From Curtobacterium sp. S6 (GTDB lineage: Bacteria; Actinomycetota; Actinomycetes; Actinomycetales; Micrococcaceae): a stretch of DNA of 64,000 nt. Position 1 is the stretch's first letter; every line of letters begins with the position of its first letter. The stretch lies in the NCBI RefSeq assembly GCF_000710345.2, contig NZ_JHEL01000015.1:186001-250000 (forward strand), written 5' to 3'. The notes under the pieces were generated by a model that was given only the letters and a program-made list of their open reading frames with translations, was not told where the DNA came from and did not search any database. Position numbers and translations under genes: made by a program. Shown here one piece after another: positions 1 through 64,000 of the stretch.

Positions 1-1
1 C

Positions 2-526
2 GCCGTCTTCGGCTCGCCGCACCCCGTGAACCTGTTTGGACAGGCCGGGCGACAGGTCATGTTCATCATCGTTTCTGTCTACGGTTGGTACCAGTGGAAA
101 ACCGCGAAGAACCAGGGCCGCGCCGCCGTCTCGCCCCGATGGGCAAGCTGGAAGGAACGCGTCGTCCTGGTGATCGCGCTCGGTGGCGGCACCGCGCTGC
201 TCACCCCGCTGTTTCGGGCGCTCGGCTCGTACGAACCCGTGTGGTCGGACGCGTGGATCTTTGTGGGCTCCCTGCTGGCGACCTGGGGCATGGCCCGCGG
301 CTGGGTGGAATTCTGGCTCATCTGGGTGGCCGTCGACGTCGTCGGCGTCCCGTTGCTGTTCTCGGCCGGCTACTACGCCTCCGGACTCATGTATCTCTTT
401 TACGGGTGCTTCACGCTGACCGGATTCTTCATCTGGTGGCGCACGCGCAACCGCGCACAACGGGTTGAGCTCGAGACGCAGTTCCCCGATCCCACGATCG
501 AGGTCACCGGGAAGGAACGGCCATGA
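2..526 (+). CDS. PnuC/RibM-type vitamin transporter, 5' end outside window
   Basis: Integral membrane transporter of the PnuC family; 174 residues are visible and the reading frame is open to the window edge, so the N-terminus is missing. Visible hallmarks are the FGQAGRQVMFIIVSVYGWYQW helix near the start of the visible part, several further hydrophobic segments, and a last helix followed by the basic WWRTRNR sequence. PnuC proteins carry nicotinamide riboside, but actinobacterial PnuC-like proteins encoded with rib genes (RibM) carry riboflavin. Because this gene overlaps ribD by ATGA, riboflavin uptake is the better guess. That assignment rests on context, not on substrate residues. An FMN riboswitch would lie upstream, outside the window. 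Confidence 0.85.
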   Translation, partial: AVFGSPHPVNLFGQAGRQVMFIIVSVYGWYQWKTAKNQGRAAVSPRWASWKERVVLVIALGGGTALLTPLFRALGSYEPVWSDAWIFVGSLLATWGMARGWVEFWLIWVAVDVVGVPLLFSAGYYASGLMYLFYGCFTLTGFFIWWRTRNRAQRVELETQFPDPTIEVTGKERP

Positions 527-1593
527 ATTCAGCGGCAGACACCAGGGCCATGCAGACGGCCCTGACGGCGGCGCTCCACGGGGTCCGCGGTGCGAATCCC
601 CTTGTCGGGGCGGTCCTGACGAACGGTTCGGGGGACATCCTGCATGTCGGTTGGCATCGGGGCAGCGGGACGCCACACGCCGAGGTCGATGTCCTCGACG
701 CCGCCCGACGGGCCGGCACCGACCTGAGCGACACCCGCCTCTACGTGAGCCTGGAGCCCTGTCATCATCAGGGTCGCACCGGGCCGTGCTCGCTGGCGAT
801 CGCGCGCGCGGGCATTCCGGTCGTCGTCTACGCCGCATCGGATGGTACCGAGGCCGCCGGGGGAGGCGAGTACCTGAGGTCTCGAGGCGTCGACGTCCGC
901 TCCGGGCTCCTGACGGAAGAATCTCACGCCCTCAACCATCGCTGGTGGGCCGCGCGGCGGGATGGCAGACCCTTCGTCACGGCCAAGGTCGCCGCGTCCC
1001 TGGACGGATGCGTCAGCGCCGCGGACGGCACGAGCCAATGGATCACCGGGCCTGAGTCCCGGGCGCACGGCCACGCCCTGCGCGCGCGGGCGGACGCGAT
1101 CCTCGTCGGGACGGGCACCGCGCTCGCGGATGATCCTCGACTGACCGCCCGCGATCACCGCGGTGCGCCGACGGAACAACAGCCGCTGCGGGCCGTCATG
1201 GGGTCACGGACCCTTCCTCAGGAAGCGAACCTGAACCGGCCCCCGGGCCACGTCCGGTTGGACACGCACGACCCGCACGAGGCCCTCGAGCGGCTGGCCG
1301 AGGACGGCGTGCGACACCTGTTGATCGAAGGCGGCCCGCAGATCCTCGCGGCCTTCCTGACCGCCGATTTGGTCGACGAGATGTACTGGTACGCCGCGCC
1401 TCTCCTCCTCGGCGGCGGCCGGTCCGCGACCCACGGCCTGAAGATCTCGACCCTGTCCGAGGCCCACCGTTTCCTGGCCGACCCCGCGGGGGCCGACATC
1501 GACGGGACCCGGGAAGGCATCGGCCGGCTCGGGACCGACACGCTCACTCACCTCGCGCCCCGCGCCGCGAAACCGACACACGACAGAAAGTAG
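523..1593 (+). CDS. ribD: Bifunctional riboflavin deaminase/reductase RibD
   Basis: Converts the first pyrimidine intermediate of riboflavin synthesis by deamination and then reduction of the ribosyl side chain. The N-terminal cytidine-deaminase-like domain (about residues 5-145) shows the zinc motif HAE at 52-54 and PCHHQGRTGPC with cysteines 80 and 89. The C-terminal reductase domain begins near GRPFVTAKVAASLDG (about 150) and continues to the end. At 356 residues the length is normal for the fused enzyme. The ATG overlaps the stop of the transporter gene (ATGA at 523-526), pointing to translational coupling. The stop lies only 6 nt before the next rib gene. Confidence 0.96.
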   Translation: MNSAADTRAMQTALTAALHGVRGANPLVGAVLTNGSGDILHVGWHRGSGTPHAEVDVLDAARRAGTDLSDTRLYVSLEPCHHQGRTGPCSLAIARAGIPVVVYAASDGTEAAGGGEYLRSRGVDVRSGLLTEESHALNHRWWAARRDGRPFVTAKVAASLDGCVSAADGTSQWITGPESRAHGHALRARADAILVGTGTALADDPRLTARDHRGAPTEQQPLRAVMGSRTLPQEANLNRPPGHVRLDTHDPHEALERLAEDGVRHLLIEGGPQILAAFLTADLVDEMYWYAAPLLLGGGRSATHGLKISTLSEAHRFLADPAGADIDGTREGIGRLGTDTLTHLAPRAAKPTHDRK

Positions 1594-1599
1594 CCACCT

Positions 1600-2907
1600 A
1601 TGTTCACCGGAATCATCGAATCCCTCGGAACCGTGGAGCACCTGGATCTCCGCGCGGACTCGGCCGTGCTCTCCGTCCGAGCCGGCGATCTCGTCGCTGA
1701 TCTCGCCGACGGCGGCTCCCTCGCGATCAACGGCGTGTGCCTCACGGCGACCCCCAACCGGGAGGAACCGGGACTCTTCACCGCCGACGTCATCGGGGAG
1801 ACGCTCGCCCGAACCACCCTGAAGACCCTGCACCCCGGATCCCGGGTCAACCTCGAACGGTGCCTTCGGGCCGACGGGCGATTCGACGGGCACATCGTCC
1901 AGGGCCACGTGGACGGGACGGGCAAGATCCTCGCGATCGAAGACCTGCCCGACTGGTCCATCGTGCGCATCGCCGTTCCGCGCGACCTCGCCCCGTACCT
2001 CGCGGAGAAGGGCTCGATCGCGGTCGACGGCATCTCGTTGACCGTGACCGCCGTCAGCGCGGCGGATGAGGCCCAGCCGTGGTTCGAGGTGGGCATCATC
2101 CCCACGACCCTGCGGGCGACCACCCTCGGCGCCGCGCACGCCGGCGACCCCGTCAACCTCGAGACCGACGCTGTGGCGAAATACTTGGCTCGCGCGCGGG
2201 AATTCGACGTCATCACGGGCGAGCCGGAGGCGATCGGCCTCGCCGTGGAGCCCACGGTCACCGTGGAAGATTCCGGGAAGGGGCTCGATACGGTCGACGA
2301 CGCCGTGCGCGCGATCCGTGCCGGGGGCCTCGCGGTCGTGGTCGACGACGAGGACCGCGAGAACGAGGGCGACCTCATCGGCGCCGCGGCGCTCGCCGAC
2401 CCGGCGCGCCTGGGATTCATGGTGCGCCATTCCTCCGGCGTGGTCTGTGCCCCCATGACCCCCGAACGCGCGGATGCGTTGGATCTGCCGCCCATGACCA
2501 ACGTCAACGAGGATCCCAAGGCGACCGCCTACACCGTCACGTGCGATGCCGCCCACGGCATCACCTCGGGCATTAGCGCGAGCGACCGGGCCAGGACGTT
2601 GAACGTCCTCGCCGGCTCGTCCTCGACGCCGGCGGAACTGACCCGACCCGGGCACATTCTGCCGCTCCGAGCGGTTTCCGGCGGGGTGCGTGAGCGGCAG
2701 GGACACACCGAGGCCGCCGTCGATCTGGCCCGTTTGGCGGGGCTCCCCGAGGTCGGTTACATCGCCGAGGTGGTCCACGACGACGGATCGATGATGCGTT
2801 TCGAGGCCCTCCGGGAGTTCGCGACGACCCACGGTCTGCCCATGATTTCGATCGCCGACCTCCAGGAGGTTTTGGAGGAAGCGGCGGAGGAGGAGCGCAC
2901 CGCATGA
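1600..2907 (+). CDS. Riboflavin synthase (RibE) fused to DHBP synthase (RibB)
   Basis: One uninterrupted 435-residue frame holds two enzymes. Residues 1 to about 196 are riboflavin synthase alpha: it starts MFTGIIE, has paired lumazine-binding halves with INGVCLT and IAVDGISLTV, and contains HIVQGHVDG. After a linker of about 30 residues, residues 229 to about 425 are 3,4-dihydroxy-2-butanone-4-phosphate synthase, with the acidic metal-site motif EDRENEGD at 251-258, HGITSGISASDRA and PGHILPLRA. No stop, frameshift or internal ribosome-binding site is evident between the halves. Usually RibB is fused to RibA (ribBA), whereas here RibA is a separate downstream gene. The product would make one substrate of lumazine synthase and also perform the last step of the pathway. 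Confidence 0.93.
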   Translation: MFTGIIESLGTVEHLDLRADSAVLSVRAGDLVADLADGGSLAINGVCLTATPNREEPGLFTADVIGETLARTTLKTLHPGSRVNLERCLRADGRFDGHIVQGHVDGTGKILAIEDLPDWSIVRIAVPRDLAPYLAEKGSIAVDGISLTVTAVSAADEAQPWFEVGIIPTTLRATTLGAAHAGDPVNLETDAVAKYLARAREFDVITGEPEAIGLAVEPTVTVEDSGKGLDTVDDAVRAIRAGGLAVVVDDEDRENEGDLIGAAALADPARLGFMVRHSSGVVCAPMTPERADALDLPPMTNVNEDPKATAYTVTCDAAHGITSGISASDRARTLNVLAGSSSTPAELTRPGHILPLRAVSGGVRERQGHTEAAVDLARLAGLPEVGYIAEVVHDDGSMMRFEALREFATTHGLPMISIADLQEVLEEAAEEERTA

Positions 2908-3614
2908 GCGCCGAACCGTCACCCTCGGCCGAGATGGGCTCGGCCGACCGGCCGGTGACCCGTTCCGCACCCGTCCGGGTGCCCACCCCGCACGGCACCT
3001 TTGAGATGCGCGCGTGGTCCTTCCCCGACGGCAACGAGATCCTCAGCGCGACCGCTATCGATCACGATGGGACGGTGATCGACGCCGCGAACCCCGCACC
3101 CCTGGTGCGGCTCCATTCCGAGTGTCTCACCGGCGACGTCTTCGGGTCCTTCCGCTGCGACTGCGGTCCGCAATTGCATCAGGGGCTCGAAAAGATCGCC
3201 CGCGTCGGCGGAAAACTGATCTATATCAAGGGGCACGAGGGGCGCGGCATCGGCTTGGTCAACAAGCTCAAGGCGTACGCCCTGCAAGATCGCGGGCTCG
3301 ACACCGTTGACGCGAATGTCGCCCTGGGATTCGACCCGGATCCGCGGGCCTATCGTCAGGCCGCATGCGTCTTGAGGGAACTGGGGGTCACGACGTTGCG
3401 GCTCATGACCAACAACCCGGCCAAGGCCGAGGCATTGGCTGGACTCGGCCTCGACGTGACCTCGATCGAGCCCGACGAGGTGCCACCGCGCGAGGAGAAC
3501 GCACGGTATTTGGCGACCAAGAGGGACCGCATGAATCACCGCCTCGAACTTCGCACGGCCCAGCCCGGCGAGGACCTCACCGACCACGACCACACCACAC
3601 ATCACGACATCTGA
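2904..3614 (+). CDS. ribA: GTP cyclohydrolase II (stand-alone RibA)
   Basis: Opens GTP to give formate, pyrophosphate and the diaminopyrimidine that RibD uses. The zinc site is complete: C74, C85 and C87 in the segment SECLTGDVFGSFRCDCG. The nucleotide-binding and active-site stretch GHEGRGIGLVNKLKAYALQD and the LRLMTNNPAK motif follow. At 236 residues it is the length of a stand-alone enzyme with about 25 extra N-terminal residues of low complexity and a short tail. The start overlaps the stop of the RibE-RibB fusion by ATGA, so all rib genes probably lie on one mRNA. The separation from RibB is the unusual point. Confidence 0.95.
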   Translation: MSAEPSPSAEMGSADRPVTRSAPVRVPTPHGTFEMRAWSFPDGNEILSATAIDHDGTVIDAANPAPLVRLHSECLTGDVFGSFRCDCGPQLHQGLEKIARVGGKLIYIKGHEGRGIGLVNKLKAYALQDRGLDTVDANVALGFDPDPRAYRQAACVLRELGVTTLRLMTNNPAKAEALAGLGLDVTSIEPDEVPPREENARYLATKRDRMNHRLELRTAQPGEDLTDHDHTTHHDI

Positions 3615-3623
3615 GGAGACATC

Positions 3624-4100
3624 ATGAGCGGAGCCGGCGCAGCCGAGACACACTTGACCGAGCTGAAGACCGAGGGACTGAAGGTCGCCGTCGTGGCGGC
3701 CTCGTGGCACGACCGGGTCATGAACGGGTTGCTCGGCGGAGCCGAGCGGGCCCTTCAGGACGCGGGACTGCACCAGAGCGCGACCATCGTGCGGGTTCCC
3801 GGCTCGTTCGAATTGCCCGTCGCGGCGGCCCGCCTGGCCGCGAGCCACGACGCGGTCGTCGCCCTCGGCGTGGTGATTCGCGGCGGAACCCCGCATTTTG
3901 ACTACGTGTGTGAAGCCGCGACCCAGGGCCTGACCCAGGTCAGCGTCACGACCGGCACACCGGTCGGCTTCGGCGTGTTGACCTGTGATGACGAGCAACA
4001 GGCCCTGGACCGCGCGGGTATCGAGGAGTCATCGGAGGACAAAGGATACGAAGCCACGGCCGCGGCCGTCCACACCGCGGTAACACTGTCCCAACTCTGA
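3624..4100 (+). CDS. ribH: 6,7-dimethyl-8-ribityllumazine synthase
   Basis: Condenses the ribitylamino-pyrimidine with dihydroxybutanone phosphate to lumazine, the substrate of riboflavin synthase. Family motifs are visible: [13 protein letters not shown] for substrate binding, [11 protein letters not shown], and [13 protein letters not shown] (most homologues have RGETPHFDYV, so the E-to-G change is a mild oddity), then [12 protein letters not shown]. The length of 158 residues is typical for the shell-forming subunit. A GAGGAG ribosome-binding site sits just upstream, 9 nt after ribA ends. It closes the riboflavin cluster. Confidence 0.96.
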
Positions 4101-4123
4101 TCCCGTCGGGGTAACCTGAACGG

Positions 4124-4387
4124 GTGAAAACGTTTGAAGAGCTCTTCACCGAGCTGACCGCCAAAGCTGCTGACAGGCCCGCCGGATCCGCAACGGTGGC
4201 CGAATTGGACTCCGGAATTCACGGGATCGGAAAGAAAGTGGTCGAGGAGGCCGCTGAAGTGTGGATGGCCGGTGAATATCAGACCGATGAGGAGCTTTCC
4301 GAGGAGATCTCCCAGCTGATCTATCACCTGCAGGTCATGATGATCGCCCGCGGCCTCTCGCCGCGGGACATCTACGCCTACCTCTGA
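4124..4387 (+). CDS. hisE: Phosphoribosyl-ATP pyrophosphatase HisE
   Basis: Second step of histidine synthesis: hydrolysis of phosphoribosyl-ATP to phosphoribosyl-AMP. The 87-residue all-alpha protein has the MazG-like metal-binding pattern [10 protein letters not shown] and the second helix [14 protein letters not shown]. The start is GTG, 23 nt after the ribH stop and before MKTFEELF, the usual N-terminus of actinobacterial HisE. The gene stands directly before hisG, the usual arrangement in this phylum. HisI, which catalyses the next step, is encoded separately 3.6 kb downstream rather than fused. Confidence 0.95.
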
Positions 4388-4439
4388 CCGCGGACGAGTC
4401 CGCCTCACCACCTCGACCGACCCCCTCAGAAGGACCCTC

Positions 4440-5285
4440 ATGCTGCGTATTGCCGTGCCGAATAAAGGCGCCCTCTCCCAAGCCGCCCAGGCCATGCTCA
4501 CCGAAGCGGGGTACCTGCAACGGCGTGATAGCCGCGAGCTGGTGATCGTCGACGAGGTCAACAACGTCGAATTCTTTTACCTTCGTCCCCGCGACATCGC
4601 GGTGTACGTCGGTCACGGAACCTTGGACGTCGGCATTACCGGACGCGACCTGCTGATCGATTCCGAGGCGAACGCGGAGGAGGCCCTGGGCCTCGATTTT
4701 GCGCGCTCGACCTTCCACTTCGCGGGGCCCCGGGATCAGTTCAGCGATATCGGCCAGCTCCAGGGGAAACGGATCGCGACGAGCTATTCGAGCCTCGTCA
4801 GGAAGTTCCTGGACGAGCGAGGCATCGAAGCGTCGGTGGTCCGGCTTGACGGAGCCATCGAATCCTCGATTCGCCTGGGGGTCGCGGACGCGATCGCCGA
4901 CGTCGTGGAAACCGGCAACACCATGCGGGCCGCGGGACTCGAGCCCTTCGGCGAGCCCCTCATGCGCTCGGAGGCCCTGCTCATCAAGCGCAACGGGCTG
5001 GAAGACCAGGACGGTCTCGACGTCCTGTCCCGGCGCCTGCGCGGCGTCCTGGTGGCACGGCAGTACGTCCTGATGGATTACGACGTCAGCGGAGACAACC
5101 TCGATGCCGCGACCGCCGTCACCCCGGGGCTTGAGGCTCCGACCGTCTCACCCTTGCAGCGCGAGGGTTGGTTCGCCGTGCGCACGATGGTTCCGAAGAA
5201 ATCCACTAATCAGATCATGGACAGCCTGTACGAGGCCGGAGCACGGGCCATTCTGGTCTCGCCGATCGCCGCCGCGCGGTTGTAA
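4440..5285 (+). CDS. hisG: ATP phosphoribosyltransferase HisG, long form
   Basis: Commits PRPP and ATP to histidine synthesis. The 281-residue length marks the long form with a C-terminal ACT-like regulatory domain (about 210-281), which carries histidine feedback inhibition in homologues. It starts [12 protein letters not shown] and contains [10 protein letters not shown] and the PRPP-loop-like segment [19 protein letters not shown]. The ATG at 4440 follows an AGAAGGA ribosome-binding site with good spacing. It lies 52 nt after hisE, so cotranscription is likely. Confidence 0.97.
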
Positions 5286-5314
5286 CTCGATTCGCGGGCC
5301 TGGAAGGAAAAATT

Positions 5315-6079
5315 ATGGGCGTTGCCGTGCGTGTCATCCCGTGCTTGGACGTCGATGCCGGGCGCGTCGTCAAGGGCGTCAATTTTGAGGGACTCCGTGA
5401 CGCCGGAGATCCCGTCGAGCTCGCGCGCCGCTATGACGCGGCCGGGGCCGACGAGTTGACCTTCCTCGACGTCACGGCCTCATCTTCCTACCGGGCGACC
5501 ACCTACGACATCGTGGCGCGGACCGCCGAGGAGGTCTTTATCCCCTTGACCGTCGGCGGTGGCGTCCGAACCCCCGAGGACGTCGATCGTCTCCTGCGCG
5601 CCGGGGCGGACAAAGCGTCGATCAATACGGCCGCGATCGCCCGGCCGGATGTCATCAGCGAGATCTCGGATCGTTTCGGCAACCAGGTGCTGGTGCTTTC
5701 CGTGGACGCGAAGAGGAGCGGTCAGACCCCGTCGGGGTTTGAGGTCACCACACACGGTGGGCGCACCTCGACCGGGATCGACGCCCTCGAGTGGGCGCGA
5801 GAGGCCGCGGATCGAGGCGTCGGCGAGGTCCTGGTGAACTCCATTGACGCCGACGGGACCCGCGAGGGCTTCGACCTGGAGATGATCCGAGCGGTTCGCG
5901 GGGTCGTGGACATTCCCCTGATCGCGTCCGGCGGCGCGGGGGAGGCCGCGCACTTCCCGGAGGCCGTGCGGGCGGGGGCGGACGCCGTCTTGGCGGCCTC
6001 GATCTTCCATTTCGGGCCCGACAACGCGATTCGCGACGTGAAATCGGCGATTCGCGAGGCGGGATTCGAGGTCCGCTGA
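5315..6079 (+). CDS. hisF: Imidazole glycerol phosphate synthase cyclase subunit HisF
   Basis: TIM-barrel cyclase that, with the amidotransferase HisH, makes imidazole glycerol phosphate and AICAR. It begins with [20 protein letters not shown], which includes the catalytic aspartate of the DVD motif. The second half-barrel has VLSVDAKR and phosphate-binding loops [10 protein letters not shown] and [11 protein letters not shown]. The length of 254 residues is standard. The ribosome-binding site AAGGAAAAATT precedes the ATG. HisH, HisA and HisB are not in the window. The next gene converges, with a 19-nt gap. Confidence 0.97.
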
Positions 6080-6098
6080 CGCCCGTCCCGCGGCGGTA

Positions 6099-6779
6099 TT
6101 AGTAGGAGACCTCCACGCGCGCCGCGTCCCGGCGGCCGAACAGGTACATCAGCAGTTCCAGCGGTTCTCCGGTCAGCACCGCGGCGTCTCCGGTGCGGGG
6201 CGACCGCACGACCTTCTGGACGAGTCCGCTGACGCGCGATGAATCCGCCGACTTCCGGACCACCGAGGTTCCGTAGCGGGGCGCACCCTGGTCGTCGGTT
6301 CCCACCAGGGTCAGCCCGTCGGGGTAGCCCTTGGCCATGAGCGCGGCGCGACGGTCCAGCGCCTTCCAGATCTTCTGCTGTTCTTCCGGGTCGGCGGTCC
6401 GGCCGGAATTCATCTCGACGGCCTCGGGGGACCCGCGAAGGATATCTTCGCGATGCACGATGTATTCCAGGTAATTGACGTTCTCATCGGCGGTGTCGTG
6501 GCGCCGGGTCAGGGGACGTGCCGCCTCGAAGGTGGCCAGGCCATCCGAAAAGGCGTGCCCGTCGGACAGCTCTTCGGCGAGCTCTTCGGTCTTGGCCTCG
6601 GTGCGTTTCGACAATGGCGGCAACACCACTCCGGCCGCGATGTCGGGTCGGGTTTCCCGCAGGATGAGGTGGGCCAGCATGTGCTCCGTATTCCAGCCCT
6701 CGCACAGGGTGGGCAACCCGGGGCCGACACGTTCGAGGACGGTGACAAGGTCATGGCGGAGGTCTGTGATCGCAGTCAT
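6099..6779 (-). CDS. TIGR03085-type metal-binding (DinB/MDMPI-like) protein
   Basis: A 226-residue protein of the DinB/mycothiol-dependent maleylpyruvate isomerase superfamily. Recognisable features are the N-terminal helical-bundle segment LCEGWNTEHMLAHLILRETRPD, the central NYLEYIVHREDILRG with metal-ligand histidine, and the C-terminal GEPLELLMYLFGR, which matches the TIGR03085 subgroup. In Micrococcales relatives this gene normally lies between hisF and hisI, as here. The ATG at 6779 is chosen because a TACAAT -10 box lies 6 nt upstream (leaderless); an upstream GTG at 6821 would put that box inside the gene. The substrate is unknown; mycothiol chemistry is only a family-based guess. Confidence 0.8.
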   Translation of the reverse strand: MTAITDLRHDLVTVLERVGPGLPTLCEGWNTEHMLAHLILRETRPDIAAGVVLPPLSKRTEAKTEELAEELSDGHAFSDGLATFEAARPLTRRHDTADENVNYLEYIVHREDILRGSPEAVEMNSGRTADPEEQQKIWKALDRRAALMAKGYPDGLTLVGTDDQGAPRYGTSVVRKSADSSRVSGLVQKVVRSPRTGDAAVLTGEPLELLMYLFGRRDAARVEVSY

Positions 6780-6785
6780 GTCTCG

Positions 6786-6791
6786 ATTGTA
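6786..6791 (-). promoter_or_regulatory. -10 box of the TIGR03085-type gene
   Basis: TACAAT on the minus strand ends 6 nt before the ATG at 6779. This spacing places the transcription start at about the A of the ATG, indicating a leaderless mRNA. No Shine-Dalgarno sequence is visible. Confidence 0.5.
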
Positions 6792-6850
6792 GGCGCATAT
6801 GCGTCCCATGTGGAGCGTCACAAAGGTGTCACGAACTCCTGGCGTTTATT

Positions 6851-6856
6851 TATAAT
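6851..6856 (+). promoter_or_regulatory. -10 box of the exported-protein gene
   Basis: A perfect TATAAT lies in an AT-rich patch 54 nt before the start codon at 6911. No convincing -35 hexamer is seen 17 nt upstream. The AT-richness contrasts with the flanking his genes. Confidence 0.45.
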
Positions 6857-6910
6857 TTTAAACGTTGTGTCCGGATAAGACGGATGATTGGGCACGACAT
6901 GAAAGGAATT

Positions 6911-7831
6911 ATGGAACACGCAAAAATGGTGAAAACCGAACTTACAAGACGCAGCGTGGCGCGAGGAGCGATGTGGTCGGTGCCCGTGGTCTGCGCTTCG
7001 AGTGCAGTCCCGGCCATAGCCGCTAGCCGGAGTGTTCAGCAGACGTTGCCGGGGGCCGGGTTGTACGTCACGGCCTCTAAGACGGACGGTGGCATCGGGT
7101 ACGGCCCAGACGACGGGACCACCAACACGGCCGACAGCTCTCTGAATTGGAATCCGGCGACGGGGAAACCGACTAATTGTCAGCGCTTCGCTCACGGGGA
7201 AGGGATTTTCACGCCCGGAAGCAATTCCACTAGCGGGGCCGATGGTTCGTACGGCTCGACCAGTGGTTTCTGGTGGGCGACCCCGCAGGACGATGCGGGC
7301 AACTTCATTAAAGGTGCCACCGCTCAGCTGAACGCTGGAGCGAAATTCGTGACGACCGTCAAGCTCACCGTTCCCGCCGGCGCGAACGCGTCGTGGACGT
7401 TGAGCAACGTGACCATAAACAGGAAGAAATGGGGTCAAGGCGGGCTCTCGGGTCCCCTCGTGCGCCTGCCCGGAGCGCGAAACGCTCTGGCATTCGGTGG
7501 CGTGAAGGGGACGTGGACCGCCTCGGCTCCCTCGGTTACTCCGGGCGCCAACGGGGACATGGTCTTTACCGGGACCATAACCTTCCAGACCACGGAGAAC
7601 GCGCTCGTTCGGGATAACGGGAAGCAACACTATGGCCAGGCTGTCATCATGCCGGGGACCGTATTCTTCCAGACTGCCTACGGGTGGAATCAGTTCACCC
7701 TGACCTCGACCGTGGAGAACGCCACCATTGTCACCACAGTGCCGGGAGGGTATACGAATCCCTATCCAGCGAGTAAACCGCTGGTTCTCACCAAAACGCT
7801 GACCACCACGACCTTCATCGTCCCATGTTGA
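6911..7831 (+). CDS. Exported protein with Tat-like signal, unknown function (copy 1)
   Basis: A 306-residue protein of unknown function. The N-terminus has twin arginines, a hydrophobic stretch and a cleavage-like site: TRRSVARG, then MWSVPVVCASS, then AVPAIAAS at about 30-40. The same layout occurs in two other proteins of this window (24513-25109 and 26203-26841). The mature part is rich in T, G, N and S, has predicted beta-strand character, lacks further membrane segments and ends in a cysteine. The start at 6911 is preferred because AAAGGA precedes it at normal spacing; in-frame ATGs at 6884 and 6899 lack such a site. The gene sits in a conserved his-trp block, suggesting later insertion. 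Surface exposure is inferred. Confidence 0.72.
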   Translation: MEHAKMVKTELTRRSVARGAMWSVPVVCASSAVPAIAASRSVQQTLPGAGLYVTASKTDGGIGYGPDDGTTNTADSSLNWNPATGKPTNCQRFAHGEGIFTPGSNSTSGADGSYGSTSGFWWATPQDDAGNFIKGATAQLNAGAKFVTTVKLTVPAGANASWTLSNVTINRKKWGQGGLSGPLVRLPGARNALAFGGVKGTWTASAPSVTPGANGDMVFTGTITFQTTENALVRDNGKQHYGQAVIMPGTVFFQTAYGWNQFTLTSTVENATIVTTVPGGYTNPYPASKPLVLTKTLTTTTFIVPC

Positions 7832-7896
7832 GGCACGTGGTGACACAACCTCGATTTAGCGGGGGGGGGGTAGCCTCTTCCAGGAAAAATATCGGG

Positions 7897-7938
7897 TCTG
7901 GGTATGAATCCACCGGAACGGACGGATTCATACCCAGA
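7897..7938. promoter_or_regulatory. Perfect 15-bp inverted repeat upstream of hisI
   Basis: Arms 7897-7911 (TCTGGGTATGAATCC) and 7924-7938 are exact reverse complements around a 12-nt loop. There is no T-run after it, so it is not a canonical terminator. It lies after the exported-protein gene and about 40 nt before the hisI -10 box, so it may end the upstream transcript or bind a regulator. A run of ten G residues sits nearby at 7861-7870. Confidence 0.6.
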
Positions 7939-7977
7939 TTCGTGTTCGGCTCCGTGGGGACCCGGCTCGATGCGCGG

Positions 7978-7983
7978 TAGGCT
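7978..7983 (+). promoter_or_regulatory. -10 box of hisI-trp operon
   Basis: TAGGCT followed by 7 nt and then the hisI ATG at 7991. The spacing implies a leaderless transcript. The absence of a leader leaves no room for a trp attenuator before trpE. Confidence 0.5.
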
Positions 7984-7990
7984 GGTGCCG

Positions 7991-8380
7991 ATGAAAAGCC
8001 AGCCAAATCTCAAGGATTCCGTCCTTCCCGATAGCATTCGCGAGCGCCTCACGCGCAACGAACAGGGGCTTGTCGCCGCGATCATCCAGCAGCATGACAC
8101 CGGCGAGGTGCTGATGCTCGGGTGGATGGACGAGGAGGCACTCCGTCGCACCCTGACCAGCGGCCGCGTGACCTTTTGGTCCCGTTCGCGGAGCGAATAC
8201 TGGCGCAAGGGAGACACCTCCGGGCATCGCCAGTACGTGAAGTCCGTTGCCTTGGACTGCGACGGCGATGCGCTGTTGGTCCGAGTGGACCAGGTGGGAG
8301 CAGCCTGCCATACGGGCAGCAGAACCTGCTTCGACCACAGATCCCTACCGAGCGTCACGGGCCATCGTGACGAGAACTGA
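7991..8380 (+). CDS. hisI: Phosphoribosyl-AMP cyclohydrolase HisI
   Basis: Opens the purine ring of phosphoribosyl-AMP in the third step of histidine synthesis. The 129-residue protein has [34 protein letters not shown] and the zinc-binding motif CHTGSRTCF. The start ATG at 7991 follows the TAGGCT -10 box; a longer in-frame reading from 7904 would begin inside the palindrome and is rejected. It is the stand-alone form, with HisE encoded 3.6 kb upstream. trpE starts 33 nt after the stop, linking histidine and tryptophan genes in one transcription unit. Confidence 0.96.
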
Positions 8381-8413
8381 CCCTGTGACGAGCCGTTGTG
8401 TAAGGAAGCCTCG

Positions 8414-10000
8414 ATGAACACCCATTCCCCGTCTCTGCCGGGAGAAATCCACCCCACACGGGACGAGTTTCGCCGGCTCGCCGTCGACCACCGCGTGGTA
8501 CCGGTGACCGTCAAGGTCGTCGCGGATTCCCTGACTCCGATCGGCATCTACCGGTCTCTCGTGGCCCGCAACGGCCACGGCCGCCCGGGCACCTTTCTGA
8601 TGGAATCCGCCAACGAAGGCGCGCGGTGGTCCCGGTACTCGTTTATCGGCGTGTCCTCCCGATCGACCTTGACGACCAAGGACGGCAAGCCCTACTGGCA
8701 GGGGACCGTCCCGGAAGGGGCTCCCACGGACGGATCGCCGGTCGAGGCGATTCGTAGCACCCTGGAGATGCTTCACACGGAGACCTGGGCCGACCTGCCC
8801 CCGCTGACCTCAGGTCTCGTGGGGTACCTGGGCTGGGACACCGTGCGTCATTGGGAAAAGCTTCCGCACCCGCCCACCGACGACGTCAACCTGCCGGAAT
8901 TCGCCCTGAACCTGGTCTCGGATATGGCGATTCACGACCACCAGGACGGCTCCGTGACGCTCGTGGCCAACGCCATCAACTGGGACGGCAGCTCGGATCG
9001 CGTGGATTGGGCCTATGACGACGCCGTCGAGCGCATTCGCTCCATGGTCCGGCAACTGGCCGAGCCGCTGGAGAAGACCACGGTGTCCGTCTACCGGGAT
9101 ACCGAGGCTGAATCCGCCGGTTTCGATGAGCGGGTCCACGAAACGTGGAGTCGCCAGCAGTACATGAACGCCATCGTCGAGGGAAAACACGCGATCGGCG
9201 ACGGCGATATCTTCCAGGTGGTCATCTCCCGTCGTTTCGAGGCCGAATGCGATGCACCGCCGCTGGACGTGTATCGCGTCCTGCGGCAGACCAACCCGTC
9301 GCCGTACATGTACCTGTACACGTTCGAGGACCCCGAGGGGGAGCCGTACTCGATCGTTGGGTCGTCCCCCGAGGCGCTGGTGACGGTGCACGGCAACCGG
9401 GCGACCACCCACCCGATCGCAGGCTCCCGCCCCCGCGGGGATTCGCACGGACACGACGTGGCGCTGGCGGAGGAGCTGCTCGCCGATGAGAAGGAACGCT
9501 CCGAGCACCTGATGCTCGTGGACCTCTCGCGCAACGATTTGTCCAAGATCGCGACCCCCGGGACCGTCGCCGTGACGCAATTCATGGACATCGAGCGTTT
9601 CAGCCACATCATGCACATTTCCTCGACGGTCGAGGCCGAGATCCGCGACGGCGCCAATGCCTACGACGTCCTACGCGCCACGTTCCCCGCGGGCACGCTC
9701 TCCGGCGCGCCGAAGCCGCGGGCCATGCAGCTGCTGGACGATTACGAACCTCATCGCCGTGGCGTCTACGGTGGCGTGGTGGGCTATTTCGATTTCGCGG
9801 GAAATATGGACATGGCCATCGCGATCCGCACCGCCCTGTTACGCCACGGCCGTGCGTACGTGCAGGCCGGCGCCGGCATCGTCGCCGATTCCGATCCCGA
9901 AACCGAGGCCGAGGAAACCGTCAACAAAGCCGCGGCGCCCATGCGCGCCGCGTTACGGGCCCGTCACCTGACGAGCATCGCCGAGGAGGATTATTCATGA
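8414..10000 (+). CDS. trpE: Anthranilate synthase component I
   Basis: Makes anthranilate from chorismate using ammonia from the glutaminase TrpG. The 528-residue protein has the N-terminal feedback region FLMESANEGARWSRYSFIG (LLES-like tryptophan-binding motif) and the chorismate-binding domain from about 270, with VVISRRFE, NPSPYMYLY, PIAGSRPRG, HLMLVDLSRNDL, FPAGTLSGAPKPRAM and AGAGIVADSDPE. The ATG at 8414 follows AAGGAAG; a GTG at 8396 is less well placed. No trpG lies in the window, so the glutaminase subunit is encoded elsewhere. Confidence 0.97.
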   Translation: MNTHSPSLPGEIHPTRDEFRRLAVDHRVVPVTVKVVADSLTPIGIYRSLVARNGHGRPGTFLMESANEGARWSRYSFIGVSSRSTLTTKDGKPYWQGTVPEGAPTDGSPVEAIRSTLEMLHTETWADLPPLTSGLVGYLGWDTVRHWEKLPHPPTDDVNLPEFALNLVSDMAIHDHQDGSVTLVANAINWDGSSDRVDWAYDDAVERIRSMVRQLAEPLEKTTVSVYRDTEAESAGFDERVHETWSRQQYMNAIVEGKHAIGDGDIFQVVISRRFEAECDAPPLDVYRVLRQTNPSPYMYLYTFEDPEGEPYSIVGSSPEALVTVHGNRATTHPIAGSRPRGDSHGHDVALAEELLADEKERSEHLMLVDLSRNDLSKIATPGTVAVTQFMDIERFSHIMHISSTVEAEIRDGANAYDVLRATFPAGTLSGAPKPRAMQLLDDYEPHRRGVYGGVVGYFDFAGNMDMAIAIRTALLRHGRAYVQAGAGIVADSDPETEAEETVNKAAAPMRAALRARHLTSIAEEDYS

Positions 10001-10638
10001 GCCAGGATTCCGACGAAGTATCGTCGCCGACGCCCGAAGTGGCCGGGGCGACGACCTCGGAGAAGCGCGCGGCCGGTTCCGGACGCGTGATCCTGGTGTG
10101 CCTCCTCATCCCGGCGTTGGCTTTCGTGACGACGCTCTTCCCATGGATCCACGCGAATGTGTCGAGCGTCATGTCCACGGTGGACGTGGACGTCAAGGGC
10201 ACCGACGCCGCGCCCGCGGTCTCCGCGCTGGGCCTGGTAGCGCTCGCCGGAGTCTTGGCCGTCCGCATCGCCGGTAAAGTCCTGCGCCTCATCATCAGCA
10301 TCGTCATCGCACTGGCGGGCGCCGGAATGGTCATCTCGGCCTTGACGGCGGCCCTGAAGCCGTCCGACGCGGCCATGACCAAGGTTGGCGAGGCGACGGG
10401 CACCACCGGGCCCGGCGGGGACTACGTGGTCACCGTGTGGCCGTGGTTGACCTTGGTCCTGGGCGTCGCGACGATCCTGGCCGCGGTGTGGCTCTGGTGG
10501 TCCAGCCGTTCGTGGAAGGCCACGTCTCGGCGGTACGAGCGCACGTCGCAACATTCGGTCGAAAAGGGCGAGAACCCTCACGCGGACGACATCGACGCCT
10601 GGGACTCCCTCTCGGAGGGGGAGGACCCGACCCGTTGA
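9997..10638 (+). CDS. Trp-operon-associated membrane protein (TIGR02234-like)
   Basis: A 213-residue protein with about four hydrophobic segments (near residues 30-46, 72-90, 95-120 and 144-165), a twin W in WLWWSSRSW at the last membrane edge, and an acidic hydrophilic tail. Position and layout match the conserved tryptophan-associated membrane protein found in actinobacterial trp clusters. Its biochemical role is not known; a transport or enzyme-scaffolding role has only been guessed from linkage. The ATG overlaps the trpE stop (ATGA), so it is translationally coupled to trpE. Confidence 0.85.
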   Translation: MSQDSDEVSSPTPEVAGATTSEKRAAGSGRVILVCLLIPALAFVTTLFPWIHANVSSVMSTVDVDVKGTDAAPAVSALGLVALAGVLAVRIAGKVLRLIISIVIALAGAGMVISALTAALKPSDAAMTKVGEATGTTGPGGDYVVTVWPWLTLVLGVATILAAVWLWWSSRSWKATSRRYERTSQHSVEKGENPHADDIDAWDSLSEGEDPTR

Positions 10639-10734
10639 GGGCCGCGCAACATCCTGTCCCGACGGTAACCTTGGCATAGACTATTAGCAGACTGTGCACG
10701 AAACCGTGCTGATCGCTTCATATAAGGAGGGCCA

Positions 10735-10983
10735 GTGAGCTCTGAACAGAATCTCGAACTCACGCCGACCGCCGTCGAGGGACACGGCAACACACCGGCC
10801 GCATGGGCTTTGGTCACCCTGGTGATGATCGGGACCTTGATCGGCACGATCGCCTTTGACCGCGGAAGCATGCTGTGGATCATCATCGGCATCGTGGTGA
10901 TCGTTGTGGGCGGCGTGGTCGGCGGAATTCTCAAGGCCGCCGGCTACGGGAAGCTCGGCTCCCGGCTCAAGAGCAACCACTAA
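10735..10983 (+). CDS. HGxxPAAW family small membrane protein
   Basis: An 82-residue protein with the family signature HGNTPAAW at about 17-24, followed by two transmembrane helices and a short basic tail. Such proteins are found in actinobacterial trp operons between the membrane protein and trpC, as here; their function is unknown. The start is GTG at 10735, set by a strong AAGGAGGG ribosome-binding site. The upstream gap of about 95 nt contains a TAGACT-like box near 10676 that might be an internal promoter. Confidence 0.85.
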   Translation: MSSEQNLELTPTAVEGHGNTPAAWALVTLVMIGTLIGTIAFDRGSMLWIIIGIVVIVVGGVVGGILKAAGYGKLGSRLKSNH

Positions 10984-10988
10984 GAATG

Positions 10989-11042
10989 CATGACGACAGC
11001 GCTCCTCGGGGAATGACTCCCGGTGGGGCGCTGTTCGTCATG
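10989..11042 (+). terminator. Long imperfect hairpin before trpC
   Basis: Arms CATGACGACAGCGCTCC (10989-11005) and 11025-11042 pair with one bulged base and one mismatch, and the intervening segment can form a further short GGGA/TCCC stem. There is no T-run. It may be a partial terminator, an mRNA processing or stabilising element, or an attenuator separating trpE from trpCBA. No tryptophan-rich leader peptide is seen beside it. Confidence 0.4.
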
Positions 11043-11095
11043 ATGACTCGTGGCGTCGTGCCACACATCGCAGTAGACCGGAGATCACAGCTTTT

Positions 11096-11932
11096 ATGAC
11101 TGTATTGGATGACATCATCGCCGGAGTCCGCGAGGACCTCGAGGAGCGTCGCCAGAGGGTGAGCCTCGACGAACTCAAAGAGAAGGTTTCCTCGGTCTCG
11201 CCGGCCCGGGACGCCGTTTCCGCCCTCCGCGGCCCCGACGCCTCCAGTATCGAGATCGTGGCCGAGGTTAAGCGAGCGAGCCCCTCAGCGGGAGATCTCT
11301 CCCACATCGCTTCGCCCGCGGACCTTGCCCACGCGTACGAGGCCGGGGGAGCCGCGGCCATATCCGTGCTGACGGAATCGCGGCGTTTCAAAGGATCGCT
11401 CGAGGACCTGGACGCCGTGCGCGCCGAGGTCTCGATCCCGATCCTGCGCAAAGACTTCACCATCGACCCGTACATGATCTGGGAGGCTCGCGCCCACGGC
11501 GCCGACCTTGTCCTGTTGATCGTGGCGGCGCTGACCGATGAGCAGCTCCGGGAGTACCTCGAGCTGACGCATCGGCTGGGCATGAACGCGATCGTCGAGA
11601 CCCACACCAGCGACGAGGTCAAGCGCGCGGCCGCGCTCGGGGCGCGGATCGTTGGGGTCAATGTCCGGAATCTCAAGACCCTGGAAACGGACAAGGCACA
11701 CTTCGGCAAGCTCGCCTCGCGGTTGCCGGAAGGCCCCGTGATCCTCGCCGAATCCGGTGTCTCGGAGGCCGAGGACGTCGCCGAATACGGCCGGCAGGGC
11801 GCCGAAGCGGTTTTGGTCGGTGAGGCCCTGGTCAAGCACGAGGACCCACGCGAGGCCGTGAGCGTATTCAAGAAGCAGGGTCGCAAGGCGCGTGCCGCCT
11901 ACCTGGAAGAGAAGGAAGCGCAGAATGGCTAA
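11096..11932 (+). CDS. trpC: Indole-3-glycerol phosphate synthase
   Basis: Closes the indole ring from carboxyphenylamino-deoxyribulose phosphate. The TIM barrel of 278 residues shows [16 protein letters not shown] (catalytic lysine), [46 protein letters not shown] and [13 protein letters not shown]. It is the monofunctional form, without the TrpF domain. A ribosome-binding site is weak (GGAGAT about 12 nt upstream). The tail overlaps the trpB start by 8 nt, which supports coupled translation. Confidence 0.97.
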
Positions 11933-13280
11933 AACCCCATCATCCGCGGGACGTCCCGAGCTGGCAGAGTCCTTTCTGGCCGGCACGGATTCCCTGAAGA
12001 ACGCCAGCGGGCCCTACTTCGGCGAATACGGCGGCCAGTGGATGCCCGAGTCCTTGATCCGCGCGATGGACGAGCTCGAGGACACGTTCGACAAGGCCAA
12101 AGCGGACCCGGATTTCCAGGAAGAATTTGAGCGTCTTTCCCGGGAATACGCGAATCGTCCGTCCCTGATGACCGAGGCCAAGCGCCTCAGCGAGGTCGCC
12201 GGGGCACGTATCTTCCTCAAGCGAGAAGACCTGAACCATACCGGTTCCCACAAGATCAATAACGTCCTCGGACAGGCATTGCTGGCCCGGAAGATGGGTA
12301 AGACCCGGCTCATCGCCGAAACCGGCGCCGGCCAGCACGGCGTCGCAACGGCGACGGCCGCCGCGTACTTCGGCATGGAATGCGTCATCTACATGGGCGA
12401 GGTCGACACCGATCGGCAGGCCCTCAACGTGGCGCGCATGCAGCTGCTCGGGGCCAAGGTCATCGCGGTCCAGAACGGGTCGCGCACCCTGAAGGACGCG
12501 ATCAACGAGGCCCTGCGGGATTGGGTCGCGCACGTCGACGACACACATTATTTGTTGGGTACGGCCGCCGGGGCGCACCCGTTCCCGGCCATGGTGCGGT
12601 ACTTCCACGATGCGATCGGCGCGGAATCCCGGCAACAGATCCTCGAACAGACCGGGAGGCTTCCGGACGCCGTCGCCGCGTGCGTCGGCGGAGGCTCCAA
12701 TGCGATCGGGATGTTCCACGCGTTCCTGGACGACCAGTCCGTGGAACTGTTCGGTCTCGAACCCGGCGGCGACGGCGTGGACACCGGCCGACACGCCGCG
12801 ACGATTAACCTGGGTCGCCCCGGGGTCTTGCACGGTGCCCGGACCTACCTCATGCAGGACGACGACGGACAGACCGTCGAGTCCCACTCGATCTCTGCCG
12901 GTCTCGATTACCCCGGCGTGGGGCCCGAGCACGCTTACCTGTCGGATATCGGTCGGGCGACGTACCTGCCCATTACCGACGCCGAGGCCATGGACGCCCT
13001 CCGGACCCTCTGCGAGACCGAGGGAATCATCCCGGCCATCGAGTCCGCCCACGCCCTGGCGGGGGCACTGAACCTCGCGCAGCAATGGCGCGAAGAGGAC
13101 CCGGAGGCCGCTCGCGAGAAGATCATCGCCGTGTGCCTGTCCGGCCGCGGCGACAAAGACATGGATACGGCGGTCTCCTGGTTCGGGTTGGGCAAGGCCA
13201 TCCCGAGCTCGGAGGTCAACGCCTCGACCCTCAAGAGCCAGGAATCTGGTGGCGACCATGCCTCGGAGGAGACCAAATGA
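11925..13280 (+). CDS. trpB: Tryptophan synthase beta chain
   Basis: Joins indole and serine to tryptophan using PLP. The 451-residue protein has the N-terminal [14 protein letters not shown], the PLP lysine K110 in HTGSHKINN, the [14 protein letters not shown] loop, and the phosphate-binding [10 protein letters not shown]. The ATG at 11925 is set by AAGGAAG; it lies within the end of trpC. The C-terminus after [13 protein letters not shown] is about 45 residues long and of low complexity. The stop overlaps the trpA start (ATGA at 13277-13280), as expected for subunits of one complex. Confidence 0.97.
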
Positions 13281-14137
13281 ACACGTCAGCTACGCCGTCG
13301 CCGGAACAATTGAGCGCCGCGACGAGGGCTTTCCCGCGGCCGAACCCGGACTCGCGGTTGGCCGCCCGGCTCGAGAAGTGCCGGGAAGAATCGCGACCGG
13401 CCCTGATCGGCTATCTTCCGGTCGGTTATCCGACCGTCGATGCCTCGATCGAGGCCGGTATCCAGCTCGGAAATAACGGCGCCGACATCATCGAACTGGG
13501 CATCCCGTATTCGGACCCGGTCATGGACGGCCCGGTCATTCAGGAAGCGACAGCCGAGGCGTTGTCCCGCGGATTCCGCGTGGACGACGTGTTCCGGGCC
13601 GTTCGCGAAATCACCGCGGCCACCGACGCCGTCGTGGTCGTCATGACGTACTGGAATCCGGTGCTGCGCAAGGGCGTGGATGACTTTGCCGGGCGGCTCG
13701 CCGAGGCGGGTGGCTCGGGAATCATCACCCCGGACCTGGTGCCCGACGAAGCCGGTGAGTGGCTCGAGGCCAGCGACCGTCACGGGCTGGACCGCATTTT
13801 CTTGGCCGCGCCATCGTCGACGGTCGAGAGGCTGGAGATGATTTCCCGGGCCTCGAGCGGATTCGTCTACGCGGTCTCGGTCATGGGCGTGACCGGCGCG
13901 CGGTCCTCGGTCTCCGACGTGGCCGAGAAGCTCGTGGCGGATCTTCGCACGGCGGGGGCTGCGAACGTGTGCGTCGGGCTCGGCGTGTCCCGCAGGGAAC
14001 ACGTCGAGGAGATCGGGCAGTATGCCGACGGCGTCATCGTCGGCACGGCCCTGGTCCGGGCCCTCGGGGCGGGCGGCCCTGAGGCCGTGGGCGCCCTGAC
14101 GCGAGAACTGTCCGGTCGGGATGGTGCGGCGGCATGA
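13277..14137 (+). CDS. trpA: Tryptophan synthase alpha chain
   Basis: Splits indole-3-glycerol phosphate to indole, channelled to TrpB. The 286-residue TIM barrel has the catalytic pair in [16 protein letters not shown] (glutamate and aspartate), [12 protein letters not shown], and the phosphate-binding [11 protein letters not shown] near the C-terminus. The N-terminus carries about 30 extra residues before the conserved core. GGAGGAGA precedes the start, which overlaps the trpB stop. The stop overlaps the lgt start by ATGA, so lgt is cotranscribed. Confidence 0.97.
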
Positions 14138-15012
14138 GCGCGACGGCCCCTCTCCTGGCGGCCATCCCGTCGCCCAGCTGGTCGGCCTTTCACCTGGGCC
14201 CGCTGACCATCCACGCGTATGCCCTCTGCATCCTCTTGGGCATCGTGATCTGCCTCTGGCTGACGACCCGCCGGTGGGCGGCCAAGGGCTATGACCCCGA
14301 ACATATCTGGGACATCGCGATCTGGGCCATTCCCTTTGGGCTGGTCGGCGCGCGCATGTACCACGTCTTCATCACGGCCCCCGGAGACTATTTCGGGCCG
14401 GGGCGAAATCCGGTCGACGCGCTGAAAATCTGGGAGGGCGGCATCGGGATCATGGGCGCCGTGACCCTGGGTGCCGTCGGCGCGTGGATCGCGTGCCGCC
14501 GGAACCAGGTCTCCCTGGCGGCCTTCGCGGACGCCGCCGCCCCAGGAATTCTGATCGCCCAGGGCATCGGCCGGTGGGGCAACTGGTTCAACCAGGAGCT
14601 CTTTGGAAAGCCGACGACCCTTCCGTGGGGCTTGGAGATCGACCCAACTTCGCATAATTTCCCGTCTCAATACCCGGCCGGGACGCTGTTCCACCCCACG
14701 TTCCTCTACGAGTCCCTGTGGGACATTCTCGGCGGTCTGATCATCCTCTGGTTGTCGCGAAAGATCCTGCACCGCAGGGGCCAGGTGCTCTGGACCTACG
14801 TCCTGTACTACGGCGTCGGCCGATTCCTGATCGAGCTTTTCCTGCGCATCGATCATTCTGACGAGTTCCTCGGCCTGAGAATTCACGTCTGGACCGCGGG
14901 ATTCCTGGTGCTCCTCGGGGCGGTCATGCTCGTGGTGGCGAGCCGCCGACGGGACGAGGCGCCGGGCGATGACGAGGCCGAAGACGCTCGCGAAGGCCTC
15001 GACGCCCGGTAA
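14134..15012 (+). CDS. lgt: Prolipoprotein diacylglyceryl transferase
   Basis: Membrane enzyme that attaches diacylglycerol from phospholipid to the lipobox cysteine of prolipoproteins. The 292-residue protein has about seven hydrophobic segments, the YALCILLGI first helix, VGARMYHVF, and the Lgt signature GRWGNWFNQELFG with essential arginine and asparagine. The C-terminus is an acidic cytoplasmic tail. Start and trpA stop overlap (ATGA). Linkage of lgt to trpA is common in Micrococcales. Confidence 0.96.
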   Translation: MSATAPLLAAIPSPSWSAFHLGPLTIHAYALCILLGIVICLWLTTRRWAAKGYDPEHIWDIAIWAIPFGLVGARMYHVFITAPGDYFGPGRNPVDALKIWEGGIGIMGAVTLGAVGAWIACRRNQVSLAAFADAAAPGILIAQGIGRWGNWFNQELFGKPTTLPWGLEIDPTSHNFPSQYPAGTLFHPTFLYESLWDILGGLIILWLSRKILHRRGQVLWTYVLYYGVGRFLIELFLRIDHSDEFLGLRIHVWTAGFLVLLGAVMLVVASRRRDEAPGDDEAEDAREGLDAR

Positions 15013-15029
15013 ACCCCGCGAGAGACCAC

Positions 15030-15064
15030 AAGGGCCGGTTCCCACACTGGGACCGGCCCTTTGC
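15030..15064 (+). terminator. Intrinsic terminator after lgt
   Basis: AAGGGCCGGTTCCCA (15030-15044) pairs with TGGGACCGGCCCTTT after a short loop, followed by TTG. This is a strong GC-rich stem that closes the hisI-trp-lgt unit. Confidence 0.8.
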
Positions 15065-15075
15065 GCGCCCGATGC

Positions 15076-15113
15076 GTAACGTTGCCGTTACTAGCACGTC
15101 ACAAGGGCGGATC
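15076..15113 (+). promoter_or_regulatory. GlnR-like repeat upstream of gltB
   Basis: Four pentamers occur at a fixed 6-nt spacing: GTAAC (15076), GTTAC (15087), GTCAC (15098) and GGATC (15109). The first three give an AC-n9-AC-n9-AC pattern, which resembles GlnR boxes of streptomycetes and mycobacteria. The fourth unit is degenerate. The site lies just after the lgt terminator and ahead of a TAATTT box at about 15150, a plausible gltB promoter. Nitrogen control is inferred. Confidence 0.5.
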
Positions 15114-15183
15114 TGTGACGGCGGTGCAGGGAGCTGCGTCACGTCGTGGTAATTTAGCGGAACAACACATGGGCAAGTCGTAA

Positions 15184-15263
15184 TGTCTCGCCGCCGCATC
15201 ACATCACAGGCGAGACACCCCATTCGATACGACGCGCGAACAATGACGCGTCGAATTGTCTCG
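15184..15263 (+). ncRNA. Candidate switching RNA structure in the gltB leader
   Basis: Three complementary segments occur in order: TGTCTCGCC (15184-15192), GGCGAGACA (15209-15217) and TGTCTCG (15257-15263). Segment 2 can pair with 1 (9 bp) or with 3 (7 bp), and the second fold is extended by ATTCGA/TCGAAT and a CGCG stem. Mutually exclusive hairpins of this kind are typical of attenuators and riboswitches. I match it to no known class. The rest of the stretch between lgt and gltB (15065-15530) holds no convincing reading frame. Confidence 0.45.
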
Positions 15264-15530
15264 TAATAGCTGCAATGAAGCGGCGACCGTTGGATCGCTA
15301 GGGCCGAGGCCCCGGTCGGGCACGCTCGTTGCAGACGTACATGAGCCCCCTCATCGCTCGTTCGACGGCGGCATCTCCCCACCCCGAGGTGACGCGCGTT
15401 ACAGCAGGTCGATGACATCCTCCGGATCGCCGACCGCGGTCCCGCGCGCCCCGACGCCCGGACCGAAGAACTCGAACGGCTCCGACCGGACCCGAGTTCA
15501 CGGACTGACACGAGGAGGAGAGGCTTCACG

Positions 15531-20184
<4,654 letters not shown>

Positions 20185-20192
<8 letters not shown>

Positions 20193-21645
20193 TCCCCGCG
20201 GCTTCTTGAAATACGATCATCGCGTCGACCGGCCGAAGCGGGCCGTGCCGGTGCGCATCAGGGACTGGAAAGAGGTCCAGGTCGAGCAGGACTCGGCCAT
20301 CCTCAAGGAACAGGCCTCCCGGTGCATGGATTGCGGCGTGCCTTTTTGCCACCAGGGCTGCCCGCTGGGCAACCTCATCCCGGAATGGAACGACCTCATG
20401 TGGCGTGGGCGGACGGCCGAAGCGGTCGAGCGCATGCACGCGACCAATAACTTCCCGGAGTTCACCGGTCGTGTGTGTCCGGCGCCGTGCGAGGCCTCGT
20501 GCGTCCTCGGCATCAATCAGCCCGCCGTGACGATCAAGCAGGTCGAGTACTCGATCGGCGAAAAGGCCTTCGAAGAAGGGCTGATCGAACCGCACCTTCC
20601 GGAGCGTCTGGTCGATAAGACCGTCGCCGTCGTCGGGTCGGGCCCCGCGGGGCTGGCGGCCGCGCAGCAGCTGACCCAGGCCGGGTACACCGTCGCGGTC
20701 TACGAGCGCGACGACCGCATCGGTGGGCTGCTCCGCTACGGAATCCCGGATTTCAAGATGGAAAAGTCCGTGGTCGACCGACGGATCGATGTGATGCGGG
20801 AAGAGGGAACTCGTTTCCGGGCGGGCGTCGAGATCGGACGGGACATCACCTGGGACCAATTGCGCCGTCGGTACGACGCCGTGGTGGTGGCCACCGGCGC
20901 GACGAAGCCTCGCGATCTGCCCATTCCGGGCCGTGACCTCGAGGGGGTGCACTTCGCGATGGACTACCTCGTGCGGTCGAACCGGCTCTTGGCCGGCGAC
21001 GACGTTCCCGACCACATCGACGCCGAGGGAAAGCACGTCGTGATCCTGGGCGGCGGCGATACCGGCGCGGACTGCATCGGCACCGCGAACCGCCAGAAGG
21101 CGGCGTCCGTGACGACCTTGGCCATCGGCAAGCGGCCTCCGGAGGAGCGCGCCGACCACGAGCCGTGGCCCATGTTCCCGAACCTCTTCGAGGTCGCGAG
21201 CGCCCACGAGGAGGGCGGCGAAAGGAACTACCTCGCGTCGACCATCGAGTTCGTGGGGGAGAACGGCGTCCTGACCGGGCTGAAGATCGCCGATACGGAA
21301 TATCGCGAGGACGGTCGACGGGCCCCGAAGCCCGGCACCGAACGCGTGATCCCCGCGGATCTGGTGTTCCTGGCCTTGGGTTTCACCGGCCAGGACTCGA
21401 CGGAGATCGTCGAACAGGCCGGTGCCGAGCTGGACGGGCGGGATAACGTCGCGCGGGACGATCAATACATGACCAATGTCCCGGGCATTTTTTCCTGCGG
21501 CGACGCCGGGCGCGGCCAGTCGTTGGTGGTGTGGGCGATCGCCGAGGGGCGCGCCTGTGCGGCGGCCGTGGAACGACACCTGGTGGGGAGCACCGTCCTG
21601 CCGGAGCCGGTGGCTCCGACGGATCGTCCCATCAATCTGCTCTAG
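20185..21645 (+). CDS. gltD: Glutamate synthase small subunit
   Basis: Passes electrons from NAD(P)H to GltB through FAD and two 4Fe-4S clusters. The 486-residue protein has the N-terminal cysteine cluster [17 protein letters not shown] and [10 protein letters not shown], then the FAD fold ([15 protein letters not shown]) and the nucleotide fold ([14 protein letters not shown]). The C-terminal [21 protein letters not shown] contacts FAD. The start is GTG, 8 nt inside gltB. Overlap and order support a single gltBD mRNA. Confidence 0.97.
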
Positions 21646-21661
21646 ACCGTCGGTGGCTCAC

Positions 21662-21709
21662 CACGCGGAAGGCTCCCGGATCTCCCAGGATCCGGGGGCC
21701 TTCCGCGTG
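21662..21709. terminator. Bidirectional terminator between gltD and flavodoxin gene
   Basis: CACGCGGAAGGC and GCCTTCCGCGTG pair exactly, with an inner CCCGGATC/GATCCGGG stem. The two flanking genes converge on it, so it can end both transcripts. Confidence 0.8.
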
Positions 21710-21720
21710 AGATGCGATTC

Positions 21721-22257
21721 TCAGAGGGTTTTGAGTCTCTGCACGAAGGGCGTGATCGACGAGCGATCACGGTAGTCGGCCGACCCTCCGTAGCACTCGA
21801 TCATCTGGCGATCGGTCTCGGATTTGTGGGGTTTGGTTTTGAGAAAGGTCTTGACGCCCATCATCGCGGTCCTGTGGGAGCGCGAGAGGATCGAATAGTC
21901 CATGCCGCCGCGAAAATGCGCGGTGGGGGCGCCGTCTCGGTAGGCGTCGCCGAGATTCTTGGCGATCACGTCGTCGAGCTTTTCTTTGGGCTGGGAGACA
22001 TCCCCGGAGAACGAGACCGTGAAGTACGCCAATTTCTTCGACGAGAGCGCATCCGCGATGGCCCCGACCTGGTCGGCGCCCGTGAGCTTGCCGGCGTAGT
22101 CGCTCTGGCCGATCACCACGAGGTCCGCCTCGGAGATTTCCCGCTCGGTCGCGTCCTCCAGGGGGAGTGCGCGGCCGCCCATGTCCTCGGCGATCCATTC
22201 GGCGTAGGAGCGGGTGTATCCGTAATTCGATCCGTAGAGCACGAGGGTCGTGGCCAA
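21721..22257 (-). CDS. Flavodoxin-domain protein
   Basis: A 178-residue protein with a flavodoxin fold: the phosphate-binding loop YGSNYGYTRSYAEWIA near the N-terminus and alternating hydrophobic strands (ADLVVIGQSDY, KLAYFTVSFSGD). It resembles HemG-like flavodoxin_5 proteins, although a role in protoporphyrinogen oxidation cannot be claimed. GAGGAGAACC lies upstream of the ATG. The gene is alone on its strand between gltD and pyk. The partner and substrate are unknown. Confidence 0.75.
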   Translation of the reverse strand: MATTLVLYGSNYGYTRSYAEWIAEDMGGRALPLEDATEREISEADLVVIGQSDYAGKLTGADQVGAIADALSSKKLAYFTVSFSGDVSQPKEKLDDVIAKNLGDAYRDGAPTAHFRGGMDYSILSRSHRTAMMGVKTFLKTKPHKSETDRQMIECYGGSADYRDRSSITPFVQRLKTL

Positions 22258-22605
22258 AGGTTCTCCTCTTGATCCATTCCGCGGGGATGCGCGTTTGCTG
22301 AGTCTCGGGTGTGCCCATCACGGCACGTCTCCACTCTAGCGGTGACCGTCCGGCGAGCCGACGCGCGTGCCCTTGCGAATGTGGGTGGATGTGGGAAATT
22401 TGGGAATCGGGTGTCATCGTGCTCACCCGCGGGCGGCGGACCGAATCTGGGCAGGGCTGCCGCCGATCCCACATATACCGCCGTGACTAGGCGGAATTGC
22501 GCCCATCCTCGGTCATCCGGCCGCGTGGTGTCCCGTTGTTCTTAATCTGAGGAACCGGGGCTGTCTTACTGTTCATGTGGCTTTAGGGGAACTAGAGTTG
22601 ACGAT
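22258..22605. other. 348-bp intergenic region upstream of pyk
   Basis: No credible gene is seen. The stretch holds the divergent control regions of the flavodoxin gene and pyk, and several short inverted repeats (for example GTGGGA/TCCCAC enclosing GGCGGC/GCCGCC at about 22389-22472, and CCGCC/GGCGG near 22490). These may form leader or DNA structures, but I match them to no known element. Confidence 0.4.
22593..22598 (+). promoter_or_regulatory. -10 box of pyk
   Basis: TAGAGT is followed by 7 nt and then the pyk ATG at 22606. No Shine-Dalgarno sequence is present, so the mRNA is probably leaderless. Confidence 0.5.
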
Positions 22606-24075
22606 ATGAGACGCGCAAAAATCGTATGTACCCTTGGACCAGCCCTTTCCAGCTACGACAAAGTCTCGGAGGCCATCTCCGCCGGACTGAACGTCGCCCG
22701 GCTGAACATGAGCCACGGCGACCACGAGGTTCACACCAATAACTACGACAACGTTCGCCGAGCGGCCGAGCACCTCGGCAAGAATGTCGCCATTCTGGCG
22801 GACATTCAGGGACCGAAGATCCGCCTCGAGACCTTCGCGGACGGCCCCGTTGAGCTCGCCGCCGGGGATACCTTCAAAATCACCGTCGAGGACGTTCCCG
22901 GTAATCAGGAGATCTGCGGCACCACCTATAAGGGTCTTCCCGGAGACGTGCGGCCGGGCGACGCGCTGCTGATCGACGACGGCAAGGTCCGTCTCGAAGC
23001 GACGCAGGTTGACGCCACGACCGTGACCACCCGCGTCGTCGTCGGCGGCAAGGTCTCGGATCACAAGGGCATCAACCTTCCCGGCGTGGCGGTTTCCGTG
23101 CCCGCGCTGACCGAGAAGGACGAGAAGGATCTTCGCTGGGCCTTGAAGACCGGCGTGGACATCATCGCCCTGTCCTTCGTTCGCTCGGGGGACGACATCA
23201 CGCGGGTGCACGAGATCATGGAAGAGGAGGGCCTTCGGCTCCCCGTGATCGCCAAGATCGAGAAGCCCCAAGCCGTCGACAACCTGCAGGACATCGTCGA
23301 TAAGTTCGACGGCATCATGGTTGCGCGTGGCGACCTCGGCGTGGAGTACCCGCTCGAGGAAGTCCCGCTGGTCCAGAAGAAGGCCATCACCTTGGCCCGC
23401 CGTTGGGCCAAGCCGGTCATCGTGGCCACCCAGGTCCTCGAATCGATGATCACCAACCCCATGCCGACCCGTGCGGAAGCCTCTGACTGCGCCAACGCCA
23501 TTCTCGACGGCGCGGATGCGGTGATGCTTTCCGGCGAGACCTCGGTGGGTAAGTACCCGATCATCACCATCCAGACGATGGCCCGGATCGTGGAATCCAC
23601 GGAGCAGCACGGCTTGGATCGCGTGCCCGCCCTGGGGTCTTCCCCTCGGACGCGCGGTGGCGCCGTGACCTTGGCCGCGGTGAATATCGCGGATCAGCTC
23701 AACGTCAACTACATCTGCACTTTCACGCAGTCCGGTGACTCGGCCCGTCGTCTGTGCCGGTTGCGTCCGTCCAAGCCCGTGCTGGCCTTCACCCCGGACC
23801 CCAAGGTGCGCGCCTTCATGGCCCTCTTCTGGGGAATCGAAGCGGTCCAGCAGAGCGAGTACAAGGACACCGACAGCATGACGGAAGCGGTGGACCAGTA
23901 CCTGTTGAAGTACAACCTCGCGAAGCCGGACGAGCTGCTGGTCATGACCGCCGGAACGCCCCTGGGCGTCGCGGGCTCGACCAACATGGTCAAGGTGCAC
24001 CGCGTCGGAGATCTCGACGACTCGGGCTCCCGCACGCCGGAGAGCCGCGAGAAGCTGGGGCCGTACAAGCACTAA
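22606..24075 (+). CDS. pyk: Pyruvate kinase
   Basis: Transfers phosphate from phosphoenolpyruvate to ADP in the last step of glycolysis. The 489-residue protein begins MRRAKIVCTLGPA and shows the A-domain motifs LNMSHGDHEVH, ILADIQGPKIRLE, the active-site stretch VIAKIEKPQAV and IMVARGDLGVEYP, then VATQVLESMI and ADAVMLSGETSVGKYP. The C-terminal allosteric domain (about 350-480) is present. It opens the pyk-pdtaR-polA-rpsA-coaE-uvrB run also found in mycobacteria. Confidence 0.98.
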   Translation: MRRAKIVCTLGPALSSYDKVSEAISAGLNVARLNMSHGDHEVHTNNYDNVRRAAEHLGKNVAILADIQGPKIRLETFADGPVELAAGDTFKITVEDVPGNQEICGTTYKGLPGDVRPGDALLIDDGKVRLEATQVDATTVTTRVVVGGKVSDHKGINLPGVAVSVPALTEKDEKDLRWALKTGVDIIALSFVRSGDDITRVHEIMEEEGLRLPVIAKIEKPQAVDNLQDIVDKFDGIMVARGDLGVEYPLEEVPLVQKKAITLARRWAKPVIVATQVLESMITNPMPTRAEASDCANAILDGADAVMLSGETSVGKYPIITIQTMARIVESTEQHGLDRVPALGSSPRTRGGAVTLAAVNIADQLNVNYICTFTQSGDSARRLCRLRPSKPVLAFTPDPKVRAFMALFWGIEAVQQSEYKDTDSMTEAVDQYLLKYNLAKPDELLVMTAGTPLGVAGSTNMVKVHRVGDLDDSGSRTPESREKLGPYKH

Positions 24076-24133
24076 CGACTCTGCGACTCGTCGCGGAATC
24101 TTCCGCGGCAGGCAACGCAGGCCGGCGCGCGTC

Positions 24134-24163
24134 GATGGGGCGGGGATTCTTCCCCGCCCCATC
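24134..24163 (+). terminator. Hairpin after pyk
   Basis: GATGGGGCGGGG and CCCCGCCCCATC are exact complements around a 6-nt ATTCTT loop, 58 nt after the pyk stop. No T-run follows, as is common in this phylum. Confidence 0.7.
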
Positions 24164-24265
24164 CGCTGGCCTAGGGCGGGTCGTCGGCCCCTTGATTTCC
24201 GAACCGGCGGACGGTTGTGTAAAGTGTTCATGGCTCGTGACGACGAACGATCGTCACGATCACTG

Positions 24266-24350
24266 GCCCAAGTGGCGGAATTGGCAGACGCGCCGCACTC
24301 AAAATGCGGTTCTTCACGGAGTGTGGGTTCGAGTCCCACCTTGGGCACCA
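24266..24350 (+). tRNA. tRNA-Leu (anticodon CAA)
   Basis: The acceptor stem GCCCAAG pairs with CTTGGGC, followed by an encoded ACCA end. The D arm is GCGGAATTGGCAGACGC and the anticodon stem-loop is CCGCA CTCAAAA TGCGG, giving anticodon CAA for UUG codons. A long variable arm and the T arm GGGTTCGAGTCCC follow. The long variable arm fits class II tRNA-Leu. Its position after pyk is conserved in related actinobacteria. Confidence 0.96.
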
Positions 24351-24356
24351 GCCAGC

Positions 24357-24410
24357 AAAAAGGCGGCCTTCGAGCGCTACGTTGCGTAGCGCGCGAAGGC
24401 CGCCTTTTGT
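24357..24410 (+). terminator. Terminator after tRNA-Leu
   Basis: AAAAGGCGGCCTTCG pairs with CGAAGGCCGCCTTTT, and an inner CGCTACG/CGTAGCG stem extends the hairpin. The T-run makes it a classic intrinsic terminator. Confidence 0.85.
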
Positions 24411-24512
24411 CTACCCGTCTATCGTCGATCCGCGCCGATGCAAACGAAACGCGTCCAACTCACGTCCCGCCAATGTGGCATGAATGATCGAGAAGCGATC
24501 GCGCACCGCGGC

Positions 24513-25109
24513 TTAATAGATGCCATCCGGGCTGATGCCGGAGGTGTAGTCCTTGACGATCGACGAGTCCACGGGGACGGCGTTGGGTTCGACGATCGTG
24601 CCGCCGGTGACGCTCGTGATCACGATCTTATTCGTGATTCGCCCGCTGGTCGTTGCGGAGGCCCCGTCGTTAAAGGTGAGAAGAAAATTGGGGATGCTCG
24701 ACCCGCGCGCCAGTTTCGGGGTGACCGTTCCGTTCGGAATGGTCCATGTCAGCGTCGTGCGGTGGGTCGAGGCGTTGTACGCGCCCCGGGTGATCGACCC
24801 GTAACTGGTTACGACGCGAAAACTTCTCTCGTCGGTCGCCGCGCTCAGCAGTCCGACGATATCGATGGTGACCACCATGGGTGCCTGAAGAGTCATGGAG
24901 CTGACGGTCGACGACGTCGCCAAACCCAGGTTGACCGTCACGGTGTTGTACGCGCCGTTGGCCCCGCCGCCGCCGTCGAAGAGTACGCCCAAGTCCGGAT
25001 TGGTGGGCGACGCCGCATAGGCCGGTACGGCCGCCGTGGCGATAATGGTGGGCGCGGACCAGGCCGCTGCCGTGGCGAATTTTCTGCGACCGATTGACCG
25101 ATGTTCCAT
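24513..25109 (-). CDS. Exported protein with Tat-like signal, unknown function (copy 2)
   Basis: A 198-residue exported protein. The N-terminus IGRRKFATAAAWSAPTIIA followed by AVPAYAAS is a twin-arginine-like signal with an AxA cleavage site near residue 34. The mature part has no cysteine or membrane helix and looks beta-rich. It is a clear paralogue of the protein at 26203-26841: both share FDGG...ANG, ERS...ITRG.Y, T.TW.IP.GT, ITNKIV.TSV and a C-terminal DGIY. The ATG at 25109 is chosen because GGGAGAA precedes it and upstream starts lack a site. Function unknown. It lies between tRNA-Leu and a DHFR-fold gene on the same strand. Confidence 0.75.
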   Translation of the reverse strand: MEHRSIGRRKFATAAAWSAPTIIATAAVPAYAASPTNPDLGVLFDGGGGANGAYNTVTVNLGLATSSTVSSMTLQAPMVVTIDIVGLLSAATDERSFRVVTSYGSITRGAYNASTHRTTLTWTIPNGTVTPKLARGSSIPNFLLTFNDGASATTSGRITNKIVITSVTGGTIVEPNAVPVDSSIVKDYTSGISPDGIY

Positions 25110-25286
25110 GTGGTTCTCCCGAAGTTGACGTACGGGTCGGAACATTGCCGACGAGGAGCCGTCACTCGAATTCAGCGAGTGAGCGCTCACGCCCAGCCTA
25201 GCGTACTCGCGAGTATTTAATGCAAGAATTAAATTCTCAGGGGGATATCCCGTGGGTTCACCGGCGCCTTCCACCGAGCAGCGTGA

Positions 25287-25892
25287 TCATTTATTGGGCG
25301 ATTCTTCACCACAATTCGCGGGAAATGACCGCTCCGCCGGTCCAAAAACCAACACCGTGGTCCCCTTTGTATTGACCCGGTGATCGAGCAACGTCAGTGG
25401 CAGTGCGCCCCGGTTCAGATTCATGGAGTCGCTGAGCCGGCGTTCCGGTCCGGCGAAGACCGGATGGACGAAAAGGGTCAACCGGTCGAGGAGGCCGGCC
25501 TCCAGCAGCTGAGCGATGATGCTCAGGCTGCCTTGGATCGAGATATCCCGACCCTGGGTCCCCTTGAGGCCGCGCACGAAATCCATCAGGTCCCCGTCGA
25601 TCACGGAACAGTTTTCCCAGGTCACGTCGTGCTGTTTCAGGGTTCGGGAAGCGACGTGTTTGGCCACGGGGTTGATGAAGGACTTGAACGGGTCCTCGAC
25701 GTCCTCCCGGGTCCAGTGCGAGGCCCAGAAATCGTAGGTCTCGCGACCGAGCAGCACGTCGTCCACCGAGGAGAGCGTTTCGGTCATGACCTCACCGAGG
25801 ATCTCGTCGAAGGCGTCGCCCTGCCAGGAGGACGGGTTCTCGACGGCGCCGTCGAGCGTTGTGAAGAGGTTGGCGGTGACGCGTCGCGACAT
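25287..25892 (-). CDS. Dihydrofolate-reductase-fold / RibD C-terminal-like reductase
   Basis: A 201-residue protein of the RibD C-terminal/dihydrofolate reductase superfamily (YyaP/YwjB-like). Visible features are the N-terminal TANLFTTLDGAVENP, VDDVLLGRETYDFWASHW (nucleotide-binding helix), the glycine turn of IQGSLSIIAQLLEAGLLDRLTLFVHPV, and a C-terminal TTVLVFGPAE strand. Such proteins are predicted NADPH-dependent reductases of unknown substrate; many sit in mobile or accessory positions. The ATG at 25892 follows GAGGAA. It lies between two exported paralogues, on the strand of copy 2. Confidence 0.8.
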   Translation of the reverse strand: MSRRVTANLFTTLDGAVENPSSWQGDAFDEILGEVMTETLSSVDDVLLGRETYDFWASHWTREDVEDPFKSFINPVAKHVASRTLKQHDVTWENCSVIDGDLMDFVRGLKGTQGRDISIQGSLSIIAQLLEAGLLDRLTLFVHPVFAGPERRLSDSMNLNRGALPLTLLDHRVNTKGTTVLVFGPAERSFPANCGEESPNK

Positions 25893-26202
25893 GGGTGGTT
25901 CCTCATTTCCTCGAGTGTGCACTATGCGCCGGGCGGCGGCGCACGATTGCCCCGATCGTACCGTCTGGCCGCCTTCGGTAATTCCGCCGAACGGGAAAGT
26001 AGTGCGTTGCCACCCGCCGGAAATGGACGGGCGTCACATACGTGAGTTTTAACCAAAATCGCGAAAGAATCGATATTCTCTGAGTGCCACCTGGCGTATC
26101 GAGGGAAAAGGCGAATGGGGATCGCTGCATTTCCGGGGGTAGTGCGCCGCCAATTTCCGGGCCCTTTGGAGGGGCGTTTCCGGTCTATGCTTCAGGAGAA
26201 TC

Positions 26203-26841
26203 ATGGTGCTCGAGGGCGACCTCACTTATCCCCTACACAAGGCTTCGTCGAACCACGACGCGGTCCGGGTCACGCGGCGTCGGCTGGGAAAAGCCACAAT
26301 GTGGACCCTTCCGACGATCGTGGCCGCCGGCGCCGTGCCGGCCTACGCCGCCACCCCGGACAGTCCCACCTTCGGTTTCCAATTCGACGGCGGGACCTTT
26401 GCTAACGGCATACCCAAGCTTGTGTTCCTCAATTTTGGGGTCGCACCCGGGGCGGCCGCGCCTTATACGTCGGCCTCCACCATCACGGTGACCTTCGACG
26501 TGGTGGGCCTCAACATGACCGATGGGGCCCCGGAGAGATCCATGACCATCACGTCGTCGCACGGCGATATCACGCGGGGCTCCTATGACTCCGCGACCCG
26601 GACCACCACGTTCACCTGGGCGATCCCGGCGGGCACCAACTTCCCGACGGTCAGCACGTCGCTGGGCGTCCCGGACGTCTCCCTCGCCTTCGGCGACGGG
26701 TTTTCGTTCCGAGGACGGGTCACCAACAAGATCGTGGTCACCTCCGTCTCCGGGGCGATCGTCTCGTCGCCGGGCCCGTTGCCGCTGGACTCCACGATCG
26801 CCAAGGATCTCTCCGGGCCGAGCGGGGACGGGATCTACTGA
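26203..26841 (+). CDS. Exported protein with Tat-like signal, unknown function (copy 3)
   Basis: A 212-residue exported protein. The signal has an unusually long n-region of about 24 residues, then TRRRLGKATMWTLPTIVA and AVPAYAAT, with predicted cleavage near residue 50. The mature part aligns over its full length with the product of 24513-25109 (FDGG...ANG, ERS...DITRGSY, TFTWAIPAGT, VTNKIVVTSV, final DGIY) and carries no known domain. The AGGAGA ribosome-binding site fits the ATG at 26203. It is transcribed away from copy 2, so the two paralogues flank the DHFR-fold gene as a divergent pair. Function unknown. Confidence 0.75.
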   Translation: MVLEGDLTYPLHKASSNHDAVRVTRRRLGKATMWTLPTIVAAGAVPAYAATPDSPTFGFQFDGGTFANGIPKLVFLNFGVAPGAAAPYTSASTITVTFDVVGLNMTDGAPERSMTITSSHGDITRGSYDSATRTTTFTWAIPAGTNFPTVSTSLGVPDVSLAFGDGFSFRGRVTNKIVVTSVSGAIVSSPGPLPLDSTIAKDLSGPSGDGIY

Positions 26842-27002
26842 CGGTCCCACTCCACGGTGGAGGGGAACGGAGGGAATCAGCTCCTGGCTGATCATCGGGA
26901 AGACCCTGGGATTCGTGGGGTGCACGTCACTAAGGTTGGGTGGGACAGGGTTTCCCCGGTGCGACCGGGGGAGAACCACCGCAGTCAAAGTCAGGAGGAC
27001 GC

Positions 27003-27467
27003 ATGACTGATACAACCTCGATTACGGTCAGCCGCTCCATCGATGCTCCCGCCAAGGCGATTTTTGATCTCCTGAGCAATCCGGAACGCCACCACGAATT
27101 CGACGGCTCGGGTTTTGTCGTCTCGGACGACCGCACCGATCGCATCCAGAAGTCCGGCGTGAAGTTCACCATGAACATGACCGGCGCACACATGGGCGGC
27201 GACTACAAGACCGACAACTACGTCACCGGCTACGACGAGAACAAGCTGATCGCGTGGAAGACCGCGCCGGCCGGCGAGGAGCCTCCCGGATGGGAATGGA
27301 CCTGGGCCCTCGAGTCCACGGGCTCCGATTCGACCGACGTGACGCTGACCTACGACTGGTCCGCGATGGACCCGCAGGCGGCCGCCGACCTGGGCATGCC
27401 CCTGGTCAAGGAAGATCAGCTCGAACAGTCTCTCGAACTGCTCGCGAACGCCGTCTCGGGAGCTTAA
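27003..27467 (+). CDS. SRPBCC-fold protein (START/polyketide cyclase-like)
   Basis: A 154-residue protein with the helix-grip fold: an N-terminal strand TSITVSRSIDAPAKAIFDLLSNPERHHEFDGSG, the central basket strands, and a long C-terminal helix (QLEQSLELLANAVSG). Family members bind hydrophobic ligands; nothing in the sequence tells which. The ATG at 27003 is set by a TCAGGAGG site. The gene stands alone, with a hairpin terminator 20 nt downstream. Confidence 0.8.
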   Translation: MTDTTSITVSRSIDAPAKAIFDLLSNPERHHEFDGSGFVVSDDRTDRIQKSGVKFTMNMTGAHMGGDYKTDNYVTGYDENKLIAWKTAPAGEEPPGWEWTWALESTGSDSTDVTLTYDWSAMDPQAAADLGMPLVKEDQLEQSLELLANAVSGA

Positions 27468-27487
27468 GCCCCGATCGGTCCGCCGAT

Positions 27488-27526
27488 GACGAAGCCCGGC
27501 TCCTTCCCGAGGGGAGAGCCGGGCTT
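27488..27526 (+). terminator. Hairpin after SRPBCC gene
   Basis: CGAAGCCCGGCTC pairs exactly with GAGCCGGGCTTCG around a 13-nt loop. No T-run follows. It separates the SRPBCC gene from the pdtaR control region. Confidence 0.7.
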
Positions 27527-27681
27527 CGCCGCGTCCGCCCGGGGCGGGTGTGGGCGAATAGTCATCCACGGATGACTGCGGTACGCCTCGGAATTCGACG
27601 CGGGGACGTAAACTGGCATCTGAGCCAACCCATACACGGCGGTCGCCTCCCCGAGGCGGGCGCGTATCAGAGGAGTGCACG

Positions 27682-28323
27682 GTGACAGAGCCGACGCCAG
27701 AGCAGGACATGGCAGACCTGGAGACGACGCCGCAGGTCGAGGAATCATCCCCGGAGGCCCGCACGGTCGTCGTCGCCGAGGACGAGGCGCTCATCCGTCT
27801 CGATATCGTGGAGATCCTCAAGGACCAGGGCTTCGAGGTCCTGGCCGAGGCCGGCAACGGCGAGGAAGCCGTGGAACTGACCAGGGAACACCAGCCGGAC
27901 GTCGTCCTGATGGACGTGAAGATGCCCAAGATGGACGGCATCAGCGCCGCCGAAATCATCGCCAAGGAACGCATTTCGCCCGTCGTGTTGCTGACCGCGT
28001 TCAGCCAGAAGGAGCTCGTGGACCGGGCCACCGAGGCCGGAGCCATGGCCTACGTGGTCAAGCCCTTTACCGAGAACGACCTCATTCCCTCGATCGAGGT
28101 CGCGATCAGCCGTTACGAGCAGATCAAGGCCCTCGAACAAGAGGTCACGGGCCTCAAGGAGCAGTTCGAGACGCGCAAGCTCGTCGATCGCGCCAAGTCC
28201 TTGCTGATCACCAAGATGGGATTGAGCGAACCCGAAGCCTTCCGCTGGATCCAGAAGACATCGATGGACCGTCGCCTCTCGATGCGCGAGGTCGCCGAGA
28301 CCATCGTTTCCCAGGTGGCCTAA
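27682..28323 (+). CDS. pdtaR: ANTAR-domain response regulator PdtaR
   Basis: Two-component regulator that acts on RNA as an antiterminator rather than on DNA. The receiver domain (about 27-140) has the acidic pair in VVAEDEALIRLD, phospho-acceptor D78 in VVLMDVKMPK, T105 and K127 (VVKPF). The ANTAR domain (about 150-205) contains AKSLLITKMGLSEPEAFRWI and the helix MREVAETIVS. The 213-residue length and its place between pyk and polA match mycobacterial PdtaR (Rv1626). The start is GTG after an AGAGGAG site. The cognate PdtaS kinase is not in the window. Confidence 0.93.
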   Translation: MTEPTPEQDMADLETTPQVEESSPEARTVVVAEDEALIRLDIVEILKDQGFEVLAEAGNGEEAVELTREHQPDVVLMDVKMPKMDGISAAEIIAKERISPVVLLTAFSQKELVDRATEAGAMAYVVKPFTENDLIPSIEVAISRYEQIKALEQEVTGLKEQFETRKLVDRAKSLLITKMGLSEPEAFRWIQKTSMDRRLSMREVAETIVSQVA

Positions 28324-28343
28324 GGGGCGACGCGCCTCGGAAA

Positions 28344-28389
28344 CACCGGCCCGGCGCCTCGGCTCGCACGAACGGGCGCCGGGCCGGTG
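28344..28389. terminator. Bidirectional terminator between pdtaR and thioesterase gene
   Basis: CACCGGCCCGGCGCC (28344-28358) pairs exactly with 28375-28389. The two genes converge on it. Confidence 0.8.
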
Positions 28390-28393
28390 GCGA

Positions 28394-28846
28394 CTACCGC
28401 CGGCGGTCCACGAGCATATTCGTCATGCGCGCCGTGGACAGGCGGCGCCCCTGCTCGTCGGTCATCACGATCTCGTGGACGCACATCGACTTGCCGATGT
28501 GAAGAGGAGTGCAGGTCCCGGTGACCCACCCCTGGGAGGCCGCGCGCTGGTGCGTGGCGTTAATGTCGATCCCCATGGGCTGCTTATTGGGTCCTCCCGC
28601 GAGTCCCGCCGCGAGCGACCCCAGCGACTCCGCGAGCACCAGGTGCGCCCCTCCGTGGAGAATTCCGAAGGGTTGCTCATTGCCTTCGACGGGAATTCGG
28701 GCCACGAATTTCTCGGGCGTCATGACCTCGAACACCACGCCGAGCTTTTCGGTGAGGCCGCCCAGACCGTGCTCGCGGAAGCGCTCGTGGAATTCTTCTG
28801 GGACCCCGGCGCGGGTCAAGGACTCTGTATAGGGGTTATTCGTCAT
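28394..28846 (-). CDS. Hotdog-fold PaaI-type thioesterase
   Basis: A 150-residue acyl-CoA thioesterase of the hotdog fold. The active-site stretch EQPFGILHGGAHLVLAESLGSLAAGL (conserved HGG followed by the catalytic acidic residue on the helix) and GTCTPLHIGKSMCVHEIVMTDEQGR are typical of PaaI/YdiI-like enzymes. The ATG at 28846 is used; an upstream ATG at 28906 would overlap the polA start region. The gene is divergent from polA with a 44-nt gap. The natural thioester is unknown. Confidence 0.85.
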   Translation of the reverse strand: MTNNPYTESLTRAGVPEEFHERFREHGLGGLTEKLGVVFEVMTPEKFVARIPVEGNEQPFGILHGGAHLVLAESLGSLAAGLAGGPNKQPMGIDINATHQRAASQGWVTGTCTPLHIGKSMCVHEIVMTDEQGRRLSTARMTNMLVDRRR

Positions 28847-28878
28847 AGCGGGACTCACATCTGTCGACGGGCTGCGAT

Positions 28879-28884
28879 TAGGAT
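28879..28884 (+). promoter_or_regulatory. -10 box of polA
   Basis: TAGGAT lies 6 nt before the GTG start at 28891. The GAGGG between them is too close to act as a normal ribosome-binding site, so a leaderless transcript is likely. Confidence 0.5.
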
Positions 28885-28890
28885 TGAGGG

Positions 28891-31695
28891 GTGACTTCCG
28901 CTTCATCTTCTACGCCCAGTAGCCAGAACGCCAACCAGCGCCTATTGCTCATCGACGGACACTCGATGGCCTTTCGGGCGTTTTTCGCCCTGCCGGCCGA
29001 GAATTTTTCGACCTCGACCGGTCAATGCACCAACGCCGTGTACGGCTTCGTGGCCATGTTGATCAATCTGATCAAGGGGCAACAGCCGACCCACGTCGCC
29101 GTGGCCTTCGACCTGTCCGGACCGACCTTCCGCTCGGAGCAGTACCCGGAGTACAAAGCCGGACGCGATGAGACGCCGCAGGAATTCATCGGCCAGATCG
29201 ACCTGATCCAGCAGGTCATGGACGCCATGAACATCCGCAGCGTGAGCGTCGAGGGCTTCGAGGCCGACGACGTCATCGCGACCATGTCCGTTCTGGGCGC
29301 CGAGGCCGGGATGGAAGTTCTGGTGGTCTCGGGTGACCGCGACGCCTTCCAGCTGGTCAACGACAAGGTCACGGTCCTTTACCCACGCCAGGGGGTCACC
29401 AAGGACCTCCCGCGGATGGATGCCGCGGCCATCGAGGAGAAGTACGCCGTTCCGCCGGAGAAGTACCCCGATCTGGCGGCCCTCACGGGGGAGAAGGCCG
29501 ACAACCTGCCGGGTGTTCCGGGCGTGGGCCCCGGGTACGCGGCCAAGTGGATCGCCAAATACGGTGACCTCGAAGGGATCCTGAGCCACGCGGACGAGAT
29601 CACCGGCAAGAAGGGCGAATCGTTGCGCGCCCACGTCGAGGACGTTCGCCGCAATCGCCGCCTCAACCGGCTGGTGACCGACGTCCAGCTACCGCTGACG
29701 GTCGACGAGACCGCGCAACCGCGGCCCGACCGCGAGCGCATCAACGAGCTCTTCGACAAACTCGAATTCAATACGCTGAGGGATCGCTTGTTCGCCGTCT
29801 ACGGCGAAGACACCTCGGAACCGGCGGCCGCGGAGAGCGCGATCGACGAGGTCGTCGAGCCGGGCAGCGCGGCCGAGCTGACCGAGTGGTTGCGGCGCGC
29901 CGCGCAGGACTCCAGCGCCGCCGAAGAGCACGCATCGGCGCGAGCCGCCGCGGCGGTCACGCTGCGGCCCCTCTACGGGACCGGCGAGGTGGGACATGCC
30001 CACGAGCGCGAAATCCGCGGCCTGACCCTGGTCTCGGGTCCCCACGCGGCGTGGCTGCCGTGGGGAGAACTCGACGAAGCCACACAGTCGGCGCTGACCG
30101 CGTGGCTCGAAGACGAATCCGAGCCCAAAATCGTCTTCAACGCCAAAGACGCGTACAAGTCCTTCGCTCAGCTGGGGGTTTCCCTGGGCGGCGTCGTCGA
30201 CGACCCGGGGCTGTCGGCCTATCTGTGCGGTTTCATCCCTCTTCAGCGGCGCCGTGAGCACGTGTTCGAGGACCTGGTGGGGCAGTACCTTCGCACCTCC
30301 CTTCCGGAGCCCGAAGGCCAGCAGGCTCAAGAGGCGTTGTTCGACACGGCCGTGGACACCTCTTTCGAGGCCCAGCTCGCGTCGTTGACCGAGGCCCTGA
30401 GCGTGCGGCTCGACGCCGAGCTGGCCGAGAAAGACATGACCGAGCTCTCGCGCGACCTTGAGCTTCCCCTGACCCAGGTTTTGGGCTCGATGGAGCGGCT
30501 GGGCGTTTCGGTGGACGAGCAAGCCCTCGATGGATTCATCGACAACTTTGCCGGGCAGGCGAAGCAGGCCCAGGACGGCGCGTGGCAGGCAGCGGGTCAC
30601 GAGGTCAATCTGGGTTCCCCGAAGCAGCTTCAGACCGTTCTGTTCGACGAGCTGGAGATGCCCAAGACCCGCAAGATCAAATCGGGGTATTCGACCGACG
30701 TCGAGTCGCTGCAGAACCTGCTGGAGAACGCGGACCCGGAGTCGCCGGGGGAGCGGTTCCTGACCGGCCTCATGCGGTACCGCGACCAGACGAAGCTCAA
30801 GCAGACGGTCGAGGGCCTGAAAAAGTCCGTCGCCTCGGACGGGCGGATCCACACGACCTTCCAACAGGCCATCGCCTCGACCGGACGACTCTCCTCGACG
30901 GACCCCAATCTTCAGAACATCCCGATCCGCACGGATGAGGGGCGCAAGATTCGCGGCGTCTTCGTGGTGGATCCCCGAGAGATCGACGGGGTGCGTTTCG
31001 AGACGCTGCTGACCGCCGATTACTCGCAGATCGAAATGCGGATTATGGCGCACCTTTCGGGGGACGAGGGGCTGATCGAGGCCTACCGTTCCGGAGAGGA
31101 CCTGCACCGGTTCGTCGGCTCGCAGGTTTTCGGCGTCGATCCCTCCGAGGTCACCGGCGAGATGCGGTCCAAGGTCAAGGCCATGAGCTATGGGTTGGCC
31201 TATGGCCTGTCGTCCTTCGGTCTGTCCAAACAGCTACGCATCGGTGTCGACGAGGCCCGGGGGCTCATGAGCAATTACTTCAAGCGTTTCGGCGCCGTCC
31301 GCACGTATTTGCGCGACGTCGTCGATCAGGCGCGCAAGGACGGTTACACCCAAACCATGTTGGGGCGCCGCCGGTATCTGCCGGATCTGCAGTCGGATAA
31401 TCGTCAGCTCCGGGAAATGGCGGAACGCGCCGCCCTCAACGCCCCGATTCAGGGCTCGGCCGCGGACATCATCAAGAAGGCGATGCTCGGCGTGGACCGC
31501 CGGCTTCGCGAGGAATCATTGCAATCTCGCATGCTCCTGCAGATTCACGACGAATTGATCCTGGAAGTCGCGCCGGGGGAGCTCGAAGCGGCCGAGAAGA
31601 TCCTGCAGGACGAGATGGGCGGCGCCGTCGATCTGTCCGTTCCGCTGGAGGTCCAGATGGGGCACGGCCGTTCATGGAACGACGCCGCGCACTGA
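28891..31695 (+). CDS. polA: DNA polymerase I
   Basis: Replication and repair polymerase with a 5'-nuclease. The 934-residue protein has the N-terminal 5'-3' exonuclease domain (about 15-310; LLIDGHSMAFRAFFALP, ADDVIATM, SGDRDAFQL, VPGVGPGYAAKW), a 3'-5' exonuclease-like region that appears to lack the catalytic acidic motifs, as usual in actinobacteria, and the family A polymerase domain (about 540-934) with TADYSQIEMRIMAHLS (motif A), KAMSYGLAYG (O-helix) and LLQIHDELILEV (motif C). The start is GTG. Replicative processing of Okazaki fragments is the main expected role. Confidence 0.97.
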   Translation: MTSASSSTPSSQNANQRLLLIDGHSMAFRAFFALPAENFSTSTGQCTNAVYGFVAMLINLIKGQQPTHVAVAFDLSGPTFRSEQYPEYKAGRDETPQEFIGQIDLIQQVMDAMNIRSVSVEGFEADDVIATMSVLGAEAGMEVLVVSGDRDAFQLVNDKVTVLYPRQGVTKDLPRMDAAAIEEKYAVPPEKYPDLAALTGEKADNLPGVPGVGPGYAAKWIAKYGDLEGILSHADEITGKKGESLRAHVEDVRRNRRLNRLVTDVQLPLTVDETAQPRPDRERINELFDKLEFNTLRDRLFAVYGEDTSEPAAAESAIDEVVEPGSAAELTEWLRRAAQDSSAAEEHASARAAAAVTLRPLYGTGEVGHAHEREIRGLTLVSGPHAAWLPWGELDEATQSALTAWLEDESEPKIVFNAKDAYKSFAQLGVSLGGVVDDPGLSAYLCGFIPLQRRREHVFEDLVGQYLRTSLPEPEGQQAQEALFDTAVDTSFEAQLASLTEALSVRLDAELAEKDMTELSRDLELPLTQVLGSMERLGVSVDEQALDGFIDNFAGQAKQAQDGAWQAAGHEVNLGSPKQLQTVLFDELEMPKTRKIKSGYSTDVESLQNLLENADPESPGERFLTGLMRYRDQTKLKQTVEGLKKSVASDGRIHTTFQQAIASTGRLSSTDPNLQNIPIRTDEGRKIRGVFVVDPREIDGVRFETLLTADYSQIEMRIMAHLSGDEGLIEAYRSGEDLHRFVGSQVFGVDPSEVTGEMRSKVKAMSYGLAYGLSSFGLSKQLRIGVDEARGLMSNYFKRFGAVRTYLRDVVDQARKDGYTQTMLGRRRYLPDLQSDNRQLREMAERAALNAPIQGSAADIIKKAMLGVDRRLREESLQSRMLLQIHDELILEVAPGELEAAEKILQDEMGGAVDLSVPLEVQMGHGRSWNDAAH

Positions 31696-31742
31696 CCCCG
31701 CCGACGCGACCGAACCTTTCCACACCACGAGGGAGAACCACG

Positions 31743-33089
31743 ATGACCCTGAAACCGATCCACATCACCGAATTCCTGGGGAAGGACGGTAAGGCCACCG
31801 AGGACTATCGGCGGATGATGGCCCGCATCGCCCACGGATTCCACCAGGATCCCGGGGCCGCCGATGTGCAGGACTATCGTGCCCGCCGGGATCAGGCCGC
31901 GGGATTCGTGCTCCGAGGCTTCGAAGACACGACCGATCTTCCCGAGTGGGCCGGGTCCGGGCCCAAGCCGGTCGCGACGATCCTGGGGTTCCCCCTGCGC
32001 ATCAACGCGGGCAAGGACGTGATCGACCTGTGGGGAATCTCCGGTGTGGGGGTCGCCCCGACGCATCGTCGGCAGGGGCTCTTGCGCTCCATGATGCACT
32101 CGGAGCTGGAGACGGCGCAGCGAAACGGCTTTCCGCTGGCCGGCCTGACCGCGACCGAGGGCGGCATCTACGGCCGATTCGGCTTTGGCATCAGTTCCCG
32201 GCAGTGCACCTATGAGGTCAATCTGCGGGCCAAGCCCCGGATTCTGACCGAGGTGCTCGAGGCCACCGGGGCCGACGGCGGATCGATCGTCGAGGCGGAG
32301 CCCCGGGGCCTGCTGGAGCTGGCCCGGGATCTCAACCGCCGACGTGTCGAGATCATCCCGGGGCAGATTTCCCGATTGACGTCGACCATGGAGGACGGGC
32401 TCGGCATCGTCTCGCTGGACAAGGAATCCTTGGATCCGCGGCGCGCGTGCGAGGCCTTCGTCTATCGGGGCCCGCGGGGCGTCGACGGCTACGCGGTGAT
32501 CGAACATGAGGGGTGGGATAAAGAGTCCTCTCGGGTCAAGGTGGTCGATTTTCAGGTGGCGACGACCGCGGCGTGGGCCGGCCTCTGGGACCACCTGTTC
32601 CAGCTGGACCTCATCGACTACTTGACGTTCGAGGGGGCCCCGGGCCAGCCGCTGGGGAATCTGGTGAGGAATCCTCGCGACGTGCGCCTGACCAAGGACG
32701 TCGACCTGATCTGGACCCGCATCCTTGACGTCAAGACGGTGCTGGAGTCGCGCAGTTACCCCACGGACGGCGAATTGGTCCTGCTGATCGACGACCCCGT
32801 GGAGTTGGTGACCGGAGCCTACGCTCTGCGGGTGACGGACGGCGTCGGGACCGTGACGGCTTCCGAATATCTCCCGGAGTCGGGGCGGCGCGGAACCCAG
32901 TCCGAGGACGACGCCGAGTTGGCACCCGGTGCACCCCGCGTCCGCCTGTCGGTGGACCGGTTGGCTTCGGCGGCCTTCCGGGGCTGTCACGTGGAGGCCC
33001 GTTTCGGCGTGCTTCGCGGAGAAGGAGTCCTGCAGGCCACGCGCCTGTTCTCGGTCGACGACGAGCCTTACTGCGACTTCGATTTCTAA
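31743..33089 (+). CDS. Eis-like GNAT N-acetyltransferase
   Basis: A 448-residue protein with two tandem GNAT regions and a sterol-carrier-like C-terminal domain, the layout of Eis enzymes. The acetyl-CoA loop is seen as GVGVAPTHRRQGLLRSMM (about 98-116), followed by LTATEGGIYGRFGFG. The protein ends in ...DFDF: Eis enzymes use the carboxylate of a C-terminal phenylalanine as catalytic base, and that ending is kept here. Family members acetylate amines, including aminoglycosides, but the natural substrate cannot be told. The ATG at 31743 is set by GAGGGAGAA. It sits between polA and rpsA, 47 nt after polA. Confidence 0.85.
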   Translation: MTLKPIHITEFLGKDGKATEDYRRMMARIAHGFHQDPGAADVQDYRARRDQAAGFVLRGFEDTTDLPEWAGSGPKPVATILGFPLRINAGKDVIDLWGISGVGVAPTHRRQGLLRSMMHSELETAQRNGFPLAGLTATEGGIYGRFGFGISSRQCTYEVNLRAKPRILTEVLEATGADGGSIVEAEPRGLLELARDLNRRRVEIIPGQISRLTSTMEDGLGIVSLDKESLDPRRACEAFVYRGPRGVDGYAVIEHEGWDKESSRVKVVDFQVATTAAWAGLWDHLFQLDLIDYLTFEGAPGQPLGNLVRNPRDVRLTKDVDLIWTRILDVKTVLESRSYPTDGELVLLIDDPVELVTGAYALRVTDGVGTVTASEYLPESGRRGTQSEDDAELAPGAPRVRLSVDRLASAAFRGCHVEARFGVLRGEGVLQATRLFSVDDEPYCDFDF

Positions 33090-33215
33090 ACGGCGTCCCG
33101 TGAGAGGTCGAATCTCCGCGGCGGCACGGGCGCGACGCGGCGCCTTGACCGGTGAGGCAGGCAGTTGCGCGCCCCGGGACACCGTGACACGCGGTGAATT
33201 TCCCGGCGGCTAGCG

Positions 33216-33244
33216 TTGACCCGGTTTGCCGCAAGCCATACACT
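33216..33244 (+). promoter_or_regulatory. rpsA promoter
   Basis: TTGACC (33216-33221) and TACACT (33239-33244) are separated by exactly 17 nt, a near-consensus SigA-type promoter. The predicted start at about 33250 leaves a leader of about 110 nt before rpsA, with a GCGCG stem near its 5' end. Confidence 0.65.
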
Positions 33245-33363
33245 AGTAGGGCGCGTTCTTTCTGCGCGCAGTCCAATAAATGTTCGGCTTCGTCCCAACA
33301 CGTCCACTGGACAGGGCGGGGTCGACCGAGTACATAATCTATCCACATCGGAGCCCCTACTAC

Positions 33364-34857
33364 ATGACCACCAACACCCCGCAGGTCGCGATCAACGATA
33401 TCGGAACCGAAGAAGAGTTCCTCAAGGCCGTTGACGAGACCATCAAGTACTTCAACGACGGCGATCTTGTTTCTGGCGAAGTTGTCAAGGTTGACCGCGA
33501 CGAAGTTCTGCTGGACATCGGGTACAAGACCGAAGGCGTCATCCCGTCCCGCGAACTTTCCATCAAGCACGACGTCGATCCCGGTGAAGTTGTTGCCGTT
33601 GGTGATGAGGTTGAGGCTCTCGTCCTGACCAAGGAGGACAAGGAAGGCCGCCTGATCTTGTCCAAGAAGCGCGCTCAGTACGAGCGTGCCTGGGGCGACA
33701 TCGAGAAGATCAAGGAAGAGGACGGCGTCGTCACCGGCACCGTCATCGAGGTCGTCAAGGGTGGCCTCATCCTCGACATCGGCCTCCGCGGCTTCCTCCC
33801 GGCTTCGCTGGTCGAGATGCGTCGCGTCCGCGATCTGGCGCCGTACATCGGTCAGGAGATCGAGGCCAAGATCATCGAGCTGGACAAGAACCGCAACAAC
33901 GTGGTCCTTTCCCGCCGTGCATGGCTCGAGCAGACCCAGTCCGAGGTCCGTTCCTCCTTCCTCAACAAGCTCGAAAAGGGACAGGTCCGCACGGGCGTCG
34001 TTTCCTCGATCGTCAACTTCGGTGCGTTCGTGGATCTCGGCGGCGTCGACGGACTCGTTCACGTCTCCGAGCTGTCCTGGAAGCACATCGACCACCCCTC
34101 CGAGGTTGTCGAGGTCGGTCAGGAAGTCACCGTCGAGGTTCTCGAGGTGGATCTGGACCGCGAGCGCGTTTCGCTGTCGCTCAAGGCCACTCAGGAAGAC
34201 CCGTGGCAGACCTTCGCCCGCACTCACGCGCTGGGCCAGGTCGTTCCCGGTAAGGTCACCAAGCTGGTTCCCTTCGGTGCGTTCGTTCGCGTCGAAGACG
34301 GCATCGAGGGCCTCGTCCACATCTCCGAGCTGGCAGTTCGCCACGTGGATCTGGCCGAGCAGGTCGTTTCCGTGGGCGAAGAGCTCTTCGTCAAGGTCAT
34401 CGACATCGATCTGGACCGCCGCCGCATCTCGCTGTCCCTCAAGCAGGCCAACGAGGGCGTCGACCCGGACGGCACCGAGTTCGACCCGGCCATGTACGGC
34501 ATGGCCGCCGAATACGACGAGCAGGGCAACTACAAGTACCCCGAGGGCTTCGATCCCGAGACCAACGAATGGCTCGAGGGCTACGAAGCACAGCGTGCCA
34601 CCTGGGAGCAGCAGTACGCTGACGCCCAGGCTCGCTGGGAGGCTCACAAGGAGCAGGTCCGCAAGGCCCTGGCCGAGGATGCCGACGCCGCCGCTACCGC
34701 GGCCACCGGATCGTCGTCCTCTTCCTCCTCGTCCGCTTCCTCCGCATCGGCCCCGGCTCCGGCCAGCTACTCCTCCGAGGCGCCTGCCGATTCCGGCACG
34801 CTCGCTTCCGACGAGGCGCTGGCTGCCCTCCGCGAGAAGCTCACCGGCAACAACTAA
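33364..34857 (+). CDS. rpsA: 30S ribosomal protein S1
   Basis: mRNA-binding ribosomal protein. The 497-residue sequence has four S1 (OB-fold) domains: about 34-110, 125-190, 208-280 and 293-365; the third and fourth have the typical GVVSSIVNFGAFVDLGG and GKVTKLVPFGAFVRVEDG starts. The C-terminal part carries a coiled W-rich segment (EQQYADAQARWEAHKEQ) and then a serine-alanine-proline-rich stretch with eight consecutive serines. The ATG at 33364 starts MTTNTPQ; an upstream in-frame ATG at 33280 is rejected because family members begin here. A clean terminator follows. Confidence 0.97.
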   Translation: MTTNTPQVAINDIGTEEEFLKAVDETIKYFNDGDLVSGEVVKVDRDEVLLDIGYKTEGVIPSRELSIKHDVDPGEVVAVGDEVEALVLTKEDKEGRLILSKKRAQYERAWGDIEKIKEEDGVVTGTVIEVVKGGLILDIGLRGFLPASLVEMRRVRDLAPYIGQEIEAKIIELDKNRNNVVLSRRAWLEQTQSEVRSSFLNKLEKGQVRTGVVSSIVNFGAFVDLGGVDGLVHVSELSWKHIDHPSEVVEVGQEVTVEVLEVDLDRERVSLSLKATQEDPWQTFARTHALGQVVPGKVTKLVPFGAFVRVEDGIEGLVHISELAVRHVDLAEQVVSVGEELFVKVIDIDLDRRRISLSLKQANEGVDPDGTEFDPAMYGMAAEYDEQGNYKYPEGFDPETNEWLEGYEAQRATWEQQYADAQARWEAHKEQVRKALAEDADAAATAATGSSSSSSSSASSASAPAPASYSSEAPADSGTLASDEALAALREKLTGNN

Positions 34858-34889
34858 GCCGGTCGGTTTCCCTGCGGGGAATAGCTGAT

Positions 34890-34925
34890 AAAAGGCCCCT
34901 CACCCTGCCGGGTGAGGGGCCTTTT
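34890..34925 (+). terminator. Terminator after rpsA
   Basis: AAAAGGCCCCTCACC pairs exactly with GGTGAGGGGCCTTTT around a CTGCCG loop, with a terminal T-run. It also serves the converging YigZ-type gene. Confidence 0.9.
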
Positions 34926-34968
34926 GCGTGTCTGCACGATGCGCGTCAGCTGTGGGGCAGCCTGCGCG

Positions 34969-35661
34969 TCAGAGATCGACCCAGCCGGTCTCCTTCCAGG
35001 AAATGTCGAGGCTTCCGGACGACGTGGCCGCCACCTGGGCTTCCGCGCGAGATAAACGGTCCTCCTGGTCGGGAACGGCGATGCTCAACACCGCCTTCCG
35101 CGAGGTGTATTCGGTGCCGAGGACGCTGATGTTGGCCTGACGCAGCTCGTTTTCGAGCCGCCCAGCCTCCGAGTGGGGGACCTCGATGGCGCCGTGCCGC
35201 ATCCGGCGTCGGCTCACGAGCCGGGCGGCGCCCAACGCCTCGACGGTGGCCTCGGTGTAGGCGCGCACCAGCCCTCCCGCGCCCAGTTTGATGCCGCCGA
35301 AGTAACGGACGACCACCGCGCAAATGTCCGACAGGTCGGTTTGTCCTGCCTCCGAAGGTCCCGTCCGGTGGGAGAGCAGGGCCTGAAGCATGGGAATTCC
35401 GGCGGTGCCCGCGGGTTCGCCGTCGTCCGAGGAACGTTGAATCTCCCGGTCGGCACCCACCACGAACGCCGAACACACGTGCCGGGCGTCGTGGTAACGC
35501 TTCCGCAGAAGCTCGATGTAGTCCCTCGCCTCGCGTTCCGTCTCGACTCGCAGGACATGTCCGATGAATTCGCTGCGCTTGATCTCCACCAGGGCCTCGG
35601 CGGGCTCGCGTGAGGACAGAACGGTGTAGGCGCGGGCTCTCGTGTCGGCTGTTTCGGTCAC
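34969..35661 (-). CDS. YigZ/IMPACT family protein
   Basis: A 230-residue UPF0029/IMPACT protein. The N-terminal domain has KRSEFIGHVLRVETEREARDYIELLRKRYHDARHVCSAFVVG and the signature SDDGEPAGTAGIPMLQAL followed by VVVRYFGGIKLGAGGLVRAYTEA. The C-terminal ferredoxin-like domain follows from about 150. Related proteins have been linked to translation control, but no precise role is known in actinobacteria. The start is GTG at 35661, because a TACACT -10 box ends 6 nt upstream and the upstream frame lacks homology. Confidence 0.88.
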   Translation of the reverse strand: MTETADTRARAYTVLSSREPAEALVEIKRSEFIGHVLRVETEREARDYIELLRKRYHDARHVCSAFVVGADREIQRSSDDGEPAGTAGIPMLQALLSHRTGPSEAGQTDLSDICAVVVRYFGGIKLGAGGLVRAYTEATVEALGAARLVSRRRMRHGAIEVPHSEAGRLENELRQANISVLGTEYTSRKAVLSIAVPDQEDRLSRAEAQVAATSSGSLDISWKETGWVDL

Positions 35662-35667
35662 CCGACC

Positions 35668-35673
35668 AGTGTA
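35668..35673 (-). promoter_or_regulatory. -10 box of YigZ-type gene
   Basis: TACACT on the minus strand ends 6 nt before the GTG at 35661, again a leaderless arrangement without a Shine-Dalgarno sequence. Confidence 0.45.
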
Positions 35674-35752
35674 CGGGCAGGCCCGGGTGCGGAAACGGCC
35701 GGGGCAACGGTTAGTCTGAGTGGGATATCCATCGAGGTCGTGGAGGGCAAGA

Positions 35753-36361
35753 ATGACGGAGAAAACCTGGCATCTGGCGTTGACCGGTGGCATCGGGTCG
35801 GGGAAGTCCACCGTGGCGGGTTTGCTCGCGGGGCACGGAGCGGTTGTCGTCGACGCCGACGCGATCTCACGGCAGCTCATGGAGCCGGGCTCCGAGGTCT
35901 TGGAACGTGTGGTTGAGGCCTTCGGGCGGGACCTCCTCGACGATCGGGGGCGCCTGGATCGCGCGGCCTTGGCCCAGACCGTCTTCGCGGATCCCGAGGC
36001 CCGAGAGACTCTCAACGGCATCGTCCACCCGGCCGTGCGGGCCGAGTCCCGCCGTCAGGTCGCCGATGCGCAGGCGAGCCCGGAATTCTCCGGAGTCATC
36101 GTTCAGGACATTCCGCTCCTCGTGGAGACGGGACAGGCCGCATCCTTCGACGGGGTCATCGTGGTCGAGGCCCCGGAGGAAGTTCGCGTTGATCGACTGG
36201 TCGGCGCCCGGGGGATGTCGGTCGAGGACGCCAGGGCCCGCATCGCGTCCCAGGCGACGGACGCGCAACGCCGCGAGGCCGCCACCTGGGTCATCGATAA
36301 CTCCGGGTCCCAGGACGAAACCGCGGCTCAGGTCGCGGAGCTCTGGGACCGGTTGTCCTAG
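35753..36361 (+). CDS. coaE: Dephospho-CoA kinase
   Basis: Phosphorylates the 3' hydroxyl of dephospho-CoA, the last step of coenzyme A synthesis. The 202-residue P-loop kinase has TGGIGSGKST at 11-20, VVVDADAISRQLMEPGS, the HPAVR segment and QDIPLLVETG. It lacks the C-terminal UPF0157 domain found in mycobacterial CoaE. GGAGGG lies before the ATG at 35753; a TAGTCT box near 35711 may be its -10. It occupies the conserved place between rpsA and uvrB. Confidence 0.95.
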   Translation: MTEKTWHLALTGGIGSGKSTVAGLLAGHGAVVVDADAISRQLMEPGSEVLERVVEAFGRDLLDDRGRLDRAALAQTVFADPEARETLNGIVHPAVRAESRRQVADAQASPEFSGVIVQDIPLLVETGQAASFDGVIVVEAPEEVRVDRLVGARGMSVEDARARIASQATDAQRREAATWVIDNSGSQDETAAQVAELWDRLS

Positions 36362-36392
36362 CGCGGGCGGGGCCCCGCGGCCTCCCACCGGG

Positions 36393-37271
36393 TTACCGTT
36401 GCCGGAGCATCCGGTAGATCACGGAATCGTCCAGGCGGCCCAGGCCCTCGCGGCGCCCCCTGACGTAGAGTTGTTCGGCCGCGGAGGCCAGAGGCACCGG
36501 CTGATCGGATTGCCGGGCGGCGTCGGTCACGAGCCCCATGTCCTTGACGAAGATGTTCAGGGCCGAGCGGACGTCGTCGTACTCCTCGCGGAGCATGCGT
36601 GCCCCGCGGTCCTGAAACATGAAAGATTGGGCCGCTCCGGATCCCAAGACCCGGTGGCACTGCTCCACGTCGAGCCCCATCGAGTCCGCGAGGGCCAGGG
36701 CCTCCCCGGCCGCCGCGATGTGAACCCCGCACAACAGCTGATTGACGACCTTAAACTTCTGTCCGTCACCGGGTTGAGCACCGACCACGGGATAGGTTGC
36801 CGCCACGGCCTCCAAGAGGGGCGCCACGGTGGCCACGTCCGAGGCGTCGCCGCCGACCATGACGAGCAGCTCGCCGGTGCGGGCACGTGCCACCCCGCCC
36901 GAGACGGGCGCGTCGACGATTCGACGGGTGATGGGCGCGAGGGAGTCCGCCGCCTCCTGGAGGGCCGCCGGCCCCACCGTCGACATGACGAGAACCGTGG
37001 TCCGCTGGGAGAGGACCTCGGAGATCCCATCCTCGCCGAAGAGCACGGAATTCAGTTGTGTTCCCGTCGCGACCATGATGACGACGACGTCGGCACCCTC
37101 CGCGGCCTTCCTGGCGGACCGTGCCGGGCCGACCTCGGGCGGAAGCCCGGCGAGGGCCTCGGGGTTCAGGTCGAAGGCGGTGATGGAATGCCCGGCCCGG
37201 GAGGCCGCCGCGACCATCGGCGCCCCCATGGCGCCGAGTCCGATCCAACCGACTTTCATGCTCTCTGACAT
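36393..37271 (-). CDS. LtnD-like 3-hydroxyacid dehydrogenase
   Basis: A 292-residue NAD(P)-dependent dehydrogenase of the beta-hydroxyacid (HIBADH) family. It has the Rossmann motif GWIGLGAMGAPM, the substrate loop DAPVSGGVARARTGEL, and the catalytic lysine in GDGQKFKVVNQLL. Its operon mates (DUF1537 kinase, GntP permease) point to an acid-sugar dehydrogenase such as L-threonate dehydrogenase (LtnD). The AAGGAG site 8 nt before 37271 fixes the first ATG. It is the last gene of the minus-strand operon. The exact substrate is inferred from context. Confidence 0.82.
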   Translation of the reverse strand: MSESMKVGWIGLGAMGAPMVAAASRAGHSITAFDLNPEALAGLPPEVGPARSARKAAEGADVVVIMVATGTQLNSVLFGEDGISEVLSQRTTVLVMSTVGPAALQEAADSLAPITRRIVDAPVSGGVARARTGELLVMVGGDASDVATVAPLLEAVAATYPVVGAQPGDGQKFKVVNQLLCGVHIAAAGEALALADSMGLDVEQCHRVLGSGAAQSFMFQDRGARMLREEYDDVRSALNIFVKDMGLVTDAARQSDQPVPLASAAEQLYVRGRREGLGRLDDSVIYRMLRQR

Positions 37272-37301
37272 GGAGTTTTCTCCTTCGCGTGGTGGAAATT
37301 T

Positions 37302-38654
37302 CTAGGCCGTGGCCGTTTGCAGCCGCTCGATGACCTCGGCCAACGCTTCCGTGGAGCCGACGTTTCCGGGAAAGACGACGTAGGGGCACGCCCGGATGTC
37401 ATCCGGTGCGGTGACCGGCTCAAAGAGCGAGATCTGGCCGGGGAAGAACTGCCCGGCGACGTTCGCGGCGCGTATATCGAGCCCGCGGGCGGCGACCTCG
37501 TGGGACGTGATCCCGCCTTTGGCGATGACCCACGCGGGATGCGCGTCACGGGTGCGGCGCACGACCTCGACCACGGCATCCGACACGCTTCGGGCGATCC
37601 TCAGCGACTCCGCAGGGTCGGCGTCGGAGACGAGCGACCGGCTCGTATAGACGGCCACGTCATCGTGCTCGAGCGCGCGGCGGATATCGCGGGTGGTGTG
37701 TTCGAGGTGCCGTTCTCGCCGGGCTGGGTCCAAGAGCTCCGCGACGTTCAGCTCGATCTCCACGAGATCGCCGCGTTCTTGGACGACCCGCAGCTGCTCG
37801 GTGGTCAGGCCCACGTGGGAGCCGACCACGACGAGACCGTGCGTCGAGCGACGAGGGTCGATGCAGATATCGTCCGGGCCGAGAATGCGGGGGTCCCGCT
37901 GGCCCGACAGGGGGCGGACAAACGAGGGACCGGACCGGGTGATGAACCGATGGCCTCGTTCCTCCAGAAGGGTCACGGCCTCCGCGACGATATCCATGTC
38001 CGCGTAATCGGTCGCGTTCACGACGACCCATCGGCGGTTCGTCGCCCGCGCCAGGATCTCCGCGACCCGCGGGGTGCCTCCGGTGCGAATGTCCTCCAGC
38101 GAAATGCGGAGGACATCTTCCGCCTTCACGGCCCCGTGGGACTTCTCCTCCAGGAACTGCGCGAGGTCCGACCGGCCGTAGCCAAAAGTGGCGTCCCGGG
38201 CGAAATCCGTCTCGGCCACGGGCCTCGGGGTGCCGTCGACGACGGCGTAGTGAATATCTTCCTCGGTGAAGCGCCCGGCTTCGATCATGGCGGGGCAGAA
38301 CAGGAACCCGTGGACCGTCAGCCCGTGGTCGGCCAGGGTGTCGGCGAGCGCATTCGGCTCCGCGATGACGTGTCCGCGAAGGGTCGAGTCGGAACGGGAC
38401 ACCACGTGGAGGGGCCCATCCGAGGTCTCGGCCGTCTCGAGATACCCGGCGAGGGTGCGCCGGTTAATCTCCACCGCGTCCTCCTCGCTCAGGGACCGCG
38501 AGTTGGTCAGGGCAAAGCACGTGGAACCAGGCTCGCGGAGGGAAGAGCGAATCAGGCATGGATCCAGATCGAAGGCCACGCGGACGTCGTGGACGCATTG
38601 AGATCCGGTCGGGTCGTCGTCGAGGACGAGGAGCCGGCGTGGACTGGTGTTCAT
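37302..38654 (-). CDS. Four-carbon acid sugar kinase (DUF1537 family)
   Basis: A 450-residue two-domain kinase of the family formerly called DUF1537. The N-terminal domain has LLVLDDDPTGSQCVHDV and VVSRSDSTLRGH, the substrate-binding motifs; the C-terminal nucleotide-binding domain contains WVIAKGGITSHEVAARGLDI and a PGNVGS ending. Characterised members phosphorylate D-threonate, 3-oxo-tetronate or D-erythronate at C4. With two oxidising enzymes beside it, 3-oxo-tetronate 4-kinase (OtnK) is the best guess. GAGGAGAAATCC precedes the ATG. Confidence 0.87.
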   Translation of the reverse strand: MNTSPRRLLVLDDDPTGSQCVHDVRVAFDLDPCLIRSSLREPGSTCFALTNSRSLSEEDAVEINRRTLAGYLETAETSDGPLHVVSRSDSTLRGHVIAEPNALADTLADHGLTVHGFLFCPAMIEAGRFTEEDIHYAVVDGTPRPVAETDFARDATFGYGRSDLAQFLEEKSHGAVKAEDVLRISLEDIRTGGTPRVAEILARATNRRWVVVNATDYADMDIVAEAVTLLEERGHRFITRSGPSFVRPLSGQRDPRILGPDDICIDPRRSTHGLVVVGSHVGLTTEQLRVVQERGDLVEIELNVAELLDPARRERHLEHTTRDIRRALEHDDVAVYTSRSLVSDADPAESLRIARSVSDAVVEVVRRTRDAHPAWVIAKGGITSHEVAARGLDIRAANVAGQFFPGQISLFEPVTAPDDIRACPYVVFPGNVGSTEALAEVIERLQTATA

Positions 38655-38675
38655 GGATTTCTCCTCAGCGGGTTG

Positions 38676-40061
38676 TTAGGCGATGACCGAGACGATCGGC
38701 CACATGATCAGGGCCACCACGAAACCGACGATCGAGGTCGTGGTGGTCAGCACCGTGTAAGACTTCAGGCCGGTCGCGGTGCTGACCTGGTTGTATCGGG
38801 CCCACACCCAGAACAGGGAGTCGTTGACGTGGGAGAGTGCCATGGAGCCGATTCCGATGGTCACAGCCACCAAGGCCACCTGGATTGGGGCGAGCCCCAT
38901 CGATGTCACGAGGGGAGCGATCAGGGGAGCGGTCGTCAACGTGGCCACGGTCGCCGATCCTTGGGCCGCCCGGATCAGGGCCGCCATCAGCCACGCGAGG
39001 ACCAGAACGTGCAGGCCGGTTCCGGCCAGGGCGTTGGCCACGGCGTCGGCGACTCCTGTTTCCTGGAGGACGTGACCGAACGTGCCACCGGCGCCCGTGA
39101 TGAGGATGACCGCGGCGACCGGGGGCAGGGACGAGTTGATGACGTCCTCGGCTTGCGCGAGGCCCCAGCCGCGTCGGTATCCGAGGGTGACGGTCGCGAT
39201 GACCACGCCGATGACCAGCGCTATCGGGGACGCCCCGACGAAAGAGAAGAACTGGACGACCGAATGGTCCTTCGGAAGAACCATGGACGTGATCGTCTGC
39301 GTCATGATCAGCACCAGGGGTATCAGGATCATGAGGATCACGACGCCGGGGCGCGGCGGGTTGTCCACGACGGGGAAAGACTGGGTCGCCTCGGCGTCGT
39401 CCTCGTTCTCCGCGTGATCGGCACCGTCGAGGGCGGGAACCGGCGAGAAGATGCGCCGGGTGATGAACGGGATGCTCAATTGGGCCGCGAACCACATGAT
39501 GACGGCCGGGACGAAGCCGAGCAGGAGCACCATGCCGATATTGGCGCCGAGGACCTGGGAGCCGCCGACGATGCCCGGGTGGGGTGGGAGCACCACGTGC
39601 ACCGTGAGCAGGCCCATGACCGTCGGTAGCGCGTAATTGAGCATATTGCCCTTGAGCCGGCGCCCCACCGACAGGATGATCGGCATCAGCACGATCAGGG
39701 CCACGTCGACGAAGACGGGGATGCCGAAGATGAATGCCGCGGTGCCCAGGGCCCACGGGGCTTTGTCGGGACCGAATTTGGTGAGCAGCATCTTGGCCAG
39801 GACGTCCGCGCCGCCCGACACCTCGATGATTCTGCCGAGCATGGCCCCAAGGGTCACGATCAGCGCGACCGAGCCGAGGGTCGACCCCATCCCTTCTTCG
39901 AGCATCGGCACGATCTTGTCGAAGGGGATTCCGGCGACGAGGGCCAGGGCCACGGACACCAGGAGCAGGGCGAGGAATGGATGGGCTTTGGCCTTGATGA
40001 TCAGGGCCAAGATGACGGCCACCGAGGCGAGCCCCAGGAGCACGAGGATTAAGGGGGACAT
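38676..40061 (-). CDS. GntP family acid-sugar permease
   Basis: A 461-residue secondary transporter with about 12 hydrophobic segments and a hydrophilic acidic loop near residues 215-240. GntP hallmarks are the start LILVLLGLASVAVILALIIK, GSTLGSVALIVTLGAMLGRIIEVSG, VHVVLPPHPGIVG and the C-terminal SHVNDSLFWVW. Family members carry gluconate and other sugar acids with protons. Placed first in the operon with a DUF1537 kinase and dehydrogenase, it should import four-carbon acid sugars. The TGGAGATTTC site precedes the ATG. A palindromic operator lies upstream. Confidence 0.88.
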   Translation of the reverse strand: MSPLILVLLGLASVAVILALIIKAKAHPFLALLLVSVALALVAGIPFDKIVPMLEEGMGSTLGSVALIVTLGAMLGRIIEVSGGADVLAKMLLTKFGPDKAPWALGTAAFIFGIPVFVDVALIVLMPIILSVGRRLKGNMLNYALPTVMGLLTVHVVLPPHPGIVGGSQVLGANIGMVLLLGFVPAVIMWFAAQLSIPFITRRIFSPVPALDGADHAENEDDAEATQSFPVVDNPPRPGVVILMILIPLVLIMTQTITSMVLPKDHSVVQFFSFVGASPIALVIGVVIATVTLGYRRGWGLAQAEDVINSSLPPVAAVILITGAGGTFGHVLQETGVADAVANALAGTGLHVLVLAWLMAALIRAAQGSATVATLTTAPLIAPLVTSMGLAPIQVALVAVTIGIGSMALSHVNDSLFWVWARYNQVSTATGLKSYTVLTTTTSIVGFVVALIMWPIVSVIA

Positions 40062-40115
40062 GAAATCTCCATCGACTTCTCATTCTGGACGGTGGTGGAT
40101 GCCACACATCAGAAG

Positions 40116-40133
40116 TGGTCAGATATCTGATCA
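40116..40133. promoter_or_regulatory. Palindromic operator between gntP-type and GntR genes
   Basis: TGGTCAGATATCTGATCA contains the perfect 12-bp palindrome TCAGATATCTGA, extended to 18 bp with one mismatched pair. It resembles TGGTC-type operators of FadR-subfamily GntR regulators and lies centrally in the divergent control region, 54 nt from the permease start and 64 nt from the regulator start. Confidence 0.6.
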
Positions 40134-40197
40134 GTGTAATGATCTGTGCCATACTGTCAATCAACCCACCGTCCACTGACCTGTCGAGGAGTCTCAG

Positions 40198-40905
40198 ATG
40201 TCCAGGAATCTGGCCGAACGAGTCGGTCGCAAGATTCTCGATCGCATTGCCGAGGGCGACTATCGCATCGGCGAGGAATTGCCCTCGGAAGCCGTGCTGG
40301 CGGAAGAGCTCGACGTCTCTCGGCTCACGATCCGCGAGGCCATCAAGAACCTCGCGGGCAGGGGCGTGATTCTGGTTCAGCACGGCAAACGCAACCGGCT
40401 CGCCCCCTTGGAAAACTGGGACCTGCTGAACGTGGAACTCATGAAGCTCAGGGGCTCGATGAGGGGCGAACGACGGAACCTGGTCGAACAGCTCACCGAG
40501 GTGCGTCACGTGGTCGAGATTGGAGCGGCGGAGCTTGCGGCCGTCAGGATCACCCCGTCGCGGCTCGGAGTGCTCCGCCGGCACCTCGAGGAGATGAAGG
40601 CCGCGGAATCGGCTACCGGAGCCGCCGATGTCGAACGCGCTGTGGAAGCGGATATCGCCTTTCATCGAACCATCATCGAGGCCGCCGGAAACGAATTTTT
40701 GCAGGCGACCTACCGGCCGCTGGAAGAGGTTCTGCGGGCCGTCCGCTTGGAGACATCAGCCGCGGAGTCGGTGCGGCGCGAAGCGATTCATTGGCACGGA
40801 GCAATCCTCGAACGGTTGGAGTCGCACGACCCCGAGGGCGCCCGGGAGGCCATGAGATCACACATGAACCAGACCATGAACGCGGTCAGAGAGGAGACGG
40901 CATGA
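40198..40905 (+). CDS. GntR/FadR-family transcriptional regulator
   Basis: A 235-residue regulator with an N-terminal winged helix (about 1-70: RVGRKILDRIAEGDYRIGEELPSEAVLAEELDVSRLTIREAIKNL) and a C-terminal FCD ligand-binding domain whose metal and ligand residues are seen in EVRHVVEIGAAELA, DIAFHRTIIEAAGNEF and EAIHWHGAILERL. FCD regulators usually repress and release DNA when an acid ligand binds. It probably controls both itself and the divergent transport operon through the palindrome at 40116-40133. Its stop overlaps the next start (ATGA). Confidence 0.9.
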   Translation: MSRNLAERVGRKILDRIAEGDYRIGEELPSEAVLAEELDVSRLTIREAIKNLAGRGVILVQHGKRNRLAPLENWDLLNVELMKLRGSMRGERRNLVEQLTEVRHVVEIGAAELAAVRITPSRLGVLRRHLEEMKAAESATGAADVERAVEADIAFHRTIIEAAGNEFLQATYRPLEEVLRAVRLETSAAESVRREAIHWHGAILERLESHDPEGAREAMRSHMNQTMNAVREETA

Positions 40906-41861
40906 AAATCATCGTCACGGGAGGCGCAGGATTTCTCGGCAATCGTGTGACGGAGGAGCTATTACGCCGACAGGACGCCGGCGACTTGGGGGTGAGCTTC
41001 GATCGCATCGTCTCTGTGGACCTGGCCGAGAGCCGCGTCGACGATCCGAGGGTCAGCTCCGTGGTCGGGGATCTGGCCGATCCCGAGCTTCTCGCCGAGA
41101 CGGTGGGACGGGACACCGTCGCGGTCTATCACCTGGCCGCGGTCCTGTCCGGGGGATCGGCGGAAAACTTCGATCAGGCGATGCGCGTGAACGTCGAGGG
41201 CACGCGCGAGTTGCTCGAGGCCCTGCGGGCTGCGGGCAACCGGCCACGAATCGTCTTCACGAGCTCCCTCGCCGTCTTCGGAGGCCCCATGCCTCGCGTG
41301 GTCGAAGAGACCTGGGCCGAACAGCCGGACTCCACCTATGGCTCGTTCAAGGCCATCGGCGAGCTGATGGTCAATGAATACTCGAGGAAGGGATTTGTCG
41401 ACGCCCGAATCTGCCGCCTTCCGACCATCTCGGTGCGACCGGGTAAGCCCAACTCGGCGGCCTCGTCCTTCGCCTCGGGGATCATCCGAGAGCCCCTGAA
41501 CGGAATGCCCGCCGAATGCCCCGTGCCCCACGAGACGCGGATGTGGTTGTCCTCGCCCCAGGCGGCCGTGGCGAACCTGGTGCGAGCGCTGGAGATTCCC
41601 GGCGATGACCTCGGGTCCTGGCGCGGGATGAACATCCCCGGGATCTCGGTGACCGTGGCCGAGATGCTGGATGCCCTGGAACGAGTCGGCGGTTCCGGGG
41701 CGCGGGACCTCGTCAGGGACCGGGCCGATCCGTCCGTCATGGACATCGTGTGTTCGTGGCCGGGGGATTTTTCGGTGGACCGGATGCTGGCCCTCGGATT
41801 CGTCCGGGACGAAAATTTCGACGACGTCGTGCGGCAGTATCGAGACGAGTTCCTGGCGTAG
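40902..41861 (+). CDS. DenD-like NAD-dependent acid-sugar dehydrogenase
   Basis: A 319-residue short-chain dehydrogenase/epimerase with the Rossmann motif VTGGAGFLGNRV, the VYHLAAVLSGGSAENFD segment, serine at FTSSLAVFG and the catalytic pair in STYGSFKAIGELMVNEYSRKG (YxxxK), then CRLPTISVRPGKPN. This matches D-erythronate dehydrogenase (DenD)-type enzymes, whose genes neighbour DUF1537 kinases. It is translationally coupled to the regulator. Sugar-epimerase function is the main alternative; the neighbourhood favours acid-sugar oxidation. Confidence 0.8.
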   Translation: MKIIVTGGAGFLGNRVTEELLRRQDAGDLGVSFDRIVSVDLAESRVDDPRVSSVVGDLADPELLAETVGRDTVAVYHLAAVLSGGSAENFDQAMRVNVEGTRELLEALRAAGNRPRIVFTSSLAVFGGPMPRVVEETWAEQPDSTYGSFKAIGELMVNEYSRKGFVDARICRLPTISVRPGKPNSAASSFASGIIREPLNGMPAECPVPHETRMWLSSPQAAVANLVRALEIPGDDLGSWRGMNIPGISVTVAEMLDALERVGGSGARDLVRDRADPSVMDIVCSWPGDFSVDRMLALGFVRDENFDDVVRQYRDEFLA

Positions 41862-41909
41862 CCCGGGCGAGCGGCGGTCGGGAAGTCTCTACGCCGTGGG
41901 CGGGATTCA

Positions 41910-41938
41910 TCGAACATTCGTGCGAATCGAGGTAGCCT
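41910..41938 (+). promoter_or_regulatory. LexA box and -10 box of uvrB
   Basis: TCGAACATTCGTGCGA (41910-41925) matches the actinobacterial SOS box TCGAAC-N4-GTTCGA at all but one defined position. TAGCCT (41933-41938) follows, 7 nt before the uvrB ATG, so repressor and RNA polymerase would compete. uvrB is a known SOS gene in many bacteria. Confidence 0.6.
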
Positions 41939-41945
41939 GGAGGCT

Positions 41946-44090
41946 ATGAGTCTGGCACAGGAGATCCACCGCGTCGTCGCGCCTTTCGAGGTCATATCCG
42001 ATTATCAGCCCGCAGGTGATCAGCCGAAAGCTATCGCCGAGCTGACCGAGCGCGTCGAAGGCGGCGAGAAGGACATCGTCCTGCTGGGCGCCACCGGTAC
42101 CGGAAAATCGGCCACGGCCGCGTGGCTGGTCGAATCGGTGCAGCGTCCTACCCTGGTCATGGTCCAGAACAAGACGCTCGCCGCCCAGCTGGCCAATGAG
42201 CTGCGGGAGCTTTTGCCGAATAACGCGGTCGAATACTTCGTCTCCTATTACGACTACTACCAGCCCGAGGCCTACGTCCCGCAGACGGACACCTTCATCG
42301 AGAAGGATTCCTCGGTCAACGACGAGGTCGAGCGGCTCCGCCACTCGGCCACCAACGCCTTGCTGACCAGGCGTGACGTCGTGGTGGTGTCCACGGTCTC
42401 GTGCATTTACGGTCTCGGCACTCCGGAGGAGTACGTCGCGCAGATGGTCACCCTCAAGCAGGGGGACGAGATCGATCGCGACCAGCTGCTGCGGCAGTTC
42501 GTCAACATGCAGTACGCGCGCAATGACATGGATTTCCACCGCGGCACCTTCCGGGTCCGGGGGGACACCGTGGAAATCATCCCGATGTACGAAGAAAACG
42601 CGATCCGCATCGAGTTCTTCGGTGACGAGATCGAGTCGATTCACACCCTCCACCCGCTGACCGGTGAGGTGATCCGGGAAGAAAACGAAATGTACGTCTT
42701 CCCGGCCTCGCACTACGTGGCCGGCGCGGAACGCATGGCCCGGGCCGTCGATTCCATCAATCACGAGCTGGGGGAGCGGCTCAAGGAGCTGGAGGACCAG
42801 AATAAGCTCGTCGAGGCCCAGCGGCTGCGCATGCGCACGACCTACGACCTCGAGATGATGGAGCAGATGGGTTTCTGCAACGGCATCGAGAACTACTCGC
42901 GCCATATCGACGGTCGTGAGGCCGGTTCAGCGCCTCACTGTCTGCTGGATTATTTCCCGGATGACTTCATGCTGATCGTCGACGAGTCGCACGTGACGAT
43001 CCCGCAGATCGGCGGCATGTACGAAGGCGATATGTCCCGGAAGCGCACCCTGGTCGAACACGGCTTCCGGCTGCCGTCCGCGATGGATAACCGCCCGCTG
43101 AAATGGGACGAATTCCTGGAGCGGATCGGCCAGACCGTGTACATGTCGGCGACCCCCGGCAAATACGAGTTGGGTCAGGCCGATGGCTACGTCGAACAGA
43201 TCATCCGCCCCACGGGGTTGGTGGACCCGGAGGTCGTCGTCAAACCGACCAAGGGCCAGATCGACGATCTCTTGGACGAGATCAACCAGCGCGCGGAACG
43301 GGACGAACGCGTGCTCGTGACCACCTTGACCAAGCGCATGGCCGAGGACCTGACGGATTACCTCGTGGAACACGGCGTCAAGGTGCAGTATCTCCACTCC
43401 GACGTGGATACCCTGAAGCGAGTCGAGCTCCTGCGATCCCTGCGGCTGGGCGAGTTCGACGTGCTCGTCGGCATCAACCTGCTCCGCGAGGGCCTTGATC
43501 TTCCCGAGGTGTCCCTCGTGTCGATCTTGGACGCGGATAAGGAAGGCTTCCTGCGTTCGACCACCTCCCTGATCCAGACCATCGGCCGCGCCGCCCGTAA
43601 CGTGTCGGGGCAGGTGCATATGTACGCCGATAAAATGACCGATTCGATGACCACCGCGATCGACGAGACCAACCGACGTCGCGAGATTCAGGTGGCTTAC
43701 AACAAGGAACACGGCATAGACCCGACGCCGCTGCGCAAGAAGATCGCCGACATCACGGACCTGATCGCCCGCGAAGAAGAGGACACCAAGGATCTCCTGG
43801 CCCAACGATCGGCGGCCAATAACCACACGGCCCCGGTCTCGGGCAAGGGCAAGAAGAAGGGGCAGGCCGCGGCCCAAGACGACGCGACCCTCGCGGCGGC
43901 GGCCAAGATTCGTGAGGACGGCCTGGCGGCGGCCCCCGCGGAGGACCTGCGCGAACTCATCGAGCAGATGAACGAACAGATGCGCAATGCGGCCGCGGAG
44001 CTGCAATTCGAGCTCGCGGCGCGCCTGCGGGACGAGGTCTCGGACCTGAAGAAGGAGCTCCGCCAGATGCAACAGGCGGGGCACGCCTGA
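41946..44090 (+). CDS. uvrB: Excinuclease ABC subunit B
   Basis: Damage-verifying helicase of nucleotide excision repair. The 714-residue protein has the P-loop GATGTGKS at 48-55, the beta-hairpin region [21 protein letters not shown] that locks onto damaged DNA, the [10 protein letters not shown] helicase motif, ATPGKYE, and RIGR-like [19 protein letters not shown]. The C-terminal UVR motif for UvrC binding is at about 668-705. The tail has a lysine/glutamine-rich insertion near 630. It closes the conserved pyk-to-uvrB run and carries a LexA box. Confidence 0.97.
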
Positions 44091-44141
44091 TTGGCTGGGA
44101 TAGATCGTTAACCTTAAAACAACAGGTAGTTAGCCGTTCGT

Positions 44142-44179
44142 ATGAGTTAAGTTATTCGTCTGTTATTTGCTTAACTCAT
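44142..44179. repeat. Inverted repeat in AT-rich segment upstream of orphan gene
   Basis: ATGAGTTAAG (44142-44151) and CTTAACTCAT (44170-44179) are exact complements around 18 nt. The surrounding sequence is very AT-rich (18 of 60 bases G or C in 44161-44220), unlike uvrB next to it. It may be an operator or a scar of insertion. Confidence 0.5.
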
Positions 44180-44248
44180 TTATTGTCTTATTGTGATCTA
44201 TATCTAACGTGTCAACGTAGCACGATCTATGGGGTATAAGAGATTTCA

Positions 44249-45106
44249 ATGAGTTCTACAAAATATAGAAATTCTGAATCAAAAACTGAAAAAGATGCAA
44301 CAAAGACGGGTGGGATAGGCGCCAAGGTGAAAATCCTTGGCGAATTTGTTGCGGTTCTGATGCTTGTTGCCACTTGCATTGGCTTTTACACTGCGCATCG
44401 CGATAGTTTGCATCAATCAGAAAAGGAAGAATCTCCGATTCAGGTGTCCAATAAAGGGTTTGGTCCTCCGAATCATTGCTACTCAAATTTTGCTTTGAAA
44501 AATAAACAGAACTTGGACGGCCTGTCCTTTGACCAGCTTGACCACGTGGTTGATCTGGAGCACGGTGACAGGATTTGGGGAGTCGGAAATTTTTCAGCGA
44601 CCTTTAGTGCACGTGATAATGCGACTTTTACCGTAACTGATATAAAGTTGGTAGATGTTGAAAAGGCCGAGGGAGGAAAATTCACCGAATTTGCAGATGT
44701 TGACCTATCCGGATGCGGAGACGCGACTGGAGGAACGATTGCACGAGCGGAATTTAATCTGGATATTTCTCAAAAGGCTCGTCGGGTGATCCAGAGTAGC
44801 GTGGGGTCTCCCACTTCGTCGAGAGATGTCGGCATGAACCCGATCGACGTTACATCGAGTAATAATCTAACTGTAGAGGTTCCTGTGCAGTCTTGTAAAG
44901 AACCTCGAAAATTCTCGGTTGAAGTTAGCTACCTCGAGAAGAGTACATCTAAGCCAAAAGTGCAAAAATTTGGACCCTACGTTCTTGCCGCTCCGGACTT
45001 TAGTAAACCGATATATAAGTATGATATTAAGTCACAGTCCATAGTGCAGTCAGAGTGGGGAGACGTTAATAAATCCTGTGGTGGGTCTATGAACTCGATA
45101 AGCTAA
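44249..45106 (+). CDS. Unknown membrane-anchored protein in an AT-rich island
   Basis: A 285-residue protein that I do not recognise. It has a charged N-terminus, one hydrophobic helix at about 28-48 (ILGEFVAVLMLVATCIGFY), and an extracytoplasmic domain of about 230 residues with four cysteines (in NHCYSN, SGCGD, QSCKE and KSCGG) that could form two disulfides. Sampled 60-base rows of the gene have 40-45% G+C, against about 70% in uvrB, and codons end in A or T unusually often. No clear ribosome-binding site is seen. The base composition suggests recent horizontal transfer. No neighbour suggests a function. Confidence 0.65.
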   Translation: MSSTKYRNSESKTEKDATKTGGIGAKVKILGEFVAVLMLVATCIGFYTAHRDSLHQSEKEESPIQVSNKGFGPPNHCYSNFALKNKQNLDGLSFDQLDHVVDLEHGDRIWGVGNFSATFSARDNATFTVTDIKLVDVEKAEGGKFTEFADVDLSGCGDATGGTIARAEFNLDISQKARRVIQSSVGSPTSSRDVGMNPIDVTSSNNLTVEVPVQSCKEPRKFSVEVSYLEKSTSKPKVQKFGPYVLAAPDFSKPIYKYDIKSQSIVQSEWGDVNKSCGGSMNSIS

Positions 45107-45193
45107 TTGGATTAGATGCTCTGCGTATTGAAGCGATAATTGGTCTTCTGAAAGTTTCGCAGACCCGTCACTGTGCGTAATTGTAGGAGCTGC

Positions 45194-45236
45194 TGGCGGA
45201 CGGGGTGTTTTTACCTTTCAAGGCCCCCGTCCGCCA
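45194..45236. terminator. Terminator between orphan gene and reductase gene
   Basis: TGGCGGACGGGG and CCCCGTCCGCCA are exact complements flanking a 19-nt loop that includes TTTTT. The two genes converge on it. Confidence 0.75.
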
Positions 45237-45241
45237 TCAAG

Positions 45242-45847
45242 CTAGTTGGCGACCGTGAAGCGCTCGCCGGTGTGGCGGGCGTTCTCCGCCTCGTCGACCA
45301 GGGCCACGGCGAAGTCCTCCGCCGAGATGGAGTCTCCGGCGGGAACGTCGAGGGCCTCCTTGTACGTACCCGTTCGCTCGCCCGGGGCGATCACAGGGGC
45401 CGGTGCCAGCATGGACCAGTTCAGGCCCTCGGAATCGACGTAGTCGCGGAAGACCAGGGCGAAGGCATCGGCTTCTTTCTTGTACTCGGCGGGGAATGCC
45501 TCGGTGTCCTTCAGCATGGTGTTTTCGTCCGCCGAGAGGGCGCCGGCACCTCCCACGACCACAAAACGACCCTGGGGGCGTGCGGCGATCAGCGCGCGGT
45601 GATTCTCGATGTCCTGCGCGTAGTCTCCGGTACGTCCGTTGACGGTCGCGATCACGGTGACATCGTGCTGATCGATGACCTCGACCGTCGCGGCGGTGTC
45701 CGCCGTGTCCAGGGCGTAGGCCGCCCGAGCCGATCCGGGGTTCTTTCCGCTCCGCGAGTACGAATCGACCTCGTGTCCTCGGTCGGATGCCTCCGCTACG
45801 GTGCGGGATCCGACCATTCCGGTTCCTCCGATGACGGCAATCTTCAT
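45242..45847 (-). CDS. NAD(P)H-binding (NmrA-like) reductase
   Basis: A 201-residue atypical short-chain dehydrogenase with the N-terminal Rossmann motif IAVIGGTGMVGSRTV and the FVVVGGAGAL strand. It resembles YtfG/QOR2-type NAD(P)H:quinone oxidoreductases. The ATG at 45847 is set by GAGGAGC. The gene is divergent from an HxlR regulator, with a perfect palindrome between; this pairing of reductase and HxlR protein is common for electrophile or quinone stress. The substrate is not shown. Confidence 0.85.
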   Translation of the reverse strand: MKIAVIGGTGMVGSRTVAEASDRGHEVDSYSRSGKNPGSARAAYALDTADTAATVEVIDQHDVTVIATVNGRTGDYAQDIENHRALIAARPQGRFVVVGGAGALSADENTMLKDTEAFPAEYKKEADAFALVFRDYVDSEGLNWSMLAPAPVIAPGERTGTYKEALDVPAGDSISAEDFAVALVDEAENARHTGERFTVAN

Positions 45848-45905
45848 GGTGTGCTCCTCGGTGTTCCTCGTGCTGTGGTTCGGGGTGTCGAACCCTTCAT
45901 CGTTA

Positions 45906-45924
45906 TAGTATCTATTAGATACTA
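45906..45924. promoter_or_regulatory. Perfect palindromic operator of the HxlR pair
   Basis: TAGTATCTA and TAGATACTA are exact reverse complements separated by one T (19 bp). It lies between the divergent reductase and HxlR genes, 30-60 nt from each start, and is a likely HxlR-binding site. Confidence 0.7.
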
Positions 45925-45953
45925 GGTACCTCAAGGAAACTAAGGAAGGACAT

Positions 45954-46355
45954 GTGGTCATGACCGTCGAATCGGTGAATCATGACGTGCCGACGGAATT
46001 CGATGTTTTGGATCCCCGGTGCCCCTCGCGCACCGTGTTGCGCCACGCCACCGACCGGTGGACGCCCCTGATCGTGGCGAGCCTGGGCGATGGCCCGTTG
46101 CGGTTTTCCTCCCTTCGGAAGCGGGTGGGTGGCGTGACCCCGAAGGTTCTCACCCAGACCCTGCGGTCCATGGAGCGCGATGGGCTCGTCACGAGGACGA
46201 CCGGCGGAGGCGTTCCGCCGCGGGTGGATTACGAGCTGACGGAACTCGGGGCATCGCTGGGGGAGCCGCTGGGGGCCCTGCGGACCTGGGCCGAATCCCA
46301 CGCTGCCGAAGTCTTGTCCTCCAGGGATCGCCACGATGAGGCGTCCGCCGGCTGA
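45954..46355 (+). CDS. HxlR-family transcriptional regulator
   Basis: A 133-residue winged-helix regulator of the HxlR family. Typical parts are the cysteine-containing CPSRTVLRHATDRWTPLIVASL, the recognition region LRFSSLRKRVGGVTPKVLTQTLRSMERDGLV and the wing RTTGGGVPPRVDYELTELG. The single cysteine (C23) is where redox-sensing members such as YodB or QorR react. AAGGAAGG precedes the GTG at 45954; an ATG at 45960 is possible. It probably represses the divergent reductase gene. Confidence 0.9.
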   Translation: MVMTVESVNHDVPTEFDVLDPRCPSRTVLRHATDRWTPLIVASLGDGPLRFSSLRKRVGGVTPKVLTQTLRSMERDGLVTRTTGGGVPPRVDYELTELGASLGEPLGALRTWAESHAAEVLSSRDRHDEASAG

Positions 46356-46468
46356 GGCATGACGCGCAACGTGAGGAACGGCTGTTTCGGCGGTGCGCCT
46401 CTTCTTCGTAGGATGAGATCTGGAACACACCACTGTGCGTTTCGACGACGTCTTCGAAGGAGTCCTGC

Positions 46469-48103
46469 ATGCTGACCGGCCACGCCTCGACCACGGGTGA
46501 TACGTACCCCTTGAACGTCACGACCATGCTGAGGCATGCGGCCCGGACCTTCCCCGATACGCCGGTGGTTTATCGAGACGAGTCGGGTCGGCGACGCCGT
46601 TCCGACTACGGCACCGAATGGGCGCGGGTCAATCGCATGGCCCACGCCCTGGAGGCGCTGGGCATTGGCGCCGGAGACGTCGTGGGGGTCATGGACTGGA
46701 ATTCCCGCCGGCACCTGGAACTGTATTTCGCCTTACCCGGGTTGGCGGCCACCCATCTGCAGCTGAACCTCAAGCTGTCGCGCGAAGACCTCGGTTACGT
46801 GGTTCGCCATTCGGGGGCTCGGTGGATCGTGGTGGACGAGTCCTTGCTTCCCATCGCCGAGTCGTTGCAGGACGTGGAGGGCATCGACGGGTGGATCATC
46901 CTCTCGGACCACCCGGCCGGGGAGGTGGCCACCTCCTTGCCTCATCCCGTCTTCCTCGAGGAGGAGCTGTCCCGGGCCCCGGACGGGGAGTACGAATGGC
47001 AGGACATCGACGAGAAGACCGCCGCGTATGCCGGGTATACCACCGGAACCACGGGGCGTCCCAAGGGAATCTTTTACTCGCACCGTTCGGTGTACCTGCA
47101 CGCGTGGGCCTTGCACACGTCTTTAAGCTTCACGCACCGGGATTGCCTGATGCCGGTGACACCCATGTTCCACGTGATGACGTGGGGCTTCCTTCATGCG
47201 GCGGTGCTGGCCGGGTCCAAGGTCGTCATGCCCGGCCACTATGCGGCCGGCGACGTTGGCGACCTCGCGGAGTGCCTGGTCGATGAAGGCGTGAGCATCT
47301 CCAATGGCGCCCCCGCGATCTGGACCCCCATCCTCGAGCACTTTCGGAACCGAAGCGCCGCGGCCAACCTCGCGGGATTGCGGGTGGTCGTGGCCGGTTC
47401 GGAGCCGGCGCTGTCCCTCATGAAGGGATTCAAAGACGTGGCGCAGGTGGATATCGTTCACGGGTACGGCGCCTCCGAAACCTCGCCGATCGTCGCCATC
47501 AACTGGAACCTTAAGTCCACATTGAAGGATATGAGCGAGGATGAGCGATGGGACCTCAAGAGATCTCAGGGCCTGCCGAGCCCCGGGGTGGACGTTAAGG
47601 TCGTTTCGGCCGATGGGGTGGAGCAGCCTCATGACGGGGAATCCGCCGGGGAAATCTACTACAAAGGTCCATTCATCACGCAGGAGTACTTCGATCGCCC
47701 GGAATCGGCCGACGCGTTCGATGATGGGTGGTGGAAATCCGGCGACGTCGGGGTCATCGACCCCCACGGATACCTCAAGCTCACGGACAGGTTGAAGGAT
47801 GTGATCAAGTCGGGCGGCGAGTGGATCTCGTCGATCGACATGGAGAACGCCATCCTGGACGACCCGAGGGTCGCCGAGGCCGCGGTGATCGGCGTTCCGG
47901 ACGAGAAATGGGATGAGCGTCCCGTGGCCTACGTGGTGGCCCGAGAGGGAAGCCCCGTGCGAGAGGACGAGGTGATTTCGCTGTTGTCCGCGCGCTTCGC
48001 GTCGTGGCAATTGCCCGATCGGGTCGTGCTGGTCGACGAGTTGCCCCGCACCTCGGTGGGGAAGCTCAATAAGAAGAAGCTCCGCGCCGATTACACCGCG
48101 TGA
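46469..48103 (+). CDS. AMP-dependent acyl-CoA synthetase
   Basis: A 544-residue adenylate-forming ligase that activates a carboxylic acid with ATP and joins it to CoA. It shows the P-loop-like A3 motif YTTGTTGRPKG (about 190-200), VHGYGASETSP (A5), WWKSGDVGVID (A7), LKLTDRLKDVIKSGGEWIS (A8) and the C-terminal catalytic lysine in RTSVGKLNKKKL. It is closest in pattern to medium- or long-chain fatty acyl-CoA ligases (AlkK type). It lies alone, followed after 80 nt by a luciferase-like monooxygenase that may share the pathway. Confidence 0.9.
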   Translation: MLTGHASTTGDTYPLNVTTMLRHAARTFPDTPVVYRDESGRRRRSDYGTEWARVNRMAHALEALGIGAGDVVGVMDWNSRRHLELYFALPGLAATHLQLNLKLSREDLGYVVRHSGARWIVVDESLLPIAESLQDVEGIDGWIILSDHPAGEVATSLPHPVFLEEELSRAPDGEYEWQDIDEKTAAYAGYTTGTTGRPKGIFYSHRSVYLHAWALHTSLSFTHRDCLMPVTPMFHVMTWGFLHAAVLAGSKVVMPGHYAAGDVGDLAECLVDEGVSISNGAPAIWTPILEHFRNRSAAANLAGLRVVVAGSEPALSLMKGFKDVAQVDIVHGYGASETSPIVAINWNLKSTLKDMSEDERWDLKRSQGLPSPGVDVKVVSADGVEQPHDGESAGEIYYKGPFITQEYFDRPESADAFDDGWWKSGDVGVIDPHGYLKLTDRLKDVIKSGGEWISSIDMENAILDDPRVAEAAVIGVPDEKWDERPVAYVVAREGSPVREDEVISLLSARFASWQLPDRVVLVDELPRTSVGKLNKKKLRADYTA

Positions 48104-48183
48104 CGGGGGTTCACCCGGGAGGGCTAGCGTTGAGTCCGACGGCCGCGTGAGCCGTGTCCCGACAGGTTCATTCGAGGAGTGCC

Positions 48184-49209
48184 ATGACCGCCGAGAATAT
48201 CGCCCTAAAACACTTAGGGTTTCTGCACATCGCCCCTTTCGCGCCCGAGGACCCGGGGCGCGGCCTGAAGGAAGCGGTCGAATTGTTCCGCTACGCGGAG
48301 TCCCTCGGGTTCGACTCGGGGTGGTTGAGAACCCGCCACATGCAATACGGGGTCACCGCGCCCGGGGTCATGCTGGGGGCGTTGTCTCAAGCGACCGAAC
48401 GCATCGAGCTCGGCAACGCCGTCATCCCGCTGGAATTCGAGAATCCTTTCAGCCTGGCCGAAGATCTGGGGGTGGCCGACCTCCTCTCGGGCGGTCGGCT
48501 CCGCCCCGGGGTCAGCGTGCATCCGCCGCGATTCGATGACGAGGTCAACGACGCCGTCTTCGGGCCGGGGTGGAAGCTCGAAAACTACGGCTACGAGCGG
48601 ATCGAACGGCTGCTGGATCTGCTGCGGGGACGGAAGATCCGTAGTCTCCGGCGGTACGAGGGCTTTGGGGGAGATATGGACTCGGAAACGATCCAGCCGC
48701 TGAGCCCGGGATTGAGCGAGCGGATCTCCTACGGCTCGGGTTCCTTGCGATCGGCCGAGTGGGCCGGCGCGACGGGCCTCGGACTCTTGGTGAGCAATAT
48801 CGGGGCGACCGAGAACGGGATCCGCGACTTCGACGAGGCCCAGGCTGCCTTGATCACGCGCTACCGGGACAGCCTCCCGGAGGGTAACTCAGGTCGGGTG
48901 ACCCAGGCTCGGGTCGTGGTTCCGACGGATGGTGCGAGTTCCGATCAGGCCGCCCGCTACGGCGACTACGTGCGGAAGCGGATGCCCCGCACGCGTCAGG
49001 TGCTGGGGGAGAAGACCATCATCGCCCCGGACCGGACGGGGAGCACGGCAGAGATCGTGGATCAGTTGGTGAACGATCCGTCGTTCCGCGAGGCCGATGA
49101 ATTCGTCGTCGAGCTCCCCTTCGAGCTGGAGCCCGCCGACTGGAGGCACATTCTGCATCAGTGGGCCACCGCGATCGCCCCGGAGCTGGGGTGGTCTGCC
49201 CGGTCGTGA
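48184..49209 (+). CDS. Luciferase-like flavin monooxygenase
   Basis: A 341-residue protein of the bacterial luciferase-like (LLM) superfamily. Visible segments are GFLHIAPFAPEDPGRGLKEAVELFRYAESLGFDSGWLRTRHMQYGV and LGALSQATERIELGNAVIPLEFENPFSLAEDLGVADLLSGGRLRPGVSV, the usual TIM-barrel and flavin-binding region. Members use FMNH2 or F420. The ATG at 48184 is set by GAGGAG. The tail region TIIAPDRTGSTAEIVDQLV fits the barrel end. The substrate is unknown. Confidence 0.87.
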   Translation: MTAENIALKHLGFLHIAPFAPEDPGRGLKEAVELFRYAESLGFDSGWLRTRHMQYGVTAPGVMLGALSQATERIELGNAVIPLEFENPFSLAEDLGVADLLSGGRLRPGVSVHPPRFDDEVNDAVFGPGWKLENYGYERIERLLDLLRGRKIRSLRRYEGFGGDMDSETIQPLSPGLSERISYGSGSLRSAEWAGATGLGLLVSNIGATENGIRDFDEAQAALITRYRDSLPEGNSGRVTQARVVVPTDGASSDQAARYGDYVRKRMPRTRQVLGEKTIIAPDRTGSTAEIVDQLVNDPSFREADEFVVELPFELEPADWRHILHQWATAIAPELGWSARS

Positions 49210-49250
49210 GGATCGGGCGGGCCCGTCCCGGCGTGTCGAGGCTTTAAACG

Positions 49251-49286
49251 CGTGGTGCCCCGGACCGGTCGGTCCGGGGCACCACG
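49251..49286. terminator. Bidirectional terminator
   Basis: GTGGTGCCCCGGACC pairs exactly with GGTCCGGGGCACCAC around a 4-nt GGTC loop. The monooxygenase gene and the small membrane protein gene converge on it. Confidence 0.85.
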
Positions 49287-49298
49287 TCGCGTCATGGA

Positions 49299-49571
49299 CT
49301 AGTGGGTCAGCTGGGCACGATCCGAGGAGTGCGATCCCTCGAGCGCCTGCATTTCACCCATCTCCTGGATCTCCCGCTCGGAGCGCTTGGACGCGGCAAA
49401 AATTCCGGCGATGACCAAGAGAACCGCGCCGAGGAGGCAGAAGCCGATGGCCCAGTTGACGAATTCGCCGACGCGGCCGTCGGAGGGAATGCTCCAGATG
49501 AAGAACGCGGCGCCGACCATGAAGATGGCTCCGAAAATATAAGACCGGGCTCTGGTCCAGGCGGTGGTCAT
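49299..49571 (-). CDS. Small two-helix membrane protein
   Basis: A 90-residue protein with two hydrophobic helices (about 12-27 and 40-59) joined by a short polar loop, and a hydrophilic tail. The ATG at 49571 has GAAGGA upstream. I recognise no family; the size resembles phage-shock- or YiaA/YiaB-type inner membrane proteins but no motif confirms it. It is divergent from the first TerC gene and its riboswitch. Confidence 0.65.
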   Translation of the reverse strand: MTTAWTRARSYIFGAIFMVGAAFFIWSIPSDGRVGEFVNWAIGFCLLGAVLLVIAGIFAASKRSEREIQEMGEMQALEGSHSSDRAQLTH

Positions 49572-49697
49572 GGGTGATCGTCCTTCTTTCGGCGTCGGAA
49601 AATGGCCTCTTCCGAAGAGTTTACCGAAAGAATTCCGCGCAGTCGCCTCACGTGGCGGAAGATCCTCGCGAGCCGAGGGCTGTACAGTGTCTGCCTG

Positions 49698-49805
49698 AGC
49701 AAGGGAGTATCCCCGTCGACTCGTGCACGTCAACACGTCAGGCGCCGGAGCCTGGCCGGGCACGGGGTCGCGCCGTGAAGCGACGCGATGGGAGAGACTT
49801 GTGCG
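49698..49805 (+). ncRNA. yybP-ykoY (manganese) riboswitch 1
   Basis: The leader starts AGCAAGGGAGTATCCCC and ends GGGAGAGACTTGTGC, the two conserved junction strands of the class, with the CGTCA and GCCGGAGC...GGCCGGGC hairpins between. It begins close after a TACAGT -10 box (49683-49688) and lies 28 nt before the terC-like TTG start. The same layout recurs at 50905-51025. This class senses Mn2+ and commonly controls TerC-family genes. Confidence 0.78.
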
Positions 49806-49832
49806 GTTCTCCCTACCCACAAGGAGGGGCCC

Positions 49833-50834
49833 TTGGAGGTCTCCATCACTCAGTGGATCGTCACGATCGTGATCATCCTCGCGTTGCTCGCCTATGATTT
49901 CGTTTTCCACGTCCGCAAGCCGCACGAGCCGACGATCAAGGAAGCGGGGCTGTGGACCTCGTTCTACGTGGCCATCGCGTTGCTCTTCGGCCTGTTCATC
50001 TTCTTCTGGGATGGCGGGGACATCGCGGTGCAGTACTACGCCGGTTTCGTCACGGAGCAGGCGCTTTCCGTGGACAACCTCTTCGTCTTCCTGATCATCA
50101 TGGCCTCGTTCAAGGTGCCGCGGGCCGATCAGCAGAAGGTCCTGCTCTTCGGCATCGTGGTAGCCCTGATCGCGCGAACGCTTTTCATCGTCATTGGTGC
50201 CGCGGCGATCAACCGCTGGGCGGCGTTGTTCTACGTCTTCGGGCTGTTTCTTATCTATACCGCCGCCAAGTTGATCAAGGACGAGGTCCAAGACGGCGGC
50301 GACGACGATGAGGCCAACAACGTGATGGTTCGTTTGGCTAAGAGGTTCCTCAAGACCACCGATTCCTACGACGGCGACAAGCTGTTCACGTGGGAGAACG
50401 GCAAGAAGGTCATGACGCCGATGCTGCTGGTCATGGTCGCGATCGGTCTGACCGACATCATGTTCGCCCTCGACTCGATACCGGCGATCTTCGGCCTGAC
50501 GCAGGAGACGTACATCGTCTTCACGGCGACCGCTTTCTCCCTGATGGGTCTGCGTCAGCTGTACTTCCTCATCGACGGCCTGTTGGATCGCCTGATTTAC
50601 CTGTCCTGGGGGTTGGCCGTGATTCTGGGCTTCATCGGCGTCAAGCTGATGCTGCACGCCCTGCACGAAAATAACCTGCCCTTCATCAACGGCGGGAACC
50701 CCGTGCCGGTCTTCGAGGTTTCGACCCTGCTGTCCTTGGTCGTCATCGTGGGCGTGCTCGTGGTGACCGTGGTGGCCTCCCTCTACAGCCCACGCGGGAA
50801 GAAGCTGCGGGAGGACGAGGCGGTCAACCGGTAG
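49833..50834 (+). CDS. TerC/Alx-family metal transporter, copy 1
   Basis: A 333-residue membrane protein with about nine hydrophobic segments, likely exporting Mn2+. TerC hallmarks include VTEQALSVDNLFVFLIIMASF, LFTWENGKKVMTPMLLVMVAIGLTDIMFALDSIPAIFGLTQ and LRQLYFLIDGLLDRLIYLSWGLA, with paired acidic residues in membrane segments. The start is TTG at 49833: AAGGAGG precedes it, and the first eight residues then align with the ATG start of the neighbour paralogue. It lacks the long tail of copy 2. Expression is expected to rise with Mn2+ through the riboswitch. Confidence 0.9.
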   Translation: MEVSITQWIVTIVIILALLAYDFVFHVRKPHEPTIKEAGLWTSFYVAIALLFGLFIFFWDGGDIAVQYYAGFVTEQALSVDNLFVFLIIMASFKVPRADQQKVLLFGIVVALIARTLFIVIGAAAINRWAALFYVFGLFLIYTAAKLIKDEVQDGGDDDEANNVMVRLAKRFLKTTDSYDGDKLFTWENGKKVMTPMLLVMVAIGLTDIMFALDSIPAIFGLTQETYIVFTATAFSLMGLRQLYFLIDGLLDRLIYLSWGLAVILGFIGVKLMLHALHENNLPFINGGNPVPVFEVSTLLSLVVIVGVLVVTVVASLYSPRGKKLREDEAVNR

Positions 50835-50904
50835 GTCCCGCGGGCCCCCGGCGTCGGCGGCTGACGTGGACGAAGCCTGCCCCTTCACGTAGGCTTGTGC
50901 ATCA

Positions 50905-51025
50905 AGCAAGGGAGTATCCCTCGAACTTCGTGTACGTCAATACGTCAGGCTCCGACGCCTGGCCGGGCACGATCCACGCTTGCGGGGCGGCTGCGTCGCC
51001 CGGGCGCGTGGGGGAGAGACTTGTG
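50905..51025 (+). ncRNA. yybP-ykoY (manganese) riboswitch 2
   Basis: AGCAAGGGAGTATCCC and GGGGAGAGACTTGTGC again bracket a CGTCA hairpin and a GCCTGGCCGGGC segment, matching copy 1 closely in the conserved strands and differing in peripheral loops. A TAGGCT -10 box (50890-50895) precedes it, so the second gene has its own promoter. The ribosome-binding site downstream lies inside ACAAGG/CCTTGT, a short self-complementary segment that could hide it. Confidence 0.78.
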
Positions 51026-51054
51026 CGGTTTAGCAACTCACAAGGAGCCTTGTC

Positions 51055-52254
51055 ATGGACATTCCTCTGATCCAATGGGTCGTGACCCTCGCGGTTATTC
51101 TGGCCCTGTTGGCCTACGACTTTTTCTTCCACGTCCGTAAGGCGCACGAGCCGTCGATCAAAGAGGCCGCCGTGTGGTCGGGCGTGTACGTGGGCATCGC
51201 GCTCTTGTTCGGCCTGGTGATCCTGGGATTCGACGGGGGACAATACGCCGCCGAGTACTACGGCGGATACATCACCGAGAAGGCCTTGTCGGTAGACAAC
51301 CTCTTCGTCTTCCTGATCATCATGGCCTCCTTCAAGGTGCCGCGGGCCGACCAGCAGAAGGTGCTCCTTTTCGGCATCATTTTCGCCCTGGTGGCGCGCA
51401 CCGTGTTCATCTTTGTCGGCGCCGCCGCGATCAACGCGTGGGCGTGGGTCTTCTACATCTTCGGCCTGATCCTCCTGCTGACCGCAGGAAACCTCATTAA
51501 GGGCGAGGTCGCCGATTCTCAGGAGAAGGACGAGGCGAATAACATCGTCGTCCGGATCGCCAAACGCTTCATGCACACGAGCGATGAATACGACGGTGAC
51601 AAGCTGTTCACCTGGGAAAACGGCAAGAAGGTCATGACCCCGATGCTGCTGGTCATGGTGGCCATCGGCGGCACGGATGTGCTGTTCGCTCTCGACTCCA
51701 TCCCCGCGATCTTCGGCCTGACCCAAGAGTCCTACATCGTCTTCACGGCGACGGCTTTCTCCCTGATGGGTCTGCGTCAGCTGTACTTCCTCATCGACGG
51801 CCTGTTGGACCGCCTGATCTACCTGTCCTGGGGACTGTCGATTATCTTGGCGTTCATCGGCGTCAAGCTGATCCTCCACGCCCTGCACGAAAATAACCTG
51901 CCCTTCATCAACGACGGCAACCCGGTTCCGGTGATCGAGGTCAGCATCGGGATGTCCCTGACCGTGATCATTGGTGTCCTGATCCTGACCGTGCTGATTT
52001 CCCTGTTCAGCCCCAAGGGGCGTGCCCTGCGCATCGTGACCGGGACCGAGAAGGCCGCGACCGACTACCTCGAACTGCCGGAGGACGCCTCGGAGGACGA
52101 GCGGTCGGCCAAGCACGAGGAGCTCGTGGAGTACCAACAGAAATTGCGGGCGCTGCCCCAGAAGCGCAAGGACTCGCTGATCGACTCGGAAAGCCGTTTC
52201 CGCGATCTGCTGGACCGTGCCCACGGCCGGCACGAGGAGCATCTCGGGGCATAG
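51055..52254 (+). CDS. TerC/Alx-family metal transporter, copy 2
   Basis: A 399-residue paralogue of the upstream TerC protein, alike over most of its length (ITEKALSVDNLFVFLIIMASF, DKLFTWENGKKVMTPML, LFALDSIPAIFGLTQES). It differs in a cytoplasmic C-terminal tail of about 75 residues, charged and helical (DYLELPEDASEDERSAKHEELVEYQQK). The ATG follows AAGGAG. Its own promoter and riboswitch make it a full tandem duplicate of unit 1. Manganese export is the likely role; the tail may give separate control. Confidence 0.92.
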   Translation: MDIPLIQWVVTLAVILALLAYDFFFHVRKAHEPSIKEAAVWSGVYVGIALLFGLVILGFDGGQYAAEYYGGYITEKALSVDNLFVFLIIMASFKVPRADQQKVLLFGIIFALVARTVFIFVGAAAINAWAWVFYIFGLILLLTAGNLIKGEVADSQEKDEANNIVVRIAKRFMHTSDEYDGDKLFTWENGKKVMTPMLLVMVAIGGTDVLFALDSIPAIFGLTQESYIVFTATAFSLMGLRQLYFLIDGLLDRLIYLSWGLSIILAFIGVKLILHALHENNLPFINDGNPVPVIEVSIGMSLTVIIGVLILTVLISLFSPKGRALRIVTGTEKAATDYLELPEDASEDERSAKHEELVEYQQKLRALPQKRKDSLIDSESRFRDLLDRAHGRHEEHLGA

Positions 52255-52336
52255 CACCGGGTTGCCGTCTCCGGGCATGATCATCTGGTGAGAATCGGGG
52301 CGGGAAATTTCTGCGGCACGGCGCCACCTGTTTAGT

Positions 52337-52356
52337 GTGACTATGTTATAGCTCAC
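52337..52356. promoter_or_regulatory. Imperfect palindrome before the M20 operon
   Basis: GTGACTAT and ATAGCTCAC form an inverted repeat (one extra C on the right) around GTT. It lies about 16 nt before the ribosome-binding site GGAGGG of the M20 gene, so it may be an operator of a GntR-like regulator; none is encoded nearby. Confidence 0.35.
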
Positions 52357-52372
52357 TACCCAGGAGGGCACC

Positions 52373-53584
52373 GTGCCGCAGACACCCGCCGTCGTGACAG
52401 GCGATGAATTCAAGAAGCGGTCGCGCACCGCCGCCGACGAGATCGCCGATGCGGTCCTGCGGCTGAGCCACAGCATTCATGCCGAACCGGAGACCGCTTT
52501 CGAAGAGGTCGAAACTTCGCGCAAGGCGAGGGAACTTCTCGAATCTCAGGGGTTCACGGTTCAGAGCGGAGTGGCCGAGATGCCGACGGCCTTCGTCGCC
52601 ACGTACGGTCACGGGGATCTCGTGGTCGGCGTGTGCGCGGAGCTGGACGCGTTGCCCGGCGTCGGCCACGCATGCGGCCACAACATCATCGCCTCTGCGG
52701 GAGTCCTGGCGGGCCTGGCCCTGGCGTCGGTCGCCGACGAGCTCGGGGTGACCGTCAAGGTCTTCGGTACCCCGGCCGAGGAATACGGCGGAGGCAAGAT
52801 TTTCATGCTGAACGCCGGGGTCTTCGACGGAACCCACTTGGCCATGATGGTCCACCCCGGAGACCAGGAATACGCCGACCACCTGACCCGTTCCGTCGTC
52901 GACCTCGAGGTCGAGTACACCGGACACCCGGCGCATTCGGCCATGGCGCCCCATGAGGGCATCAACGCCGGGGACGCCGCGACCATCGCCCAGGTGTCGA
53001 TCGGCCTGCTCCGTCAGCACTTGAGGCCCGGGGAACTGGTGCACGGGATCGTGACCTCCGCCGGGGATGCGCCCAATGTCGTTCCTCACCGAGCCACGCT
53101 TCTCTACGATGCGCGCGCGAACACGATCGCCGACCTCGAAGGCCCCAGCGGGGTGAAGGAACGGCTGATCCGGTGCTTCGAGGCCGGTGCCGTGGCGACC
53201 GGATGCGAGCTTCAGGTCAAGGACGAATGGCCGGCTTTCTCGGAGTTCCGCAACGACGAGCCGATGGTTGAGGCCTACCGACGCAACGCCGAGGCCTTGG
53301 GGCGCCGATTTACCGAAACCCCCATGACCGAGCGTGCGCGCCAGGCCGGGTCGACCGACATGGCCAACGTGTCCCTGCGGATCCCGGCGATTCACCCGAG
53401 CATTATCGTCGACGCCCACGGGGCGACCTGCCACCAGCCCGAGTTCGCGAAGTACTGCGTCAGCCCCAGCGCGGATCGTGCGGTCCTCGACGGCGGCCTG
53501 GCGATGTGCTGGACCGCGATCGACATGGCCACGGACCCCACACAACGCGCCCGCCTGATCAACGCGGGAGGCGAGAACGCATGA
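52373..53584 (+). CDS. M20 family metallopeptidase/amidohydrolase
   Basis: A 403-residue zinc-dependent amidohydrolase of the M20D/AbgB type. Catalytic stretches are VCAELDALPGVGHACGHNIIAS (metal-binding aspartate and histidine), GTPAEEYGGGKIFML (catalytic glutamate) and YTGHPAHSAMAPHEGINA in the dimerisation domain. The gene starts with GTG after CCAGGAGGG. The following genes overlap it by ATGA and encode a symporter and its helper, so the operon probably imports and hydrolyses an amide, such as a dipeptide or aminoacyl conjugate. Confidence 0.88.
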   Translation: MPQTPAVVTGDEFKKRSRTAADEIADAVLRLSHSIHAEPETAFEEVETSRKARELLESQGFTVQSGVAEMPTAFVATYGHGDLVVGVCAELDALPGVGHACGHNIIASAGVLAGLALASVADELGVTVKVFGTPAEEYGGGKIFMLNAGVFDGTHLAMMVHPGDQEYADHLTRSVVDLEVEYTGHPAHSAMAPHEGINAGDAATIAQVSIGLLRQHLRPGELVHGIVTSAGDAPNVVPHRATLLYDARANTIADLEGPSGVKERLIRCFEAGAVATGCELQVKDEWPAFSEFRNDEPMVEAYRRNAEALGRRFTETPMTERARQAGSTDMANVSLRIPAIHPSIIVDAHGATCHQPEFAKYCVSPSADRAVLDGGLAMCWTAIDMATDPTQRARLINAGGENA

Positions 53585-53904
53585 GCACCCACGAACCCAC
53601 CCCGACGCGTCGTCGCCCGGCGCGCAGGCCCTCCGCGGCGAGGCGGGCCCTGTGGTGGACCGTGTGCCTGGTGCCCCTCGTCGCGGCCTTCGGGCTGCAG
53701 TGGCTGCCGATCTTCAACGGTCCGCACCTCTTCCTCGGGCTTCCCACGATCATGTGGTGGACCTGTCTGCCCGGCAGCCTCCTGGTCAGCCTGATGCTCG
53801 GCATCGTGGAATGGACCCGCACCGACTCGGCCGAGCAGGACCGTCTCGACGCCGCCGCGGTGCGGGCCGCGGAACGCCGAGAGAACCGGGGAGGCCGATC
53901 ATGA
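53581..53904 (+). CDS. DUF3311-like symporter-associated membrane protein
   Basis: A 107-residue protein with two hydrophobic helices (about 24-40 and 57-74), an arginine-rich N-terminus and an arginine/glutamate-rich C-terminus. The segment LWWTVCLVPLVAAFGLQWLPIFNGP and the position directly before a sodium-solute symporter match DUF3311 proteins, small partners of such symporters. Both flanks overlap by ATGA. The protein probably assists the symporter; its exact role is unknown. Confidence 0.85.
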   Translation: MSTHEPTPTRRRPARRPSAARRALWWTVCLVPLVAAFGLQWLPIFNGPHLFLGLPTIMWWTCLPGSLLVSLMLGIVEWTRTDSAEQDRLDAAAVRAAERRENRGGRS

Positions 53905-55397
53905 GCACGATTGCGTGGGTCGCCCTCGCCGGGATCGTCGTCATTGCCCTGTTGGGCTTTTTGGGGCGCCGCAAACCCGACCTCGACCTTGCCGAATGGA
54001 CCGTGGGCGGGCATAAATTCGGCGTCGCGACCACCTGGCTTCTCCAGGCCGGCGAGGTCTTCACAACTTTCACCTTCCTCGGGACGGCAGGGCTCGTGGT
54101 CTCGGGCGGGGCGGCGTCGTTCTATTCGATGCCTTACGTCCCTCTCGGGTACCTGGCCTTATATTTCATCGCGCCCCGGATCTGGCGCATCGCCCGCGCT
54201 CGCGGTCACCTGACCCAGGCCGACTTCTTGGAGGATGCGTACTCGTCGCGAACGGTCGGGATCGTCGTCGCGATCGCCGGGGTCCTGTTCCTCCTGCCGT
54301 ACCTTCAGCTCCAGATCACGGGCCTCGGCCTGATCGTCGAGCTGGTCACCGGCAACCACTCGATGGGCGCCTGGTCCATGGTGATCGCTTTCGTGCTGGT
54401 CGTGGCGTTTGTCCTGTGGTCCGGGCTGCGCGGAGTCGCGACGACCGCCTACTTCAAAGACGTCCTGATGATCGTGATGCTGTTCGTGGTCTGCATCGCC
54501 GTGCCGATCCATTACACGGGCGGCTTCACGCATGTCTTCCAGGTGGTGCAGGAGAAGATGCCGGAGATGCTTTCGGTGCACGGCACCGAGGCCTACGGAA
54601 TACCGTGGTACATCTCCAACATGGCCATCAGCGCGATCGGTGTGGCCTTTGCGACCATGCCGCACAACTGGCCGCCGATCATGTCCGCCCGGAACTCGAC
54701 CGTTTTGCGCCGCAACTATCTGTGGTTGCCGTTCTACAACACGCTGATCGTGATGCCGCTGGTCGTGGGGTACGTGGCGCTGGTGGTTCTCGGCGCCAAT
54801 GCCGACCCGGACAGCGCCCTGTTATCCCTGGCCTCCGGCATGTTCCCGGAGTGGGTCATGGGTCTCGTGGCCGTCGCGGGCATCTCAACGGCGATGGTCC
54901 CGGCGGCCTCGCTGCTGATCGCGGTGAGCACCTTGGTCTCGCGAAATCTCGTGCGCACGCGATCGGCGAAGGCGCAGTTCACGGTCACGCAGGTCACCGT
55001 GGTTGTCGCGACCGCGTTGGCCCTGTTCCTGTCCATCGCGATGCCGAACCTGCTGGCAAATCTGTTGTTGCTGACCTTCTCCGGTTTGGACCAGCTGGCC
55101 CCTGCGATCGCCGCGGCGCTTCTGCTCCGGCGGAAGGTCGGGTCCGTGTCTGTTGTGGCGGGGATGCTCGCGGGGTTGGCCGTCGTCATCGGCTATACGT
55201 TCTGGTGGACCCTTCCCTGGGCCATCAGCGAGGGGATCATCGGGCTCGCCGTCAACGTCGTCGTGGTGGTCGTCGTCGAAGCGATGCGGCGCGCGATGTC
55301 CCGCCGTGCGGGCGACGAGGCCGTGAGCTTCTCCTCGGAGGAAGAAGTCATCGAGGCGGTGGGGCGGCGGGGTCTCACGGAGGGGGAGCCCGCTTAA
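53901..55397 (+). CDS. Sodium:solute symporter (SSS family)
   Basis: A 498-residue transporter with about 13 hydrophobic segments. SSS features include the first helices with EWTVGGHKFGVATTWLLQAGEVFTTFTFLG, the QADFLEDAYSSRTVG loop, and GISTAMVPAASLLIAVSTLVSRNLVR in the later sodium-site helix. The substrate is likely the compound cleaved by the M20 enzyme or a carboxylate. It is the third gene of the three-gene overlap operon and ends in a hydrophilic acidic tail. Confidence 0.9.
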   Translation: MSTIAWVALAGIVVIALLGFLGRRKPDLDLAEWTVGGHKFGVATTWLLQAGEVFTTFTFLGTAGLVVSGGAASFYSMPYVPLGYLALYFIAPRIWRIARARGHLTQADFLEDAYSSRTVGIVVAIAGVLFLLPYLQLQITGLGLIVELVTGNHSMGAWSMVIAFVLVVAFVLWSGLRGVATTAYFKDVLMIVMLFVVCIAVPIHYTGGFTHVFQVVQEKMPEMLSVHGTEAYGIPWYISNMAISAIGVAFATMPHNWPPIMSARNSTVLRRNYLWLPFYNTLIVMPLVVGYVALVVLGANADPDSALLSLASGMFPEWVMGLVAVAGISTAMVPAASLLIAVSTLVSRNLVRTRSAKAQFTVTQVTVVVATALALFLSIAMPNLLANLLLLTFSGLDQLAPAIAAALLLRRKVGSVSVVAGMLAGLAVVIGYTFWWTLPWAISEGIIGLAVNVVVVVVVEAMRRAMSRRAGDEAVSFSSEEEVIEAVGRRGLTEGEPA

Positions 55398-55414
55398 ATT
55401 GTCAGTCGCTCTTT

Positions 55415-55444
55415 CTATGATTCGAATATATATTCGAATCATAG
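55415..55444. promoter_or_regulatory. LexA box in a perfect 30-bp palindrome
   Basis: The 15-base half CTATGATTCGAATAT (55415-55429) is followed directly by its exact reverse complement (55430-55444). The core TCGAATATATATTCGA (55422-55437) fits the SOS box TCGAA-N6-TTCGA. A TTGTCA -35-like box lies just upstream, and the small gene starts 12 nt downstream. Confidence 0.75.
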
Positions 55445-55455
55445 AGGAGAGCCCC

Positions 55456-55770
55456 ATGTCGAACACTCAGGTGATGACCACAACCTCCGGCCAGCCCGTC
55501 AGGGTCATGATCGACGGCCACCGGTACCGCGTCGCGGCGGACCCCGTTCGCTGGTATGAGCGGCGGGCGTGGTGGACCGAGGTGGATCGCGCGCCCAAAA
55601 ACCAGTGTCCGCACCTGGTGGACCAGGAGGTGTGGCAGGTGCAGGTCGTGGTGGATCGCCCCGGCGAGGTTTGGCGGCGCCGAGGGCCGGTATCGGACGG
55701 GGAGCTGAGGACGTTTCAGTTGGAAAGAGACCGCGCCACCGGTGGATGGAATGTGAGGGGGAGCCTGTAG
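55456..55770 (+). CDS. DUF6504-like small protein of the SOS mutasome locus
   Basis: A 104-residue soluble protein. It contains VRVMIDGHRYRVAADPVRWYERRAWWTEV and VWQVQVVVDRPGEVW, a pattern of strands and tryptophans like DUF6504 proteins encoded beside imuB and dnaE2 in related actinobacteria. A GAGGAGAG site sets the ATG, immediately after the LexA palindrome. The name is from memory of the family and locus; the function is unknown. It lies 1.1 kb before dnaE2, separated by a FAH-family gene. Confidence 0.6.
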   Translation: MSNTQVMTTTSGQPVRVMIDGHRYRVAADPVRWYERRAWWTEVDRAPKNQCPHLVDQEVWQVQVVVDRPGEVWRRRGPVSDGELRTFQLERDRATGGWNVRGSL

Positions 55771-55811
55771 CCTGAGGTACGGAGTTTTCCGTCACATGAA
55801 GGGTGCCAAGA

Positions 55812-56735
55812 ATGAAGCTGGGACGCTCGTATGTCGAGAGCCTGTTTGAGCAGGAAAGCGGCCTGTATACCTGGGTTGAGGTGGCGGGGAAGCGCTACTA
55901 CCTGAAGGACGTGGGGCCCGCAAGCGTGGTGGATAGCGCGCTCTTCCGTGAGGGTTCGGAGGAAGAGCGCGCGGAGTTTTACTCGAGCATCGGGCGCGAG
56001 GAAATCCCACACACCCGGTCGGTGACCGACGTCCTCCCCTTGGAGCCGGGGAAGATCCTCTGCGTGGGCCTGAATTATCACGACCACGCGGAAGAGGTCG
56101 GCGCCGAAGTCCCCACCTATCCCACGATCTTTACGAAATTCGCCAATTCGCTGGTGGGCCCCGACGATCCGATCGCGATGCCCCAGGAGTCGACCAAGAT
56201 CGACTACGAGGCGGAGTTGTGCGTCGTGATTGGGCAGCGGGTGCGGCGTGCCAGCGAGGAGCAGGCCCTTGCCGCCATCGCCGGATACACGCTTTTCAAC
56301 GACATCTCGGTGCGCGACTGGCAGGGGCGCACGAGCGAATGGTTCCAGGGGAAAAACTGGGACTACAGCACCCCGCTTGGACCGCACATCGTGGCGCGGA
56401 GCGAGGTGGACCCCGTCGAGGGGCTCGCCATCGAATGCCTCGTCGACGGAGAGGTCATGCAGTCGGGTACCACCTCGAACATGATCTTCACCCCGGCGCA
56501 GATCGTCTCCTACCTCAGCACCTTCATGACCCTCGAACCGGGTGACGTCATTGCGTGCGGCACCCCCGCGGGCGTCGGCATGTCCAAGAAGCCCCGACGC
56601 TTCTGGCTGAAGCCCGGGCACGAGGTCACGGTGCGCATCGAGGGCGTGGGGGAGATGGCCAATACCTGCAGACCCGAGGCGGAAACGGAGGGGCACTTCG
56701 CCGGAAAATCCTGGTGGGGGCCGGTCGCCAGCTGA
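55812..56735 (+). CDS. Fumarylacetoacetate hydrolase family protein
   Basis: A 307-residue FAH-family protein. The catalytic core has KILCVGLNYHDHAEEVGAEVPTYPTIFTKFANSLVGPDDPI (nucleophile-activating histidine region), YEAELCVVIG and TPLGPHIVA (metal ligands) plus DVIACGTPAGVGMSKKP. Members cleave C-C bonds of 2,4-dioxo acids or decarboxylate oxaloacetate; no aromatic-degradation genes are near, so the reaction is open. The ATG at 55812 has AAGGG at 9 nt; a GTG at 55803 is possible. A TAGCCT box at the end of the previous gene may give it a separate promoter. Confidence 0.87.
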   Translation: MKLGRSYVESLFEQESGLYTWVEVAGKRYYLKDVGPASVVDSALFREGSEEERAEFYSSIGREEIPHTRSVTDVLPLEPGKILCVGLNYHDHAEEVGAEVPTYPTIFTKFANSLVGPDDPIAMPQESTKIDYEAELCVVIGQRVRRASEEQALAAIAGYTLFNDISVRDWQGRTSEWFQGKNWDYSTPLGPHIVARSEVDPVEGLAIECLVDGEVMQSGTTSNMIFTPAQIVSYLSTFMTLEPGDVIACGTPAGVGMSKKPRRFWLKPGHEVTVRIEGVGEMANTCRPEAETEGHFAGKSWWGPVAS

Positions 56736-56803
56736 GTCGCGGACCGGGCCGGGGATCAACAGCCTCTAGCTAGTAGAGACGCCCCTGTTGGTTGACTTAA
56801 TAT

Positions 56804-56819
56804 TCGAACATGTGTTCGA
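56804..56819 (+). promoter_or_regulatory. LexA box of dnaE2
   Basis: TCGAACATGTGTTCGA matches the actinobacterial SOS box TCGAAC-N4-GTTCGA perfectly. A TTGACT -35 (56792-56797) lies just upstream, and the GTG start of dnaE2 is 8 nt downstream, so LexA would cover the promoter. Confidence 0.88.
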
Positions 56820-56826
56820 TTAAGGG

Positions 56827-59800
56827 GTGAATTTCCCTCACCTGGTCGCCTACAGCGCCTTCAGCTCGCACTACGGGGTCTCCGAACCCTCGGAGTTCGC
56901 TGCGACCGCCGCCTCCCACGGGGCCACACACCTGGGAATCACCGATCGCGACGGCCTCTACGGCGCCGTCAAACACGTCGGAGCCTGCCTGGACCACGGG
57001 CTGGAGCCCGTGGTCGGGGTGGACTTCGCGCTCGCGAATCCCTCACGGGAAAAGATCACCGGGCGCATCGGCGTCCTCGCGGAGGGGCACGACGCCGGCG
57101 CCGGCTACGGGGACCTCTGCCACCTCGTGACGCGGGCCCATGCCCTGCAAGAGCACCCCCAAGGGCGCGGCCTCGATGACCGGCCCTATCTCACGGCAGC
57201 CGATCTGGGTCGCGCCGTCGCGATGGGGGAAGGCCATTTCGTCATCCTGCTGGGCCCGGAATCCGATGTCGGACGGCTCGCGGCGGCCCGTCACTATCGG
57301 TCGGCCCGATCCGCGATGAAAGACTGGAAACGCCTCGTGGGCGCCTCGCGCCTGCGCGTGCACCTCGTGAGTCACCTGACCCGCCCCGGCGCACCCAGAA
57401 GCACCGCCCACGCCGCCCGCATGCTGGGCCTCGCCCGAGAATGCGGGATCCGGGCCGTCGTCAGCAACGCCGCCCGATACGCCACCGAAGACCAAGCCGT
57501 GACCGCGGATATCCTCGACGCCGCCCGGGGACTGACCGAACTCGGGGCGAGGAACCAGCAGGCCAACGGGCAAGGATGGCTCAAATCTCCGGGGGAGATG
57601 CGCCGAATTGCCACAGACATCGCCCGCGCGGCGGACACCGGCATCACCGCGGCTGACCTGCTCGCCGCCACCTCCGAACTGGCCCACCGGTGTGCCCTGA
57701 ACCCCGCCACAGACATGGGCTACGGAACGCCCACCGTCCCCGAGGCCCACCTTGCCGGCGTGACCAGTTCCCCCTCGGAGGAACTCAGGGGGCGTTGCGA
57801 GGCCGCGCTCCATCGAATCTATGGCCCCTCCGTGAACCGAGTGGTCCAGGGCCCGGGACTGGCCGCGACCGACCGGGAAACGCCCCGGCAACGACTCGAT
57901 CGCGAGCTCCGCACCATTGAAAACCTCGGGTTCTGCTCGTATTTCCTGACGGTCGCGCACGTCTCACGGCTGATCGAGTCCCTCGGCATCCGTCACGCGG
58001 CCCGAGGGTCGGGGGTCTCCTCCCTCGTCAACTACCTCCTGAATATCTCCGTGGTGGACCCCCTCGAATACGGCCTGGTCTTCGAACGTTTCCTCTCGGA
58101 CCAACGCTCCACCCTGCCCGACATCGATATCGACGTGGAATCGGCCCGGCGGCACGAGATTTACCGCGCCGTCTTCGACCACTACGGGGATCACCGTGTC
58201 AGCCTCATGTCCATGCACAACGCCTACCGCGCCCGGGGAGCCGTGCGTGACGCGGCGCGCGCCATTGGGCTCTCCCCGGACAAGACCGACCGCATCGCCA
58301 AAACCATCTGGCGGATACCGGCCGGGCAACTGCGCGAACTCCTCGACGTGAAACCCGAACTCGCGGAGCTCAAACGCGAAACCCAACGAGACCCCGCGGT
58401 CAACCTGCTGATCGACCTCACGGAACGACTCGACCGGCTTCCCCGCCATCTCTCGATGCATCCCTGCGGCGTGATCCTCTCCAATTCCTCCCTGCTGCGA
58501 CGCACCCCGGTACAGGCATCAGGAATGGGCCTGCCCATGAGCCAATTCGACAAACACGACATGGACCCCATGGGCCTGCTCAAACTCGACATCCTGGGCG
58601 TCCGCATGCAGTCCTCGATGGCCTACACCCTCCAGGAGATCGAGCGCACCGAAGGCAGCGCCCCTGACCTAGACGCCATCGACACTCACGACGAGCCCAC
58701 CTTCGACCTCATCCGATCGACCCAGACCCTGGGGTGCTTCCAGATCGAATCCCCCGGCCAACGGGAACTGATCGGAAAAATGCAACCGGGCAGCGTCGGA
58801 GACCTCATCATCGACATCTCCCTCTTCCGTCCCGGCCCCATGCAGTCGGACATGGTGCGCCCCTACCTCGAGTCCCGACACGGTTTCGCGAGCCCCCACT
58901 ACATCGAAGAAGACCTCGTCCCATACCTCGAGGAAACCGGCGGGGTCATGGTCTTCCACGAACAGGTCCTCAACGTCCTGAGCACCATGACGGGCTGCGG
59001 CCTGGCCTCAGCGGATGAACTCCGCCGAAAACTCGGCAGCCACGCTGAACACGAGGTTGAATCGTATTTCCGCGACCGCGCGAAAAGTAACGGGTACGCG
59101 CCAGAGGTCATCGACAAAACCTGGTCCGCGCTCGCGTCCTTCGGATCCTTTGGATTCTGTAAGGCCCACGGGGCGGCCTTCGCCATTCCCACATACCAGT
59201 CGGCCTGGCTCAAAACCCACTACCCGGCGCACTTCATGACCGGAATCCTCGAACACGACCCCGGCATGTACCCTCAGCGACTCCTTCTGGGGGAGGCGCG
59301 CCGCTTGGGCATCGAGCTCCTCCCGATCGACGTCAACCGATCGGACAAAAGCTACCGGGTCGAACCCCTGCCGAACGGATCCCGCTGGGGGATCCGCCTA
59401 CCGTTGACGCAACTTGCGGGAATCAACCGGGCGGAAGTCGACCGCATGATCGCCCATGCCCCCTACACCTCGGTGGCCGACCTCACCGCTCGCGCGCGTC
59501 CCCATCGACCTACCCTCGACCGCCTCGCGAAGGTCGGAGCCCTCGACGCCTCCGTATTCCGCGGCGTCGAGCTGATACAGAAGGCACCCGCGGCGCTCGC
59601 GGGACGACGGGAGGAGCGCGGTGCCGCTGGGGAGGTCGGCCAAGCGGCGGGCGTTCCGCTTCAGCTCGCCCTTCCGCTGGGGGCCTGCCACGAAACACCG
59701 TACCGGGACCGGGACACGAGCGATCTCCCCGCGACCCTGCGCACCGAGCTGGATCTGTTGAGCCTGGATGTCTCCGCGCATCTGATGGCAGGGTACCGCC

Positions 59801-60171
59801 ATCGACTGGAGGGATGGCCGCTGACGAGGGCGGTTGATCTGATCCGCTGCCGGAACTCTTCCGAAGTCTGGGTCGTGGGGGTCCGCGTCTCGACGATGAC
59901 CCCGCCGATGAAAAACGGGAAACGGGTGGTCTTCATCTCGGTCGATGACGGAACGGGATGCGTGGACGCGGCATTCTTCGACGAGGCCCAGGCTCTTTCC
60001 GGGCCCGATCTGTTCGGCACGGCCATGCTCCTGATCAAGGGAAAGACCCGGCGAACCGGTCCGCGGGGGATATCGCTGACCGCGGAGAGGGCCTGGGACC
60101 TGACCAAGATGGTGGAGGGTGAGACCCCGGTGCCCGAAGAAATCCGTCGCCATACCCGAAGGATTGCATAA
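56827..60171 (+). CDS. dnaE2: Error-prone DNA polymerase DnaE2
   Basis: Damage-inducible C-family polymerase that, with ImuA/ImuB, performs mutagenic bypass. The 1114-residue protein has an N-terminal PHP domain (VAYSAFSSHYGVSEP), the catalytic triad stretch LPDIDIDVESARR, KLDILGVRMQ, FQIESPGQRELI, GFCKAHGAAFAIPTYQ and a C-terminal OB domain (about 990-1070). The length and missing C-terminal tau-binding part fit DnaE2 rather than replicative DnaE1. The start is GTG after AAGGGG. A perfect LexA box precedes it. ImuA and ImuB genes are not in the window. Confidence 0.95.
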   Translation: MNFPHLVAYSAFSSHYGVSEPSEFAATAASHGATHLGITDRDGLYGAVKHVGACLDHGLEPVVGVDFALANPSREKITGRIGVLAEGHDAGAGYGDLCHLVTRAHALQEHPQGRGLDDRPYLTAADLGRAVAMGEGHFVILLGPESDVGRLAAARHYRSARSAMKDWKRLVGASRLRVHLVSHLTRPGAPRSTAHAARMLGLARECGIRAVVSNAARYATEDQAVTADILDAARGLTELGARNQQANGQGWLKSPGEMRRIATDIARAADTGITAADLLAATSELAHRCALNPATDMGYGTPTVPEAHLAGVTSSPSEELRGRCEAALHRIYGPSVNRVVQGPGLAATDRETPRQRLDRELRTIENLGFCSYFLTVAHVSRLIESLGIRHAARGSGVSSLVNYLLNISVVDPLEYGLVFERFLSDQRSTLPDIDIDVESARRHEIYRAVFDHYGDHRVSLMSMHNAYRARGAVRDAARAIGLSPDKTDRIAKTIWRIPAGQLRELLDVKPELAELKRETQRDPAVNLLIDLTERLDRLPRHLSMHPCGVILSNSSLLRRTPVQASGMGLPMSQFDKHDMDPMGLLKLDILGVRMQSSMAYTLQEIERTEGSAPDLDAIDTHDEPTFDLIRSTQTLGCFQIESPGQRELIGKMQPGSVGDLIIDISLFRPGPMQSDMVRPYLESRHGFASPHYIEEDLVPYLEETGGVMVFHEQVLNVLSTMTGCGLASADELRRKLGSHAEHEVESYFRDRAKSNGYAPEVIDKTWSALASFGSFGFCKAHGAAFAIPTYQSAWLKTHYPAHFMTGILEHDPGMYPQRLLLGEARRLGIELLPIDVNRSDKSYRVEPLPNGSRWGIRLPLTQLAGINRAEVDRMIAHAPYTSVADLTARARPHRPTLDRLAKVGALDASVFRGVELIQKAPAALAGRREERGAAGEVGQAAGVPLQLALPLGACHETPYRDRDTSDLPATLRTELDLLSLDVSAHLMAGYRHRLEGWPLTRAVDLIRCRNSSEVWVVGVRVSTMTPPMKNGKRVVFISVDDGTGCVDAAFFDEAQALSGPDLFGTAMLLIKGKTRRTGPRGISLTAERAWDLTKMVEGETPVPEEIRRHTRRIA

Positions 60172-60411
60172 CGAAACCATCACGATAGTGTCTCGAAATG
60201 ATTGACGTATCGAAAAATCCTCAACAATGGGCTCATTTGTATCTATAAAAAGCGCAGGACCGTCGCTAAACGGGCGTTCTGGGAGTATATGAAAAATGAA
60301 TATGAAAATTTGAGGATCGTGATGGATTCTTAACCTGATCCGTGGGCTGCGTCGATACGGTGGAAACAGCTGGTTGCGGAAAAGGCGCCGCCAGGGGAAC
60401 TCATCACGGAA

Positions 60412-60428
60412 GAGGCCGCAACGGCCTC
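60412..60428 (+). repeat. Small hairpin before the secreted protein gene
   Basis: GAGGCCG and CGGCCTC pair exactly around CAA, 6 nt before the AGAGGAAAG ribosome-binding region. It lies at the end of a 275-nt intergenic stretch whose first 160 nt are AT-rich and carry no gene that I can support. Confidence 0.4.
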
Positions 60429-60446
60429 GGAAAGAGGAAAGAACCC

Positions 60447-61430
60447 ATGCAGAACCACACGACCAACCGGACATCATTCGCACGACCCGCCGCCGCAGGT
60501 CTCGCGGCGCTCGCGCTAGGCCTCGGCAGTGTGGCCGGCCTAGGGGCTCTGCCCGCCAACGCTCAGGAACCCGCACCGTCGGCCCAAGTGGCCGGACAGG
60601 ACACGACCGCAAACAGCGAGAACCGCACCGCATGGTTGGAACAGCACGGTACGGCCCCTCTCGGATACACCTCGGGCCGCGGAACCGGACCGACGTGGTC
60701 CCCCGTGATCCAGCAGGGGCTGGGGGCAACGAGCTTCCAGTTGCGGGTCCCCGACCCCGAGAACCACCTGCCGGTGGCTGCGCCGGACGGAACCTATCAG
60801 GTTGACGTCGGCGACGGTAGCACCGGACAGAAGGACTTCGTGGAGGTCCGCGACGGAGTGGCCGATCTGGGTGAGAACGCGACCCTGAAGGCCGCCAAGG
60901 GATCAGAGATGGTCCAGTTCCAAGGGCCCCTCCTCAAGGGGGCCTCGGGAGAGAACCCCGACGAACCCCGCTTCCTCGGGAGCGACGGAAAGCCCAGTAC
61001 CTTGCCTCAAATCCATGCGGGAAGCATTTACAGTGCGGAAACCGCAATGGCCGCTTTACCGGATGAAGAATCCATGAATAACTCGGGGCCGCACGGTGTC
61101 TACACCGAGAATGAGGGAAATGACGCTATTACATTCAATCCGGAGAGCACCTATGTGATTCCCGAGGGGGACCATCCTGAAGTCAACGTGACGTATAAGG
61201 ATGCGGCGACCCAAAAGCCCGTTACCGTTCCTACGGAGGCCACCTTCGGAAAGAACCAGGCCGGCGAACTCCAGCTTCAGGGTGGAGTCCTGCCGCAGTT
61301 GCCCTCCGGGCGGTACACCTTGAGCTTCACTGACCGGGAAGGAACCGAGATGAACTTCTACATGATGGTCGGAGACCCGAACCGGACGCCCGAGGCAGGG
61401 GACAGTGCCATGTACGACCTGCCGTACTGA
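60447..61430 (+). CDS. Secreted protein of unknown function
   Basis: A 327-residue protein with a Sec signal: basic n-region NRTSFARP, hydrophobic AAAGLAALALGLGSVAGLGAL and a PANAQ cleavage site near residue 39. The mature part has about 290 residues with no cysteine and no membrane helix, rich in G, E and P, and beta-like segments such as DGTYQVDVGDGSTGQKDFVEVRDGVADL and SGRYTLSFTDREGTEMNFYMMVGDP. I recognise no domain. AGAGGAAAG sets the ATG at 60447. The cell envelope or medium is the likely location. No neighbour indicates function. Confidence 0.72.
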   Translation: MQNHTTNRTSFARPAAAGLAALALGLGSVAGLGALPANAQEPAPSAQVAGQDTTANSENRTAWLEQHGTAPLGYTSGRGTGPTWSPVIQQGLGATSFQLRVPDPENHLPVAAPDGTYQVDVGDGSTGQKDFVEVRDGVADLGENATLKAAKGSEMVQFQGPLLKGASGENPDEPRFLGSDGKPSTLPQIHAGSIYSAETAMAALPDEESMNNSGPHGVYTENEGNDAITFNPESTYVIPEGDHPEVNVTYKDAATQKPVTVPTEATFGKNQAGELQLQGGVLPQLPSGRYTLSFTDREGTEMNFYMMVGDPNRTPEAGDSAMYDLPY

Positions 61431-61465
61431 TACACACGGGACGCCAGGCGGCGAGACCGACGCAC

Positions 61466-61503
61466 GGGGCCTGGGCCTTCCCTCACCGGAAAGCCCAGGC
61501 CCC
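61466..61503. terminator. Bidirectional terminator
   Basis: GGGGCCTGGGC and GCCCAGGCCCC pair exactly, with an additional CTTCC/GGAAA inner stem. The secreted protein gene and the pirin gene converge on it. Confidence 0.75.
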
Positions 61504-61523
61504 ACCGCGCGTCGGGGGTTGAC

Positions 61524-62585
61524 TCACCCCCTGAGCTTCAACCGCGCATGGGGAAGGGCCGGGGCCGGAATGGGAGCGGGCGTGTCCGGCGGGAAAGAAC
61601 CGAACTGACGCTCCTCGCGATCGACACGAGGGCCCGCATCGGTCTCCTCCACGGAGTCGAAGCCCATCTCCGCCATGTACCGAGCCCGCCATTCGGCGAT
61701 CTCCTCGTGGCTGCGACCCACAAAGTTCCACCACATCACGATCTGCTCGCGAAGGGGCTCACCGCCGAGAAAAAGGATCGTCGCCGGCGAGGCACCCGCC
61801 GAGACCTCCACGGACGACCTCCCGGCCGCCACATACCCGATGCCTCCGTGCGGAATCTCCACGCCGTCGACCAGGGGAGGGCCGACGACCTGCAACACCC
61901 CGTGCTCGTGATCGGCGGGCACGGGGATCCGCACCCGAGCGTATGGTTCGAGCCGAATCTCCGCGCCGGTCAGAGGGATAAACGTCGATACCGGGGAGGT
62001 GCGACCCAAGAGCGATCCCAAGAAGACCCTGGCCCGAAAACCGTCGCCCTCGACCGGCTCCGGGTGGAAGGACTCCAGCCCCGGCTCGGAGAACCGTGCC
62101 GCGTCGGGGAACGCATACCACAGCTGCACGCCGTGCAGGTCGGTGGTCTCCGCGGTGGAGAACTCGGAGTGCGTGATGCCGCGCCCGGCATTCATGAGGT
62201 TGACCTCCCCGGGCAGTACGGCCGCGGAGTTCCCCGCGGAATCCACGTGGTCTATCGCCCCGTCGAAGAGCCACGACACCGTGGCCAAGCCCGTGTGAGG
62301 ATGCCGCGAAACCTTCATCCCGCCGGTCACCGCGACGTCGTCCGGTCCGAAAGAATCCACAAAGCACCAGGCACCGATGAGGGAACGGGAGCGTTGCGGG
62401 AGCGAGCGTTGAACCGTCATCGCGCGTGGCCCACCGAGGGGCACCGCGCGAGGCTCCAAAATCTCCACGACACCGCTGCCGCACTCATGCATCGTCACGC
62501 CGTCTCTCAGGCCGTCCGCGAAAGAACCATACTTCGGGTCGCTGGCGCAGACGGCCTCTCGGGGGCTGGATTCCAGATTGCTCAA
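61524..62585 (-). CDS. Pirin family protein
   Basis: A 353-residue bicupin of the pirin family. The metal-binding histidines are in RHPHTGLATVSWLFDG and MNAGRGITHSE of the N-terminal cupin; the C-terminal cupin ends in FLGGEPLREQIVMWWNFVGRSHEEI, the pirin signature. Pirins can act as quercetin 2,3-dioxygenases or as regulators. TTG at 62585 is preferred as start: TGAGG precedes it and the protein then begins MSNLESSPREAVC, the usual pirin N-terminus. An ATG at 62651 lies inside the upstream gene. The gene follows the AhpD-like gene by 7 nt. Confidence 0.85.
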   Translation of the reverse strand: MSNLESSPREAVCASDPKYGSFADGLRDGVTMHECGSGVVEILEPRAVPLGGPRAMTVQRSLPQRSRSLIGAWCFVDSFGPDDVAVTGGMKVSRHPHTGLATVSWLFDGAIDHVDSAGNSAAVLPGEVNLMNAGRGITHSEFSTAETTDLHGVQLWYAFPDAARFSEPGLESFHPEPVEGDGFRARVFLGSLLGRTSPVSTFIPLTGAEIRLEPYARVRIPVPADHEHGVLQVVGPPLVDGVEIPHGGIGYVAAGRSSVEVSAGASPATILFLGGEPLREQIVMWWNFVGRSHEEIAEWRARYMAEMGFDSVEETDAGPRVDREERQFGSFPPDTPAPIPAPALPHARLKLRG

Positions 62586-62592
62586 GGCGACC

Positions 62593-63084
62593 TCACCAAT
62601 CGGCTCGGGGAACGGGGTGATGGGACATGATCGAAATGCGATTCGTTGCATTCATCGTAATCGCGAGCCACTGGACCGCCCCGAATTGGTCGTCCGTCAA
62701 AACCCCTGCGCTGACCTGCTGCGCAAAGTCCCGATCTTCCGAAGACGGCAACCGGGTCACCGCCTCCGCCAAGAACAACGCCGCCCTCTCCACCTCCGAA
62801 TAGACATCGCTGTCTTCCCAAGCCGGCAGGAGGGCGAGGCGTTGATCGCTCACGCCGGCCCGCAGCGCCCGTTGCGTGTGAACATTCAGGCAATACGCGC
62901 ACCCGTTGATTTGCGAGACGCGGAGACAAATCAACTCGACAATCTCGCGATCCAAACCCGCCTGGCGGGCCGCCTTCGCGGACGCAACGCTCAACGCACC
63001 GATAGCCTTCCACGCCTCCGGATGAGACTTATCCAAGTAAAACTTCAGCGGATCGTGGGCATTGGTGGCGGACGACGAATTCAT
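62593..63084 (-). CDS. AhpD-like carboxymuconolactone decarboxylase family protein
   Basis: A 163-residue all-alpha protein of the AhpD/CMD family. The active-site motif is seen in ICLRVSQINGCAYCLNVHTQRALRAG: Cys-X-X-Cys followed by histidine, with an upstream glutamate (IVELIC). Such proteins are peroxidases or general thiol-disulfide reductases; AhpD partners are absent. GAGGAG sets the ATG at 63084. It forms an operon with pirin and is divergent from thrS. Oxidative stress defence is a reasonable guess. Confidence 0.88.
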   Translation of the reverse strand: MNSSSATNAHDPLKFYLDKSHPEAWKAIGALSVASAKAARQAGLDREIVELICLRVSQINGCAYCLNVHTQRALRAGVSDQRLALLPAWEDSDVYSEVERAALFLAEAVTRLPSSEDRDFAQQVSAGVLTDDQFGAVQWLAITMNATNRISIMSHHPVPRADW

Positions 63085-63147
63085 GGCACTCCTCACTGAC
63101 GTAGCTGAGCACGAGGATACCGGCGGCCGACGCAGGCGTAGAACAGG

Positions 63148-63178
63148 TAGAATCGCCACGTCCCCGGAGAACGGGGAC
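63148..63178 (+). promoter_or_regulatory. thrS promoter and 5' leader hairpin
   Basis: TAGAAT (63148-63153) is a good -10 box. GTCCCC (63160-63165) and GGGGAC (63173-63178) pair at the expected transcript start, giving a hairpin at the 5' end of a leader of about 80 nt. The leader shows no T-box signature. Confidence 0.45.
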
Positions 63179-63240
63179 TACTCTCAACCGCACGCCCCAG
63201 GTATCGGCGTGCGCCCAAACGACTCTAGGAGTGAGTGTCC

Positions 63241-64000
63241 ATGGCCGAGAATCCGGCCGAATCCCTGCAGATCACCGTCCACGGCGAGCCCCAGCAGGTG
63301 ACCACGGGCACCACCGCCGCGGACCTCTTCCAGGACGAGCCCACCATCGTCGTGGCCCGCATCAATGACGCCCTCAAGGACTTGTCCACCGAGCTCGTCG
63401 ACGGCGACGTCGTCATTCCCGTCACGATCGACCAGCCGGAAGGCCTCGAGGTCCTCCGCCACTCGACCGCGCACGTCATGGCCCAAGCCGTACAGGCCAT
63501 GCGACCCGACGCGAAACTCGGCATCGGGCCCTACATCACCGACGGCTTCTACTTCGACTTCGACGTCGAGGAGACCTTCACCCCGGAAGACCTCAAGAAG
63601 CTCGAAAAATCGATGATGAAGATCGTCAAGTCCGGCCAAACCTTCCGGCGACGCACGGTCACCCACGAGGAAGCCCTCGAGGAAATGAGCGCCGAGCCCT
63701 ACAAGCTGGAACTCCTCGGCCTGAGCCAAGGACCCGGCTCGGGGGCGGACGCTGCCGAAGGAGCTGGCGTCGAGGTCGGCGAAGGCGAGATCACGATCTA
63801 CGACAACGTCGATCGCAAGGGGGAGACGGTCTGGAAGGACCTCTGCCGCGGCCCCCACCTGCCCAATACCAAGCTCATCGCCAACGGATACGCCCTCACG
63901 CGCTCCGGCGGAGCATACTGGCGGGGCTCCGAGAAGAACCCGATGCTTCAGCGCATCTACGGAACCGCCTGGCCGACCAAAGACGAGCTGGTGGCCTACA
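63241..64000 (+). CDS. thrS: Threonyl-tRNA synthetase, N-terminal part
   Basis: Attaches threonine to tRNA-Thr. Only about 253 codons are in the window and the frame is open at the edge. The TGS domain (about 8-70: [22 protein letters not shown]) is followed by the editing domain, with the metal-binding [12 protein letters not shown] (about 77-88), [18 protein letters not shown] and [11 protein letters not shown]. An AGGAG site lies 11-15 nt before the ATG at 63241. Catalytic and anticodon-binding domains lie beyond the window. Confidence 0.95.

Follow-up and report, generated by a model that had tools for sequence, protein, structure and literature searches.

The window analysed here is the whole stretch of 64,000 nucleotides from Curtobacterium sp. 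S6 (contig NZ_JHEL01000015.1, positions 186,001 to 250,000). Behind a tRNA-Leu gene, it carries two related genes for predicted exported proteins in opposite orientations, on either side of a reductase-fold gene. The features of the locus, in window positions, are the following:

24266..24350, plus strand: tRNA-Leu(CAA), whose 3' end is a prophage attachment site in the relative G010 (38-bp direct repeat)
24372..25358, no strand: block containing copy 1, with no counterpart in the sister genome G012 (about 80 bp there)
24513..25109, minus strand: copy 1, predicted exported beta-sandwich protein of 198 aa ending in DGIY
24516..24527, minus strand: codons of the C-terminal DGIY of copy 1
25011..25109, minus strand: predicted Tat-type signal of copy 1, RRKFATAAAWSAPTIIATAAVPAYAA, with W at RR+9 and P at RR+12
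25287..25892, minus strand: RibD_C (reductase-fold) gene (PF01872, 4.7e-18), taken as a neighbour outside the system
25894..26873, no strand: block containing copy 2, with no counterpart in G012 (about 147 bp there)
26203..26841, plus strand: copy 2, predicted exported beta-sandwich protein of 212 aa ending in DGIY
26203..26352, plus strand: predicted N-terminal region and Tat-type signal of copy 2, RRRLGKATMWTLPTIVAAGAVPAYAA
26827..26838, plus strand: codons of the C-terminal DGIY of copy 2

Both open reading frames were found where a previous sequence-only reading had placed them, and its description of two paralogues aligning from the signal to the C-terminal DGIY was borne out by pairwise alignment (45% identity, 87/192 from RR through DGIY, E = 3e-44), a sequence likeness far beyond chance. 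The motifs that it had listed as common (FDGG, ERS, ITRG.Y, TW.IP, TNKIV and DGIY) are present in both copies, and the reductase-like gene that it had seen between them is the RibD_C gene, which is read on the strand of copy 1 and points away from copy 2. That reading had recognised no family, and we likewise obtained no curated match above cut-off for either copy in Pfam, NCBIfam, PHROGs or PADLOC. Searching the PDB by sequence with the family protein gave no significant match (a single chance match at E 1.5). The sub-cut-off matches of the family were weak and concerned DUF7015, Big_8, DUF1659, PKD_6 and DUF6426, the Pfam Big_8 match (E 0.011) being seen in one of 13 members scanned. The motif words of the family returned nothing relevant from the literature covered, which includes few of the subscription journals.

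Tat substrates carry a motif of the S/T-R-R-x-phi-x-K type, then a hydrophobic stretch and an A-x-A site. The signal pattern of the family, RR-x7-W-x2-P...PAYAAS, contains these three elements, and TatC is encoded by the source genome; both support the export by Tat that had been proposed for the pair. The mature domain was found only in Micrococcales among the genomes sampled. We are thus very probably dealing, as judged from the sequences, with an unnamed family found in Micrococcales and exported via a Tat-type signal.

The interval behind the tRNA-Leu is an insertion hotspot. In G010, a prophage of 41.6 kb, marked by an att repeat of 38 bp, sits at the same tRNA-Leu, and its late genes are related to those of the IMG/VR provirus UViG_2821822601_000001. 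The sequence-only reading had taken the run pyk-tRNA-Leu-pdtaR to be usually uninterrupted, which did not hold: of the 14 other genomes of the genus whose region was compared, G006 alone has the three genes together, within about 0.2 kb; elsewhere the stretch compared contains an SRPBCC gene, shows a gap of at least about 0.9 kb, or lacks the tRNA or pdtaR. In the window, no att repeat is left within 3 mismatches, no phage genes were seen beside the pair, the repeats around the inserts included nothing resembling an insertion footprint, and the promoter and terminator scan did not rise above shuffles. A second family copy of G012 (L038) was considered as a clean empty-site comparison; its flanks are about 7 kb apart in the source genome and it was hence unused.

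The reductase looks like a bystander, because the reductase stands intact and alone at the corresponding site of the sister genome G012 and no reductase homologue was found near 10 other distinct family loci. A lineage-specific secreted module including the reductase, as put forward from the sequence alone, draws on the adjacency of the genes in one genome, but it is hardly credible in view of these two observations and of how few genomes of the genus (4 of 35) gave a reductase match at E 1e-10. Of the two signs by which this module was to be recognised, restriction of the family to Micrococcales thus stood in our sampling, whereas repeated linkage to the reductase did not.

In the first tree, copy 2 grouped with R. 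amarae, G198 and a Kocuria MAG (85/95). In the wider tree, copy 1 grouped with the provirus copy and the tRNA-Asn copy of G012 (87/89; inner pair 96/92), and the grouping of copy 2, which is 49% identical to the provirus copy, was weak. The two copies are not sisters in the trees, the deep split of the wider tree being weak (35/25), and they were therefore probably gained separately. Their location within 1.1 kb of each other could also be explained by a tandem duplication at the site followed by an inversion. We consider this very unlikely, since copy 1 shares 43-44% identity with copy 2 but 61% with the C10 copy, 63% with the phage copy, and 58 and 62% with the G012 copies, and the first tree places copy 2 elsewhere, although the deep split of the wider tree is as noted.

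In the provirus UViG_2821822601_000001, an intact family gene follows the lysis genes, with an endolysin (PHROG 1.3e-52) and a putative holin, so called for its position and without a family match, on one side and a DNA-binding/excisionase-like gene (PHROG_597, 4e-22; PHROG_66, 4e-4) on the other. By our reading of the sequence, a terminator-like hairpin stands on each side of the gene. One homologue thus appears to lie between functional phage modules as its own transcription unit, as expected of a moron, whereas the window copies have no such phage flanks. This was the only provirus with a family gene found; copy 1 had no match in GenBank phages or PLSDB plasmids, the 375-aa family had no match in the viral contigs scanned, and cargo of the tRNA-Leu type was found neither in viral contigs nor in plasmids. 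From these sequences, carriage of the copy-1 lineage by a phage seems likely, and the window copies themselves may have been delivered by phages. With a family gene also inside a bacterial virus, the window pair therefore probably represents leftovers of viruses that would alter the surface of their host bacterium.

The AlphaFold model of the family predicts a single Ig-like beta-sandwich of 11 strands (pLDDT 84.9, pTM 0.82); an earlier model, built on 5 sequences, reached a poor pLDDT of 53, and its structural matches were discarded. Structural neighbours of the retained model included cohesins, collagen-binding adhesin domains, integrin domains and a CLIPPER adhesin domain. These matches were tied, with Z up to 7.8 over roughly 105-129 residues among those listed, and all fall below Z 8, the range that the tool assigns to what may be a mere common arrangement. 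A search of BFVD gave nothing at E <= 0.001. The model thus resembles the Ig-like domains of the cohesin, MSCRAMM and CLIPPER types in strand arrangement, but the PDB sequence search gave no significant similarity to them and their Z values lie within the range of unrelated matches; unlike them, the family domain stands alone and has a conserved DGIY-type end. This C-terminus is exactly [DN]GI[YWF] in the family. An ending of the form [DN]G[IV][YWF] occurs in 20 of 24 ORFs of the family cluster, the other four being cut by locus ends (two) or having broken frames (two), and in none of the 76 remaining signal-bearing ORFs. The conserved tail has low model confidence and is probably flexible. 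We do not claim that the C-terminus converged independently, since the 260-aa form can be aligned both to the short form (153 columns) and, over 103 columns at its N-terminus, to the 375-aa form; the alignment between the short and 375-aa forms is confined to the signal.

The protein would fold in the cytoplasm and be exported by Tat via its stereotyped signal, which would be cleaved after A-x-A. No membrane or cell-wall anchor was seen by eye, and the flexible tail with its terminal [DN]GI[YWF]-COOH is presumed to dock the protein to a partner. The genes would travel as moron cargo of temperate phages integrating at tRNA 3' ends and stay behind as solitary genes. Their likely effect would be a lysogenic conversion of the surface of the cell; its most plausible form would be superinfection exclusion, with competing phages hindered in adsorbing or injecting.

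Company and position are what perhaps suggests superinfection exclusion. An Ltp gene (PF07553) lies 240 bp from a family copy of G012, and a second one lies in the tRNA-Leu interval of G024, another species. The source consulted describes the prototype Ltp, of phage TP-J34, as a superinfection-exclusion protein (PMC3952083). Like the family proteins, Ltp-type lipoproteins are exported and encoded by single genes of temperate phages. Copies 1 and 2, however, have no Ltp domain match in Pfam, and their signals end in PAYAAS or PAYAAT with no lipobox cysteine, being of the Tat and not of the lipoprotein type. The PADLOC defence search found nothing.

As best overall reading, to which we give about even chances, the window pair would be separately acquired phage-cargo ("moron") genes for Tat-exported, surface-acting proteins, perhaps in superinfection exclusion; cell-surface conversion or exclusion as the function is more tentative. 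The structural neighbours would also fit a host-adaptive adhesin or ligand-binding module (carbohydrate or protein) secreted by the bacterium and unrelated to phage biology, with incidental phage carriage, and so would seven Rothia loci, in which long-form members share a single housekeeping site and no phage was seen, and the dN/dS of 0.12-0.66 between family pairs with unsaturated synonymous sites. With Z values in the range of what may be a mere common arrangement, no anchor seen, and the phage position and tRNA sites left unexplained, we hold this somewhat unlikely. Several family copies are broken, which together with the phage-cargo position and the cargo turnover at shared sites would fit an arms race, hence a secreted inter-strain antagonist (bacteriocin-like or effector). 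This is improbable, as there is no toxin-family match and, in the loci compared, the short form has no recurrent partner such as an immunity gene, the recurrent neighbours belonging to the single long-form site. On the phage-cargo reading, this unnamed exported family has its likely place among the cargo that temperate phages bring to tRNA sites, a hypothesis that can be assayed.

The conserved tryptophan noted earlier is present in the signals of both copies; the signal pattern, which had been called unusual, is not peculiar to the pair, since it occurs at 14 loci of the source genome, mostly on unrelated proteins. None of 43 W-signal proteins matched the curated Tat models TIGR01409 and PF10518 at E 0.01, and they had no credible Pfam or NCBIfam match. 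The source genome has 8 TIGR01409 matches, none at the places of the 14 W-signal loci, and the four readable signals among them have no W at that position. A wider class of putatively exported actinobacterial proteins thus shares one stereotyped Tat-type signal missed by current family models. In this respect it recalls the YSIRK/G-S signal proteins of Gram-positive cocci, which also have a stereotyped signal common to many proteins; YSIRK signals are described as directing Sec precursors to the septum, whereas the W signal is Tat-type. More speculatively, and with little confidence, the W-x-x-P signal could be dedicated to sorting, as the Tat equivalent of YSIRK, and define a large phage-shuffled exported repertoire in actinomycetes, in which the signal stays constant while the cargo domains behind it are swapped at recurrent sites of the chromosome; the [DN]GI[YWF] of one branch would be a second, C-terminal docking tag, both forming a surface system in phage-phage and phage-host conflict. 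In a set of 100 signal-bearing ORFs drawn mostly from profile hits (consensus SRRxLAKGAAW...PAYAAS), RR is present in all 100, K being permitted by the search pattern, W stands at RR+9 in 98, and the mature parts behind the signal fall into 48 unrelated clusters.

Both reading frames proposed by the sequence-only reading are present, at 24513-25109 and 26203-26841, and the likeness claimed for their products held (45% identity across 192 residues, E = 3e-44). Pfam, NCBIfam, PHROGs and PADLOC assign no family to either copy, and a match to DUF7015 was well under the cut-off; the pair is an unnamed exported family, correctly spotted by that reading. The more interesting content lies beyond the pair, in phage carriage and in a wider class of genes sharing its predicted Tat-type signal (RR-x7-W-x2-P...PAYAAS, with W at RR+9), hereafter the W signal.

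Genes discussed in the text (G, sampled genome; C, contig; L, fetched locus)
24513-25109, minus strand, copy 1 of the exported family
25287-25892, minus strand, RibD_C protein gene (Pfam match), between the two copies
26203-26841, plus strand, copy 2 of the exported family
27003-27467, SRPBCC gene (profile match), downstream of the RibD_C gene
L174:5772-6365 / G000:C12:273762, W-signal gene upstream of rpsD

Past the SRPBCC gene follow what we take to be pdtaR and polA, named from an earlier note and by reading of the sequence; pyk, pdtaR, polA, rarA, rpsD, ksgA and similar names are likewise our assignments, based on how the sequence looks. The module of pair and reductase that had been proposed found no support. 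The sister genome G012 shows the same order as the window (pyk, tRNA-Leu, an intact RibD_C gene with 75-78% identity, SRPBCC, pdtaR) with no family gene on either side of the RibD_C gene, and in the DNA alignment the window blocks 24372-25358 and 25894-26873 had no counterpart there. At 10 other distinct family loci, a RibD_C homologue was sought and none was found. The reductase looks like a bystander. In our trees, copy 1 clustered with the third family copy of the genome (contig C10), and the G012 and phage copies; in the first tree (support 85/95), copy 2 joined R. amarae, G198 and a Kocuria MAG, and the deep split of the wider tree was weakly supported (35/25). Two separate gains of the copies are the economical reading, two losses in G012 being a less simple alternative.

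Full-length relatives of the short form (about 190 residues, ending [DN]GI[YWF]) were present in 3 of 35 genomes (G000, G012 and G003) of the genus containing Rothia amarae, to which the window's genome belongs, with divergent relatives in G012 and G019. Outside this genus, the family was recovered in Kocuria: in a MAG, as a tandem pair in K. palustris, in G198, and as a fragment in G148. At the level of the taxonomic family, 51/295 genomes matched, the majority of matches covering the signal only. A profile of 13 mature domains (the portion after the signal) matched 13/396 genomes of the order at E 1e-5, spanning five families. Among these relatives, those whose frame is open and whose ends could be read (L177, L178, L179, L181, L182 and L188) carried the same signal and ended [DN]GI[YW]; L180 had the DGIY end and no visible signal, the frames of L183/L191, L186 and L187 were broken, and L184, L185 and L190 stand outside this tally. 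In the class sample, 6 of 394 genomes matched the family profile at E 1e-10. Two of these lie outside the order: G479 (profile positions 1-96) and G589 (7-48) each scored 45 bits, not above the 48 and 51 bits of their signals alone, so that no mature-domain relative was seen outside Micrococcales in this sample.

The family comprises three size classes of about 190, 260 and 375 residues, the second connecting the other two in profile comparison. Across 19 aligned members, the invariant columns (copy 1 numbering) were R8, R9, W17, P20, P29, A30 and A32 in the signal and G52, R95, G104 and the C-terminal G196 and I197 in the mature part, with a mean commonest-residue frequency of 0.65 in the signal vs 0.47 in the body. 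The G012 copy at L034 has a stop codon inside its signal; this and the broken frames at L183/L191, L186 and L187 fit frequent gain and loss, assembly error being the alternative. The dN/dS estimates, 0.12 to 0.66 among pairs with unsaturated synonymous sites, fit functional proteins. The AlphaFold2 model of copy 1 (13 mature sequences as input; pLDDT 84.9, pTM 0.82) has eleven strands and no helix of 4 or more residues, its final 15 or so residues being of low confidence. Foldseek and VIA-align matched it to cohesins, collagen-binding adhesin domains, integrin domains, mu-homology domains and a CLIPPER adhesin domain, all at Z of 7.8 or less, the range where the tool warns of a merely common arrangement; copy 1 is therefore modelled as an Ig-like sandwich with no strong match to a known domain and no assignable relative.

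In the window's genome, at least 14 loci matched the signal profile at 1e-4, possibly a lower bound since 20 of the 44 candidates were scored. A frame with RR-x7-W-x2-P was found at all 14, and their mature parts formed 11 groups (blastp E 0.01): three belong to the family, two form a pair and nine stand alone. From 231 loci, 100 distinct signal-bearing ORFs gave 48 mature clusters (E 1e-4). The RR was present in 100/100 and W at +9 in 98/100 with a script permitting KR, RK, KK and W at 6 to 13, counts that are not a free estimate because the loci were mainly fetched via profile hits, which biases spacing, and a hydrophobicity filter dropped some signal genes (copy 2 and the L112 gene). As a small control, 4 of 8 TIGR01409 hits of the window's genome had readable signals, all lacking W at +9; the remaining 4 gave none. 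The signal was matched in 21/394 genomes of the class sample at 1e-4, with a maximum of 14 per genome. None of the 43 W-signal proteins scanned had a credible Pfam or NCBIfam match, and a literature search on the motif returned nothing relevant. The W signal forms a separate class. A third such gene of the window, at 6926-7831 (plus strand; signal RRSVARGAMWSVPVVCASSAVPAIAAS), has a mature part unrelated to copies 1 and 2. In two genomes from another order of the class, W-signal genes were clustered within a few kb (four at L160, G395:C1; three at L161, G381:C2), their mature parts mutually unmatched at E 1e-4.

Between the presumed rarA and rpsD genes, a 260- or 375-residue type ending DGI[WFY] is present at seven Rothia loci, which were fetched for holding family members. 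At the matching place upstream of rpsD, the window's genome, G012, G024, G025 and G010 have a W-signal gene; its mature part can be aligned among members of the clade (24-57% to that of the window's genome) and gave no alignment with the family. Place and signal are constant at this site and the cargo differs. In nine other genomes, no signal gene was seen in the 1.5 kb upstream of rpsD, a gene further off being possible; in G027, the 375-residue type begins about 2.4 kb upstream.

The interval from tRNA-Leu to SRPBCC is a hotspot of variable content: RibD_C alone in G012, nothing found in G011, genes reading as a transporter and a regulator in G009, and in G024, G025 and G010 a W-signal gene with another type of cargo (mutually 38-90% identical, no match to the family at E 0.01). 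A homologue of this cargo (40-42% identity) lies 405 bp past tRNA-Arg in the window's genome. In G010, a 41.6 kb prophage (G010:C43:17215-58935; L113, L246-L248) is integrated at tRNA-Leu(CAA). Its integrase lies immediately behind the tRNA (PHROG 8e-82), whose terminal 38 bp recur 41.6 kb away as an att repeat. Four of the 14 signal genes of the window's genome have a tRNA no more than 410 bp away (Leu, Met, Pro and Arg) and are in every case located 3' of it, for which P is about 1e-4 at 2% per gene and 6e-4 at 3%, rates assumed from typical tRNA numbers. Of 22 loci scanned for tRNA, the four positive ones all belong to the window's genome or G012 (0/12 in other species), so the tRNA link is clade-specific. 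The L034 copy lies behind tRNA-Asn; the same gene neighbourhood in the window's genome has a copy behind tRNA-Met.

An IMG/VR scan with a five-member alignment recovered one relative, in the provirus UViG_2821822601_000001 (40,944 bp). This gene, intact and with the DGIY end, follows minor-tail genes, an endolysin (PHROG_998, 1.3e-52) and a putative holin named from position (no family match). Behind the lysis genes is a usual position for phage cargo. By our reading, two terminator-like hairpins flank the family gene, and a DNA-binding ORF (PHROG_597, 4e-22; PHROG_66, excisionase, 4e-4) follows at the contig end. The family gene of the provirus shares 80% identity with the G012 tRNA-Asn copy and 63% with copy 1. 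In its late genes the provirus is similar to the G010 prophage at tRNA-Leu, with 70-78% DNA identity across parts of the endolysin and holin; the G010 prophage has a different gene at the position of the family gene. Phage carriage of the copy-1 lineage appears likely, although a single provirus was found: among 75 phage loci fetched via endolysin, only this one had a W-signal gene within the stretches covered, copy 1 had no match in GenBank phages and plasmids, and no att repeat was found in the window.

The folded domain would very probably be exported by Tat via the W signal, since the RR is invariant and the genome has a TatC gene; conservation suggests that the C-terminus is probably a docking element. 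Our best single guess, a tentative one, is that the secreted domain would alter the cell surface to the advantage of the resident phage, for example by excluding other phages. A host-adaptive binding protein ranks not far behind this.

Two genes with an Ltp domain (PF07553), both at tRNA-linked sites in Rothia relatives, are superinfection-exclusion candidates: L034:571-1251 (1.3e-41), convergent with the G012 copy at 240 bp, and L111:3497-4333 (1.1e-48), located in G024 within the tRNA-Leu interval. For phage TP-J34, the Ltp protein has been described as the prototype among superinfection-exclusion surface lipoproteins (PMC3952083). Also in G012, not far from the family copy behind tRNA-Asn, L039:3732-4937 encodes a protein that combines a GmrSD_C endonuclease domain with an Excalibur domain, and a protein similar to it by eye is encoded at L112:1100-2314, in the tRNA-Leu interval of G025.
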